Positions 1-42,737 of a stretch of DNA of 42,737 nt are shown one piece after another. The notes below the pieces were generated by a model that did no database searches, was not told where the DNA came from, and saw nothing but the letters and a program-made list of their open reading frames with translations. A program made the position numbers and the translations under genes. Source of the DNA: Nanobdellota archaeon (GTDB lineage: Archaea > Nanobdellota > Nanobdellia > Pacearchaeales > GW2011-AR1). The stretch's first letter is position 1; the number at the start of each line of letters is the position of its first letter. The stretch lies in assembly GCA_030611805.1 (NCBI GenBank), contig JAUWPB010000006.1:1-42737 (forward strand). Reading direction: 5' to 3'.

Positions 1-2
1 TA

Positions 3-889
3 AAAAGAAAGTATGGAAGTTGTATTCTTAGCAAATCTTTTGCAACCCAGAAAAAAGAATTGTTGTTTAGAATAATTGCTTATAATATTGACAGGAAAAT
101 AATTCTATCTGCTTTGGTGATTATAGGAATTCACCAAAGCCGGAATTATTATTGCGTACGAATATACCTTAGAAATTCCTAATCCAGGACATGGGGCAGA
201 TGAGATTTTAATTTCTATAGATGGTTTTACAATGACTTTACAGGAAGCAATAGATAATGATTTCCTTGTTGATGGTGCTCTGGCTCCGACACAAGAATAC
301 ACCACAGAAATTTCAGGGGCTTACCAGACTAGAAATGAGATTTATGTTTCTGTCGAAGGTGCTGAAATGAGTTTGCAAAATGCTGTTAATGGAGGAGAGT
401 TTTGTTGTGCTTGTGCTTTGACTACTTGTGTTGGAAACACCTGTAGTGATTTAGGGACTAATCAAATTTGTCAAGGAACTAAACCTGCTGTAGATGGGGG
501 ATGGAGCAGTTGGTCAGGATGGAGTGCTTGTTCTGTTTCATGTGGGGGTGGAACTCAAACAAGAACATGCACTAATCCGGTACCTTTGTGCGGGGGAGCA
601 GATTGCGCCGGAGCTTCTACAGAAACACAAAGTTGCAATACGCAGTCGTGTTGCCAGGGATTATTATGACTGGGCAGGAACTTGCAGTAGTTTTTGTGCA
701 AGTAAAGGGGGGAGTGCAGTGAGGATTGGGTATCATTTGGAGTTAAATACACCACCGCCATGTATAAATTCTTATGAAAGTTTTCAGACAGGGGGAGACG
801 GGGTAGAAGGTCATAAACATTGTTACAGTGCATTAATAAGATTTTTGACCTGTACCACTACAACAATGTGTCGCTGTTCGTGCCCATAA
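3..889 (+). pseudogene. Frameshifted secreted/surface protein with thrombospondin type 1 repeat
   Basis: Three reading-frame pieces make one protein. Bases 3-130 (frame 3) encode a basic stretch followed by a hydrophobic run (ILSALVIIG), as in a signal anchor, but with no ATG. Bases 127-669 (frame 1) continue with GIIIAYEYT, a GHGADEI/MTLQEAI repeat seen in DPANN surface proteins, a second similar EMSLQNAV unit, and a thrombospondin type 1 repeat ([17 protein letters not shown], then spaced cysteines). Frame 1 stops at 667, but frame 2 goes on to 889 with a cysteine-rich tail (DWAGTCSSFCASKGG). Removing one G from the GGG at 657-659 joins the last two pieces smoothly (CCQ-DYYDW). The first shift lies at a perfect hairpin (111-140). 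The protein would be exported and disulfide-rich. The breaks could be real decay or sequencing error; the true start is not determined. Confidence 0.7.
111..140. repeat. Perfect 10-bp inverted repeat at the first frameshift
   Basis: GCTTTGGTGA at 111-120 and its exact reverse complement TCACCAAAGC at 131-140 enclose a 10-base loop. The reading frame of the surface protein changes from frame 3 to frame 1 inside this hairpin, so the second arm may have been copied from the first by template switching. Confidence 0.75.
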
Positions 890-893
890 AAAA

Positions 894-2246
894 TTATTTT
901 TTCAATTTTTCTTTAAGGATTTTTCTTGTTGTTTCAAAATCAGCCCTTTTATTTGATAACCTCATGACTTGTCCAATCAAGAAATTCAAAGATTCTTTTT
1001 TACCTGATTTGTAATCTTCAACAGCTTTTTTATTTTCTTTTATAATTTGTTTGCAGATTTTTTCTATTTCTTTTGTTCCTGAAATTTGAGAGTGTTCTTT
1101 AATTTTTGGAGAGCTTGATTTTTCCTTCCAACTTCTTAAAATATCTTTTGCATTTAATTCAGTTATAAATCCCTTTTCAATCTTTTTAAGTAATTCGATA
1201 AAGTGTTCTGGTTTTATTTCAACATCTTCTAATTCTTTTTTATTATAATTCAGAACACTAAGAAGTTCTTCAGTTACCCAGCGAACTGCAAGTTTTGGAT
1301 TTGTTTTTTCAATTATTTTTTCAAAGAATTCCACAACCTCAAATTTTTTTGTTAAAACTTCTGCAGAGCTTTTTTTTATTTTATATTTTTTAATAAGTTT
1401 TTTCAATTTTTCATGAGGAGTTTCTGGTAATTCAGATTTTATTTTTTCTACCCTTGATTTTTCAATTTTAATTACTGGCAAGTCAGGTTCTGAAATAAAT
1501 CTGTAATCCTGAGCTTCTTCTTTTGTTCTCATTTTAATTGTAATTCCTTTGGTTTCCTCAAACATTCTTGTCTCTTGTATTTTGGGAAGTTCTTTTTGTT
1601 GTCTTTGAATTTCATAAGCAATTGCTGTTTTGATATTTTTCAAACTGTTTATATTTTTAATTTCAATTCTTTTTCCCCCTGAAACAGAAATATTCACGTC
1701 TGCTTTTATCCCGACGTTTTTATCAATTGCTTTTATATAATTTAAAGTTGATATTAATTGTTTTAACCATGCAATCACTTCTTCAGAATTTTTGAAATCT
1801 GGTTCTGTTACAATTTCTATTAATGGGCTTCCGGAACGATTATAATCTATTTCTCCTGTTTTTGGATTCCATGCAGCAGGATCTTCTTCAAGATGTGCTT
1901 CTGTAATTTTTATCCCTAAAAATTTTCCTTTTTCTCCAACAGGAATTGCGTAAGGTCCTGAAATTGTATTTTGATAACCTTTTGGCAAGTCAGGCCAGTC
2001 ATAATGTTTTCTGGCCCATACAAGTTTTTTATTTATTTTACATCCCAATATCAGTGCAATTTGAATTACTTTATTCATTGCTTTTTTATTTGGCAATAGT
2101 GGTTTAGCGCCCGGCATTCCGCAGCATGTTGGGCAGATATTTGTGTTTGGTTTTGAATATTTTAGACCGTGTTCTGATTTACATTTGCAGAAAAGTTTTT
2201 CATTACTTACAATATAACCATGAATCTCTAAACCTATTTTTGTCAT
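894..2246 (-). CDS. gatB: Asp-tRNA(Asn)/Glu-tRNA(Gln) amidotransferase subunit B
   Basis: GatB activates the side-chain carboxylate of misacylated tRNA with ATP and, with GatA and GatC, amidates it. Family landmarks are visible: GLEIHGYI near the N-terminus, the CxC...CPTCCGMPGA zinc and signature region, HYDWPDLPKGYQ, the LEEDPA motif, DYNRSGSPLIEIVTEPD, and EAQDYRFISEPDLP; the C-terminal half is the helical/YqeY-like tail. The 450 residues are slightly shorter than the usual 470-500. The ATG at 2246 is chosen over an upstream in-frame codon at 2264 because it begins MTKIGLEIHG and lies a few bases after a TATA-containing promoter. gatC and gatA are on the other strand 10 kb away, so the complex is split. 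Its promoter is shared almost exactly with gatE. Confidence 0.95.
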   Translation of the reverse strand: MTKIGLEIHGYIVSNEKLFCKCKSEHGLKYSKPNTNICPTCCGMPGAKPLLPNKKAMNKVIQIALILGCKINKKLVWARKHYDWPDLPKGYQNTISGPYAIPVGEKGKFLGIKITEAHLEEDPAAWNPKTGEIDYNRSGSPLIEIVTEPDFKNSEEVIAWLKQLISTLNYIKAIDKNVGIKADVNISVSGGKRIEIKNINSLKNIKTAIAYEIQRQQKELPKIQETRMFEETKGITIKMRTKEEAQDYRFISEPDLPVIKIEKSRVEKIKSELPETPHEKLKKLIKKYKIKKSSAEVLTKKFEVVEFFEKIIEKTNPKLAVRWVTEELLSVLNYNKKELEDVEIKPEHFIELLKKIEKGFITELNAKDILRSWKEKSSSPKIKEHSQISGTKEIEKICKQIIKENKKAVEDYKSGKKESLNFLIGQVMRLSNKRADFETTRKILKEKLKK

Positions 2247-2252
2247 ATTAAT

Positions 2253-2280
2253 AAAAAGAAACAAGGTTTATAATATTTTT
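2253..2280 (-). promoter_or_regulatory. gatB promoter, 28-base copy shared with gatE
   Basis: On the minus strand this stretch reads AAAAATATTATAAACC followed by TTGTTTCTTTTT and ends 6 bases before the gatB ATG. The same 28 bases occur at 6909-6936 in front of gatE. It contains an archaeal TATA-like element (ATTATAAA) followed by a pyrimidine tract where transcription should start. Confidence 0.7.
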
Positions 2281-2314
2281 CAGAAGAAAAATGTGGGGTT
2301 AAAAATTAATTAAT

Positions 2315-3085
2315 TTATTCTAAAGGCACTTTTAATTTTTCAAGCAATCCTAAAAAACTTTTTGATTCGGCTTTATGATTTTTCCAATCATTTACAACTT
2401 CATTAAAATAATTTTTATTTAAACCAATATTTTCAGATAAACTTTTAATGTCATAACAATCATTAACTAACCTCAATAAAGCTATCTTTTTAGGAGATAC
2501 TTCTAAAGACCTTGAAGTAATTTCGTTTCTTAATTTTCTTGAAAAATTTCTTAGAGATTTTACAGAAACTTCTTTTGGAGTCCATATATTATATTTTTCT
2601 GAAAATAAAAGGGCTCTGTGAAGTTTAGTTACAACTAAATCCTCCGGACTTAAAACTCCATAATTAAGCCCCTCTTTTGAAATAGTTCTTTGATTAGAAA
2701 TTTCTCTTCCTAAAGAATTTTTGATTCTCTCAAAATAATTTTTTGAGAACCTAGGGTGTTGTATTAAAAATGAATCTTTTTTATTTCCAAAAGTAATTTC
2801 AAAAACCTGCCCTTTCTTATGAAAATTTATGTTATAATTTTGATTTTTTAAATAACTAACTAAAGGCTTACATAACTCTTTAAATTCAGATATACATCCT
2901 TTCCAATACAAAGTAAAATCTAAATCAATAGTTCCTCTATGCAATCTTTCTGGAATATAACTCTGCACAGCCATACCTCCAGCTATTCTCCCGGCAGTTT
3001 TCCCTTTCAATTTGTTAATTGCTATAATAGAATCTTTAACTATTGTATCTTCTAATTTATGTTGAGTTAAATGGAATGGTTTCAT
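2315..3085 (-). CDS. AbiEii/AbiGii-like nucleotidyltransferase
   Basis: The protein has the nucleotidyltransferase core of the AbiEii/AbiGii family: GGMAVQSYIPERLHRGTIDLDF, where GG starts the helix and the D-x-D pair (DLD) binds metal, and later SPEDLVVTKLHRAL, the usual helper motif in which the lysine is conserved. Family members are toxins of type IV toxin-antitoxin systems or lone nucleotidyltransferases. No partner antitoxin lies beside it: the neighbours are gatB and a DUF1003 gene. The ATG at 3085 is preferred; an in-frame TTG two codons upstream is possible. A TATA-like GATTTAAATA lies about 30 bases upstream. Whether it is a toxin or a tRNA-modifying or housekeeping enzyme cannot be told. 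Confidence 0.75.
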   Translation of the reverse strand: MKPFHLTQHKLEDTIVKDSIIAINKLKGKTAGRIAGGMAVQSYIPERLHRGTIDLDFTLYWKGCISEFKELCKPLVSYLKNQNYNINFHKKGQVFEITFGNKKDSFLIQHPRFSKNYFERIKNSLGREISNQRTISKEGLNYGVLSPEDLVVTKLHRALLFSEKYNIWTPKEVSVKSLRNFSRKLRNEITSRSLEVSPKKIALLRLVNDCYDIKSLSENIGLNKNYFNEVVNDWKNHKAESKSFLGLLEKLKVPLE

Positions 3086-3203
3086 TATCAAACATCTATT
3101 TTTTAAGCATATTTAAATCTTTCTATTATGTAACTCCTATTAAGTTATAACCAATCTCAATCAAAGTCGTAACATTTATAACTTTCATTATATAATTAAA
3201 TCT

Positions 3204-3614
3204 ATGAAAAAAGAGGCAAAAAAAGGGGCTAAGAACCACAAAACAATTAATCCTATTTTTAGAATCCCAAAAACAGCCGGACAAAAAGCAGCAGACTGGA
3301 TTGCCAAATGGGCAGGGAGTTGGACTTTTATAATTGGGTTTTTTATTTTTATAGGAATTTGGATGGGGACGAATGGGATTTTTGTTTTGAAATATATTAA
3401 GGGAGATTTGGTTGATCTTTATCCATTTATTTTATTAAATTTAGCTTTGTCGTGTTTGGCGGCTATTCAAGCTCCTGTTATTTTAATGAGCCAGAATAGA
3501 CAAGTTCAGAGAGATAGAATAAAAGCAGAATTTGATTATAAGATAAATAGAAAAGCAGAGCAGGAAATTAGAGAAATAAGAAATTTGTTGTTGAGGAAGA
3601 GGTATAAGAAGTGA
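3204..3614 (+). CDS. DUF1003 family membrane protein
   Basis: A 136-residue protein with a basic N-terminus, two membrane segments (about residues 39-57 and 73-95) and a charged C-terminal helix. The family pattern is clear: GSWTFIIGFFIFIGIW, DLYPFILLNLALS, AIQAPVILMSQNRQ, then a DR...EFDY.IN.KAE.EI tail. The function of DUF1003 is unknown. A TATA-like TTTATAAC lies about 30 bases before the ATG. It runs convergently towards galE with the two stop codons side by side. Confidence 0.9.
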   Translation: MKKEAKKGAKNHKTINPIFRIPKTAGQKAADWIAKWAGSWTFIIGFFIFIGIWMGTNGIFVLKYIKGDLVDLYPFILLNLALSCLAAIQAPVILMSQNRQVQRDRIKAEFDYKINRKAEQEIREIRNLLLRKRYKK

Positions 3615-4529
3615 TTAATCTCTGGTTTTAAAATAATCAATTGTTTCTTTTAATCCTTTTTCTAAACCATAATCTAATTGCCAACCGGAATTAATTAATT
3701 TAGTTGCATCAAGACAACTCCTCATCTGCTCACCTTTAATTATTGGACCATAGAGTTCTTTAACATCTGAATTCATCCCATCCACAATTTTTCTAAAAAT
3801 TTCATTAACACTAGTTTCTTTTCCAGTACCTACATTGAAAATTCCTGAAAGATTCAAAGCTAAAATGTTCGCTTTAACAACATCCTTGACATAAATATAA
3901 TCTCTTGTCTGATTTCCTGAACCATTTATTATTGGTGTTCCACCAGAAAGAATTTTCTTTATAAAAATAGCTACAACTCCAGCCTCTCCTTTGCTGTTTT
4001 GCCTTGGCCCATAAACATTACTATATCTCAAAGATACAGAGTCTAAACCCTGAACATTCTTGTAAAAATTCAGATATTTTTCTATTGATAATTTTGCTAT
4101 TCCATATGGAGACATTGGAACTTTTTTCTCTGTTTCAGGTGTTGGAATTTTACAATCATCTCCATAAATCGCCCCCCCTGTAGAAGAAAAAATTATTTTT
4201 TTAACATCATATTTAACACAACAATTTAAAATATTAAGAGTTCCGCTAATATTTATATCTGCATCTTCTATGGGGTTTTTAATAGATTCTCTCACATTCA
4301 TTTGCGCTGCCAAATGAAAAACATAATCTGGCTCCTCTTTTTCAAAAATCTCTGAAATTTTCTCGTCCCTTATATCTGTTTCACAAAATTTTGCCTTATT
4401 ATTTAAATTCTTTTTGTTTCCTGTTGACAAATTATCTATAACTATTGTTTCCAATCCTTTATCAACAAGAGTATCAACCAGCCAAGAACCAATAAAACCC
4501 GCACCACCAGTCACTAATACTTTTGCCAT
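3615..4529 (-). CDS. NAD-dependent nucleotide-sugar epimerase/dehydratase (GalE-like)
   Basis: Extended short-chain dehydrogenase. The NAD-binding GGAGFIG is at residues 8-14, an acidic residue ends the second strand (VIDNLSTG), the serine/threonine region is SSTGGAIYG (115-123) and the catalytic YxxxK is Y142/K146 (SPYGIAK). The late RYSNVYGPRQ and RDYIYVKDV motifs are typical of UDP-glucose 4-epimerases and related enzymes. It would interconvert nucleotide sugars for surface glycans. The exact substrate cannot be read from sequence. At 304 residues it is full length. Confidence 0.85.
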   Translation of the reverse strand: MAKVLVTGGAGFIGSWLVDTLVDKGLETIVIDNLSTGNKKNLNNKAKFCETDIRDEKISEIFEKEEPDYVFHLAAQMNVRESIKNPIEDADINISGTLNILNCCVKYDVKKIIFSSTGGAIYGDDCKIPTPETEKKVPMSPYGIAKLSIEKYLNFYKNVQGLDSVSLRYSNVYGPRQNSKGEAGVVAIFIKKILSGGTPIINGSGNQTRDYIYVKDVVKANILALNLSGIFNVGTGKETSVNEIFRKIVDGMNSDVKELYGPIIKGEQMRSCLDATKLINSGWQLDYGLEKGLKETIDYFKTRD

Positions 4530-4570
4530 ATAAAATTGTCAAAAAGAAGATTTATAAAATTTATCTATCA

Positions 4571-5845
4571 CTACTCTAACCTATTATTCAATTCATGACG
4601 AACATTCTCTAACATTTTTTTCTTCACAATTTCTTTATCTTTTGCCCATTCTTTATGCCCTAAAATCCAGCCCAACTTAATCAAGGCTGTTTCACTTAAC
4701 ATATCCTCTAAATAGATAATTCCGGTTTTCATTAATTCCCTTCCGTTAGAATAAACCAATGGGTCAAGCCGCCCATAAATAGTCTGGGCAGCAGCGCAAA
4801 TAATTAATCCTTTTTCCTGAGCTTCTTTAAGTTTTTTTATCCAGCTTTTTCTTGCCCTTTTTGTGGGGGCATGTCCAAGTCCGCTCATTTCTAAAATAAT
4901 TCCTTTATATTTTTTCTTCAGATAAAAATCCAGAATTTCAGGGTCTTGCCCGGGATAAACTTTAACTAAAGCAACTTTGTCTTCAAATTTAACATCAAGT
5001 TTTACCTTACTTTTATTTCTTAAATTATAATCTGAAATCATTACTATGCTATCAGAGAAAATTTTAGCAAAAGGTTTGGCATTAACAGTTTTAAAAGCAT
5101 CTCTTTTTGAAGAGTGCATTTTTCTAACTTTAGTTCCAGGCATGGCATGACAAAAATCATCATTTGAGGAAGCGTGTCCGACAAGCATAACTTCTGCAAT
5201 ATCTGAAATTGCTGCCAGAGTACTGCATTGTAAATTTAAATTAGCGTCGCTACTTGCCCGGTCAATACTTCTTTGACTGTATGTTAAGACAACTGGTTTA
5301 TTTAAATTTTTGAGAAAAAAACTCAAGGCAGCAGAGGTGTAATGTAAAAAGTCAGTTCCATGAGTGATGATTAATCCTTTTATGTTTGAATCATTCAAGA
5401 GTTTTTCAGCAACTCGTGCAATTTTCTGCCAGTCTTTAAAATCCATATCTTCTGAGGCTTTCATAAATGGGATTTCAATTTTCACAACATTAACTTTTTC
5501 AAAAATTCCCGGATAATATTTAAACAAACTCTCTGGGGAATCAAGCCAGTCAACTCCTCCTTTTTTAGGATTTAAACGTGCAGCAATTGTTCCGCCTGTA
5601 ATAATCATTGCAATATTTGGTTTATCTTTGTCTTTTTTTATTACAATATCTTCCTTTTTTTCTAAACCTTTTTCAATAAACTTAATCTCTAAAATATCTT
5701 TTTTATTAAATCCAATATTATAACCTGAATCTAATTTAAGCAAAATAATTCCTGGTTCAGGGTTTTCTAAAAGAATTCCAGTATATGTCTTTTTAACCAA
5801 AACAACTTTAATTTTATCCCCTGATTTATGGCTCTGTTTTTCCAT
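4571..5845 (-). CDS. gatD: Glu-tRNA(Gln) amidotransferase subunit D
   Basis: GatD is the asparaginase-like glutaminase subunit of the archaeal GatDE complex, which turns Glu-tRNA(Gln) into Gln-tRNA(Gln); it frees ammonia for GatE. Residues 1-65 form the small beta-barrel N-terminal domain typical of GatD (GDKIKVVLVKKTYTGILLENP), which separates it from plain asparaginase. The catalytic region has ITGGTIAAR with T86 and THGTDFLHYTSAALSF with T161, T164 and D165. Its length (424) is normal. The promoter contains TATACACCC followed by TTTCTTTTTATT, partly like those of gatB and gatE. gatE is 1.1 kb away on the other strand. Confidence 0.95.
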   Translation of the reverse strand: MEKQSHKSGDKIKVVLVKKTYTGILLENPEPGIILLKLDSGYNIGFNKKDILEIKFIEKGLEKKEDIVIKKDKDKPNIAMIITGGTIAARLNPKKGGVDWLDSPESLFKYYPGIFEKVNVVKIEIPFMKASEDMDFKDWQKIARVAEKLLNDSNIKGLIITHGTDFLHYTSAALSFFLKNLNKPVVLTYSQRSIDRASSDANLNLQCSTLAAISDIAEVMLVGHASSNDDFCHAMPGTKVRKMHSSKRDAFKTVNAKPFAKIFSDSIVMISDYNLRNKSKVKLDVKFEDKVALVKVYPGQDPEILDFYLKKKYKGIILEMSGLGHAPTKRARKSWIKKLKEAQEKGLIICAAAQTIYGRLDPLVYSNGRELMKTGIIYLEDMLSETALIKLGWILGHKEWAKDKEIVKKKMLENVRHELNNRLE

Positions 5846-5879
5846 GATAAATAAAAAGAAAGGGTGTATAAAAATGTTA

Positions 5880-6467
5880 TTAAATTTTTGATATTCTTAA
5901 CAGTTCTTTTAATGCAATTGGGAGTTCTTTAATCTTACTGCTTTCATCAAAATGTCCTTTGTTTTTTTCAATAATAACTTTAGCAGATAATTTTTCTTTA
6001 AAAAGTTCTTTATTAGTCAAAGGAACATAAGGGTCATTATCTGATAGTATGCAGACAAATTTATCTGTATGTGATTTTACTTTAACCCAATCAATCGGGG
6101 TGTCAACCCATGGTCTTACAATTTCTATAACTTCTTCACTTTCTTCCTCAATAGTTTGTTTATCTAAATGCATCCATGGAGCAATAAAAATAACTCCTCC
6201 AATTTTAATATTATTATCCAAAGTTTCCAGATATCTTAAAACAGCTTGACAGCCAATACTATGTCCTATAAAATATGTATTTTTATCAGGATTTATTGCA
6301 ATTTCCTTTATCTTTGAAACCCAGGGTTTTATCTTTGGTTTATCTGTGTCCGGCATTTCTGGAACTACAACGTCAAATCTTTTTTCTTCTAACTTTTTCT
6401 TTAACCATTTATGTAGGGGTTCTTTTGGGCTTCCTTCCCAACCATGAATAATAAAAACTCTTTTCAT
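5880..6467 (-). CDS. RBBP9/YdeN-type alpha/beta hydrolase
   Basis: A compact 195-residue serine hydrolase. It begins VFIIHGWEGSP, has the nucleophile elbow GHSIG with S70, an acidic residue in LSDNDPYVP and the histidine in NKGHFDES, the full triad order of the RBBP9/YdeN family. Substrates of the family are poorly known. The gene stands 34 bases downstream of the gatD start on the same strand and probably reads into it. The start ATG follows a TATA-like stretch in the 6470-6500 region. Confidence 0.88.
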   Translation of the reverse strand: MKRVFIIHGWEGSPKEPLHKWLKKKLEEKRFDVVVPEMPDTDKPKIKPWVSKIKEIAINPDKNTYFIGHSIGCQAVLRYLETLDNNIKIGGVIFIAPWMHLDKQTIEEESEEVIEIVRPWVDTPIDWVKVKSHTDKFVCILSDNDPYVPLTNKELFKEKLSAKVIIEKNKGHFDESSKIKELPIALKELLRISKI

Positions 6468-6584
6468 AATAAAGATAAAATAAAAGAGTATAAAAAATTA
6501 ATGATTAAAAGAATTATAATGAGTTATGACTTCTTAAGAGTAACAGATAGAAAGATTTATAAAAGGCAAATTTGTTGAGAGAAC

Positions 6585-6848
6585 ATGGAAAGAAGTCCAA
6601 TGATACATAGAATTAATAAAGAAAATGGAATAGAAGATTATGCTAAAATGTTTAAACGAGGCGCTTTAATTTTTTGTTTATTATCTTCAATGTATTTTGG
6701 CCAAAGTGTCTTAAAAGGTTTAGGAGAAATTGAGAATCAGCAAATGGCAAGAGAAAGCGGAGTTCCTTCTGTTGAACAAAGTTATGTAGGTTATATGTGC
6801 TTAGGAGCCAAAAATCTTGCAGAAAAAGTCTATTCTATCTTAAAATAA
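6585..6848 (+). CDS. Small unknown protein with one membrane segment
   Basis: 87 residues with no family I recognise. Residues 26-42 (GALIFCLLSSMYFGQSV) are hydrophobic enough for one membrane helix; the short basic N-terminal part would lie inside and the C-terminal 40 residues outside or in the membrane interface. A good TATA element (GATTTATAAAAGG) lies about 30 bases before the ATG, which supports expression. It lies between the divergent gatD/hydrolase and gatE units. Confidence 0.6.
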   Translation: MERSPMIHRINKENGIEDYAKMFKRGALIFCLLSSMYFGQSVLKGLGEIENQQMARESGVPSVEQSYVGYMCLGAKNLAEKVYSILK

Positions 6849-6908
6849 ACTTGAATTCTAAAACTTAATAGAGTAACATAAAATTTCTGCCAAAACATTT
6901 TTCTCTTA

Positions 6909-6936
6909 AAAAATATTATAAACCTTGTTTCTTTTT
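6909..6936 (+). promoter_or_regulatory. gatE promoter, 28-base copy shared with gatB
   Basis: Identical over 28 bases to the reverse complement of 2253-2280 in front of gatB. It contains ATTATAAACC and a TTTCTTTTT tract and ends 7 bases before the gatE ATG. Confidence 0.7.
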
Positions 6937-6943
6937 GTTTTAT

Positions 6944-8389
6944 ATGGATGAATTTGATTATGAAAAGTTGGGATTTAAGTGCGGGCTTGAAATCCATCAG
7001 CAATTAGATACTAAAAAGTTATTTTGTAATTGCCCTTCTTTGTTAAGAAGAGATGAACCTGATTTTGAAATTAGAAGAAAATTACACGCTGTTGCCGGAG
7101 AGTCAGGCGAAATTGACAAGGCCGCGATTTATCAGGCATCTTTGGATAAGGAATTTGTTTATCAGGGATATGATTCTACTTGTTTAGTTGAGTTGGACGA
7201 GGAGCCGCCGCATGAGATAAATAAAGAAGCTTTGAAAATTGCATTGCAGATAGCGTGTTTGTTAAATTGCAAAGTTGTCCCAATAACTCAGGTCATGAGA
7301 AAGGTTGTTATTGATGGCTCCACTACTTCTGGATTTCAAAGAACTGTTTTAATTGCGAGAGACGGTTATTTAGAAACAGAGCAAGGGAGAGTTGGAATTG
7401 ATTATATTTATTTAGAGGAAGATGCTGCGAGGATTGTTGAGAGAGAGAGAGGCAAGGCAGTTTATAAGTTAGATAGATTGGGTATTCCTCTTGTGGAGAT
7501 TGTTACTGCACCTGATGTGAAAACTCCTGAACAGGCGAAAGAGGTTGCACTTGAGATTGGAGATGTTTTAAGAAGTGTTAAAGTTCGAAGAGGGATTGGC
7601 ACAATTAGACAGGATGTTAATGTTTCTGTTCGGGGAGAAAACAGAGTTGAAATTAAAGGAATGCAGGATATGAATGTTTTTATTAAAGCAATTGAAAATG
7701 AGATTGAACGGCAGGTAAAATTATCTGATGATAAAAAACCTGTGAAGATGGAAGTGCGAAATGTTTTGCCTGATGCTACGACAAAATTTATGAGGCCTCT
7801 TCCGGGAAGTGCGAGAATGTATCCTGAAACTGATTTGCCTTTGTTAAAAATCTCCAGAAATTTTATCAATGATGTTAAAAAAACTTTACCAAAATTAAGA
7901 AGTGATATTGAAAAAGAGTTGAAAAGTAAGGGGTTAAATCAGGAGATGATTAAATTATTGTTTAAGCAGAATAAACTTGAAGAGTTTAGAGAACTCTTAG
8001 AGGTTATGGATGAGCCGCAATTAATTGGGAAGATTCTTTTGATTTTTCCAAAGGAGATCGCAAGGCACGAGAAAATATCTCTTGCAAAATCAGACAAAAT
8101 TTTGAATAAGGATATTTTAATTTTTATTGTTGAATCATTGAAAAAAAAGAAGATTTCTGAAGCGCAGATTAAACATGTTTTGGAAAGAATTATTAAAGGA
8201 GAGGATTTTAAAGAGGCTGTTGTGTTTGAAAAACAAGATATTAATGTTATTGAGGAAAAAATTATGAAGATAATGAAGGGTAAGCCAGGGCTTTCAGAAA
8301 AAGCTTATATGGGTTTGATAATGAAAGAGTTTAAAGGAAAGATAGACGGGAAAAAGGCCGTGGAAATTATTGGGAAGTATGTGAAGTGA
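6944..8389 (+). CDS. gatE: Glu-tRNA(Gln) amidotransferase subunit E, lacking the GAD insert
   Basis: GatE is the kinase/tRNA-binding subunit that works with GatD. It shares the GatB fold: CGLEIHQQLDTKKLFCNCPS at the start, a DEEPPHEIN region typical of GatE rather than GatB, FQRTVLIARDGYLE, LEEDAARIV, DRLGIPLVEIVTAPD, and MRPLPGSARMYPETDLP. At 481 residues it is far shorter than typical GatE (about 600-630). The missing part is the AspRS-like GAD insertion, which normally lies before the PLPGAARMYPETD motif; here IKAIENEIERQV runs within about 20 residues to EVRNVLPDATTKFMRPLPG. The ATG at 6944 is used rather than a TTG at 6935. It is followed by aspS 47 bases later. Confidence 0.93.
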   Translation: MDEFDYEKLGFKCGLEIHQQLDTKKLFCNCPSLLRRDEPDFEIRRKLHAVAGESGEIDKAAIYQASLDKEFVYQGYDSTCLVELDEEPPHEINKEALKIALQIACLLNCKVVPITQVMRKVVIDGSTTSGFQRTVLIARDGYLETEQGRVGIDYIYLEEDAARIVERERGKAVYKLDRLGIPLVEIVTAPDVKTPEQAKEVALEIGDVLRSVKVRRGIGTIRQDVNVSVRGENRVEIKGMQDMNVFIKAIENEIERQVKLSDDKKPVKMEVRNVLPDATTKFMRPLPGSARMYPETDLPLLKISRNFINDVKKTLPKLRSDIEKELKSKGLNQEMIKLLFKQNKLEEFRELLEVMDEPQLIGKILLIFPKEIARHEKISLAKSDKILNKDILIFIVESLKKKKISEAQIKHVLERIIKGEDFKEAVVFEKQDINVIEEKIMKIMKGKPGLSEKAYMGLIMKEFKGKIDGKKAVEIIGKYVK

Positions 8390-8436
8390 AAAGATAGATT
8401 AAAAGAATTTAAATATTAACAAAATAAAGAAATAAT

Positions 8437-9738
8437 ATGAAACTGAATTTAAAAAACAGGATTTTAATCAAGGAAGTTTTTGAGGGCAGGAAAAATAAAG
8501 CAGAGATTGCCGGATGGGTGCATAATACCCGGGAGTTGGGAAAAATAAAGTTCCTTCTTTTAAGAGATGTTTCTGGATTGATTCAGGTTACTGCTGTGAA
8601 AGGAAAAGTTAGGGAAGATATTTTTAAAATTCTTGACAAGATTCCAAGAGAATCTGTTGTGCATATTAAAGGGATTGTTAAAGATTCAAAACAGGCGCCT
8701 GGGGGAAAAGAGATTGTTCCGGATGAGATTGAAATTATTAGCAAGGCAGAAGATTTGCCGATTGATGTTTCTGAACATTCAAAGACAGAATTGCCGAAGA
8801 GACTGGATTATCGGTTTTTGGATTTGCATAGGACAAGGACTCAGGCGATTTTTAAAATTCAGTCCACGATTGGGTCTTCGTTTAAGAATTATTTTGTGGA
8901 CAAGGGTTTTACTGATGTGCATTTGCCTTCGCTGATTAGCACAAGTTCTGAAGGCGGAACTGAGTTGTTTGAGGTAAATTATTTTAATAAGAAAGTGTAT
9001 CTTGCGCAGAGTCCTCAGTTGTATAAGCAGATGCTTGCGTGCGCAATGGAGAATATTGTGACTATTGCTCCTGTTTGGAGAGCAGAAAAGCACAACACTG
9101 TTCGGCATGTGAATGAGTGTCGGCAGATGGATATTGAAATGGCTTTTGCAGATGCGAAAATTGTTTTGAAGGAGATGGAGGGAGTTGTAAAACATATTGT
9201 TGGGGAAGTTATTAAGAAAAATAAGGCAGAGTTGGATTTGCTTGGGGTTAAATTGAAAGTGCCGAAGATAAAGTATATGACATTTAAGGAAGTTGCTGAA
9301 CTGATGAAAAAGCAGAAGGTTGAGATGAAAGATGATGATTTGACAGGGGAAGCAGAGAGAAAGCTTGACGAGTTGTTTTCAGACACAATGGTTTTTGTTT
9401 ATGACTGGCCTATGAAAGGGAAGCCATTTTATATTATGCCCAAGGGAGAAGATTCAAATGCAAGGTTGAGCGAGGGTTTTGATGCTATTTACAAAGGAAT
9501 GGAAATTTGTTCTGGAGGACAGAGGATTCATATTCCTGAACTTTTGGAAAAGATGCTGAAGGCAAATGGTTTGAATCCAAAAGATTTCAAAAGTTATATT
9601 GATAGTTTTAGATTTGGCGCTCCGCCTCATGCAGGATGGAGTATTGGAATTGAAAGATTTACATACGCACTTCTTGAACTGCCGAATATCAGAGAAGCGT
9701 GTTTGTTTCCGAGAGACAGAGACAGACTTACTCCGTAG
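8437..9738 (+). CDS. aspS: Aspartyl-tRNA synthetase, predicted non-discriminating
   Basis: Class IIb synthetase of archaeal type: an OB-fold anticodon domain (about 1-105) then the catalytic domain with motif 2 (PVWRAEKHNTVRH) and motif 3 (GAPPHAGWSIGIERFTYALLELPNIREACLFPRDRDR). The residue after GWV is H29 where discriminating archaeal enzymes have Trp, and the 85-equivalent is P88 (KQAPGGKEI) where they have Lys; His/Pro is the known non-discriminating pair. The enzyme should charge both tRNA-Asp and tRNA-Asn with Asp, feeding GatCAB. The gene stands behind gatE in the same direction. Length 433 is normal. Confidence 0.95.
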   Translation: MKLNLKNRILIKEVFEGRKNKAEIAGWVHNTRELGKIKFLLLRDVSGLIQVTAVKGKVREDIFKILDKIPRESVVHIKGIVKDSKQAPGGKEIVPDEIEIISKAEDLPIDVSEHSKTELPKRLDYRFLDLHRTRTQAIFKIQSTIGSSFKNYFVDKGFTDVHLPSLISTSSEGGTELFEVNYFNKKVYLAQSPQLYKQMLACAMENIVTIAPVWRAEKHNTVRHVNECRQMDIEMAFADAKIVLKEMEGVVKHIVGEVIKKNKAELDLLGVKLKVPKIKYMTFKEVAELMKKQKVEMKDDDLTGEAERKLDELFSDTMVFVYDWPMKGKPFYIMPKGEDSNARLSEGFDAIYKGMEICSGGQRIHIPELLEKMLKANGLNPKDFKSYIDSFRFGAPPHAGWSIGIERFTYALLELPNIREACLFPRDRDRLTP

Positions 9739-9768
9739 GTTTTTAAATTAAGATTTCTTGAGGAAGTT

Positions 9769-9855
9769 ATGAAAATATTAGTAATAGGAGATTTTCATGG
9801 AAAGTTTCCCAAGAAATTAAAAGATAAAGTTAAAAAGATTAAATTCTTGAAATAA
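9769..9855 (+). pseudogene. 28-codon remnant of a metallophosphoesterase
   Basis: The reading frame MKILVIGDFHGKFPKKLKDK matches the start of calcineurin-like metallophosphoesterases, where GDFHG carries the first metal ligands (Asp, His). It ends at a stop after 28 codons and none of the later ligand motifs (GNHD, GHTH) follow. A GAGGAAG stretch sits just before the ATG. I read this as the leftover 5' end of a lost gene. Confidence 0.55.
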
Positions 9856-9857
9856 TC

Positions 9858-10535
9858 ATGAAAAAGAAACCATATACTTGGGAAGAGATTAGGGAATTTT
9901 TAAGAAAAGAACTTGGGAAAACAAAGCATATTATGACTTTTGGAACAATTGGGTCTTGTAATGTTGAGCGAGATATTGACACAATTATAACTAAAAAACC
10001 TAAATCAAAATCTTCTTTATTTTATGAGGAGATGCATGGTATTTTTGATAATCTTAATTATCATTTAAATAAAAAATATGGAGTTCAATGTATTCGTTTT
10101 TATCAATGTGAACCCGAATTTTTAACTCTTTCAAATTTTCAGAAAAATGATTTAGCTATTCACGCACTGGTATATACTTCTTACAAACAAATTAGGGAAG
10201 ATTGGGAAAGGTCTCTTTTGCCAGGAGAAAATATTAAAGGAATTTTGGAAAAAAATTATAATTGTTTATTAGGTTCTGTGAAAGATTTATTTTCTAAAGA
10301 TTTTCAAGATGACTCTTATTCTTCAATGTTTTATTATATTCAAGTATATGATAGGATTAATTCAAATTATTCAGAAAAATTTTTAGTTGAAATTATGAAT
10401 TTTTATTATGATTTTGTATTTACTAAAAGATTAGGATTGAAAGCACCTATTGCTAAAAACAAAAAAGATGTTAGAAAATATTTTTACCAACTTTGTGATA
10501 TTGTGGATAAATTAAATGCTAAGAAAAGCAAATAA
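9858..10535 (+). CDS. Nucleotidyltransferase-like unknown protein
   Basis: 225 residues. Near the N-terminus FGTIGSCNVERDIDTIIT resembles the nucleotidyltransferase pattern (GS, spacer, D-x-D), but the usual glycine and serine spacing is degenerate, so activity is uncertain. The remainder is helical and rich in Tyr, Phe and Lys, with no motif I know. The start follows two bases after the stop of the metallophosphoesterase remnant, and no separate promoter is obvious. It may be a member of an accessory nucleotidyltransferase family found in small-genome archaea. Confidence 0.55.
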   Translation: MKKKPYTWEEIREFLRKELGKTKHIMTFGTIGSCNVERDIDTIITKKPKSKSSLFYEEMHGIFDNLNYHLNKKYGVQCIRFYQCEPEFLTLSNFQKNDLAIHALVYTSYKQIREDWERSLLPGENIKGILEKNYNCLLGSVKDLFSKDFQDDSYSSMFYYIQVYDRINSNYSEKFLVEIMNFYYDFVFTKRLGLKAPIAKNKKDVRKYFYQLCDIVDKLNAKKSK

Positions 10536-10536
10536 T

Positions 10537-10545
10537 CTTATAAAC
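10537..10545 (+). promoter_or_regulatory. TATA box of the original gatC promoter
   Basis: CTTATAAAC centred about 25 bases before the ATG at 10566, the right distance for a leaderless archaeal transcript. The ATG starts only a 14-codon stub identical to the gatC N-terminus for its first eight residues, so this looks like the promoter gatC had before 10591-11592 was inserted. Confidence 0.5.
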
Positions 10546-10565
10546 TAATTCTTCTTATTTCTATC

Positions 10566-10590
10566 ATGGATTTCCTATTTCACAAAGTTT
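10566..10590 (+). repeat. 25-bp direct repeat, left copy
   Basis: Begins ATGGATTTCCTATTTCAC and is identical to 11593-11617. The two copies bracket the MNT/HEPN pair. Confidence 0.85.
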
Positions 10591-10610
10591 TTAAGAATGA
10601 AAACATTTAA
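10566..10610 (+). pseudogene. gatC 5' stub (14 codons)
   Basis: The frame MDFLFHKVFKNENI ends at a TAA. The first 25 bases are identical to the first 25 bases of intact gatC at 11593. The stub lies behind a good TATA box while the intact gene has none immediately in front of it, so the stub marks the old gatC start. Confidence 0.65.
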
Positions 10611-10623
10611 ATATCTATAAACT

Positions 10624-10637
10624 TATACAAATGTATA
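10624..10637. promoter_or_regulatory. Palindromic operator candidate 1
   Basis: TATACAAATGTATA has 6-base arms (TATACA/TGTATA) around two bases. It shares TACAA-TGTATA with a second palindrome 8 bases downstream, and both lie just before the wHTH-nucleotidyltransferase gene. Such paired sites fit autoregulation by the winged-helix protein. Confidence 0.5.
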
Positions 10638-10644
10638 AATAAAA

Positions 10645-10656
10645 ATACAATTGTAT
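10645..10656. promoter_or_regulatory. Palindromic operator candidate 2
   Basis: ATACAATTGTAT is a perfect 12-base palindrome ending 4 bases before the ATG at 10660. A bound protein here would cover the start codon region and block transcription or initiation. Confidence 0.5.
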
Positions 10657-10659
10657 AAT

Positions 10660-11175
10660 ATGTTAGATAATAAAGAAAAGATTTTGAAGGTTTTTTTTGA
10701 TAGTCCTACTAAAGTGTTTCATATTAGGGAAATTGCCAGAAAAACTAAATTAAATCCTAATACTGTTTTAAATCTTCTTGCTGATTTAATAAAAAATAAA
10801 ATAGTAAAACGGGAAAAGAAAAAACATCTTGTAAATGTTTCTGCTTTGGTCAATGAAAATTTTCAAAGATTAAAAAGAGTTAATAATTTGAAGGTTCTTT
10901 ATGATTCCGGGCTTGTTGATTTTTTAGTGGATAAGTTTAGCCCTGAAGCTGTTTCTGTTATGGGGAGTTATTCTTGGGGCGAAGATATAGAAAATAGTGA
11001 TGTGGATATTGTGGTTGTTTCCAGTAAGGAAAAAATACTTGATTTATCTAAGTTTGAGAAGAAAATAGCCAGAAAGGTGCATTTGATTGTAGTAGATTAT
11101 AAAACTATTTCCAAAGAGTTTTACATAAATTTAATAAATGGGGTTGTGTTGTATGGATATCTAAATAAGAAGTAA
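10660..11175 (+). CDS. Winged-helix plus MNT nucleotidyltransferase (HEPN partner, antitoxin-like)
   Basis: Residues 1-65 form a winged helix (EKILKVFFDSPTKVFHIREI, then KTKLNPNTVLNLLADL). Residues 90-165 are a minimal nucleotidyltransferase with the complete motif GSYSWGEDIENSDVDIVVV, in which GS and the D-x-D pair bind nucleotide and metal. In MNT/HEPN systems the nucleotidyltransferase neutralises the HEPN RNase, in known cases by adding AMP to it. The next gene is a HEPN protein one base later, as expected. The ATG at 10660 is used; a TTG at 10651 would lie inside the palindrome. The fused winged helix and upstream palindromes suggest self-repression. Confidence 0.85.
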   Translation: MLDNKEKILKVFFDSPTKVFHIREIARKTKLNPNTVLNLLADLIKNKIVKREKKKHLVNVSALVNENFQRLKRVNNLKVLYDSGLVDFLVDKFSPEAVSVMGSYSWGEDIENSDVDIVVVSSKEKILDLSKFEKKIARKVHLIVVDYKTISKEFYINLINGVVLYGYLNKK

Positions 11176-11176
11176 G

Positions 11177-11593
11177 ATGAAACCTTTTGAATATTATTTG
11201 CGTAGTGAATTGGTTAAAAAATCCCGGAAAGATGTAGAGAGAGCAAGATTCTTGATTAAAGATGCTAATGGAAGAATAGATGACTTGAATTTAATTGACA
11301 TGGAGAAGCTTCCGAAAATATTTTTTGAATATACTTATGATGCTTTGAGAGACCTTTGCGATGCGGTTTTGCTTTTAGACGGGTATAAATCTTTTTCTCA
11401 CGAAGCTTCAATTGTTTATTTGTCAAAAAAAGGTTTTGATGTTGCGACCCTTGGGAAGTTTGATAGATTTCGGTATAAGAGAAATGGTTCTAAATATTAT
11501 GGTGTGCCTATAACGGTAATGGATGCAAAAGATATAAAGGAGTTTTACTTGGAAATAAAAAAGAAATTAAATAAAATTTTGAACAAGATATAA
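11177..11593 (+). CDS. HEPN domain protein (toxin-like partner)
   Basis: A 138-residue four-helix HEPN protein. Landmarks are the early LVKKSRKDVERARFLIKDA helix, FFEYTYDALRDLCDAVLL, and RFRYKRNGSKYYG, where the conserved Arg-Asn of the HEPN motif is present but the usual His of Rx4-6H is Tyr. Many archaeal HEPN proteins paired with nucleotidyltransferases show this RN...YYG form. It probably acts as an RNase or as the AMP-accepting partner of the gene before it. Its stop codon shares one base with the start of gatC, so translation of the toxin-like gene and gatC is coupled. Confidence 0.8.
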   Translation: MKPFEYYLRSELVKKSRKDVERARFLIKDANGRIDDLNLIDMEKLPKIFFEYTYDALRDLCDAVLLLDGYKSFSHEASIVYLSKKGFDVATLGKFDRFRYKRNGSKYYGVPITVMDAKDIKEFYLEIKKKLNKILNKI

Positions 11594-11617
11594 TGGATTT
11601 CCTATTTCACAAAGTTT
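11593..11617 (+). repeat. 25-bp direct repeat, right copy (start of gatC)
   Basis: Identical to 10566-10590. The first base is also the last base of the HEPN stop codon. Confidence 0.85.
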
Positions 11618-11850
11618 CTGAAAAAGAAAAGCAAGAGATTAAAGAGCAGGCAAAGGGCATAATGGATAGTTTTTCCAGAAAGCTTTCTAAGATTGATAAG
11701 AAGATGGCAGAGCCGTTGATTGAGAGAGATAAAGGAGAACGTGAAGAAGGGGTTGGTCTGGTTTGTGATAATGAGTTTAGAAAAATTATGTTTGAGAACG
11801 CGCCTGTGAAAAATGATGATTTTATAATTGCGGAGAAAAAATCATGGTAA
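11593..11850 (+). CDS. gatC: Asp-tRNA(Asn)/Glu-tRNA(Gln) amidotransferase subunit C
   Basis: 85 residues, the normal size for the GatC belt that wraps GatA and GatB. The N-terminal half is helical (SEKEKQEIKEQAKGIMDSFSRKL) and the C-terminal part has an extended acidic segment and the end motif NAPVKNDDFIIAEKKSW, the archaeal version of the GatC tail. gatA follows two genes later. The gene overlaps the HEPN stop upstream and the amidohydrolase start downstream. It has no TATA box directly in front; the likely ancestral promoter is now 1 kb upstream, before the MNT/HEPN pair. Confidence 0.82.
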   Translation: MDFLFHKVSEKEKQEIKEQAKGIMDSFSRKLSKIDKKMAEPLIERDKGEREEGVGLVCDNEFRKIMFENAPVKNDDFIIAEKKSW

Positions 11851-12560
11851 TGATAGATGCTCATTTACATTTAGGTTCAATTCCTTCTGGAAAAAAGAAT
11901 TGGGGGAGTTTCACAGAATATAAAAAAATAGCGAAGAAGATTGGAATTGAAAAATATTGTGTTGTTCCAATAGGATTGCCTAAAAATTTTGCTGACAAAA
12001 CAACCCCAGATAATAATTCTATTTTAAAAGAAGCAGAAAAAAATAAATCTCTTATTCCTGTTTATTGGTTTAATGTTTTTGATTTGCCAAAAAGTGTTGA
12101 TGAAAGATATAAGGCAATAAAATTACACTCTGATATTGGGAAAATAGATATTGATAATAAAAGAGTTGTGAATTTTGTTAATAAGATTAATCTTCCTGTT
12201 TTTGTTCATACAAATGAGAGTAAGGAATATACAAGTTTAGGTAAAGTTTCTAAACTAGCGAAAAAAGTTGAAGTGCCTGTTATTGCTGTTCATTCTGGTT
12301 CTGTTACTGGAACATTTTTTAAATTAGATAATTATGAGTTTCCAGATAATGTTTATTTTGAAACTTCAGGCATTCAATATTCTGTGATACTTAAAAAAAT
12401 TTATGAAAGATTTGGGGCAGAGAGAATTATTTTTGGGAGTGATTATCCTTTTGGAGACCCAAGGGTTTCTTTAGCAATGATTGATACACTAGAAGCGTCA
12501 AAAAAAGAATATAAATTAATGACTGAAGGAAACATAAAAAAGATTTTAAAATTAAAATGA
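11850..12560 (+). CDS. Amidohydrolase_2-type metal-dependent hydrolase
   Basis: A TIM-barrel amidohydrolase. The first metal pair is DAHLHLG at the N-terminus, a later histidine is in VFVHTNES, another in IAVHSGS, and the C-terminal aspartate in IIFGSDYPFGDPR, the typical Amidohydrolase_2 ending. Substrates of this branch cannot be told. The ATG at 11850 (TAATG overlap with gatC stop) gives MIDAHLHLG; an ATG two codons upstream is possible. Its place between gatC and gatA suggests only co-transcription, not a role in amidation. Confidence 0.85.
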   Translation: MIDAHLHLGSIPSGKKNWGSFTEYKKIAKKIGIEKYCVVPIGLPKNFADKTTPDNNSILKEAEKNKSLIPVYWFNVFDLPKSVDERYKAIKLHSDIGKIDIDNKRVVNFVNKINLPVFVHTNESKEYTSLGKVSKLAKKVEVPVIAVHSGSVTGTFFKLDNYEFPDNVYFETSGIQYSVILKKIYERFGAERIIFGSDYPFGDPRVSLAMIDTLEASKKEYKLMTEGNIKKILKLK

Positions 12561-12910
12561 AAGGTAAATTTATTAAATTAATTGTAACAAGTAATGATGA
12601 GTTTAGATACCATTATACACTTAAGAAAGATGAAAATTTTTTTAAAAATTTTCCTTTTTTTTGTAATGATTTAGGAATTGATTTAGATTGGTTTAGTGAT
12701 TGGAGTCCAAGGAAACCAAATGATAAAAAAATAAAGGGATTAATTAAACAGAGAATTGATAAATCAGAATATGTTAGTGATAAGGGTTTTCATATAGACA
12801 TCTTTTATGGAAAAAATAATGTTGGATTAATCATCATAACTAAGAAAAAAAAGAAACTTGTTGAAACTGTTGAAAAATACTTTCGTTTTGAGGGGGAGAA
12901 ACTAAAATGA
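12557..12910 (+). CDS. Unknown 117-residue protein in the gatC-gatA operon
   Basis: No family recognised. It is soluble, mixed alpha/beta, with aromatic-rich sections (RYHYTLKKDENFFKNFPFF, LDWFSDWSPRKP) and a GLIIITKKKKK strand near the end. It overlaps the stop of the amidohydrolase by four bases and the start of gatA by four bases (ATGA type), so it is firmly part of the operon. Confidence 0.65.
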   Translation: MKGKFIKLIVTSNDEFRYHYTLKKDENFFKNFPFFCNDLGIDLDWFSDWSPRKPNDKKIKGLIKQRIDKSEYVSDKGFHIDIFYGKNNVGLIIITKKKKKLVETVEKYFRFEGEKLK

Positions 12911-14217
12911 AAACCCTCCAAAAACTAAAAAAATACTTGGTAGAAATAAAAAAGAACGACAAATCTGGGAAAAAAATAAATGCATTTCTTCAGTTAAATC
13001 CTGATGCTGTTGAACAGGCAAAAAAAATTGACTCTAAAAAGAAAAAAGGAAAACTTGCGGGCAAAATAATCGCTGTTAAATCAAATATAAATGTTAAGGG
13101 TTTGAATGCTTCATGCGCTTCAAAGACTTTGGAAAATTATAAATCCCCTTATGATGCCACAATAATTAAGAAAATAAAAGAAGAAGATGGTTTGATTATT
13201 GGGATGACTAATATGGATGAGTTTGCTTGCGGTTGGAGTGGGGAGACTTCTGCTTTTGGTCCGACAAAAAATCCTCAGGCTTTGGATTTAGTTGCAGGAG
13301 GTTCTTCATCAGGAAGTGCAGCCTCGGTATCAGCAGAATTCTGCGACATGGCTTTGGGTTCAGATACAGGAGGGAGTATAAGAGTGCCTGCTTCTCATTG
13401 TGGAGTGGTGGGAATTAAACCAACATATTCCAGTGTTTCAAGATATGGGTTGATTGATATGTGCATGAGTTTTGACCAGATTGGTTCGTTTGCAAAAAAT
13501 GTTTTTGATGCGGGTTTATTGTTGAGTGTTATTCAAGGTAAAGATAATAATGATTCAATTTCTCAGGAAAGCAAGAAATTAAATCTTAAAGAAATTGAAA
13601 AAACTCCAAAAAACATAACAGTGGGGTTGCTTGATTTTCCTATTAGTGATAAAAAGATTCAGGAGTTAATTGAGAAAAGAGTTGATGAAGCAGTTAGAAA
13701 ATATAATTGGAAAATAAAAAAGATTAAGATACCTTATATTGATTTGGCAATTGCGACTTATTTTCCAATTGTTTATGTTGAGTTTTTTTCTGCAACAAGA
13801 AGATTTGATGGTCGGAAATATGGAAAAAGAATTGAAGATGTTGCAGGTCCGGAAGTTTTAAGAAGGATTTTAGGAGGAAGTGAAATCTCTCGGGCAGAAC
13901 ATCATGGAAGATATTATCATCTGGCATTGAAAGCGAAAAAATTAATAGAGGAAGAATTTGCAAAAGCATTTAAAGGCATTGATTGCATTATTTCTCCTGT
14001 GGTTCCAAGACTCCCTCATAAAATTGGAATTAAGATTTCTTCTGAAGAAATGTTTCAGTATGATGCTCTGACTTGCCCAATGAATATAGTTGGCAACTGT
14101 GCAATTTCAATTCCTGCTGGAAAAGTTGAAAACATTCCTGTGGGTATGCAGATAGTTTGTGATAAGTTTGAAGATGGAAAAATGTTGAGGATTGCCAGAA
14201 GTTTTGAGAAATTGTGA
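12907..14217 (+). CDS. gatA: Asp-tRNA(Asn)/Glu-tRNA(Gln) amidotransferase subunit A
   Basis: The glutaminase subunit of GatCAB. The amidase-signature triad is complete: K58 (IIAVKSNIN), cis-Ser S133 (GGSSSGSAAS) and nucleophile S157 (GSDTGGSIRVPASHCGVVGIKPTY). The YGLIDMCMSFDQIG region and the late LTCPMNIVGNCAISIPAG follow the family. Length 436 is slightly short (usual 450-490). It overlaps the preceding gene by four bases. With GatC in the same operon and GatB 10 kb away on the other strand, the trimer is encoded in this window. Confidence 0.95.
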   Translation: MKTLQKLKKYLVEIKKNDKSGKKINAFLQLNPDAVEQAKKIDSKKKKGKLAGKIIAVKSNINVKGLNASCASKTLENYKSPYDATIIKKIKEEDGLIIGMTNMDEFACGWSGETSAFGPTKNPQALDLVAGGSSSGSAASVSAEFCDMALGSDTGGSIRVPASHCGVVGIKPTYSSVSRYGLIDMCMSFDQIGSFAKNVFDAGLLLSVIQGKDNNDSISQESKKLNLKEIEKTPKNITVGLLDFPISDKKIQELIEKRVDEAVRKYNWKIKKIKIPYIDLAIATYFPIVYVEFFSATRRFDGRKYGKRIEDVAGPEVLRRILGGSEISRAEHHGRYYHLALKAKKLIEEEFAKAFKGIDCIISPVVPRLPHKIGIKISSEEMFQYDALTCPMNIVGNCAISIPAGKVENIPVGMQIVCDKFEDGKMLRIARSFEKL

Positions 14218-14261
14218 TTAACCACCATAATCTTTATAAAATTCTTTCCTGTTTCTTAATC

Positions 14262-14795
14262 ATGAAATATGACAAAAACCAAGTTCATTATGTGACTACT
14301 ACAGTAATTCTTGTCAAAGACGGAAAATTTTTAATAGCAAAAAGAGCAGATTGGGAAAAGGCTTTTCCTGGAAAATGGACTGTCCCAGGCGGAAAGCTCG
14401 AGGTCTTGGATTATGCTCTTCGGGAGAAAGACACAGGTGTTCAATGGTATAATATCCTTGAAGATTTATCTAAAAAAGAGGTCAAGGAAGAAGTTGGATT
14501 AGAATTTAGGAATTTAAATTATGTTACAAGTTTAGTTTATATTCGGCCTGATAATATTCCTTCTTTGATTATAAGTTTGTGGGCAGAGCCTGTTGGAGAG
14601 GTCCTCGACGGACATGACTCTGGTGAGCCTAATGTTAAACTTTGCAATGCCTTGACAGAATATAAATGGGTTAGTTTAGAAGAAGCTAAAAATTATGACT
14701 TGATTGAAGGCATTTATGAGGAATTGGAAATTTTGGATAAGAAATTGAAAACCGGGAAGATGGATAAATGGGGAAAAAATACCCAAAATCTTTAA
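14262..14795 (+). CDS. NUDIX hydrolase with an interrupted Nudix box
   Basis: The start of the Nudix motif is GKWTVPGGKLE and the end is KKEVKEEVGLEF; between them lies an insertion of about 20 residues (VLDYALREKDTGVQWYNILE) that stretches the usual 23-residue box. The catalytic glutamates of REUxEE survive as KEVKEE. The enzyme would hydrolyse a nucleoside diphosphate-X compound. The ATG at 14262 is chosen because a TATA box (CTTTATAAAA) stands about 25 bases ahead; the frame is open upstream into gatA but that is not needed. Confidence 0.85.
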   Translation: MKYDKNQVHYVTTTVILVKDGKFLIAKRADWEKAFPGKWTVPGGKLEVLDYALREKDTGVQWYNILEDLSKKEVKEEVGLEFRNLNYVTSLVYIRPDNIPSLIISLWAEPVGEVLDGHDSGEPNVKLCNALTEYKWVSLEEAKNYDLIEGIYEELEILDKKLKTGKMDKWGKNTQNL

Positions 14796-14819
14796 AAATC
14801 AATCTCAACTTCTTTTTAC

Positions 14820-15536
14820 ATGAAAATAGATGACCTTGAACTCAAATGGCTGGGACATTCTGGATTTTTGATTCAAAATTCGACACCGTCGGCGTATCCC
14901 GATAAATCTTCTACGAAGATTTTTACTAAGGGCAAGATAATTTATATTGACCCGTATAATATTAAAGATGATTCTGAAAAAGCTGATTTGATTTTGATAA
15001 CTCATAGTCATTATGACCATTGCAGTGTCGCGGATATTAAAAAAATTATTAAAGAAGGGACAAAGATTTTGATGACTGCAGATTGTCAAAGCAAGATAGC
15101 AAGATTTGATGTTCCGATTAAAATGGAAATTATAGAGCCAGGGCAGGAATCGGTTTTTGGAAATGTTAAGATATCTGCTTTACCTGCTTATAATATTGAC
15201 AAACCATTTCATGCTAAGGAGGAGGGTTGGGTGGGTTATTTGATAAAAATAAATGATGTTTTTATCTATCATGCCGGTGACACAGATGTTATTCCTGAAA
15301 TGCAAAAGCTTACTGGTTATAAACAATCAGATAAAAAATTTATCGCTTTGCTCCCTGTTGGAGGAAGATTTACTATGAGTGCAGAAGAAGCTGCAGAAGC
15401 CACGAAATTAATAAAGCCGTCGCTGGCGATTCCAATGCATTATGGAAGTATTGTAGGCAGTGAAGAGGATGCCAATGAATTTATTGAACTATGTAAAGAA
15501 GAAGGGATTGATGCAAAGGTGTTGGAGAAATCTTAA
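14820..15536 (+). CDS. UPF0173-type metallo-beta-lactamase fold hydrolase
   Basis: The metal ligands of the metallo-beta-lactamase fold are in THSHYDHCS (HxHxDH), YHAGDTDVIPEM (Asp) and IPMHYGSI (final His). The opening LKWLGHSGFLIQ and the late PVGGRFTMSAEEAAEA are marks of the UPF0173/UlaG-like branch. Substrates are unknown for most members. A residue run after GFLIQN (STPSAYPDKSSTKIFTKG) is a small insert. It has its own short leader. Confidence 0.9.
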   Translation: MKIDDLELKWLGHSGFLIQNSTPSAYPDKSSTKIFTKGKIIYIDPYNIKDDSEKADLILITHSHYDHCSVADIKKIIKEGTKILMTADCQSKIARFDVPIKMEIIEPGQESVFGNVKISALPAYNIDKPFHAKEEGWVGYLIKINDVFIYHAGDTDVIPEMQKLTGYKQSDKKFIALLPVGGRFTMSAEEAAEATKLIKPSLAIPMHYGSIVGSEEDANEFIELCKEEGIDAKVLEKS

Positions 15537-15574
15537 AAGCAAATTAATTTAAATTGCATAAATCTAGTTAATAC

Positions 15575-17446
15575 ATGCAAAAAAAGAGGATAATTTTTAC
15601 AGATTTGGATGGAACCCTGCTTGATGAAAAATATAGTTTTAAAAAAGCCCTACCTGCTTTGAAGATAATAAAAGAACTTGATATACCATTGATTATTTGT
15701 TCAAGCAAAACAAGAGCTGAAATTGAAGTATATAAAAAGAAATTAGATAATGGGCACGCATTTATTTCTGAAAATGGAGGAGCTATTTTTATTCCCTTGG
15801 ATTTTTTTCATAAAAAAAACCATGGAAAATATAAAATAATTGAACTTGGAAAAAAATATAAAAGTTTAATTAGAATTTTTAAAAAAATAAAACAACAAAT
15901 TCCTGTCAAAGGATTTTCAGATATGACAAGCAAAGAATTATCAAAGAATTCCGGGCTTAATTTAAAAGAAGCTAAACTATCTAAAAAAAGAGAATATGAT
16001 GAAGCTTTTATTCTTGAAAATAAAAAAGATGAAAAAAAACTTCTGAAATTAATTAAAAAATATAAATTAAATTATACAAAAGGGGGAAAATACTATCATA
16101 TTTTAGGAGACAATGACAAAGGTAAGGCAGTTAAAATATTATCAAAATTATATAAGAAAAAATACAAGAAAATTTTAACCATTAGTTTGGGTGATGCAAA
16201 AAATGATTTGCCAATGTTAAAATCAACTAATAAAAGTTTTTTTGTTAAAGGTCCGTCTGAATGGAATCAAGATATAATTAAATTATTAAAAATGGACAAC
16301 AAAGAAATAAAAAAAGCCGAAGAGCTTTATAGAGAGAGCATAAATATCTTAAAAAAACTTCAGTTAAAAAACGGGGCTATTTTGGCTTCTTTTCCAAAAG
16401 GACGATATCCTTATATTTACCCAAGAGACCACTCTGTTTGCATACTCGCTTTAATTGAAGCAAGATTATTTACTGAAGCACAAAAAGCATTAAGTTTTAT
16501 TTTAAAAAGTCAGAATAAAGATGGGAGTTTTCCGCAGAGATTAGATAAAAAAGGAAGAGATGCAAGTTACAAACCAATACAATTAGACAATACAGGATTA
16601 ATTTTGTATGCTTTTGCAAGATATATCCTCGAAACTAATGATAAAAAATTCTTAAATAATAATCTAAAAAAAATAAACAAAGCAATTGAATACATAAAAT
16701 CCAAATTAAATAAAAAAAATCTTTTTTTCACACCAAATAGTATTCATGAATTTCCTCCTTATGAAGAAGGTTTAGAGGTTTGGGCAAATGCAACCTGTTA
16801 TGGAGCATTAAAAGAACTTGAATTCATTGGAGTAAAAAATAAAATTGATTTGAATAAAATTAAAAAATCAATAAACAAATATTTATGGAATGGAAAATAC
16901 TTTATAAAAAATATAAGATTAAAAGAATCAAGTTCTGTTGTAGTAGATATTGATGCGAGTTCTTATGCATTGGCTGATTTTAGAGTTTTTAATGATGATA
17001 ATGAAAAAATAAAAAAAACAGTTAGAGAAATAGAGAAGACATTATGGCATAAAAAGTTAGGTGGCATTTGCAGATACAAAAAAGTAATTGGAAGAAACAA
17101 TGGAGGACATGGGCCCTGGCCTCATTTTACATTAATGATTTGCCGACATTTTATAAGATTAGGAAATAAGAAAAAAGCAGATAAATATCTGAACTGGATT
17201 TTAAAAATAGCATATAAAAATAAATTACCTGAACATATTGCATTAAAAAAGGATTTTGAAGAATGGGTTAAAAATTATAAAAAAGCAGGATTATTAAGAA
17301 AAGACAGAAAAATCATGATTAAAAACATAAGAAAAAATAAATTATATAAAAAAGGACTTGCATATTCTGTTTTGCCTCTTGCCTGGCCCCACGCTGAATT
17401 TATCAGAACATGGATTTTATACAAAGAAAAATTTTTATCTAGTTGA
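15575..17446 (+). CDS. Fusion: mannosyl-3-phosphoglycerate phosphatase-like HAD + GH15 glucoamylase-like domain
   Basis: Residues 1-240 are a HAD-IIB phosphatase of the mannosyl-3-phosphoglycerate phosphatase type: FTDLDGTLL (D10, D12), ICSSKTRAEI, FISENGGAIFIP, and ISLGDAKNDLPML (206-214). Residues about 245-620 are an alpha-alpha barrel like GH15 glucoamylases: GRYPYIYPRDHSV, YEEGLEVWANAT with the likely acid glutamate, LPEHI with the likely base, and PLAWPHAEFIRTW. A sugar-phosphate phosphatase joined to a glucoside hydrolase points to turnover of a glucosyl- or mannosyl-linked solute or glucan. The exact substrate is not known. PGI/PMI and gap follow on the same strand. Confidence 0.85.
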   Translation: MQKKRIIFTDLDGTLLDEKYSFKKALPALKIIKELDIPLIICSSKTRAEIEVYKKKLDNGHAFISENGGAIFIPLDFFHKKNHGKYKIIELGKKYKSLIRIFKKIKQQIPVKGFSDMTSKELSKNSGLNLKEAKLSKKREYDEAFILENKKDEKKLLKLIKKYKLNYTKGGKYYHILGDNDKGKAVKILSKLYKKKYKKILTISLGDAKNDLPMLKSTNKSFFVKGPSEWNQDIIKLLKMDNKEIKKAEELYRESINILKKLQLKNGAILASFPKGRYPYIYPRDHSVCILALIEARLFTEAQKALSFILKSQNKDGSFPQRLDKKGRDASYKPIQLDNTGLILYAFARYILETNDKKFLNNNLKKINKAIEYIKSKLNKKNLFFTPNSIHEFPPYEEGLEVWANATCYGALKELEFIGVKNKIDLNKIKKSINKYLWNGKYFIKNIRLKESSSVVVDIDASSYALADFRVFNDDNEKIKKTVREIEKTLWHKKLGGICRYKKVIGRNNGGHGPWPHFTLMICRHFIRLGNKKKADKYLNWILKIAYKNKLPEHIALKKDFEEWVKNYKKAGLLRKDRKIMIKNIRKNKLYKKGLAYSVLPLAWPHAEFIRTWILYKEKFLSS

Positions 17447-17511
17447 GTTTTTTACTTACCAAAGTATCAACTAAAAGTAAAGTTTTTATAACACTATTTC
17501 TTTAAACTATT

Positions 17512-18333
17512 ATGAAAAAAATAAATCTTAAAAAATATAATAAAATTATTTTTTGCGGGATTGGGGGCAGCGCTGTTTCAGGTGAAATTGTAAAAGCGCT
17601 TAATTATAAAAAACCTGTTTTAATTGCGCATGAAAATTTACCTGCATCTGTTAATTCAAAATCTTTATGTTTTGTGATAAGTTATTCCGGGAATACAAAA
17701 GAAACTTTAAAGCTTTACAGACAGGCTAAGAAAAAAAAATGCAGGATAATTATCATAACTTCAGGGGGCAGGTTATCTAAATGCAAGGAACATAAAATTA
17801 TTCTCCCAAAAGAACATCTTCCAAGAGAAGCTCTTATTTATATGTTAATTCCTGTTCTGGAAATTTTAAAAATAAAATTAAAAAATCCTTTGAAGATTAT
17901 TAAAAAAGTTAAAAAGATAAATGCAAAATTAATTGCTTTTAGATTAAAAAATAAAATGCCTGTTATTTATGCTTCTTCTGAATCTTTAAAGGTTGTTGCA
18001 GAAAGATGGGAAACACAGTTTAATGAAAATGCGAAAATCCTTGCGCATTCAGATTACTTTCCTCAAATAGCGCATAATGAAATAGAAGCAAAACTATCTA
18101 AAAAATATAAAGTGATTCTTTTAATTGACAAAGAAACAAAGCAGATTCAAAAAGCAAAAAAACTCTTAAAACCAATTAAGATTAAACTTAAAGGAAGCGC
18201 GCTTCTTGAAAAAATACTTTATGGAATTTATCTTGGGGATTTAGTCAGCATTTATCTGGCAAAACAAAAACATATTAATTACAAAGAAACTAAAAGGATA
18301 AAATATCTGAAGTCAGTTAAATTTATTAACTAA
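17512..18333 (+). CDS. Archaeal phosphoglucose/phosphomannose isomerase (SIS domain)
   Basis: A 273-residue PGI/PMI-type protein. CGIGGSAVSGEI is the N-terminal phosphate-binding signature, VISYSGNTKET is the SIS motif, and ERWETQFNENAK with the following AHNEIEA hold the catalytic Glu and His. It converts glucose-6-phosphate or mannose-6-phosphate to fructose-6-phosphate, which feeds the glycolytic genes around it. It is somewhat shorter than the usual 300-330 residues; the N-terminal 20-30 residues of most members are absent. Confidence 0.88.
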   Translation: MKKINLKKYNKIIFCGIGGSAVSGEIVKALNYKKPVLIAHENLPASVNSKSLCFVISYSGNTKETLKLYRQAKKKKCRIIIITSGGRLSKCKEHKIILPKEHLPREALIYMLIPVLEILKIKLKNPLKIIKKVKKINAKLIAFRLKNKMPVIYASSESLKVVAERWETQFNENAKILAHSDYFPQIAHNEIEAKLSKKYKVILLIDKETKQIQKAKKLLKPIKIKLKGSALLEKILYGIYLGDLVSIYLAKQKHINYKETKRIKYLKSVKFIN

Positions 18334-18363
18334 GATATTTTAAAAATGTAAAAGGAGGGAAAA

Positions 18364-19344
18364 ATGAAAGTTGCAATTAATGGTCTTGGCAGAATAGGAA
18401 GATTAGTTCTCAAAATTGGATTGGAAAAAGGAATAAAATTTGCAGCGATAAATGATTTAACTGATACCAAAACTCTGGCTTATTTGATGAAGTATGATTC
18501 TGTTTATGGCAATTATGATAAAAAGGTTGAATGTGGAAAAGATTACCTTAAGATTAATGGAAAGAAAATAAAAATCTTGGCTGAGCCGGACCCTGAAAAA
18601 CTTCCCTGGAAAAATCTTGGAGTGGATATAGTAATTGAGTGCACAGGTCGGTTTACTGATAAAAAAGGTGTAAGCAAACACTTAAAAGCTGGTGCAAAAA
18701 AAGTTTTGGTTTCTGCACCCTGCAAAGATTCTGATATTACAATAGTTTTGGGAGTTAATGATAATAAATTGAAAAAAAGTCATAAAATTATTTCTATGGC
18801 ATCCTGCACCACAAATTGCCTTGCGCCAGTTGCCAAAGTTTTAGACGATAGTTTTGGAATTAAAAAAGCTTTTATGACTACAATCCATGCTTACACAAGC
18901 AGCCAGAATATTGTAGACGGACCTCACAAAAAACTAAGAAGAGGCCGGGCAGGCGCATGGAATATTGTTCCGACAACTTCCGGAGCTACAACAGCAACAT
19001 CTGAAATTATCCCAAAGTTAAAAGGGAAAATAAATGGATTAGCGTTTAGAGTTCCTGTAGCTTGTGGGAGCATAGTTGATTTTGTTGCTGAGCTGAATAA
19101 ATCTGTCAAAAAAACCCAGGTAAATAATGCGTTTAAGAAAGCTGCTTCTGGAAAAATGAAAGGAATTTTGCAATATACCGAAGAGGAGTTGGTTAGCAGT
19201 GACATTATCGGGAATTCTCACACAAGTATTGTGGACGGTCTTTCCACTCAGGTTTTAGGAAACACGGTTAAAATTTTATCCTGGTATGATAATGAGTATG
19301 GTTATAGCTGCAAGATTGTTGATATGTTAAAGAGGCTGAAATGA
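18364..19344 (+). CDS. gap: Class I (bacterial-type) glyceraldehyde-3-phosphate dehydrogenase
   Basis: Oxidises glyceraldehyde-3-phosphate to 1,3-bisphosphoglycerate. It has the bacterial/eukaryotic signature ASCTTNCLAP with C148, the base in MTTIHAYTSSQ, NGLGRIGR at the N-terminus and WYDNEYGYS at the end. An Asp after the second strand (INDLTD, D31) favours NAD. Archaea normally carry the distinct class II enzyme, so this gene came from bacteria at some time. A strong Shine-Dalgarno site (AAAGGAGGG) stands 5 bases before the ATG. It overlaps trxB by four bases and forms a gap-trxB-pgk operon. Confidence 0.97.
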   Translation: MKVAINGLGRIGRLVLKIGLEKGIKFAAINDLTDTKTLAYLMKYDSVYGNYDKKVECGKDYLKINGKKIKILAEPDPEKLPWKNLGVDIVIECTGRFTDKKGVSKHLKAGAKKVLVSAPCKDSDITIVLGVNDNKLKKSHKIISMASCTTNCLAPVAKVLDDSFGIKKAFMTTIHAYTSSQNIVDGPHKKLRRGRAGAWNIVPTTSGATTATSEIIPKLKGKINGLAFRVPVACGSIVDFVAELNKSVKKTQVNNAFKKAASGKMKGILQYTEEELVSSDIIGNSHTSIVDGLSTQVLGNTVKILSWYDNEYGYSCKIVDMLKRLK

Positions 19345-20276
19345 TATACAATTTAATAATTCTTGGAGCAGGACCCGGAGGCATGACTGCTGCGATTTAT
19401 GCTGCAAGAAGAAAATTAAAATTTTTGATTGTGAGTTTAGATGTAGGCGGGCAGATGTCGTGGAGTTCTGAGGTCGCAAATTATCCCGGCACAACTCATT
19501 CAACAGGAATTGAATTAACAAAAAACTTTCAGGAGCATTTGAAAGAATACAACATTAAAGTTAAACAGGAGGAAATTATTAAACTCAGTAAAAAGGGAAA
19601 AATATGTATTGTTAAAACAAAAAAGAATGTTTACCAATCTAAGGCAGTTATTATTGCCTCTGGTAAAAGCCCGAGAAAATTAAATGTTCCTGGCGAGGAT
19701 AAATTTGTAGGAAAGGGTGTTAACTATTGCGCGACTTGTGATGCACCTTTTTATAAAAATAAGGTAGTTGCAGTTGTAGGAGGAGGGAATGCTGGTTTAG
19801 AAGCGGTTTTGTTTCTGGCTAAGTATGCAAAAAAGGTTTATCTTCTTGAGTTAAATTTAAAGTTAGGGGGGGAGCCCTATTTGAAAGATAAAGTTTTGCA
19901 GAATAAAAAAATTGCTGTTATAACCGGAGCAAAAACTACAGAGATTATTGGCGATAATTATGTCGCTGGTTTGAAATACGAGCAAGCTGGAAAAGAAAAA
20001 ACATTAAATGTTGGGGGTGTTTTTGTTGAGGTTGGGCTTGTTACAAAAGCTGATTTTACTGACGTGAAAAAAAATAAGTGGGGTGAAATAATGATTTTTA
20101 GAAGTACGAAAACTAATGAAGAAAATATGACAAGTGTTCCCGGGATTTTTGCAGCAGGCGATGTTACTGATATTCCTGCAAAGCAGATAGTTGTTGCAGC
20201 AGGAGAGAGCTGCAAGGCGGCTTTAGCGGCTTTTGATTATATTTACAGGTTTGATAAAACACATGATGGAAAATGA
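19341..20276 (+). CDS. trxB: Thioredoxin reductase
   Basis: A flavoprotein with FAD-binding GAGPGGMTAAIYAARR, the redox disulfide CATC (C130, C133) in NYCATCDAPF, the NADPH-binding VVGGGNAGLEA and the C-terminal FAD motif GIFAAGDVTD. It passes electrons to thioredoxin-like proteins. Length 311 is normal. It stands between gap and pgk with four-base overlaps on both sides, an unusual place; co-expression with the thiol-dependent GAPDH could keep its active cysteine reduced, but that is inference. Confidence 0.95.
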   Translation: MIYNLIILGAGPGGMTAAIYAARRKLKFLIVSLDVGGQMSWSSEVANYPGTTHSTGIELTKNFQEHLKEYNIKVKQEEIIKLSKKGKICIVKTKKNVYQSKAVIIASGKSPRKLNVPGEDKFVGKGVNYCATCDAPFYKNKVVAVVGGGNAGLEAVLFLAKYAKKVYLLELNLKLGGEPYLKDKVLQNKKIAVITGAKTTEIIGDNYVAGLKYEQAGKEKTLNVGGVFVEVGLVTKADFTDVKKNKWGEIMIFRSTKTNEENMTSVPGIFAAGDVTDIPAKQIVVAAGESCKAALAAFDYIYRFDKTHDGK

Positions 20277-21451
20277 AAACTCTATCTTCATTTAATCTAA
20301 AAAATAAAACAGTTCTTTTAAGGACAGATTTAAATTCAAATGTTGTTAATGGCAGAGTATATTTATCTGAGAGAATAAGAGAGTCTGTAATAACTATCAA
20401 AGAACTGAAAAAGAAAAAAGCCAGAGTTGTTGTGATGGCGCATCAGGGAAGACCAAGTAAAAGTGATTTTGTTTCTTTAAGACAGCACGCTAAACATTTA
20501 AATAAATTTGTAAAAGTTAAATTTATAGAGGACATTACAGGAAAGAGAGCAAGAAGTGCGATTAAAAATTTGAGGGCTGGTGAAGTTTTGCTTTTGGAAA
20601 ATATTAGATTTGAAAAAAATGAATTTCATCCTGAAAAAGGAAAAAATAACAAATTGATTAAAAGATTAGCGCCGATGTTTGATTTTTATGTGAATGATGC
20701 TTTTTCTGTCTGCCACAGGAAGCAGACTTCTATTGTAAGTTTTCCTAAATATTTGCCTGGTTGCGCCGGCAGACTTTTGGAGAGAGAATTAAAAGCCCTG
20801 AATAAAATTAAACTAAAAAATACTCTGTATGTTTTAGGGGGCGCTAAACCAGAAGATGATATTAAATTATTAAAAGGAAACAAGGTGCTGGCCTGCGGAT
20901 TATTTGGACAGATTTGTTTAATTGCCAAAGGTAAAAAATTAGGAGCGCAGAATAAATATTTGTTTAATAATGGTTTTGTGGACGATAAATTAATAAAAAG
21001 ATTAAAGAAAAAATTACAAAATGTCAGGACGCCGTTAGATTTCGCAGTTAAAGTTAATGGAAAAAGAAAGGAATTAAAATTAAATGAATTTCCAGTCAAG
21101 TATGAAATTTTTGATATTGGAAAGGATACAATTAAGAATTATGTTTTGGAAATTAAAAAAGCTAAGTCAATTTATATGAAAGGACCTGCTGGTTTTTCAA
21201 GCGATGAGAAATTTTCTAAAGGAACCGTGGAAATTTTAAAAGCAATTGCTAAAAATAAAGGATTTTCTTTAATTGGAGGCGGGCATTTATCTGATACTAT
21301 AAAAAAATATAAAATAAATAAAAAGAAATTTGGACATGTTAGTTTATCAGGAGGGGCTTTGCTTAGATATATTGCAGGGGAGAAACTGCCGGGGTTGGAG
21401 GTTTTGAGGGGCATTGTTAAATTAAAGGGCACGAAGATTATGGAAAACTAA
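20273..21451 (+). CDS. pgk: Phosphoglycerate kinase
   Basis: Makes ATP from 1,3-bisphosphoglycerate. It begins with LKNKTVLLRTDLNSNV (RxDxN substrate motif), then MAHQGRPSK, LLLENIRFEKNE, FYVNDAFSVCHRK and the C-terminal SLIGGGHLSDTIKKY and SLSGGALL glycine loops that bind nucleotide. 392 residues is normal for the family. Its stop is the left border of the GATC-rich insert: the next gene starts 94 bases later behind its own TATA element. Confidence 0.95.
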   Translation: MKTLSSFNLKNKTVLLRTDLNSNVVNGRVYLSERIRESVITIKELKKKKARVVVMAHQGRPSKSDFVSLRQHAKHLNKFVKVKFIEDITGKRARSAIKNLRAGEVLLLENIRFEKNEFHPEKGKNNKLIKRLAPMFDFYVNDAFSVCHRKQTSIVSFPKYLPGCAGRLLERELKALNKIKLKNTLYVLGGAKPEDDIKLLKGNKVLACGLFGQICLIAKGKKLGAQNKYLFNNGFVDDKLIKRLKKKLQNVRTPLDFAVKVNGKRKELKLNEFPVKYEIFDIGKDTIKNYVLEIKKAKSIYMKGPAGFSSDEKFSKGTVEILKAIAKNKGFSLIGGGHLSDTIKKYKINKKKFGHVSLSGGALLRYIAGEKLPGLEVLRGIVKLKGTKIMEN

Positions 21452-21545
21452 TATTTTCTTAACTTTAGAGTTATAAAAATAGAAAGATTTAAAAGGTATT
21501 TTTTTGTCTCAAATTATATAAAAATTATTGTATTTGATATAGAAA

Positions 21546-22757
21546 ATGACTTTTGAAGATCAATTAAAAGAAATTAGAAGAGGAACAGTTGATATCCTCA
21601 CAGAAAATGAACTATTTAGGAAACTGAAAAAAAAAAGACCTCTTAATGTAAAATTTGGGGTTGATCCTACTGCTCCGGACATTCATCTAGGCCATACTGT
21701 TCCATTACGGAAATTAAAGCAATTTCAAGATTTAGGACATAAGACCCAATTGATTATTGGAGATTATACTGCAACGATTGGAGATCCAAGTGGAAGGAGT
21801 GAAACAAGACCTATATTAAATAGAGAAGAAATAGAAAGAAACATGAAGACATATCAAGAACAGGCTTTCAAAATTTTGGATCCAAATAGGACAGAACTAA
21901 TATATAATAGTGTATGGTTAGGACAATTTTCTGGGACTGATATGATTAAATTAGGTTCAAAGTATACAGTTCAACAACTTCTACAAAGAAGAGATTTTAG
22001 AGAAAGAATAAAACAAAATAAACCTTTATCAGTTACTGAATTATTATACCCGCTTCTTGTCGGTTATGATTCTGTACATCTTAAGAGCGATATAGAAATT
22101 GGGGGTACAGACCAATTATTTAATTTTGTGGCAAGCAGAGTGATACAAAAAGCGTATGGTCAAGAACCAGAAGTTATCATAACCCTTCCTTTACTTGAAG
22201 GGGTAGATGGGGTAAAAAAGATGAGTAAAAGTTTAGATAATGCTATAAGTGTTAGTGATAATCCAAATAATATTTATGGAAAAATAATGTCTATATCTGA
22301 TGATTTAATGTTAAGATATTATGAATTATTGTCAGATACATCAATAGAAGAATTACAGGAAATTAAAGAAACTATTACAACCGGGAGTGTAAATCCCATG
22401 AGATATAAACAAAAATTGGCAAGAGAAATAGTTTCTAGATATTATGACAAAGATCATTCTGTGTCTGCTGAAGAAAGATTTAATAGAGTACATAGAAGAA
22501 GAGATATTCCAAATCAATTAGAAGAAGAAGCAATAAGGTATTCTATAGATAGAAAAGGTCTGCCTATTATCAGTATTCTTAAACAAATTGGAAGAGCCAA
22601 ATCTAATAGTGAAGCAAGGAGACTCATAGAGCAAAGAGGGGTAAGATTGGATGGAGAAGTTATAGATGATATTTATTATTCTGTTTCCCCTAAAAATGGT
22701 CAGGTTATCCAAGTTGGAAAAAGATATTTCAAAAAACTGAAATATGAGAGAGATTAA
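21546..22757 (+). CDS. Bacterial (TyrZ)-type tyrosyl-tRNA synthetase, altered amino-group site
   Basis: Full-length class Ic synthetase: HLGH at 47-50, KMSKS at 225-229, the linker and a C-terminal S4 domain (about 340-400, AKSNSEARRLIEQRGVRLDG). The tyrosine-hydroxyl aspartate is kept (YDSV, D175) and GGTDQ is intact. Three residues earlier, where TyrRS has Gln (QGYDS or QAYDS; Gln173 in the Geobacillus enzyme, which holds the alpha-amino group), this protein has V172. Archaea normally use a different TyrRS. It heads a six-gene cluster behind a TATA box (AATTATATAAAA, about 21513). It may be a second TyrRS, or an enzyme activating a tyrosine-like acid without a normal amino group. Confidence 0.9.
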   Translation: MTFEDQLKEIRRGTVDILTENELFRKLKKKRPLNVKFGVDPTAPDIHLGHTVPLRKLKQFQDLGHKTQLIIGDYTATIGDPSGRSETRPILNREEIERNMKTYQEQAFKILDPNRTELIYNSVWLGQFSGTDMIKLGSKYTVQQLLQRRDFRERIKQNKPLSVTELLYPLLVGYDSVHLKSDIEIGGTDQLFNFVASRVIQKAYGQEPEVIITLPLLEGVDGVKKMSKSLDNAISVSDNPNNIYGKIMSISDDLMLRYYELLSDTSIEELQEIKETITTGSVNPMRYKQKLAREIVSRYYDKDHSVSAEERFNRVHRRRDIPNQLEEEAIRYSIDRKGLPIISILKQIGRAKSNSEARRLIEQRGVRLDGEVIDDIYYSVSPKNGQVIQVGKRYFKKLKYERD

Positions 22758-22804
22758 TTTTTTAGAAATAGTTTTATAAATAAGTTTTTATTAATAAAAT
22801 TAAA

Positions 22805-23815
22805 ATGGAACCAAAAGAAAAGTTTAATTTAATAACAAGAAATCTTCAGGAGATAATAACAGAAGAAGAATTAAAATACTTGCTGAAGAAAGAGAAAGAA
22901 ATTTCAGTTTATTGGGGGACTATGCCTACTGGGAGCATATCTGTAGCATACTTTTTTCCAATGTTAAAAATAGCTGATTTTTTAAAGGCCGGGTTAAAGG
23001 TTAAGATATTAATAGCAGATTTGCATGCCGCTTTAAATGGAGTTCCGTGGGAGTTATTAGAAAAGAGAACAGAGTACTATAAAAGAGCAATAGTTCTTAT
23101 TTTAAAAAAAATTGGGGTAGATATTAAAAAACTTGAATTTATTAAAGGAAGTAACATACAACTAAAAGGAAAATATTTTGAGGATGTGTTAAGATTAAGT
23201 ATGATGTCTGGTGTTAGAAATTGTAAAAAAGCTGCATCAGAAGTGGTAAAGATAACAGATAATCCTCGACTTGGGAATCTTATTTATCCTCTAATGCAGG
23301 CGTTAGATGAAGAATACCTAAAAGTACACATTCAATATGCTGGGTTAGATCAAAGGAAAATTATGGTTTATGCAAGGGAGAATCTCCCAAAAATTGGATA
23401 CAAGCCAAGGGTAGAACTAATGTCGCCAATGATTAGAGGACTTGTTGGTGAAAAAATGAGTTCAAGTATAGAAGCTACAAAAATTGATTTGCTTGATAAT
23501 GAAAATAACATCAAGAAAAAGGTAAATGGTGCAGAATGCATCGAAGGAGATGTAAATAATGGAATAATGTCTTTATTAAGATATTTTATCATGATATTAA
23601 AAGAAGACAAAAAAAGTAGTTTCGTTGTTGAAAGACCAGAAAAATTTGGGGAGACTATTAAATATATAAATTATGAAGAGATTGAGAGGGATTTTAAATC
23701 TAAAAAGTTGCATCCCTTGGATTTGAAAAATGCTGTTGCTAAAGAATTGAATATTTTATTAAAAGCTTTTAGGGAAGATAAGGAATTGCTGGATTTGCAT
23801 AAGAAGGCCTATTGA
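22805..23815 (+). CDS. Eukaryote/archaeal-type tyrosyl-tRNA synthetase paralog with changed HIGH motif
   Basis: 336 residues, closely like the catalytic core of animal and archaeal TyrRS: YWGTMPTGSISVAYFFP, ILIADLHAALNG, YPLMQALDEEYLKV, DQRKI, EKMSSSIEATKIDLLD (KMSSS 217-221) and the short C-terminal anticodon domain. Tyrosine-pocket residues Y36, Q165 and D168 are kept. The HIGH-equivalent (HVAY in the human enzyme) reads SVAY (46-49), losing the first His, and the Asp in the KVDAQFGG strand is H175. So ATP handling or substrate choice may differ. It has its own TATA box (TTTTATAAATAAG, about 30 bases upstream), so it may be expressed apart from the gene before it. Confidence 0.85.
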   Translation: MEPKEKFNLITRNLQEIITEEELKYLLKKEKEISVYWGTMPTGSISVAYFFPMLKIADFLKAGLKVKILIADLHAALNGVPWELLEKRTEYYKRAIVLILKKIGVDIKKLEFIKGSNIQLKGKYFEDVLRLSMMSGVRNCKKAASEVVKITDNPRLGNLIYPLMQALDEEYLKVHIQYAGLDQRKIMVYARENLPKIGYKPRVELMSPMIRGLVGEKMSSSIEATKIDLLDNENNIKKKVNGAECIEGDVNNGIMSLLRYFIMILKEDKKSSFVVERPEKFGETIKYINYEEIERDFKSKKLHPLDLKNAVAKELNILLKAFREDKELLDLHKKAY

Positions 23816-23842
23816 TAAAAATGAGATAAAAAAGAGGAAAGA

Positions 23843-24904
23843 ATGAAGAATAAAAAAATTACCTTTGATAGAAAATATTATAGTTCTATTATGAAAGAAT
23901 TTGGTTATAATCCCTTAGAATTTGAAAAAATTAATTTTTCTTTAGGAAATTTAAAAAAAGATGATCTTCAAAGAATGTGGTTATGCCATCATGATGGGAA
24001 TAGTTTTGCTAGAGATTTAGAAAAAGGTAAAAAAATAATCGTGAGTACTGGATTTGGACTTTCTGGAGAACCGCATATAGGGACATTATCTCAGATTTTA
24101 AGATCTATAGCATTACAAAAAGCAGGAATTCCTGTGCAGATTGTTCTAGGAGATTTAGATGCTTATAATGGAAAGACCATTCCTCTAAAAAAGACATTAG
24201 AATTATCAAAAAAATATAGGAGATTTATTTTATCATTAGGTTTTAATAAAAGAAAAGGATCTATTCTTAGAGAACAATATGGGGAGTTAGATGTTTTAAG
24301 GACATCATATATTATCGGACACTTTATGGATGATAAAATGTTTAATGAAGCTGAAGAAGATCTTCACTCTTTTTACCATAAAAGAGGAAAGGTAGACAGA
24401 GAAATGAGTTACAGAAGAAAATTATCTTTAAACCTAATGATTGCAGATTTTATGAACTTATGCTTTGAACACAAATACAGAAATATTTTAGTTATGTTAG
24501 GTATAGACGAACACCAATATATTAGATTTGGTAGAGAAACTATAAGAAGAATGAAAGAAAGTAAACAGTTTGAAAATTTTGATATGACTCTCTCTGCAAT
24601 ATACTCTCCGATGATAAAAGGATTTTTTAATTATCCTAAAATGTCAAAAAGTTTTCCAAAGTCTAGTATCAGTGTTAATATGAATCCTGAACAAATAAAA
24701 CATAGAATAATTTATGGTGAAGGGAAGTATGACAAGCCCGAAAATAATGTAGTTTATCAAATGATGGCTTCTGTAAGTTATTATACTGCAGAAGAAATTA
24801 AAAGATTGTATAAATTATGTTTAAAGGGAGGCTCTGATTGGGAAAAATCAAAAAAAAAGTATGCAGAAATTTTAATAAAAATTTGTTCAAAATGGGAGAA
24901 GTAA
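23843..24904 (+). CDS. TrpRS-like class Ic aminoacyl-tRNA synthetase paralog
   Basis: 353 residues. The Rossmann core has STGFGLSGEPHIGTLSQ (PHIG at 77-80), VLGDLDAYNG, LGIDEHQYIRFGRETIRRM (the counterpart of GIDQDPYFRLTRD in TrpRS) and PKMSKSFPKSSISVNMNPEQIKHRI (KMSKS 266-270), the last strongly TrpRS-like. Elsewhere it departs from genuine TrpRS, and the region 140-200 is unfamiliar. A Shine-Dalgarno-like GAGGAAAG precedes the ATG. It overlaps the TrpD-like gene by 13 bases. It is probably an adenylating enzyme for an aromatic or related acid; tRNA-Trp charging is not excluded. Confidence 0.75.
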   Translation: MKNKKITFDRKYYSSIMKEFGYNPLEFEKINFSLGNLKKDDLQRMWLCHHDGNSFARDLEKGKKIIVSTGFGLSGEPHIGTLSQILRSIALQKAGIPVQIVLGDLDAYNGKTIPLKKTLELSKKYRRFILSLGFNKRKGSILREQYGELDVLRTSYIIGHFMDDKMFNEAEEDLHSFYHKRGKVDREMSYRRKLSLNLMIADFMNLCFEHKYRNILVMLGIDEHQYIRFGRETIRRMKESKQFENFDMTLSAIYSPMIKGFFNYPKMSKSFPKSSISVNMNPEQIKHRIIYGEGKYDKPENNVVYQMMASVSYYTAEEIKRLYKLCLKGGSDWEKSKKKYAEILIKICSKWEK

Positions 24905-26010
24905 AAATTACTAAAAACAATGCAGTTAGTGAAGTTTTATACAGAATTAATGTGCAATCGAAAATAAACTTAAAACTTCTAGGAGAAGCTTTTGATTCTG
25001 TTTTATCTAATCCTAAACAATATGTAAGAGATATCCAACTTGGAGCAATTCTAACTGGAATAATGGCGAGAGGTCCAACAACTGATGAAATTGTAACTTT
25101 GTTGAAATCTGTTTTTAAGTTAGATAAATTTAACCCTAAGAAGAGATATAAAATAAAAATACCTAAGGGAGAACTGTTAATTGGTGCAATAGGTAGCGGA
25201 AAAAAAGGAGTAAAAACTATGAATATCTCAACTCCTGCACTTTTAACTGCTGCAAGTGCCGGAGCATTCACAGCAAAAGTAGTTTCTTGTTCTACAAGTT
25301 CTTTAACTGGTTCTGCAGATTTTTTGCGTGAAGTTGGAATGAATCTCAATCTTTCAATTAAAGAGATGGAAGAAGTAGTAAGCAAAACAAAATTTGGTGC
25401 GTTTACTATAGAAAGTCTTTTACCTAAGTTTAATTCTATTTATGCAAAAAGATTTTATGCTCCACATGCTTTAAGTTTTGGTTTGGCTGCTTTAGCGAGC
25501 CCAATTAAATATGATAATTTCTTATATGGATTAGCTCACCCAAACATAAATCTCTCTATAAATGTGTTAAAAAAATTCGAAATTGAAAATGTAATGGTAG
25601 TTTCTGCAAGTAATGATGGAATACACTACATAGACGAAATGGGGGTTTATGGAATGACTAAGATAAAAGGAATACACAATGGTAAAATTGGATACACAAA
25701 AAAGTTTAATCCTCTAGTTAAATTAAACCTGCCCAAGTATCAATCAAGAGACATTTGCGAAGGAAAAAATAAGAGAGAGAATATAAAGTTGGTTATAGAT
25801 GTTTTAAGAGGAAAAGGTGAAAAAGCAAGGGAAGATATAATTTGTATTAATGCTGGAACAATTCTTTATTTAGCAAGAAAGGCAAAAAACCTTAAAGAAG
25901 GATATATGATCTCTAAAAAAGTTATACAAGAGGGGATTCCATTTAAGAAGTTATTAGAAGTAATCAAGGAAAGTGGTGGTGATGAAAAGAAAATAAAGAG
26001 GTATTTATGA
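24892..26010 (+). CDS. TrpD-like phosphoribosyltransferase (anthranilate phosphoribosyltransferase family)
   Basis: The fold order is that of TrpD: a helical N-terminal domain (GAILTGIMARGPTTDEIV), a PRPP loop, NIST (111-114), SLTGSADFLREVG, and the C-terminal NAGTILYLARKAKNLKEG. The canonical PRPP loop GTGGDG is GAIGSGKKG here (98-106), the HGNR element that meets anthranilate is VVSC, and the RRELG substrate arginines are not preserved. The acid pair (IDE) for the second metal may survive. No other trp genes are near, so anthranilate is an unlikely acceptor. The ATG at 24892 is used; a TTG at 24838 behind a GGGAGG could add 18 residues. It overlaps the previous gene. Confidence 0.8.
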   Translation: MGEVKITKNNAVSEVLYRINVQSKINLKLLGEAFDSVLSNPKQYVRDIQLGAILTGIMARGPTTDEIVTLLKSVFKLDKFNPKKRYKIKIPKGELLIGAIGSGKKGVKTMNISTPALLTAASAGAFTAKVVSCSTSSLTGSADFLREVGMNLNLSIKEMEEVVSKTKFGAFTIESLLPKFNSIYAKRFYAPHALSFGLAALASPIKYDNFLYGLAHPNINLSINVLKKFEIENVMVVSASNDGIHYIDEMGVYGMTKIKGIHNGKIGYTKKFNPLVKLNLPKYQSRDICEGKNKRENIKLVIDVLRGKGEKAREDIICINAGTILYLARKAKNLKEGYMISKKVIQEGIPFKKLLEVIKESGGDEKKIKRYL

Positions 26011-26011
26011 A

Positions 26012-27010
26012 ATGAAAGCAGTAGTTATTTCTAAAAAAAGGAAAATAGAATATAAAGAAATTCCAGAACCTAAATTAAAAAGAGGATATGTTAAAATAAA
26101 GGTAAAAGCAACAGGACTTTGCGGAAGCGATATTCAAAAAATATTTTCTGATAAAAAGGCATTAACTTTAATAAAAACAAATATCTGGGGTCATGAGATT
26201 TCTGGCGTAGTTTATGAAATTGGAAAAAATGTAAAAAAGTTTAGAAAAGGCGATAGAGTAATTATAAATCCTCTTATTAGAAATAAAGAAGATGATAATA
26301 TTACTATGGTTAAGTCTATTGGCAAGGATTTTCCAGGGGGATTTGCAGAATATGTTTTAGTTCCTTATCAAAATTTGAGAAAAATTCCCCAGAAGATAGA
26401 TTTTGAAGAAGCTGTTTTAACAGATAGTATTGCAGTAGCATTACATGGATACCATCTTTCTGGTGCTCCTTCCAACAAAGACATACTAATAATTGGAGAT
26501 GGCTCTCTTGCATTAATTACAAGCCTTATTTGTTTAGAATTCAATAATAAAGTAACCATAATCGGAAAGAATCTTAAAAACCTAGATTTAGCTTCCAATT
26601 TTGGGGCAGATTCTTTAAAAGATAGCCAGATAAAAAATTTGAAGGGAAATTATGATATTATTTTTGAGGTTGTTGGAAGAAGGCAGAATAAAACCTTAAG
26701 AAATGCTATAAGATTCATCAAACCGAATGGTCAGATAGTTGTTTTAGGAGTATTTGAAAAAGGTTTCTATGGAAAAATTCCCTTAAGAGAACTCTTTTAT
26801 AAAGAAGGTAAAATTGTGGGATCAAATTCTTACGGTTTCTTTGATAGAAAAAATGAATTTGATATGGCCATAAATTTATTAAGAAAGATAAAGCCAAAAT
26901 TTTCACAACTCATAACAAATGTAATGCCTCTTAAAGACTTCAAAAGTGGTCTAAATTTGATAAAAAATAAAAAAGATTCCAAAGTTATAAAGATAGTTTT
27001 TAAACCATGA
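26012..27010 (+). CDS. Zinc-dependent MDR (alcohol dehydrogenase-like) oxidoreductase without structural zinc
   Basis: A 332-residue medium-chain dehydrogenase. The catalytic zinc ligands C37 (GLCGSD) and H61/E62 (WGHEISG) are there, as is the GDRVI turn. The four-cysteine structural zinc loop, which usually follows, is missing: NPLIRNKEDDNITMVKS has no cysteine. The cofactor fold has IIGDGSLALITSL. It starts one base after the TrpD-like stop and ends in a four-base overlap with the HAD gene, so it is part of the same unit. It could oxidise a sugar or alcohol group of the product made there. Confidence 0.88.
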   Translation: MKAVVISKKRKIEYKEIPEPKLKRGYVKIKVKATGLCGSDIQKIFSDKKALTLIKTNIWGHEISGVVYEIGKNVKKFRKGDRVIINPLIRNKEDDNITMVKSIGKDFPGGFAEYVLVPYQNLRKIPQKIDFEEAVLTDSIAVALHGYHLSGAPSNKDILIIGDGSLALITSLICLEFNNKVTIIGKNLKNLDLASNFGADSLKDSQIKNLKGNYDIIFEVVGRRQNKTLRNAIRFIKPNGQIVVLGVFEKGFYGKIPLRELFYKEGKIVGSNSYGFFDRKNEFDMAINLLRKIKPKFSQLITNVMPLKDFKSGLNLIKNKKDSKVIKIVFKP

Positions 27011-27639
27011 AAAAAATTAAATGTTTTATATTTGACCAAGACGGAACTTTTTATCCTGAGAACAGCAAACTTACAAATGTATTAAGAGAGAAAACAAAAA
27101 AGTGGTTAATGGGTAAACTTTCTTTAGATAGAAGAGAGGTTGAGAATCTTTATAAAAGACTCCCAAGAAAGTATCCAAATACTTTAGACGGGTTTAGATC
27201 ATTGGGTTTAAATATAAAGGATTATCATAGAAATGTTTTTGATATTATAAATCCCTCAGAATATTTATCACAAGATGAGAATCTAATTTCCATATTAAAA
27301 AAATTAAAGAGAAATAGATTTGTAGTAACATTCGCATCAAAAAAATATTCAAAGTCTTTACAAAAAACATTAGGAATAAATAATCTCATCAAACAAACAT
27401 ATTCTTTAATTGATTTCTTTCCCAAAACCTCTAAACTGCATGCATATGAATATATAAGAAAAAACAATAACTTAAATAGGAAAGATATCTGCATCGTGGG
27501 CAATAATCTAGAAGTAGATTTAATTCCTGCATTAAATAAGGGGTATAAAACAATTTTAATTGGTGCTTCTACAAAAAAATTTAAAGTTAAATCAATCCAA
27601 AATATACAGGGATTGTCGGCGGTTTGTGATGGCATTTAA
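27007..27639 (+). CDS. HAD phosphatase of the pyrimidine 5'-nucleotidase type
   Basis: 210 residues. FIFDQDGTFYP carries the nucleophile D10 and acid/base D12. The following region (KLSLDRREVENLYKRLPRKY, NTLDGFRSLGLNIKDYHRNVFDI) closely follows the SDT1-like nucleotidase cap, motif II is in VTFASKKY, and motif IV is GNNLEVDLIPA with the metal aspartate. It would remove phosphate from a 5'-nucleotide-like product, a fitting partner for the phosphoribosyltransferase two genes upstream. It ends the six-gene cluster. Confidence 0.85.
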   Translation: MKKIKCFIFDQDGTFYPENSKLTNVLREKTKKWLMGKLSLDRREVENLYKRLPRKYPNTLDGFRSLGLNIKDYHRNVFDIINPSEYLSQDENLISILKKLKRNRFVVTFASKKYSKSLQKTLGINNLIKQTYSLIDFFPKTSKLHAYEYIRKNNNLNRKDICIVGNNLEVDLIPALNKGYKTILIGASTKKFKVKSIQNIQGLSAVCDGI

Positions 27640-27798
27640 GTTAAAGTAATTTCAATTAGTTATAATTTTAGAAATTTTAATCAAATTTAACTACTTCTTA
27701 AGTTTTCTATAGCGAGTGTGCCAAAATTTATTTCACTTAATATTTAAGCAAGGTTTATTAATTATGTTTCTTTTATAAATTAAGAAAAGGAGATTAAA
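27640..27798. promoter_or_regulatory. Intergenic region with pfkB promoter
   Basis: No gene seen. TATA-like stretches (GTTTATTAA and TTTTATAAATT) and a Shine-Dalgarno site AAGGAGAT lie just before the pfkB ATG at 27799. This is also the right border of the GATC-rich block. I found no direct repeat with the left border. Confidence 0.4.
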
Positions 27799-28704
27799 AT
27801 GTTTGACATAATAAGTTTTGGGAGCGCTGTGGTTGATGTCTTTGCAGGCACAGATATTCCGGAAAAAAAGAAATGCATTGCTTATCCAGTGGGTTCCAAA
27901 ATTTTAATAAAGGATTTGAAATTTGATATTGGTGGAGGTGGAACTAATACGGCTGTTGCGTTCTCCAGACTTGGATTAAAAACAGGTTTCATAGGCAAAA
28001 TTGGCGACGATAAACAGGGGCAGGAAATTCTGAACCTCTTAAAAAAAGAAAAAATAAAATTTCTTGGAAAGATTGAGAGTAGAGCAAATAGTGGATATTC
28101 CATTATTCTGGATAGTAGGGAAAAAAACAGAACTATTCTGACTTACAAAGGAATAAATAATGAATTCAGATTTTCTGAACTTAATTTGAGAAAAATAAAA
28201 ACAAGATGGTTATATTTGTCTTCTTTATTAGGCGAGAGTTTTAAGACTCAAAAAAAGCTTGCCGGAATTTTGCATAAAAAGGGCGTAAAAATAGCTTATA
28301 ACCCCAGCGAATATATAATCAGGAAATACAGGAAAAAGAAATTATCTGAAATCTTAAAGTTATGTGATGTTTTAATATTAAATAAAGATGAAGCTAAGCT
28401 TTTGGTTTTGGAAAAAGATTTATTAAAAGGGTTGCGAAATCTTGGAGCGAAAATTGTTGTAATTACTGACAAAAATAAATTAATTAGTTGTTTTGACGGG
28501 GAGAAAAAATATTATTTAAAGCCGCATAAAATTAAAGTAGTAGAAAGAACCGGGGCAGGAGATGCATTTGCTTCAGGATTTGTTGCCGGGCAGGTTGCTG
28601 AAAAAAATATTATGGAAAGTTTAAAACTTGGATTAAGTGAAAGCGAGAGTGTAATTAAATATTTTGGAGCAAAAAATAAATTGTTGAGGCTGAAATTGAG
28701 ATGA
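27799..28704 (+). CDS. PfkB/ribokinase family sugar kinase
   Basis: 301 residues with the N-terminal GSAVVDVFAG and GGGGTNTAVAFSRLGLKTGFIGKIGDDKQG signature and the C-terminal TGAGDAFASGFVAGQV, whose Asp is the catalytic base. It sits at the head of an operon with aldolase and triosephosphate isomerase, so a phosphofructokinase role (fructose-6-phosphate to the bisphosphate) is the natural reading, though ribokinase or another sugar kinase is not ruled out by sequence. It has a strong Shine-Dalgarno site and overlaps the aldolase start by four bases. Confidence 0.88.
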   Translation: MFDIISFGSAVVDVFAGTDIPEKKKCIAYPVGSKILIKDLKFDIGGGGTNTAVAFSRLGLKTGFIGKIGDDKQGQEILNLLKKEKIKFLGKIESRANSGYSIILDSREKNRTILTYKGINNEFRFSELNLRKIKTRWLYLSSLLGESFKTQKKLAGILHKKGVKIAYNPSEYIIRKYRKKKLSEILKLCDVLILNKDEAKLLVLEKDLLKGLRNLGAKIVVITDKNKLISCFDGEKKYYLKPHKIKVVERTGAGDAFASGFVAGQVAEKNIMESLKLGLSESESVIKYFGAKNKLLRLKLR

Positions 28705-29453
28705 AAATAAAATTAAATAAAATTTTGAAAAAAGGCAGGGCTATGTTTTTAGCTTATGATCAGGGGATGGAGCATGGCCCTACAGATTTTAATGATAAGA
28801 ATGTTAATCCGGAATATATTCTCCGGATTGCAAAAAAAGGAAAGTTTACGGGTTTGATTTTTCAAAAAGGAATTGCTGAAAAATATCAGAGCAAAATAAA
28901 AAAGAGCGGCGTGCCATTGATTGTTAAGTTGAATGGAAAGACGAACTTAGTTAAAAGTGAGCCAGTATCCCGGCAATTATGTTCTGTGGATGAAGCAGTG
29001 AATCTCGGGGCTGTTGCAGTTGGTTATACTATTTATATTGGAAGTGTTTTTGAGAAAGAGATGTTAACTGAGTTTGAGAAGATTCGGGGAGAGGCGCGCA
29101 AGAAAGGTCTGCCTGTTATTGTCTGGATTTACCCTCGGGGAAAGGGAGTTAAGGGGAAAAAGAAAAAAGATTTGATGGCGTATGCTGCGCGGGTGGGGTT
29201 GGAGATTGGAGCAGACATAGTTAAGATTCAATCAACCGGAAAAAAAACTGATATTGAGTGGGCAGTTGAATCAGCGGGGAAATGCAAGGTTGTTTTGGCT
29301 GGCGGGAAAAAGAGAAGCGAGAAGGAATTACTAAATGAGATTAAAGACGCTGTTAATGCGGGGTGCGCTGGAATTGCTATCGGAAGGAATATCTGGCAAA
29401 ATAAAAAACCTCTGGAAATTACAAATAAAATTAAAAAAATAATTTTCAAATGA
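28701..29453 (+). CDS. Archaeal-type class I fructose-bisphosphate aldolase
   Basis: Belongs to the DhnA/FbaB family. FLAYDQGMEHGPTDF is the N-terminal signature, VIVWIYPRGKGV lies mid-way and ADIVKIQSTG has the Schiff-base lysine. VVLAGGKKRSEKE and GIAIGRNIWQ bind phosphate. It cleaves fructose-1,6-bisphosphate. 250 residues is close to the 260-280 of the family. Some family members act in aromatic or autoinducer metabolism, but flanking pfkB and tpi make the glycolytic role likely. Confidence 0.92.
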   Translation: MKIKLNKILKKGRAMFLAYDQGMEHGPTDFNDKNVNPEYILRIAKKGKFTGLIFQKGIAEKYQSKIKKSGVPLIVKLNGKTNLVKSEPVSRQLCSVDEAVNLGAVAVGYTIYIGSVFEKEMLTEFEKIRGEARKKGLPVIVWIYPRGKGVKGKKKKDLMAYAARVGLEIGADIVKIQSTGKKTDIEWAVESAGKCKVVLAGGKKRSEKELLNEIKDAVNAGCAGIAIGRNIWQNKKPLEITNKIKKIIFK

Positions 29454-30076
29454 AACCAATTATTGTAATAAATTTTAAAACTTATAAGCAGGGAAAAAAT
29501 GCAATCAAGTTAGCGAAAGTTACAGAGAAAATTGATAAGAAAATTATAGTTGGGGTGCAGGCAGGTGATGTTTGTGAGATTGCAAAGAAAACTAAATTAA
29601 AAGTTTATGCCCAGCATGTTGATTATTTCAAGCCCGGAAGACATACCGGCTATGTTTTACCTGAAGCTGTTAAGGCTGACGGGGCTAAAGGTACTTTTTT
29701 AAATCATTCTGAACACAAGTTAAAATTCAGAGTTTTAAAAAAAACAATTAAAAGATGCAGGAAAATCGGACTTAAAACTTTAATATTTGCTTCTTCTCTG
29801 AAAGAGGCAAAAAAAATCCAGAGATTAGAGCCGGATTATCTTGTAATTGAACCGCCGGAATTAGTGGCAGGAAAAGTTTCTGTTTCCAAATCTAAACCTG
29901 AGTTGATTCAGGAAATTGCCAAGAAACTCAAAGTTAAGTTTTTGATTGGGGCAGGAATAAAAAGCAGAGAAGATATTAAGATTGCGATGAAACTTGGAGC
30001 ATCAGGAATTGCAATAAGCAGCGCAATTACTAAAGCTAAAAATCCAGGGCAGAAATTAAGAGAATTATTTGGTTAA
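29450..30076 (+). CDS. tpiA: Archaeal-type triosephosphate isomerase
   Basis: 208 residues, the short archaeal form. VINFKTYKQG carries the first catalytic residues (Asn, Lys), the electrophilic His is in TFLNHSEHK, and the base glutamate is in YLVIEPPELVAGK; GAGIKSREDI and GASGIAISSAI form the phosphate loops. It overlaps the aldolase stop by four bases. It meets the NnrD gene tail to tail with no spacer. Confidence 0.95.
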   Translation: MKPIIVINFKTYKQGKNAIKLAKVTEKIDKKIIVGVQAGDVCEIAKKTKLKVYAQHVDYFKPGRHTGYVLPEAVKADGAKGTFLNHSEHKLKFRVLKKTIKRCRKIGLKTLIFASSLKEAKKIQRLEPDYLVIEPPELVAGKVSVSKSKPELIQEIAKKLKVKFLIGAGIKSREDIKIAMKLGASGIAISSAITKAKNPGQKLRELFG

Positions 30077-30919
30077 TTACACCTTATCAACAACTTTTGT
30101 TATTTCATTTAATAAATCTGTTGCAACTAAAGATGTTTTTCTTTTAGTTGATTCTCCGGCTTTTCCATTTATATATGCAGCCGCGCATGCTGAATCAAAT
30201 AAAGAATTTTTTTGAGCCAGAAGACTGCCTAAAATTCCGGCAAGAACATCCCCTGTTCCGGCTTTTGTCATATACGGTGTCCCGGTTTTATTTATCACTG
30301 TTTGTTTTTTATCGCTTATTATATCCACATGCCCTTTTAATAAAATAGTGGTATTTAATTTTCCTGCTGCCTGTTTTACTTTTTTAATTCTTGATTTTAA
30401 ATTTGCATTTAGTTTCTTGCCTGTTAAAATATAAAATTCATGCGCATGAGGAGTTAGGACAAAATTTTCCAGATTAATTTTTTTATCCAAAGCATAAATT
30501 GCATCAGCGTCTATAACCCCTGGAATTTTTATTTTTTTTAAATAGGCTTTCATAACAGAAAGAGTTTTTTTATTTTGCTCCATTCCTCCGCCAATAACAA
30601 AAGCTGTTTTATTTTTTGATAATTCAAGTAATTTTTTTAAATGCTTGTTTTCTATATAATTTCCTTTAAGAGGATAAGTAATTAAATCAGGAGAAAATTT
30701 TGCAATTATATCTGCTGTTCTTTTTGGCGCAGCAACTTCCACAACATCTGCGCCGGTTTTATATGCAGACATTGCAGCTAAGGCATTTAGACCTGGGCTT
30801 CCGGAATATTTTTTACTTCCTCCAATAATTAAAAGTCTGCCAAAATCATTTTTATGACTTCGGGGTTTACGGATTTTATAAACTTTTTTCAGAATTGATT
30901 TTGTTATTTGATTCGTCAT
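30077..30919 (-). CDS. nnrD: ADP-dependent NAD(P)H-hydrate dehydratase (NnrD domain only)
   Basis: Repairs NADHX/NADPHX. The 280 residues hold only the ribokinase-fold dehydratase domain: GGSKKYSGSPGLNALAAM, VIGGGMEQNKK, VIDADAIYAL, VLTPHAHEFYILTG, and the nucleotide motif KAGTGDVLAGILGSLLAQ. The NnrE epimerase half, often fused in front, is absent. The start follows three bases after the stop of the SDR gene, suggesting an SDR-nnrD operon. Confidence 0.92.
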   Translation of the reverse strand: MTNQITKSILKKVYKIRKPRSHKNDFGRLLIIGGSKKYSGSPGLNALAAMSAYKTGADVVEVAAPKRTADIIAKFSPDLITYPLKGNYIENKHLKKLLELSKNKTAFVIGGGMEQNKKTLSVMKAYLKKIKIPGVIDADAIYALDKKINLENFVLTPHAHEFYILTGKKLNANLKSRIKKVKQAAGKLNTTILLKGHVDIISDKKQTVINKTGTPYMTKAGTGDVLAGILGSLLAQKNSLFDSACAAAYINGKAGESTKRKTSLVATDLLNEITKVVDKV

Positions 30920-30922
30920 TTT

Positions 30923-31660
30923 TTACAGACTGCAGGTCCATCCACCGTCTATTATAATTTCTGCGCCAGTCATATAAGATGAAGAATCAGAAGCTAAAAA
31001 TACTACAGCTTCAGCAATCTCAATTGGCTTGCCTGTTCTTGCCAGGGGTATTTTTGCAAGCATGTTTTGTTTTTGTTTTTTATCTGCTAAAATATCTTTT
31101 ACCATTAAAGTTTCTATAATTCCAGGATGGACTGAATTAACTCTTATCCCTGATGAACCATATTCTGCTGCTAAAGATTTTGTTAATAATCTAATCCCTC
31201 CCTTGCTTGCGCAATAAGCCGCAGCCTGCGAATAACCGCCTATCCCTGCCACTGAAGAGATATTAATTATTGAAGCGCCTTTTTTCATATATTTTAGTGC
31301 TGCCTGTGAACATAAAAAAGTTCCTTTCAAATTTATATTTATTGTCTTATCCCAGTCGTCTTCTTTTAATTTTTTAGTGTCTCCCGGAACAAAAATTCCT
31401 GCATTATTAACGAGGATATCAATTTTCCCAAATTTTTTAATTGTTTGCTGCATAAGATTTTCAACTTGTTTTTTATCAGAAATATCAGCTTTTATGAAAA
31501 TTGATTTTCGTTTTAGTTTTTGAATTTTTTTAACTGTGGCTTGTCCGGAAATAATATCCGAAACAATTACATCTGCTTTGTTCCTTGCTAATTCTACAGC
31601 AATGCTCTGCCCTATCCCGCGAGCAGCGCCCGTCACTATTGCTACTTTGTTTTTTAACAT
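30923..31660 (-). CDS. Short-chain dehydrogenase (FabG-like)
   Basis: 245-residue classical SDR: cofactor loop GAARGIGQS, NNAG (LVNNAGIF), catalytic Ser in INISSVAGIG and Y/K in AAYCASKGG, then the C-terminal SYMTGAEIIIDGGWTC. FabG-like reductases act on 3-oxoacyl chains, but archaeal relatives use sugars and alcohols; the substrate is unknown. GAGGAAA lies before the ATG and a TATA-like TTTAAATA about 40 bases upstream. Confidence 0.88.
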   Translation of the reverse strand: MLKNKVAIVTGAARGIGQSIAVELARNKADVIVSDIISGQATVKKIQKLKRKSIFIKADISDKKQVENLMQQTIKKFGKIDILVNNAGIFVPGDTKKLKEDDWDKTININLKGTFLCSQAALKYMKKGASIINISSVAGIGGYSQAAAYCASKGGIRLLTKSLAAEYGSSGIRVNSVHPGIIETLMVKDILADKKQKQNMLAKIPLARTGKPIEIAEAVVFLASDSSSYMTGAEIIIDGGWTCSL

Positions 31661-31746
31661 TTTCCTCTTTTATCTTATTACAAAGGTTAAGGGTATTTAA
31701 AGTTTTTTTGTGATAGTTTTTTAAATATATAATCCTTTTAATTAAA

Positions 31747-32559
31747 ATGAAAAAAGAGGTAATTGCCGTGAATCTTGGCGGAACAAATTTGAGAGTGGCG
31801 CTTATGAGAAATCATAAAATAATCAAATATCTTAAAAAAAAACATTCAAAAGAAAAAAATAAATTGCTCAGAGAGTTGATTGATTCTATTGAAAGTTTGA
31901 TGACTAAAAAAGTAAAGGGAATCGGAGTTGCGTGCGCAGGACCTTTGGAAAATGGAGTTCTTAAAAATCCCCCGAATTTACCTTTCAGGAATTTCAATTT
32001 GAAAAAAATTTTAGAAAGAAGATTCAGGAAAAAAATAGAAGTTGAGAATGATGTGAACTGTCTGGCTCTTGCTGAGGCAAAATTCGGCTGCAGGAAAAAG
32101 AATTTTATTGTCCTGACTCTTGGAACAGGGATTGGGGGAGGAATCATAATTAATGGAGAATTATACAAGGGACAGGGTTATGCAGGAGAATTAGGTCATA
32201 TAATTATTGATAAAGGAAAATATTTTGAGGAGTTGTGGAAGATAAATAAACAACTGACTAAAAAAAGTTTCAAAAGAGAATTGTTAATTAAGGATTTAAT
32301 TAAGATAAAGAATGATAAATCCAGAAAAATCTTAAATCAAATAACATTGTATTTTGGGGAGAGCATTGGCGGTTTAATTAATATTTTTGATCCGGAAATT
32401 GTTATTCTTGCCGGAGGAGTCAGGGAAGCAGGACATGAGTTCTTTAATATGGTAGCAAAACAGGTAAAAAAATATACATTTATTCCAAGAACACCAAAAA
32501 TCCAGTGGACTAAATTAAAATATCCGGAACTTCTGGGGGCATCTTTGTTAATTAAATGA
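31747..32559 (+). CDS. ROK family sugar kinase lacking the zinc motif
   Basis: A glucokinase-type ROK protein: AVNLGGTNLRVAL (phosphate 1), EVENDVNCLALAEAKFG with the catalytic Asp, and LGTGIGGGIIINGELYKGQGYAGELGHIII. The CxCGxxGCxE zinc-binding segment that normally follows GELGH is missing; the sequence goes to DKGKYFEELWKINKQ. At 270 residues it is shorter than most members by about that amount. It overlaps the debranching enzyme gene by four bases, so the pair may release and phosphorylate glucose. Confidence 0.88.
   Translation: MKKEVIAVNLGGTNLRVALMRNHKIIKYLKKKHSKEKNKLLRELIDSIESLMTKKVKGIGVACAGPLENGVLKNPPNLPFRNFNLKKILERRFRKKIEVENDVNCLALAEAKFGCRKKNFIVLTLGTGIGGGIIINGELYKGQGYAGELGHIIIDKGKYFEELWKINKQLTKKSFKRELLIKDLIKIKNDKSRKILNQITLYFGESIGGLINIFDPEIVILAGGVREAGHEFFNMVAKQVKKYTFIPRTPKIQWTKLKYPELLGASLLIK
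32366..32389 (+). repeat. 24-bp exact match to the ftsZ leader (copy in the ROK gene)
   Basis: Begins TTGGCGGTTTAATTAATA and is identical to 35731-35754. Here it encodes part of IGGLINIFD in the kinase. Confidence 0.8.
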
Positions 32560-34514
32560 CATCTAAAATTTTTCCAAAAGTAATTAAAGCAAAAGACATC
32601 ATGAAAAAATCTTATTTTCAAAGAGGGAGATATCATTTTTTAATTTATAATTTAGATGGTTCTATTAGCAGAGAATGTTCTGGTTTATATCTGCCGCCGA
32701 TTAATTTTTTAAATAAACTTGATTTTTTTATATATAAAAATAAAAAATGGATTAAAATTCATAATCATCTGAAGAAAGTCAAAATTGAAAGTTTTGAAAC
32801 AATACATTTTTATGAGATAGGTGATATTAAAATAAGATTAGAAATTTTTCTTCCGGATAATTTTACTGCACTCAGGTTTTTTATTAAAGCAAATAAAAGA
32901 ATAAAACTTAAAATTAAACCAGTCATAGAATTTGATTATATTCCTAAATACCATGAAAATCCTGTTAAGGGCCATTCTTTTAAAAAATTCAAAAATGACA
33001 TTATTCTCCACGCTAAGTTTGATGATAAAACTGTTTTAATGTTTAATTCAGATAAAAAATTCAAAATTAGTAGTACAAACTCACAAATAAATTGTTTTGA
33101 AATGAATATAAGAAATTGCAATATAAATGTTTTATGTGCTGAAAAAAGTGAAAAAGAGCTTTACCATATGTTAAGAGAAATAAAAAAAGATACAAGATTA
33201 ATTAAAAAAAAGAGATATAACAAAAGTATTTTTGAAAGAGTTATTTTAAAAACAGATAATAAAGAATTAAATGAAAATTTTGAATTTGCTAAGCATAATT
33301 TATTTCTTTTAAGACACAGGCAAACAGGTATTGGAAGAGGGTATCTTGCAGGAGTCCCTTATTTTTTAAGTTTTTTTGGAAGAGATACTTTTTGGAGTAT
33401 GCCCGGAGCTTTAATGCTTGGGGATTTTGAAAACGTAAAAGATTGTTTAAACATGTTCGCAAAATATCAAAGTGAGGTTAGCACAGAAACAAAGAAACCA
33501 GGAAAAATGCCCCATGAGATATGGTTAAACGGCGAAATTAATTATTATAGTACTGATTCTTCAATGTTATTTGTCCATGCTTTATATTGGTATTATCAAC
33601 ATTCAAAAGATAAAGCTTATCTTGAAGATATTTTTCCTACATTGAAAGACACAATTAATTTTTTAATTGAAAATTTAGAAAAACATAGAATAAATCATGG
33701 GAAATTAGGTTTTCTAAAAGATACAACCTGGATGGATTCATATAATCGAGGACAAACAGCAATAGAAATGCAGGCATTGGTGGTTTCTTGTTTTAATGTT
33801 GCCATGGAAATTGCCAAAGTTGTAAAAGATAAAGAAATTGTAAAGGAATGGGAAATAGAAAAAAACAAAGCGGAAAAAGTTTTAAAAAAATTCAGTAAAA
33901 ATGGCTTTTGGGTTGACCATATAAATAAAGATAACACAAAAAGCAAAAGCATTGTCGCTAATACGCTTTTTTTACTTGTTTTGAATTTAATTTCTAAAAA
34001 GCAAGCTAAGGATATCATTAAATTTTTAGGCAAATCAGAGCTTTTTACTGAATTTGGTGTGAGAAGCAGAGCTAAAAAATCTCAGGGACGCAATCCCGAG
34101 TCCTATCACAAAGGAGGAATATGGCCTTTTTTATCAGGAATTTATTTAATTGGAATGTATAATTATAATCTTAAAGACAATGAAAATATCTTAAATTCTT
34201 TTTCAAAATATTACAGAAACTTTTCTTATGGATTTGCTCCGGAATATATTCATGGAGATAATTTTGATTTGCAAAATTTAAAGCATGATTCTTGTTTTTT
34301 GTTTTTATGGAGTTCTGCTTTATATATTCAGGCGGTTTTGCAGGGAATGTGCGGAATTAGAATTAATAAAAAAGGCAAACTTTATTTAAAACCACATCTT
34401 CCTAAAAACGTAAATGAAGTTGAAGTAAAAAACTTTAGATTTGGAAAAAACTTTTATGACATTAAAATTAAAGGGAAGAAAAAAGAAATAAAAAGGGTTT
34501 TAAAGAAAGAATGA
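32556..34514 (+). CDS. Glycogen debranching enzyme (amylo-alpha-1,6-glucosidase family)
   Basis: 652 residues. The N-terminal 230 are a beta-rich domain; from about 265 an alpha-alpha barrel begins: GYLAGVPYFLSFFGRDTFWSMPGALMLG (the FGRDT signature), PHEIWLNGEINYYSTDSSMLFV, KDTTWMDSYNRGQTAIEMQAL with a likely catalytic Asp, and late HKGGIWPFLSGIYL and YAPEYIHGD-like motif. It removes alpha-1,6-linked glucose from glycogen or a similar glucan. It overlaps the ROK gene and the SLOG gene by four bases each. Confidence 0.9.
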   Translation: MTSKIFPKVIKAKDIMKKSYFQRGRYHFLIYNLDGSISRECSGLYLPPINFLNKLDFFIYKNKKWIKIHNHLKKVKIESFETIHFYEIGDIKIRLEIFLPDNFTALRFFIKANKRIKLKIKPVIEFDYIPKYHENPVKGHSFKKFKNDIILHAKFDDKTVLMFNSDKKFKISSTNSQINCFEMNIRNCNINVLCAEKSEKELYHMLREIKKDTRLIKKKRYNKSIFERVILKTDNKELNENFEFAKHNLFLLRHRQTGIGRGYLAGVPYFLSFFGRDTFWSMPGALMLGDFENVKDCLNMFAKYQSEVSTETKKPGKMPHEIWLNGEINYYSTDSSMLFVHALYWYYQHSKDKAYLEDIFPTLKDTINFLIENLEKHRINHGKLGFLKDTTWMDSYNRGQTAIEMQALVVSCFNVAMEIAKVVKDKEIVKEWEIEKNKAEKVLKKFSKNGFWVDHINKDNTKSKSIVANTLFLLVLNLISKKQAKDIIKFLGKSELFTEFGVRSRAKKSQGRNPESYHKGGIWPFLSGIYLIGMYNYNLKDNENILNSFSKYYRNFSYGFAPEYIHGDNFDLQNLKHDSCFLFLWSSALYIQAVLQGMCGIRINKKGKLYLKPHLPKNVNEVEVKNFRFGKNFYDIKIKGKKKEIKRVLKKE

Positions 34515-35035
34515 AAATAGGAATAATTGGACCAAGTAAATTAAATCAAGAATATAAGGAGTTAATAAATAAATTAGCAGAAATTATATCTAAAAAAGGA
34601 TATGAAATTGTTGTGACTCCTGATAAAAAAAGTTCTTCAGAGTATTTTGCTGAAAAATATTTAGAGGCAAATGGCAAAAAAGTTTTTTCTATAATTCCAT
34701 TAGAGGATAAAGAGTTTGGTTTTGATTGGGTTAATACAGAAATAGGGGAGAAAATTAACTGTGGTATTTGGAGAAATCAACCAGAGAAGTTGAATGAAGA
34801 ATCAGAGGCATTGCTTTGTATTGGGCACTCTGTTGGAGGCATGATTGAGATAGGGTATACAAAATGGTTTTGCAGAAAATCAAAGATTTCTACGTTGTCC
34901 TCCAAAGATGGAGAACAAAACAAAAAACCTGTTTATATTATAAAAGAAATAACAGAAGAAAAATTTCCTTCACAGATTGAAAAAGAATTGGATATTCAGT
35001 ATGTGTCTTTGAGAGAGTTTAAGAAGGTTATATAA
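34511..35035 (+). CDS. SLOG/LOG-like Rossmann protein
   Basis: 174 residues. The opening IGIIGPSKLNQEYKELINKL and CIGHSVGGMIEIGYTKW resemble the nucleotide/ADP-ribose-binding SLOG superfamily (TIGR00725, LOG-like), in which the GG near residue 110 closes the phosphate loop. The LOG catalytic PGGxGTxxE is not complete (GHSVGGMIEIG), so it may bind rather than cleave a nucleotide. It overlaps the debranching enzyme and lies one base before taw3. Confidence 0.6.
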   Translation: MKIGIIGPSKLNQEYKELINKLAEIISKKGYEIVVTPDKKSSSEYFAEKYLEANGKKVFSIIPLEDKEFGFDWVNTEIGEKINCGIWRNQPEKLNEESEALLCIGHSVGGMIEIGYTKWFCRKSKISTLSSKDGEQNKKPVYIIKEITEEKFPSQIEKELDIQYVSLREFKKVI

Positions 35036-35036
35036 A

Positions 35037-35624
35037 ATGAAAAATAATTTCCTTCAACGAAAAAAAGATATCCTTTCTAAATTAGATAAATCTTCAAAAA
35101 AATCTTGGGATGAAAAAATAATTTCTTTGTGTGAAAAAATTAATGTGTTGGAAAATTATTATACAACTTCATCTTGTTCTGGAAGAGTTGTTTTGATTGT
35201 GGATAATTCGAAAAAAGGTCCGGGGCTTTTTGTTCAGGTCTGGCATGATTTGGTTTCTTTTGAGGAATTGAAAAAGAGTCTGGAAAATTGCACCGAGAGG
35301 GGTATCTCAAAATCTCTGGGGCAAAGAAAAAATATTATTTTTAAACAAGAACCAGTTATTCTGCATGTTGCTTGCAAAAGTTTAGAAGATGCCCGGAGTT
35401 TGTTAGATAAAGCCAAATTAGCTGGATGGAAAAAGTCAGGAATAATTTCTATTTCAAAAAGGATTATAGTTGAATTAAATGGAACAGAGAAACTGGAGTT
35501 TCCAATTACAAGAGATGGAGAAATTCTTGTAAATAATGATTTTGTGAAAGTGATTGTTGATAAAAGTAATGAGAATCTAAAAAAGAGTTGGGAGAAGATT
35601 AAGAAGTTGAAAGAAAGAATTTAA
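35037..35624 (+). CDS. taw3: tRNA wybutosine-synthesising methyltransferase Taw3
   Basis: Taw3/TYW3 makes an N4 methyl group on the tricyclic base at position 37 of tRNA-Phe. The pattern FLQRKKDILSKLDKS, SWDEKI, LCEKINVLENYYTTSSCSGRVVL and the AGWKKSGIISISKRIIVEL stretch are those of the family, including the SSCSGR motif. 195 residues is normal. No other wybutosine gene is in the window. It is the last gene of the ROK operon. Confidence 0.93.
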   Translation: MKNNFLQRKKDILSKLDKSSKKSWDEKIISLCEKINVLENYYTTSSCSGRVVLIVDNSKKGPGLFVQVWHDLVSFEELKKSLENCTERGISKSLGQRKNIIFKQEPVILHVACKSLEDARSLLDKAKLAGWKKSGIISISKRIIVELNGTEKLEFPITRDGEILVNNDFVKVIVDKSNENLKKSWEKIKKLKERI

Positions 35625-35730
35625 GATAAGTTTAGATTTTATTTAAATCCTTCAGATAAATCACTATTTTTTATTACCAAAATTTATTTAAAGAACTAAT
35701 CACTAATATTTTTATTATATTAATTTTAAC

Positions 35731-35754
35731 TTGGCGGTTTAATTAATATTTTTG
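35731..35754 (+). repeat. 24-bp exact match to the ROK gene, in the ftsZ leader
   Basis: Identical to 32366-32389 inside the ROK kinase gene. Here it lies in the non-coding stretch upstream of ftsZ, immediately before a hairpin. Confidence 0.8.
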
Positions 35755-35760
35755 TATGTG

Positions 35761-35781
35761 GAGGGGATTTTCCCTCTTTTT
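35761..35781 (+). terminator. Hairpin plus T-run upstream of ftsZ
   Basis: GAGGG and CCCTC form a 5-bp stem around a 6-base loop, followed by TTTTT. It lies 137 bases after taw3 and about 85 before the ftsZ ATG, and before the likely ftsZ TATA element (AGTATTTAAAC), so it probably ends the upstream operon; an attenuator is the other option. Confidence 0.55.
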
Positions 35782-35866
35782 CTATCAATAATATTTGGAA
35801 GTATGTGAAGTATTTAAACTTTTCGCAGATTTCCGAAAATATAGAGATATAAGGAGGTATAAAAAA

Positions 35867-36946
35867 ATGGTGTTAGATTTTGCAAAAGAGGCAATAGAAA
35901 ATACAGATACACATAGTATTAACTTTGACGAGTTAAGAGCTGGTAAAGCAAATATTAAAGTTATTGGTGTTGGTGGAATGGGTGGTAATGCAGTAACCTG
36001 GCTTTTTAATAAAGGAGTTGATGGTGCTACAATCTATGCTACGAATACAGATGCTTTGCATTTAAGTGTTACAAAGGCTGACGAGAAACTTCTTATTGGC
36101 AAGGAATTGACAAGAGGTTTGGGTGCAGGTGGACGTCCTCAAACAGGAAGAGAAGCCGCAAAAGAAGCTATTGTGGATGTTAAGAAAGCAGTTGGAGGAG
36201 CAGACATGGTTTTTGTTATTGCTGGATTAGGCGGTGGAACAGGAACTGGTGCAGCCCCGATAATTGCACAACTTGCTAAAGAAACTGGTGCAGTTGTTAT
36301 TGGTGTTGTTACAATGCCGTTCGAAGCAGAAAAGGCAAGAATTGATAAAGCTGAATTTGGATTGCAGGAATTAAGAGAAGTAACAGATACTTGCATTGTT
36401 CTTGACAATAACCGGCTTGTTGATATTGCAGGACAGTTGCCAATTGAACAGGCTTTTGCTGTTGCTAATGAATTAGTGAGTACTATGGTTAAAGGAATTG
36501 TGGAAACAATCACACTTCCAAGTTTAATTAACCTGGATTATGCAGATGTTTCAGCGATTATGAAGAATGGTGGTGTGGCTGTTATTGGCATTGGAGAAGC
36601 AGATACTACAAATCGTGTTGAAGAAGCTGTCAAGCAAGCCCTTACTCATCCTCTACTTGACGTGGATTATCAGGGTGCTAGCGGAGCTTTAATACACATT
36701 ACTTGTGGTCCTGACTTGAAGTTAGAGGAATTTGATCTTATAGGAAGAACTGTTTCTGAAAACTTAAGCCCAGATGCACAGGTTATTATTGGTGCAAGAA
36801 TCAGCAAGGATTTTGTTGGAAGAGTTCGTGTAATTACAATTATGACTGGAGTCAAATCCCCGTATGTATTGGGAAAATCCATAGAAGAGCAAGCACTCCC
36901 TGTATCTAAAGAAATCTCAGATTTAGGGATAGAAGTTTTAAGTTAA
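35867..36946 (+). CDS. ftsZ: Cell division protein FtsZ
   Basis: Tubulin-like GTPase that forms the division ring. IKVIGVGGMGGNAV opens the GTP-binding domain, AGLGGGTGTGAAP is the tubulin signature, and the T7 loop with catalytic aspartates is in SLINLDYADVSAIM. The C-terminal domain ends soon after VLGKSIEEQ, with no long variable linker or obvious conserved tail peptide. The ATG at 35867 follows an ideal Shine-Dalgarno site (AAGGAGGT, 7 bases away); the frame is open upstream to 35795 without support. 359 residues. It stands alone and is closed by two terminator hairpins. Confidence 0.97.
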   Translation: MVLDFAKEAIENTDTHSINFDELRAGKANIKVIGVGGMGGNAVTWLFNKGVDGATIYATNTDALHLSVTKADEKLLIGKELTRGLGAGGRPQTGREAAKEAIVDVKKAVGGADMVFVIAGLGGGTGTGAAPIIAQLAKETGAVVIGVVTMPFEAEKARIDKAEFGLQELREVTDTCIVLDNNRLVDIAGQLPIEQAFAVANELVSTMVKGIVETITLPSLINLDYADVSAIMKNGGVAVIGIGEADTTNRVEEAVKQALTHPLLDVDYQGASGALIHITCGPDLKLEEFDLIGRTVSENLSPDAQVIIGARISKDFVGRVRVITIMTGVKSPYVLGKSIEEQALPVSKEISDLGIEVLS

Positions 36947-36952
36947 TTTTTT

Positions 36953-36980
36953 GGGAGGAGAAATCCTCTTTTTATTTTTT
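36953..36980 (+). terminator. First terminator after ftsZ
   Basis: GAGGA (36955-36959), GAAA loop and TCCTC (36964-36968), extended by G-T pairs, followed by TTTTTATTTTTT. A tight stem with a GNRA loop and T-run 7 bases after the ftsZ stop. Confidence 0.7.
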
Positions 36981-36984
36981 ATGT

Positions 36985-37016
36985 CCTCGAGAAAAATCTC
37001 GGGGGTTTTTATTTTT
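36985..37016 (+). terminator. Second terminator after ftsZ
   Basis: CCTCGAGA (36985-36992), AAAA loop and TCTCGGGG (36997-37004) form an 8-bp stem with one G-T pair, followed by TTTTTATTTTT. Together with the preceding one it forms a tandem terminator. Confidence 0.7.
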
Positions 37017-37075
37017 ATAAAATATATATTGTATGATACTTGTTTTTAAAAAGAGTATTTATTTTTATCAATATT

Positions 37076-37555
37076 ATGAAAGAAACTATAAATCATGAAA
37101 TAATTAAGCAGGGAAACATTTCTTTTATGCAAAGTGCTTCATATATGATGAACAACTCTGCCTTGTTTTTTGATACACTACAAAGAGCAGAGTCATTTTA
37201 TGAAAGAGCGAGATATGATGGTTTACAATCTTTACCCCTCCCGCAAGGGTTTATTTTTGTAGAGCCTGCTCATGCAACTGGTTTGTTAAGTGCAATCTAT
37301 GAAAATAAAAATCTTTTGAAAGAATTTGCAATCAAAGTCGCAAAAGTTTCTGAAGGAGAATATATTGTAAGAGATGATTGTTCAAGGATAGAAGTTCCTT
37401 TTAAAGATAAATTTCGTGGAAATTATAAAATTGCGTTAGATATTTTTGAATATACTTTGGGTGCAGAAGAAAGTTTTAAGCCAGTAAAAAGTCTATTAGG
37501 TTTGCCTCAATTTGCAGGAATTGAAAGATTAGCAAATTTGGAATTTGTTGTTTAG
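37076..37555 (+). CDS. Unknown 159-residue protein
   Basis: No family recognised. The protein is soluble with helical N-terminal half (ISFMQSASYMMNNSALFFDTLQRAESFYERARYDG) and the motif LPQGFIFVEPAHATGLLSAIYEN in the middle. The ATG at 37076 is preferred because the upstream in-frame extension is a run of Phe/Ile read from an AT-rich leader. It is isolated between ftsZ and a convergent small gene. Confidence 0.6.
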   Translation: MKETINHEIIKQGNISFMQSASYMMNNSALFFDTLQRAESFYERARYDGLQSLPLPQGFIFVEPAHATGLLSAIYENKNLLKEFAIKVAKVSEGEYIVRDDCSRIEVPFKDKFRGNYKIALDIFEYTLGAEESFKPVKSLLGLPQFAGIERLANLEFVV

Positions 37556-37573
37556 AAAGTTTTAAGTTTACTC

Positions 37574-37804
37574 TTATACACATAATCCAGCAATATCTTT
37601 TTTTATTTCATCTGCGTTTTCAAAATAAATTTTTTCACCTTTATATTTTCCTGTTACAGCGCAATACTCTGTAATAAATGTTGCATCTCCTAATCCAAAA
37701 GGATTTTTTCTAATTTCTGATGCTATAATAAGGTCTCCTCTATCGCAAGCAAGTTTTTGTTGCAAGGTGTAGTACATTTTTCTAATTTTTTTTAGTGTTA
37801 ACAT
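37574..37804 (-). CDS. Unknown 76-residue protein
   Basis: Short soluble protein with two cysteines in CDRGDLIIAS and EYCAVTGKYKGEKIYFEN, and a third near the end (GLCV). The pattern C..AxTGKYxGEKIYFE is reminiscent of small zinc-ribbon-like proteins, but the metal-binding pairs are not complete. No family assigned. It is convergent with the 37076 gene. Confidence 0.5.
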   Translation of the reverse strand: MLTLKKIRKMYYTLQQKLACDRGDLIIASEIRKNPFGLGDATFITEYCAVTGKYKGEKIYFENADEIKKDIAGLCV

Positions 37805-37934
37805 TTTAATTATGAAATTTTTTCCTTTTTATAATTATCTAACGAGAACTTTGAATAATTCAGTTGTTCTCTCCTGAAAACCTTATGTTACTTTTTCAGG
37901 ATTCAACTTTGTTATTCTTTTTTTGCAAAGTTGC

Positions 37935-38492
37935 CTAAACATCCAAAGTTTTAATTTTTTTCATCTTCTCATTTTCATATTTGTTAAAGTAAAGAATTCT
38001 GTTAATGTCTATTTTTACTTTTCTTGTCCTTGGTTTTTCAAATTCATAGCCTATTGGGAACATGGCTTCAACATTTATGTCATCAGGGATTTTTAGTGCG
38101 TCTTTTACGAACTTTTCAACAAAAGCTCCTGTCCAGCAAGTAGAAAGTCCTGCTTCCTCAATCTTCAATAAAAAGTTTTCAATTGCTGCACCTGCTTGTT
38201 GCCGGCAATACATTTTTCCTCGTTCATCATAAGAGTTTACTGTTCTTGATGGATTTGTGCAAACCACCACAACATATTGAGTTTGAGAAATAAATGGTTG
38301 CTGTGCAGCTTCGGCAAGTTTTTGTATTATTTTTTTGTCATCAACTAAAATGAATTTTAAAGAATACATTCCTCCAGCCATTGGAGCATATCTTGCAGCA
38401 TCAATGCATTCAATAATATCTCTCCAGTCTGGTTTTTTGGGTTTGAACTTGCGGACACTTTTTCTTGATTTAATTGCTTTGTCTAACTCCAT
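37935..38492 (-). CDS. Nitroreductase family flavoprotein
   Basis: 185 residues. The FMN-binding start IKSRKSVRKFKPKKP, DAARYAPMAGGMYSLKFILV and the late GLSTCWTGAFVEKFVKDALKIPDDINVEAMFPIGYE are typical of nitroreductases. AAIENFLLKIEEAGL is the dimer helix. These enzymes reduce nitro groups, quinones or flavin-linked substrates with NAD(P)H; the natural substrate is unknown. A TATA-like TTTATAAAT stands upstream of the start on the minus strand. Confidence 0.9.
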   Translation of the reverse strand: MELDKAIKSRKSVRKFKPKKPDWRDIIECIDAARYAPMAGGMYSLKFILVDDKKIIQKLAEAAQQPFISQTQYVVVVCTNPSRTVNSYDERGKMYCRQQAGAAIENFLLKIEEAGLSTCWTGAFVEKFVKDALKIPDDINVEAMFPIGYEFEKPRTRKVKIDINRILYFNKYENEKMKKIKTLDV

Positions 38493-38599
38493 GGAAATTA
38501 AAAGAAAGAGATATTTATAAAATTATAGGAGAGGAAATTTTTTTGAGATGAAAAGCCAATTAGCAAACTTTAAAAGTAAAAATCTTTTAATTGTGTTAG

Positions 38600-38672
38600 G
38601 TCTCAGTAGCTCAGTTGGTAGAGCGAACGGCTGTTAACCGTTAGGTCAGAGGTTCGAGTCCTCTCTGAGACG
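38600..38672 (+). tRNA. tRNA-Asn (GTT)
   Basis: Clover leaf: acceptor GTCTCAG/CTGAGAC with discriminator G, D-arm GCTC...GAGC, anticodon stem AACGG/CCGTT with loop CTGTTAA (anticodon GTT), variable AGGTC, T-arm AGAGG TTCGAGT CCTCT. No intron and CCA is not encoded. A T-run (TTTTTT) follows. The G1-C72 pair is the form expected of archaeal tRNA-Asn. With AspRS and GatCAB in the same window it would be charged via Asp-tRNA(Asn). Confidence 0.97.
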
Positions 38673-38718
38673 TTTTTTCAATACAAATAAATATAATCCC
38701 AAAAAAATAATTATTAAT

Positions 38719-38970
38719 ATGTTTGCACAAAGAGAATTAGCACAATTAGAAAAATATGTTGGAGGAGAGATAATACAAAAAGAAGATAAAGTTTTAATAG
38801 AAAATTTACAATCAATGGGTTTAGCAACATCAGGTTTTCATCAGGAAGGAAGTGAAGTTTATGATACATCTCGGTTGACGCCAGAAGGATATGATTTGTT
38901 CAAACTTTCAGAAATAAATTATAATCCATTAAAAAGATTTTTTCATGCGTTAATAAATTCAGTATATTAA
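38719..38970 (+). CDS. Unknown 83-residue protein
   Basis: The sequence (ELAQLEKYVGGEIIQKEDKVLIENLQSMGLATSG, then SRLTPEGYDLFK) looks like a small winged-helix fragment, where LTPEGYDLF resembles the wing of HTH proteins; that is weak evidence. It lies directly downstream of the tRNA gene and is convergent with the KH gene. Confidence 0.5.
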   Translation: MFAQRELAQLEKYVGGEIIQKEDKVLIENLQSMGLATSGFHQEGSEVYDTSRLTPEGYDLFKLSEINYNPLKRFFHALINSVY

Positions 38971-38976
38971 ATTCTC

Positions 38977-39474
38977 TTATTTCAGCCCCAAATCAATTGG
39001 TTCTTTGACCTGATGTCTTTCTAATAAATTATAAACATTTGATTGCTTGGATCCTTTGACAATTGAAATAATTGCCTGTTGCGCGTTTTCTAAATGTTCT
39101 GGGTCTCCAATAATTCCTATATAATTATCTTTTAATTCAAAATTGCATTTTGTTAATTGATGAAGTGTCTGAATGGTTTTGCCTTTTGTTCCAATAATTC
39201 GCGCTCTGATTCTTTCAAGGTCTTTTCTTTTTGTGTGGTCTTTTATATTTATTATTTCAAAAATAAAACCCTCTTCTTTTATTAAGATAGCAGTTGAAAA
39301 AGGAAACCCAAAATTCAATGCATCAATAACTTTTTCTGCAGAATATTCGTCTTCTGAACGCCCTTCTATAATTACTTCTTTTCCTCTATTTCTTATTTTT
39401 ACATTTAGAATTCTCTCTAATCTTTTCTTATTCTTTATTATTCTTGGAAGTTTTTCTGATAAAATAACTTTCAT
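38977..39474 (-). CDS. Dim2/Pno1-type KH domain RNA-binding protein
   Basis: 165 residues with two KH repeats. The first (IIKNKKRLERILNVKIRNRG...VIIEG) is degenerate. The second has the GxxG loop in RARIIGTKGKTIQTLHQLTKC and ends in GDPEHLENAQQAI. This is the archaeal Dim2/Pno1 protein used in small-subunit 3' end maturation. In many archaea it is beside aIF1A and the Rio1 kinase; here aIF1A is 640 bases upstream with a GNAT gene between and no Rio1. Confidence 0.9.
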   Translation of the reverse strand: MKVILSEKLPRIIKNKKRLERILNVKIRNRGKEVIIEGRSEDEYSAEKVIDALNFGFPFSTAILIKEEGFIFEIINIKDHTKRKDLERIRARIIGTKGKTIQTLHQLTKCNFELKDNYIGIIGDPEHLENAQQAIISIVKGSKQSNVYNLLERHQVKEPIDLGLK

Positions 39475-39529
39475 AATAGAAATAAGAAAGAGAAGGTTTT
39501 AAGGTTTTTGGAATGGGAGGAATTAAGGG

Positions 39530-39554
39530 AATTTTTTGGTTTCGCCAAAAAATT
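39530..39554. terminator. 10-bp perfect inverted repeat, possible terminator of the GNAT gene
   Basis: AATTTTTTGG and CCAAAAAATT around the 5-base loop TTTCG. It lies between two minus-strand genes, 57 bases past the GNAT stop, and its T-tract is inside the stem, so it may end that transcript. Confidence 0.5.
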
Positions 39555-39610
39555 ATTGGTTTGACCTCAGAATTTAACGAAGTGAGAGTGTAGCGTGGCT
39601 TGAGTTTATT

Positions 39611-40021
39611 TTAATTGACTCTTTTTTCTAATCTTATTTCGTTCTCTTTTAGAGAACCATTTTTTCTTAATTCGCTTAATTTTTTATCGTCAATCATTTG
39701 AAAACCTATCTTTTGATGGGTGCAAATAGATATAATATTTTCTTTTTTTATTGTAGCATATAGAATCTTGAGATTATGTTTTTGTACAAGTAAATCTTCT
39801 GCAGTTTTAACTAATCCCTTCCCTCTAAAATCAGAATCAATAACTATCTGCACAAAACCTGAATTATTTGGAAATTTTGCTGGGATAAACCCCACAATTC
39901 CCGCTCTCTTATTATTATATAAAATTGTGTAATAAACTCCGTTTTCTGCAAGCAAAATTTCCTCGTGCCCATCAAGTGTTTCAAAATATTCTTTATCAAA
40001 TTTACTTAACTCTATTTCCAT
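39611..40021 (-). CDS. GNAT family acetyltransferase
   Basis: 136 residues. The acetyl-CoA loop is IDSDFRGKGLVKTAEDLLVQ (R-G-x-G-L form), preceded by GFVQIV and followed by LYATIKKENIISICTHQKIGFQ. The substrate is unknown. It lies between aIF1A and the KH gene in the same direction, where Rio1 stands in other archaea. Confidence 0.85.
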   Translation of the reverse strand: MEIELSKFDKEYFETLDGHEEILLAENGVYYTILYNNKRAGIVGFIPAKFPNNSGFVQIVIDSDFRGKGLVKTAEDLLVQKHNLKILYATIKKENIISICTHQKIGFQMIDDKKLSELRKNGSLKENEIRLEKRVN

Positions 40022-40116
40022 ACTAGATAAAAAAATTAAGCATCTATATAAAACCTAGGGAGATTAAAATAAATTTAATATAACACCTATTACTTTTACT
40101 TTTTAATTTCTCCAAT

Positions 40117-40449
40117 TCAAAACTCACTTTTCTCTTTTTCCAGATAATTGTTTTTTCTTAGCCAAACAATCTGGTTTAGACGGTATTTGAATAATATATC
40201 TCCTTTTGTGTTATCTAATTCCCATGGTTCAATAATGACCACATCATCTGGACGAAGCCACAATTTTCTTCTTAATCTTCCAGGAACTCTGCAGTTTCGC
40301 GATTTTCCGTCCAGGCAATTTATCATCATCTTATTTCCTCCAAGTCGTTGTTCAACAATCCCAATAACTTCTCTTCCTCTTGGAAGCCGTGCCCTTGTAA
40401 CTTTTTGTTCTTCTTGCGTGCCGGATTTATTTTTTCTAAAATTTCCCAT
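40117..40449 (-). CDS. Translation initiation factor aIF1A
   Basis: 110 residues with the OB-fold of eIF1A: VTRARLPRGREVIGIVEQRLGGNKMMINCLDGKSRNCRVPGRLRRKLWLRPDDVVIIEPWEL. The basic N-terminal tail (GNFRKNKSG) and charged C-terminus fit the archaeal form. It helps scanning/start selection on the small subunit. A TATA box (TTTATAAAA on the minus strand) about 27 bases before the ATG suggests a leaderless transcript. Confidence 0.96.
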   Translation of the reverse strand: MGNFRKNKSGTQEEQKVTRARLPRGREVIGIVEQRLGGNKMMINCLDGKSRNCRVPGRLRRKLWLRPDDVVIIEPWELDNTKGDILFKYRLNQIVWLRKNNYLEKEKSEF

Positions 40450-40535
40450 ATTATTTCAGAGCAGAGGGTTTTATAAATTTGATGTATATATTAGAGAATA
40501 GAAATTGTTAAAAAATGTTTAGAATTCTTTTTACA

Positions 40536-41303
40536 ATGGATTACAAAAGAAGTTTTAGAGATGTATTCAGGGGGATTCCTAAACCAATTATTGGGATGAT
40601 CCATTTAGAAGGAGAAAATTCTAAAGAGAGGATGGAAAGGGCAAAAGAAGAATTAAAAATTTTTGAGGAAGAAGGAATTAATGGAGCTTTATTTGAAGAT
40701 TATCATGGAACCTCTCAAGATGTTTTTGATGCTCTTGGAGAGTGTATGTATTTGGATAAAAATGTGGTTTTTGGAGCAAATATTTTAAGAAATCCTTATG
40801 AAGCTTTTGAATTTACAAAATCTCTTCATCCTTCTTGGAGAGGAGTAAGATTTATTCAGTTTGATAGTGTGCAAACACAAGACCTTGATTTAGGTTTATA
40901 TAATCTTATGAAAAAAGAATTTCCCTGTGTTGTTTTAGGAGGGGTCGGGTTTAAGTATACTGGAGATACTGGAAATTCTTTAGATAGAGATTTAGTTGAA
41001 GCAATGCCTCACTGTGAAGCGATTGTAACAACAGGTTCTGGAACAGGTATAGAAACTCCTTTTAATAAATTAAAAAATTATAGAAAAGAGATAGATAAAA
41101 TTCAAAGAGGATTTCCTTTAATTGTGGGTGCAGGATTAACCGCAGATAATGCTTATGAACAATTAATGGTGGTGGATGGGGCAATTGTTGGGTCTTTTTT
41201 AAAGTATGATGGCAATACTGAAAATAAAATTGAAAGAGAAAGGGTTCAAGAATTAATGGATGTTGTTAAAGAAGTTAGAAGAGATTGGGCTTATTCTTTG
41301 TGA
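40536..41303 (+). CDS. BtpA family TIM-barrel protein
   Basis: PKPIIGMIHLEG at the start, GINGALFEDYHG, FGANILRNPYEAFEFT, RFIQFDSVQTQDLD, VLGGVGFKYTG, EAIVTTGSGTGIETP and LIVGAGLTADNAYEQL follow the BtpA/SgcQ family (COG0434). BtpA affects photosystem I in cyanobacteria; archaeal members are uncharacterised and may be sugar-phosphate or nucleotide enzymes. The ATG at 40536 gives a typical N-terminus; an ATG at 40515, at leaderless distance from TATATATTA (about 40482), would add seven residues. Confidence 0.85.
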   Translation: MDYKRSFRDVFRGIPKPIIGMIHLEGENSKERMERAKEELKIFEEEGINGALFEDYHGTSQDVFDALGECMYLDKNVVFGANILRNPYEAFEFTKSLHPSWRGVRFIQFDSVQTQDLDLGLYNLMKKEFPCVVLGGVGFKYTGDTGNSLDRDLVEAMPHCEAIVTTGSGTGIETPFNKLKNYRKEIDKIQRGFPLIVGAGLTADNAYEQLMVVDGAIVGSFLKYDGNTENKIERERVQELMDVVKEVRRDWAYSL

Positions 41304-41305
41304 TT

Positions 41306-41359
41306 TCACATCAATACCATAGCAAATGGAACTCCCTGAATTTGTTTTCTGATGTTTTT
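41306..41359 (-). pseudogene. C-terminal remnant of a second DUF424 gene
   Basis: On the minus strand this reads KNIRKQIQGVPFAMVLM and a stop, nearly the same as the end of the intact DUF424 protein at 41933-42265 (GIKKIQGVPFALVLL). The frame is closed by a stop just upstream, so only the tail survives. Confidence 0.6.
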
Positions 41360-41425
41360 TTAGAGAAAAGTTAATAGATTTTATAGAATATAAATTATTA
41401 AAAAGTATGTATAGTTGTTTTGGAT

Positions 41426-41932
41426 ATGGAAATATATAAATCCTCTAAAGATGAATTAGCCAAGTTCTTAGTGAATAATCCTTGGTATTATAATTGTGCA
41501 AGGAGTTTTTTAGAGCATGATAGCTTTCTTAACTCTAAACTCAATACTCCTGAAGCAATTGGGAAATTAGAAGAGGCTAACAGGATTGCAAGAGAATCTG
41601 ATTATTTTGTTTTGGATGCTTTTAATAGTTGGGTAGAGAACGTTCATGGAGAAGGGAGTGGTTGTATAGCTTTCCAAAATGTTAAAGGTAAATTAATAGA
41701 GAGATTGGGTTTTCGAGATGATTTTCTTCCTGATATTGAAGAGATTTATAATTTTTTAAAGAATAAGGAGGTTGAGAAAATTTATACTTTTGATCCTTAT
41801 GAAGAAGCCTCTTTTGGTATAGAGCCTGAAGAAGTAGATAATGAAGAAGATGTTATGGAGAATAGTATTTTAGACCCAGCGCATAAAGAATATTTAGAAA
41901 ACCAAGGAATAAAAGTTATTGTTTTAGGTTGA
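41426..41932 (+). CDS. Unknown acidic 168-residue protein
   Basis: No family recognised. The protein is strongly acidic, with a helical N-terminal part (KDELAKFLVNNPWYYNCARSFLEHD) and the C-terminal FDPYEEASFGIEPEEVDNEEDV, which contains a run of acids. The ATG at 41426 is chosen over a TTG two codons upstream. It lies between a DUF424 remnant and the intact DUF424 gene, with which it converges without spacing. Confidence 0.55.
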   Translation: MEIYKSSKDELAKFLVNNPWYYNCARSFLEHDSFLNSKLNTPEAIGKLEEANRIARESDYFVLDAFNSWVENVHGEGSGCIAFQNVKGKLIERLGFRDDFLPDIEEIYNFLKNKEVEKIYTFDPYEEASFGIEPEEVDNEEDVMENSILDPAHKEYLENQGIKVIVLG

Positions 41933-42265
41933 TTATAAAAGTACGAGTGCGAAAGGAACACCCTGAATTTTTTTAATTCCTTGTTGAGAAATAATCCCTG
42001 CTTTTAATGCGGTGTTTATGGATTTTTCTCCGACAATATTAAATGTGGCGTCTTCCCTTGACATATCCTGTATTATCTGCAAAACTTTTTCTTCAGAGAT
42101 TTCTTCGCCTTTGTAAAAACTTTCTTTCACCTCAAGCTGGAATTTTCCTCCTTCTGATGGTTTTCCTAAATCATCGCTCGCTTGCGATACAAATGTTTTT
42201 CCAATTAATTCAGAATCGCAAATAGCAATAATATCTCTGTATGTTTTGTGGATTTTTAGGAGCAT
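41933..42265 (-). CDS. DUF424 family protein
   Basis: 110 residues: IHKTYRDIIAICDSELIGKTF, a middle FQLEVKESFYKGEEISEEKV, and ATFNIVGEKSINTALKAGIISQQGIKKIQGVPFALVLL, the well-conserved end of this archaeal family. Its function is unknown; it is often found near translation genes. A partial copy of its last 17 codons lies 600 bases away. Confidence 0.88.
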   Translation of the reverse strand: MLLKIHKTYRDIIAICDSELIGKTFVSQASDDLGKPSEGGKFQLEVKESFYKGEEISEEKVLQIIQDMSREDATFNIVGEKSINTALKAGIISQQGIKKIQGVPFALVLL

Positions 42266-42488
42266 AAAAGTAAAAGAAGTATCTGGTTTTTAAGTTTTTG
42301 TTTAGTGCAACATTCGGACGAAGTAAAATTTTAGAGTTGAGTTTGAGTTTTATTCTATTAATTTCTACAAAGTAGATTATATTTTAGGTACGCGTGCTTT
42401 TTTGTTTCTTTTTTCTAAAAAGAAAATAGAAATAATAGTTTTCTTTAGCACAATAATCTTTTTAAATACTGACAAAATACCATATAAT
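42266..42488. other. Intergenic stretch with the promoter of the last gene
   Basis: No coding or RNA gene seen. A CTTTTTAAATACTG element about 25-30 bases before the ATG at 42489 is a likely TATA box. Confidence 0.4.
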
Positions 42489-42737
42489 ATGGGATTATCT
42501 TTACTTTCAGCATTACAAATACAAGGAAATGAAACTTTAGTTGATTTTTATAAAGATAAAGAATCTGGAAAATATGGTTATGCTATTACTCATAACGAAG
42601 GAAAGTATTGTCGTCCAATAGTTTCATGTAACCCTGTTTATGATTCTAGCGATGACTCATTAACAGCAGGAAATAAGTTAATGGCGCAAATAAAAGCATT
42701 GGATCTGAACCCTCAAAGAAAATCACTTGTTAATGCT
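42489..42737 (+). CDS. Unknown protein, 3' end beyond the window
   Basis: The first 83 codons of an open frame starting MGLSLLSALQIQGNETLVDF and still open at the end. The visible part is soluble with a YGYAITHNEGKYC stretch. It starts 25-30 bases after a TATA-like element, leaderless style. No family can be named from this part. Confidence 0.55.
   Translation, partial: MGLSLLSALQIQGNETLVDFYKDKESGKYGYAITHNEGKYCRPIVSCNPVYDSSDDSLTAGNKLMAQIKALDLNPQRKSLVNA

Follow-up and report, generated by a model that had tools for sequence, protein, structure and literature searches.

A bacterial-type tyrosyl-tRNA synthetase paralog in a Nanobdellota archaeon probably works in a horizontally spread biosynthetic gene cluster

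What does a bacterial-type tyrosyl-tRNA synthetase (TyrRS) with an altered substrate pocket do in an archaeon? This question is raised by one gene of the window, the 42,737-nucleotide stretch of DNA analysed here. The gene (21546..22757, + strand) encodes a 403-residue TyrZ-type TyrRS-like protein with intact HLGH and KMSKS motifs, an S4 domain, and a Gln-to-Val replacement at position 172. Because the frame is open through 403 codons and the motifs are intact, a broken or frameshifted gene is ruled out. The protein comprises tRNA-synt_1b and S4 domains, matches the TIGR00234 tyrS model over its full length (359.5 bits, cut-off 113.8), and is 53% identical to a housekeeping TyrZ; its best solved relatives are the TyrZ-type structures 6byq, 6bqy, and 1h3e, the last of these from Thermus.

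The sequence-only reading had placed Val172 (codon 22059..22061, + strand) in the column of the glutamine that binds the substrate α-amine while the hydroxyl-binding Asp is kept, and alignment with TyrZ-type enzymes bears out both points. The segment LLYPLLVGYDS, which retains the phenol-binding Asp, aligns without gaps to the QGYDS/QAYDS segments of the three structures, so Val172 occupies the Gln column and a misalignment is ruled out. That column holds Gln in all 61 of the housekeeping TyrZ-type sequences compared, which represent Acidobacteriota, the phylum of Clostridium beijerinckii, C. beijerinckii itself, and the Acidobacteriaceae host of a related cluster; the position is therefore not naturally variable in TyrZ-type enzymes, and the window protein departs from the YxxxQxxD motif of the housekeeping family.

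The further step from a lost glutamine to lost recognition of the α-amine fared less well. In Methanocaldococcus jannaschii TyrRS, the substrate amine is contacted by the side chains of Tyr151, Gln155, and Gln173 (PMC10322718); the window protein lacks only the first Gln and keeps the tyrosine (Y168) and the second Gln (Q190), that is, two of the three contact residues. In two housekeeping bacterial tryptophanyl-tRNA synthetases (TrpRSs), the column holds Met (YPVLMAAD and YPALMAAD; Gln is found in GDRPTG-type TrpRSs), yet both charge Trp, so a hydrophobic residue here is compatible with an α-amino acid. Since the column is invariant in housekeeping TyrZ and the protein is a member of a specialised, non-housekeeping lineage, its substrate has likely changed from that of TyrRS, but Val or Met at position 172 may reflect a substrate whose side chain is larger or different just as well as one with an altered amine. 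The safe reading is of a pocket that appears remodelled, rather than of amine recognition proven lost. A structure model of the protein was only moderate (pLDDT 59, with three sequences in the alignment), and we therefore make no claim about pocket geometry.

The gene cluster around the protein, overlooked in the earlier reading, is stronger evidence than Val172 alone. The window, contig C6, belongs to a 0.85 Mb genome that has an archaeal-type TyrRS on contig C21, carrying the segment YPLMQAAD, and a TrpRS on contig C27; with a third TyrRS-like gene at 22805, the TyrZ-like protein is neither the sole TyrRS encoded there nor the principal one. Among 55 related genomes, none yielded a further bacterial-type TyrRS; the matches there are weak, archaeal in type, and mostly 24-34% identical. 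Given the host's own archaeal TyrRS and this absence from its relatives, lateral acquisition of an additional copy is, as far as these comparisons go, the best reading of the TyrZ-like gene. No match to the host tRNA-Tyr was obtained in a pattern search, a result that carries no information on whether this tRNA is present.

The TyrZ-like gene is the first of a six-gene unit (21546-27639, all on the + strand) that sits inside an archaeal glycolytic cluster. It is followed by an archaeal/eukaryotic-type TyrRS-like gene (22805..23815), a divergent TrpRS-like gene (TrpRSL, 23843..24904), a TrpD-like gene (TrpDL, 24892..26010, with an alternative TTG start possible at 24838), a zinc-dependent dehydrogenase of the ADH family (26012..27010), and a HAD-family phosphatase similar to pyrimidine 5'-nucleotidases (27007..27639). 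Spacing inside the unit is at most 47 bp or negative, and at the ends it is 94 bp, after the phosphoglycerate kinase gene of the glycolytic cluster (20273..21451, +), and 159 bp, before a PfkB-family sugar kinase gene (27799..28704, +) that precedes aldolase and archaeal triose-phosphate isomerase genes. GC3 tends to be somewhat lower in the unit than in most glycolytic neighbors. The window's sole tRNA is a tRNA-Asn at 38600, and positions 19000-30000 gave no Rfam matches. Upstream of these genes, 15575-17446 holds one 623-residue ORF with an N-terminal HAD domain (Hydrolase_3) and a weak C-terminal part like glycoside hydrolase family 15.

Several of the partner proteins are themselves altered. 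The second TyrRS (336 residues) keeps the pocket motif YxxxQxxD and is 65% identical to the TyrRS of a family member, which has HISY at the HIGH region; its own HIGH region is SVAY, where the closest relatives read HISY or HVGY. Two of these relatives lie in unrelated gene surroundings, and the place of this gene in the unit is therefore not ancestral. TrpRSL has counterparts in two other archaea, at 64% and 55% identity, and its structure model is good (pLDDT 87.6), with TrpRSs as the best structural matches. KMSKS is invariant in 10 of 10 TrpRSL proteins, and GxDQ is changed to GxDE (the form in the window) or GxEE, with the archaeal QAAD becoming MIAD in the window; altered amino-acid pockets are thus common to the synthetase-like proteins of the cluster. 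TrpDL resembles anthranilate phosphoribosyltransferase (TrpD) in a whole-length profile match to solved members of that family (E 1e-39) and in the NIST, SSxxGSAD, and DE motifs. It differs in its GSGKK loop, which replaces GTGGD, in the loss of the anthranilate motif KHGNR, and in the scores of both members tested, which fall below the TIGR01245 trpD cut-off. With the loop changed and KHGNR gone, phosphoribosyl transfer by TrpDL is uncertain.

How widely this combination of genes occurs was apparent from a genome scan queried with the TrpD-like alignment, which identified ten loci: in the two other archaea with the TrpRSL proteins compared above, C. beijerinckii HUN142, an Acidobacteriaceae metagenome-assembled genome (MAG), two Patescibacteria, and four gut Bacilli/Tenericutes MAGs. 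A scan queried with the TrpRS-like protein alone gave no match. Across distant phyla, each locus of sufficient length carries TrpRSL together with TrpDL, and besides this core the clusters usually hold an oxidoreductase and a HAD phosphatase, a co-occurrence that suggests that the genes form one pathway. One subtype (archaea, Clostridium, and Acidobacteriaceae) has the zinc dehydrogenase and usually a TyrZ-like gene, and the other (gut Bacilli and Patescibacteria) carries an NTP_transf_5 protein and a further TrpRS marked by a GDRPTG-HLGH signature, together with aldo/keto reductase and HAD proteins at the loci inspected. Glycosyltransferase, radical SAM, methyltransferase, and ABC transporter genes lie near other clusters. 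The cluster is found in 3 of 371 archaeal relatives, counting the window's own genome, and in bacterial samples of 380 and 295 genomes it appears only in the starting genome of each. Such wide but sparse occurrence points to horizontal spread. Viral contigs contain no relatives of the cluster proteins, and plasmid and phage collections yielded either nothing or distant TrpD-type matches (≈25-32% identity among the matches listed), which rules out a phage or known plasmid as carrier.

Individual loci show features of their own. Within the stretch examined, the Woesearchaeota cluster (L036) lacks a TyrZ-like gene; beside it lie a peptidase S51 gene (L036:5570-6235, +) and a gene for a 369-residue protein (L036:6238-7347, -), which was rejected as a further synthetase for want of a convincing family match. 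In the genome concerned (G150, 96% complete), the only PF00579/archaeal-TyrRS match is the cluster TrpRS-like gene, and neither a housekeeping TyrRS nor a housekeeping TrpRS was found, reflecting either missing contigs or real absence. A B3/4 domain (PF03483, E 2e-29) is fused in frame before TyrRS in a Tenericutes MAG (L054:1243-3201, -), and a weak one, below the family cut-off, precedes TrpRS in archaeon G382 (L072:604-2406, +); these parts might be editing domains. Four loci share a conserved minus-strand pair (L044:6141-8371, L043:6064-8305, L042:6585-8782, and L047:5997-8246) that encodes a P-loop protein, HPr-kinase-like by eye and lacking a Pfam match, and an NTP_transf_5 nucleotidyltransferase. 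Pairs resembling this one are known from lasso-peptide clusters. A 168-residue ORF (L037:4248-4754, -) is by eye similar to the radical SAM protein at L039:14595-15506 over that protein's C-terminal half and is perhaps a fragment of a disrupted radical SAM gene. No tRNA-Tyr dedicated to the clusters was detected, nor a recurrent tRNA adjoining those outside the window; in one gut Bacilli MAG, a tRNA-Trp (L044:11248-11321, +) directly follows the TrpD-like gene, an arrangement absent beside the other clusters.

TyrZ-like genes belong to four clusters, those of the window, archaeon G382, the Acidobacteriaceae MAG, and C. beijerinckii. All four have lost the glutamine at position 172: the window protein has Val, and the others have Met in MAYPLIMARDS (G382), LEYALYMAYDS (Acidobacteriaceae), and LEYALFMGYDS (C. 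beijerinckii), the housekeeping TyrZ of C. beijerinckii itself keeping Gln (FFYPLMQGYDS). All four also share E147 changed to Q, G197 changed to S or C, and H164 changed to T or A, and all retain KMSKS or KISKS. The other three are strongly diverged, without an S4 domain detectable by Pfam, and one lacks the first His of HIGH. Maximum-likelihood analysis groups the window protein with those of Acidobacteriaceae and C. beijerinckii in one clade (87/82) and gives G382 a very long branch; a single clade of all four is not rejected (p-AU 0.84). The C. beijerinckii gene is linked to its cluster through a contig end only, the 31.5 kb contig carrying the TyrZ-like, dehydrogenase, and glycosyltransferase genes at one end and TrpRSL, TrpDL, and HAD genes at the other, in the same direction. 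With no terminal overlap, a circular contig has no support, and that the two ends join into one operon can only be inferred. On the aligned residues, the change at position 172 is a property of the cluster and more than chance, and Val/Met172, Gln147, and Ser/Cys197 are a clear signature separating these enzymes, which current family models call tyrosine--tRNA ligases, from true TyrRS.

Taken with the gene neighborhood, these features suggest that the TyrZ-derived paralog probably no longer serves translation and instead acts within a biosynthetic cluster that has spread horizontally. As with other synthetases of biosynthetic clusters, it is accompanied by a separate housekeeping TyrRS, in its own genome (G000) as well as in G382, G403, and G404, and its gene is located with TrpD-like, dehydrogenase, and HAD genes. 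The protein would still form an acyl-adenylate from an aromatic or related amino acid, which its HIGH and KMSKS motifs favor, and would pass the acyl group to a small molecule, directly or via tRNA, as the synthetase paralogs SbzA and AcmF do. The TrpD-like protein suggests a ribosylated product. More speculatively, this enzyme might add a phosphoribosyl group to the same small molecule, the HAD enzyme might then remove the phosphate, and the dehydrogenase might oxidise the ribosylated molecule, giving what would hypothetically be an aminoacylated riboside-like product; the order of ribosylation, dephosphorylation, oxidation, and aminoacylation we infer from family names only. Against this explanation, tRNA binding may persist in the window copy, whose S4 domain is still recognisable and whose sequence is 53% identical to that of a housekeeping TyrZ. 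We found no product or enzyme of the TrpRSL and TrpDL cluster type among the open-access papers searched. A broader proposal, to which we give somewhat less than even weight, is an undescribed small-molecule pathway common to archaea and bacteria, with a core derived from TrpRS and TrpD and a third, variable synthetase-derived module that is TyrRS-like or an extra TrpRS and possibly yields different aminoacylated ribosides in each host.

The same observations can be read in other ways. The retained HIGH, KMSKS, phenol-binding Asp, and S4 domain, and a TIGR00234 score far above the cut-off, are what an ordinary acquired bacterial TyrZ would show if it served as a backup for charging tRNA-Tyr and tolerated the Gln-to-Val change. 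We consider this very improbable, since housekeeping relatives invariably have Gln, three other clusters with the same core have changed the same position, the host already has an archaeal TyrRS, and the gene context is conserved across phyla. It is also improbable, to a slightly lesser degree, that the TyrZ-like and TrpRS-like proteins are noncatalytic regulatory or structural subunits controlling the TrpD-like transferase. HisZ, a HisRS paralog, does regulate a phosphoribosyltransferase, HisG (PMC9437257), and the synthetase paralogs here adjoin a phosphoribosyltransferase homologue, but the invariant KMSKS of TrpRSL and the KMSKS or KISKS of all four TyrZ-like proteins suggest that nucleotide chemistry is retained.

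The main rival is self-resistance, in which the cluster product would inhibit TyrRS or TrpRS, the extra synthetases would be insensitive copies that protect the producer, and Val or Met at the Gln position would weaken inhibitor binding; we regard it as unlikely, if less so than the other two. Such a copy must charge the host tRNA-Tyr, and a bacterial TyrZ is an odd choice in an archaeon because the identity elements of tRNA-Tyr differ between bacteria and archaea. The marked divergence of the other TyrZ-like proteins, with S4 undetected and one HIGH His missing, also argues against it. Nevertheless, producers of indolmycin, mupirocin, and albomycin carry second synthetase copies (PMC9437257), and in two genomes gut Bacilli clusters have an extra TrpRS beside the housekeeping one. 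In IleRS2, hyper-resistance results from a changed HIGH motif (PMC10485003), as may be compared with SVAY in the window's second TyrRS, and S51 peptidases, one of which is encoded near the L036 cluster, can confer immunity to aminoacyl-nucleotide compounds (PMC9239234). For the second TyrRS and the additional TrpRS copies, self-resistance may well be the explanation; it fits them better than the TyrZ-like protein.

A biosynthetic role for the TyrZ-like protein can be set against known systems. One host of the cluster belongs to a cultured genus (C. beijerinckii), and a product that mimics an aminoacyl-nucleotide could be a new synthetase inhibitor. The protein resembles the TyrZ-type TyrRSs 1h3e, 6byq, and 6bqy in whole-length homology, HIGH and KMSKS, and the pocket Tyr, Asp, and second Gln, and differs from them in Val or Met for Gln172, in the E147Q, H164T/A, and G197S/C changes of the cluster proteins, in not being its genome's only TyrRS, and in its clustering with TrpRSL and TrpDL. 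Cyclodipeptide synthases, which have a short catalytic domain without HIGH or KMSKS, use ready-made aminoacyl-tRNA; the window protein, unlike them, has 403 residues, both motifs, and a full-length TIGR00234 match. Their catalytic fold, related to TyrRS and TrpRS, is nevertheless used in natural-product synthesis (PMC12945691). SbzA, an IleRS-like aminoacyl transferase of SB-203208 biosynthesis, moves the aminoacyl group from tRNA to a small molecule and retains weak tRNA charging (PMC6331615). Like the window protein, it is a paralog of a class I synthetase, is encoded among biosynthetic genes, exists alongside a separate housekeeping synthetase, and keeps HIGH and KMSKS, with modifications; unlike it, SbzA derives from IleRS (class Ia) and acts on a sulfonamide, and the available text of that report describes no TrpD-like partner. 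AcmF, an AlaRS-like paralog from ascamycin biosynthesis that aminoacylates a nucleoside sulfamate (PMC12945691), offers the analogy proposed here of a nucleoside-type small molecule as acceptor, but has a class II fold unrelated to TyrRS and TrpRS. A 2022 review table of duplicated synthetases lists no function outside aminoacylation for a TyrRS or TrpRS paralog and treats cyclodipeptide synthases separately (PMC9437257). The cluster supplies two TyrRS/TrpRS paralog lineages of a kind absent from that table, and theirs, if our reading is true, would be the first natural-product role, going by the reviews consulted, for TyrRS/TrpRS paralogs that keep HIGH and KMSKS.
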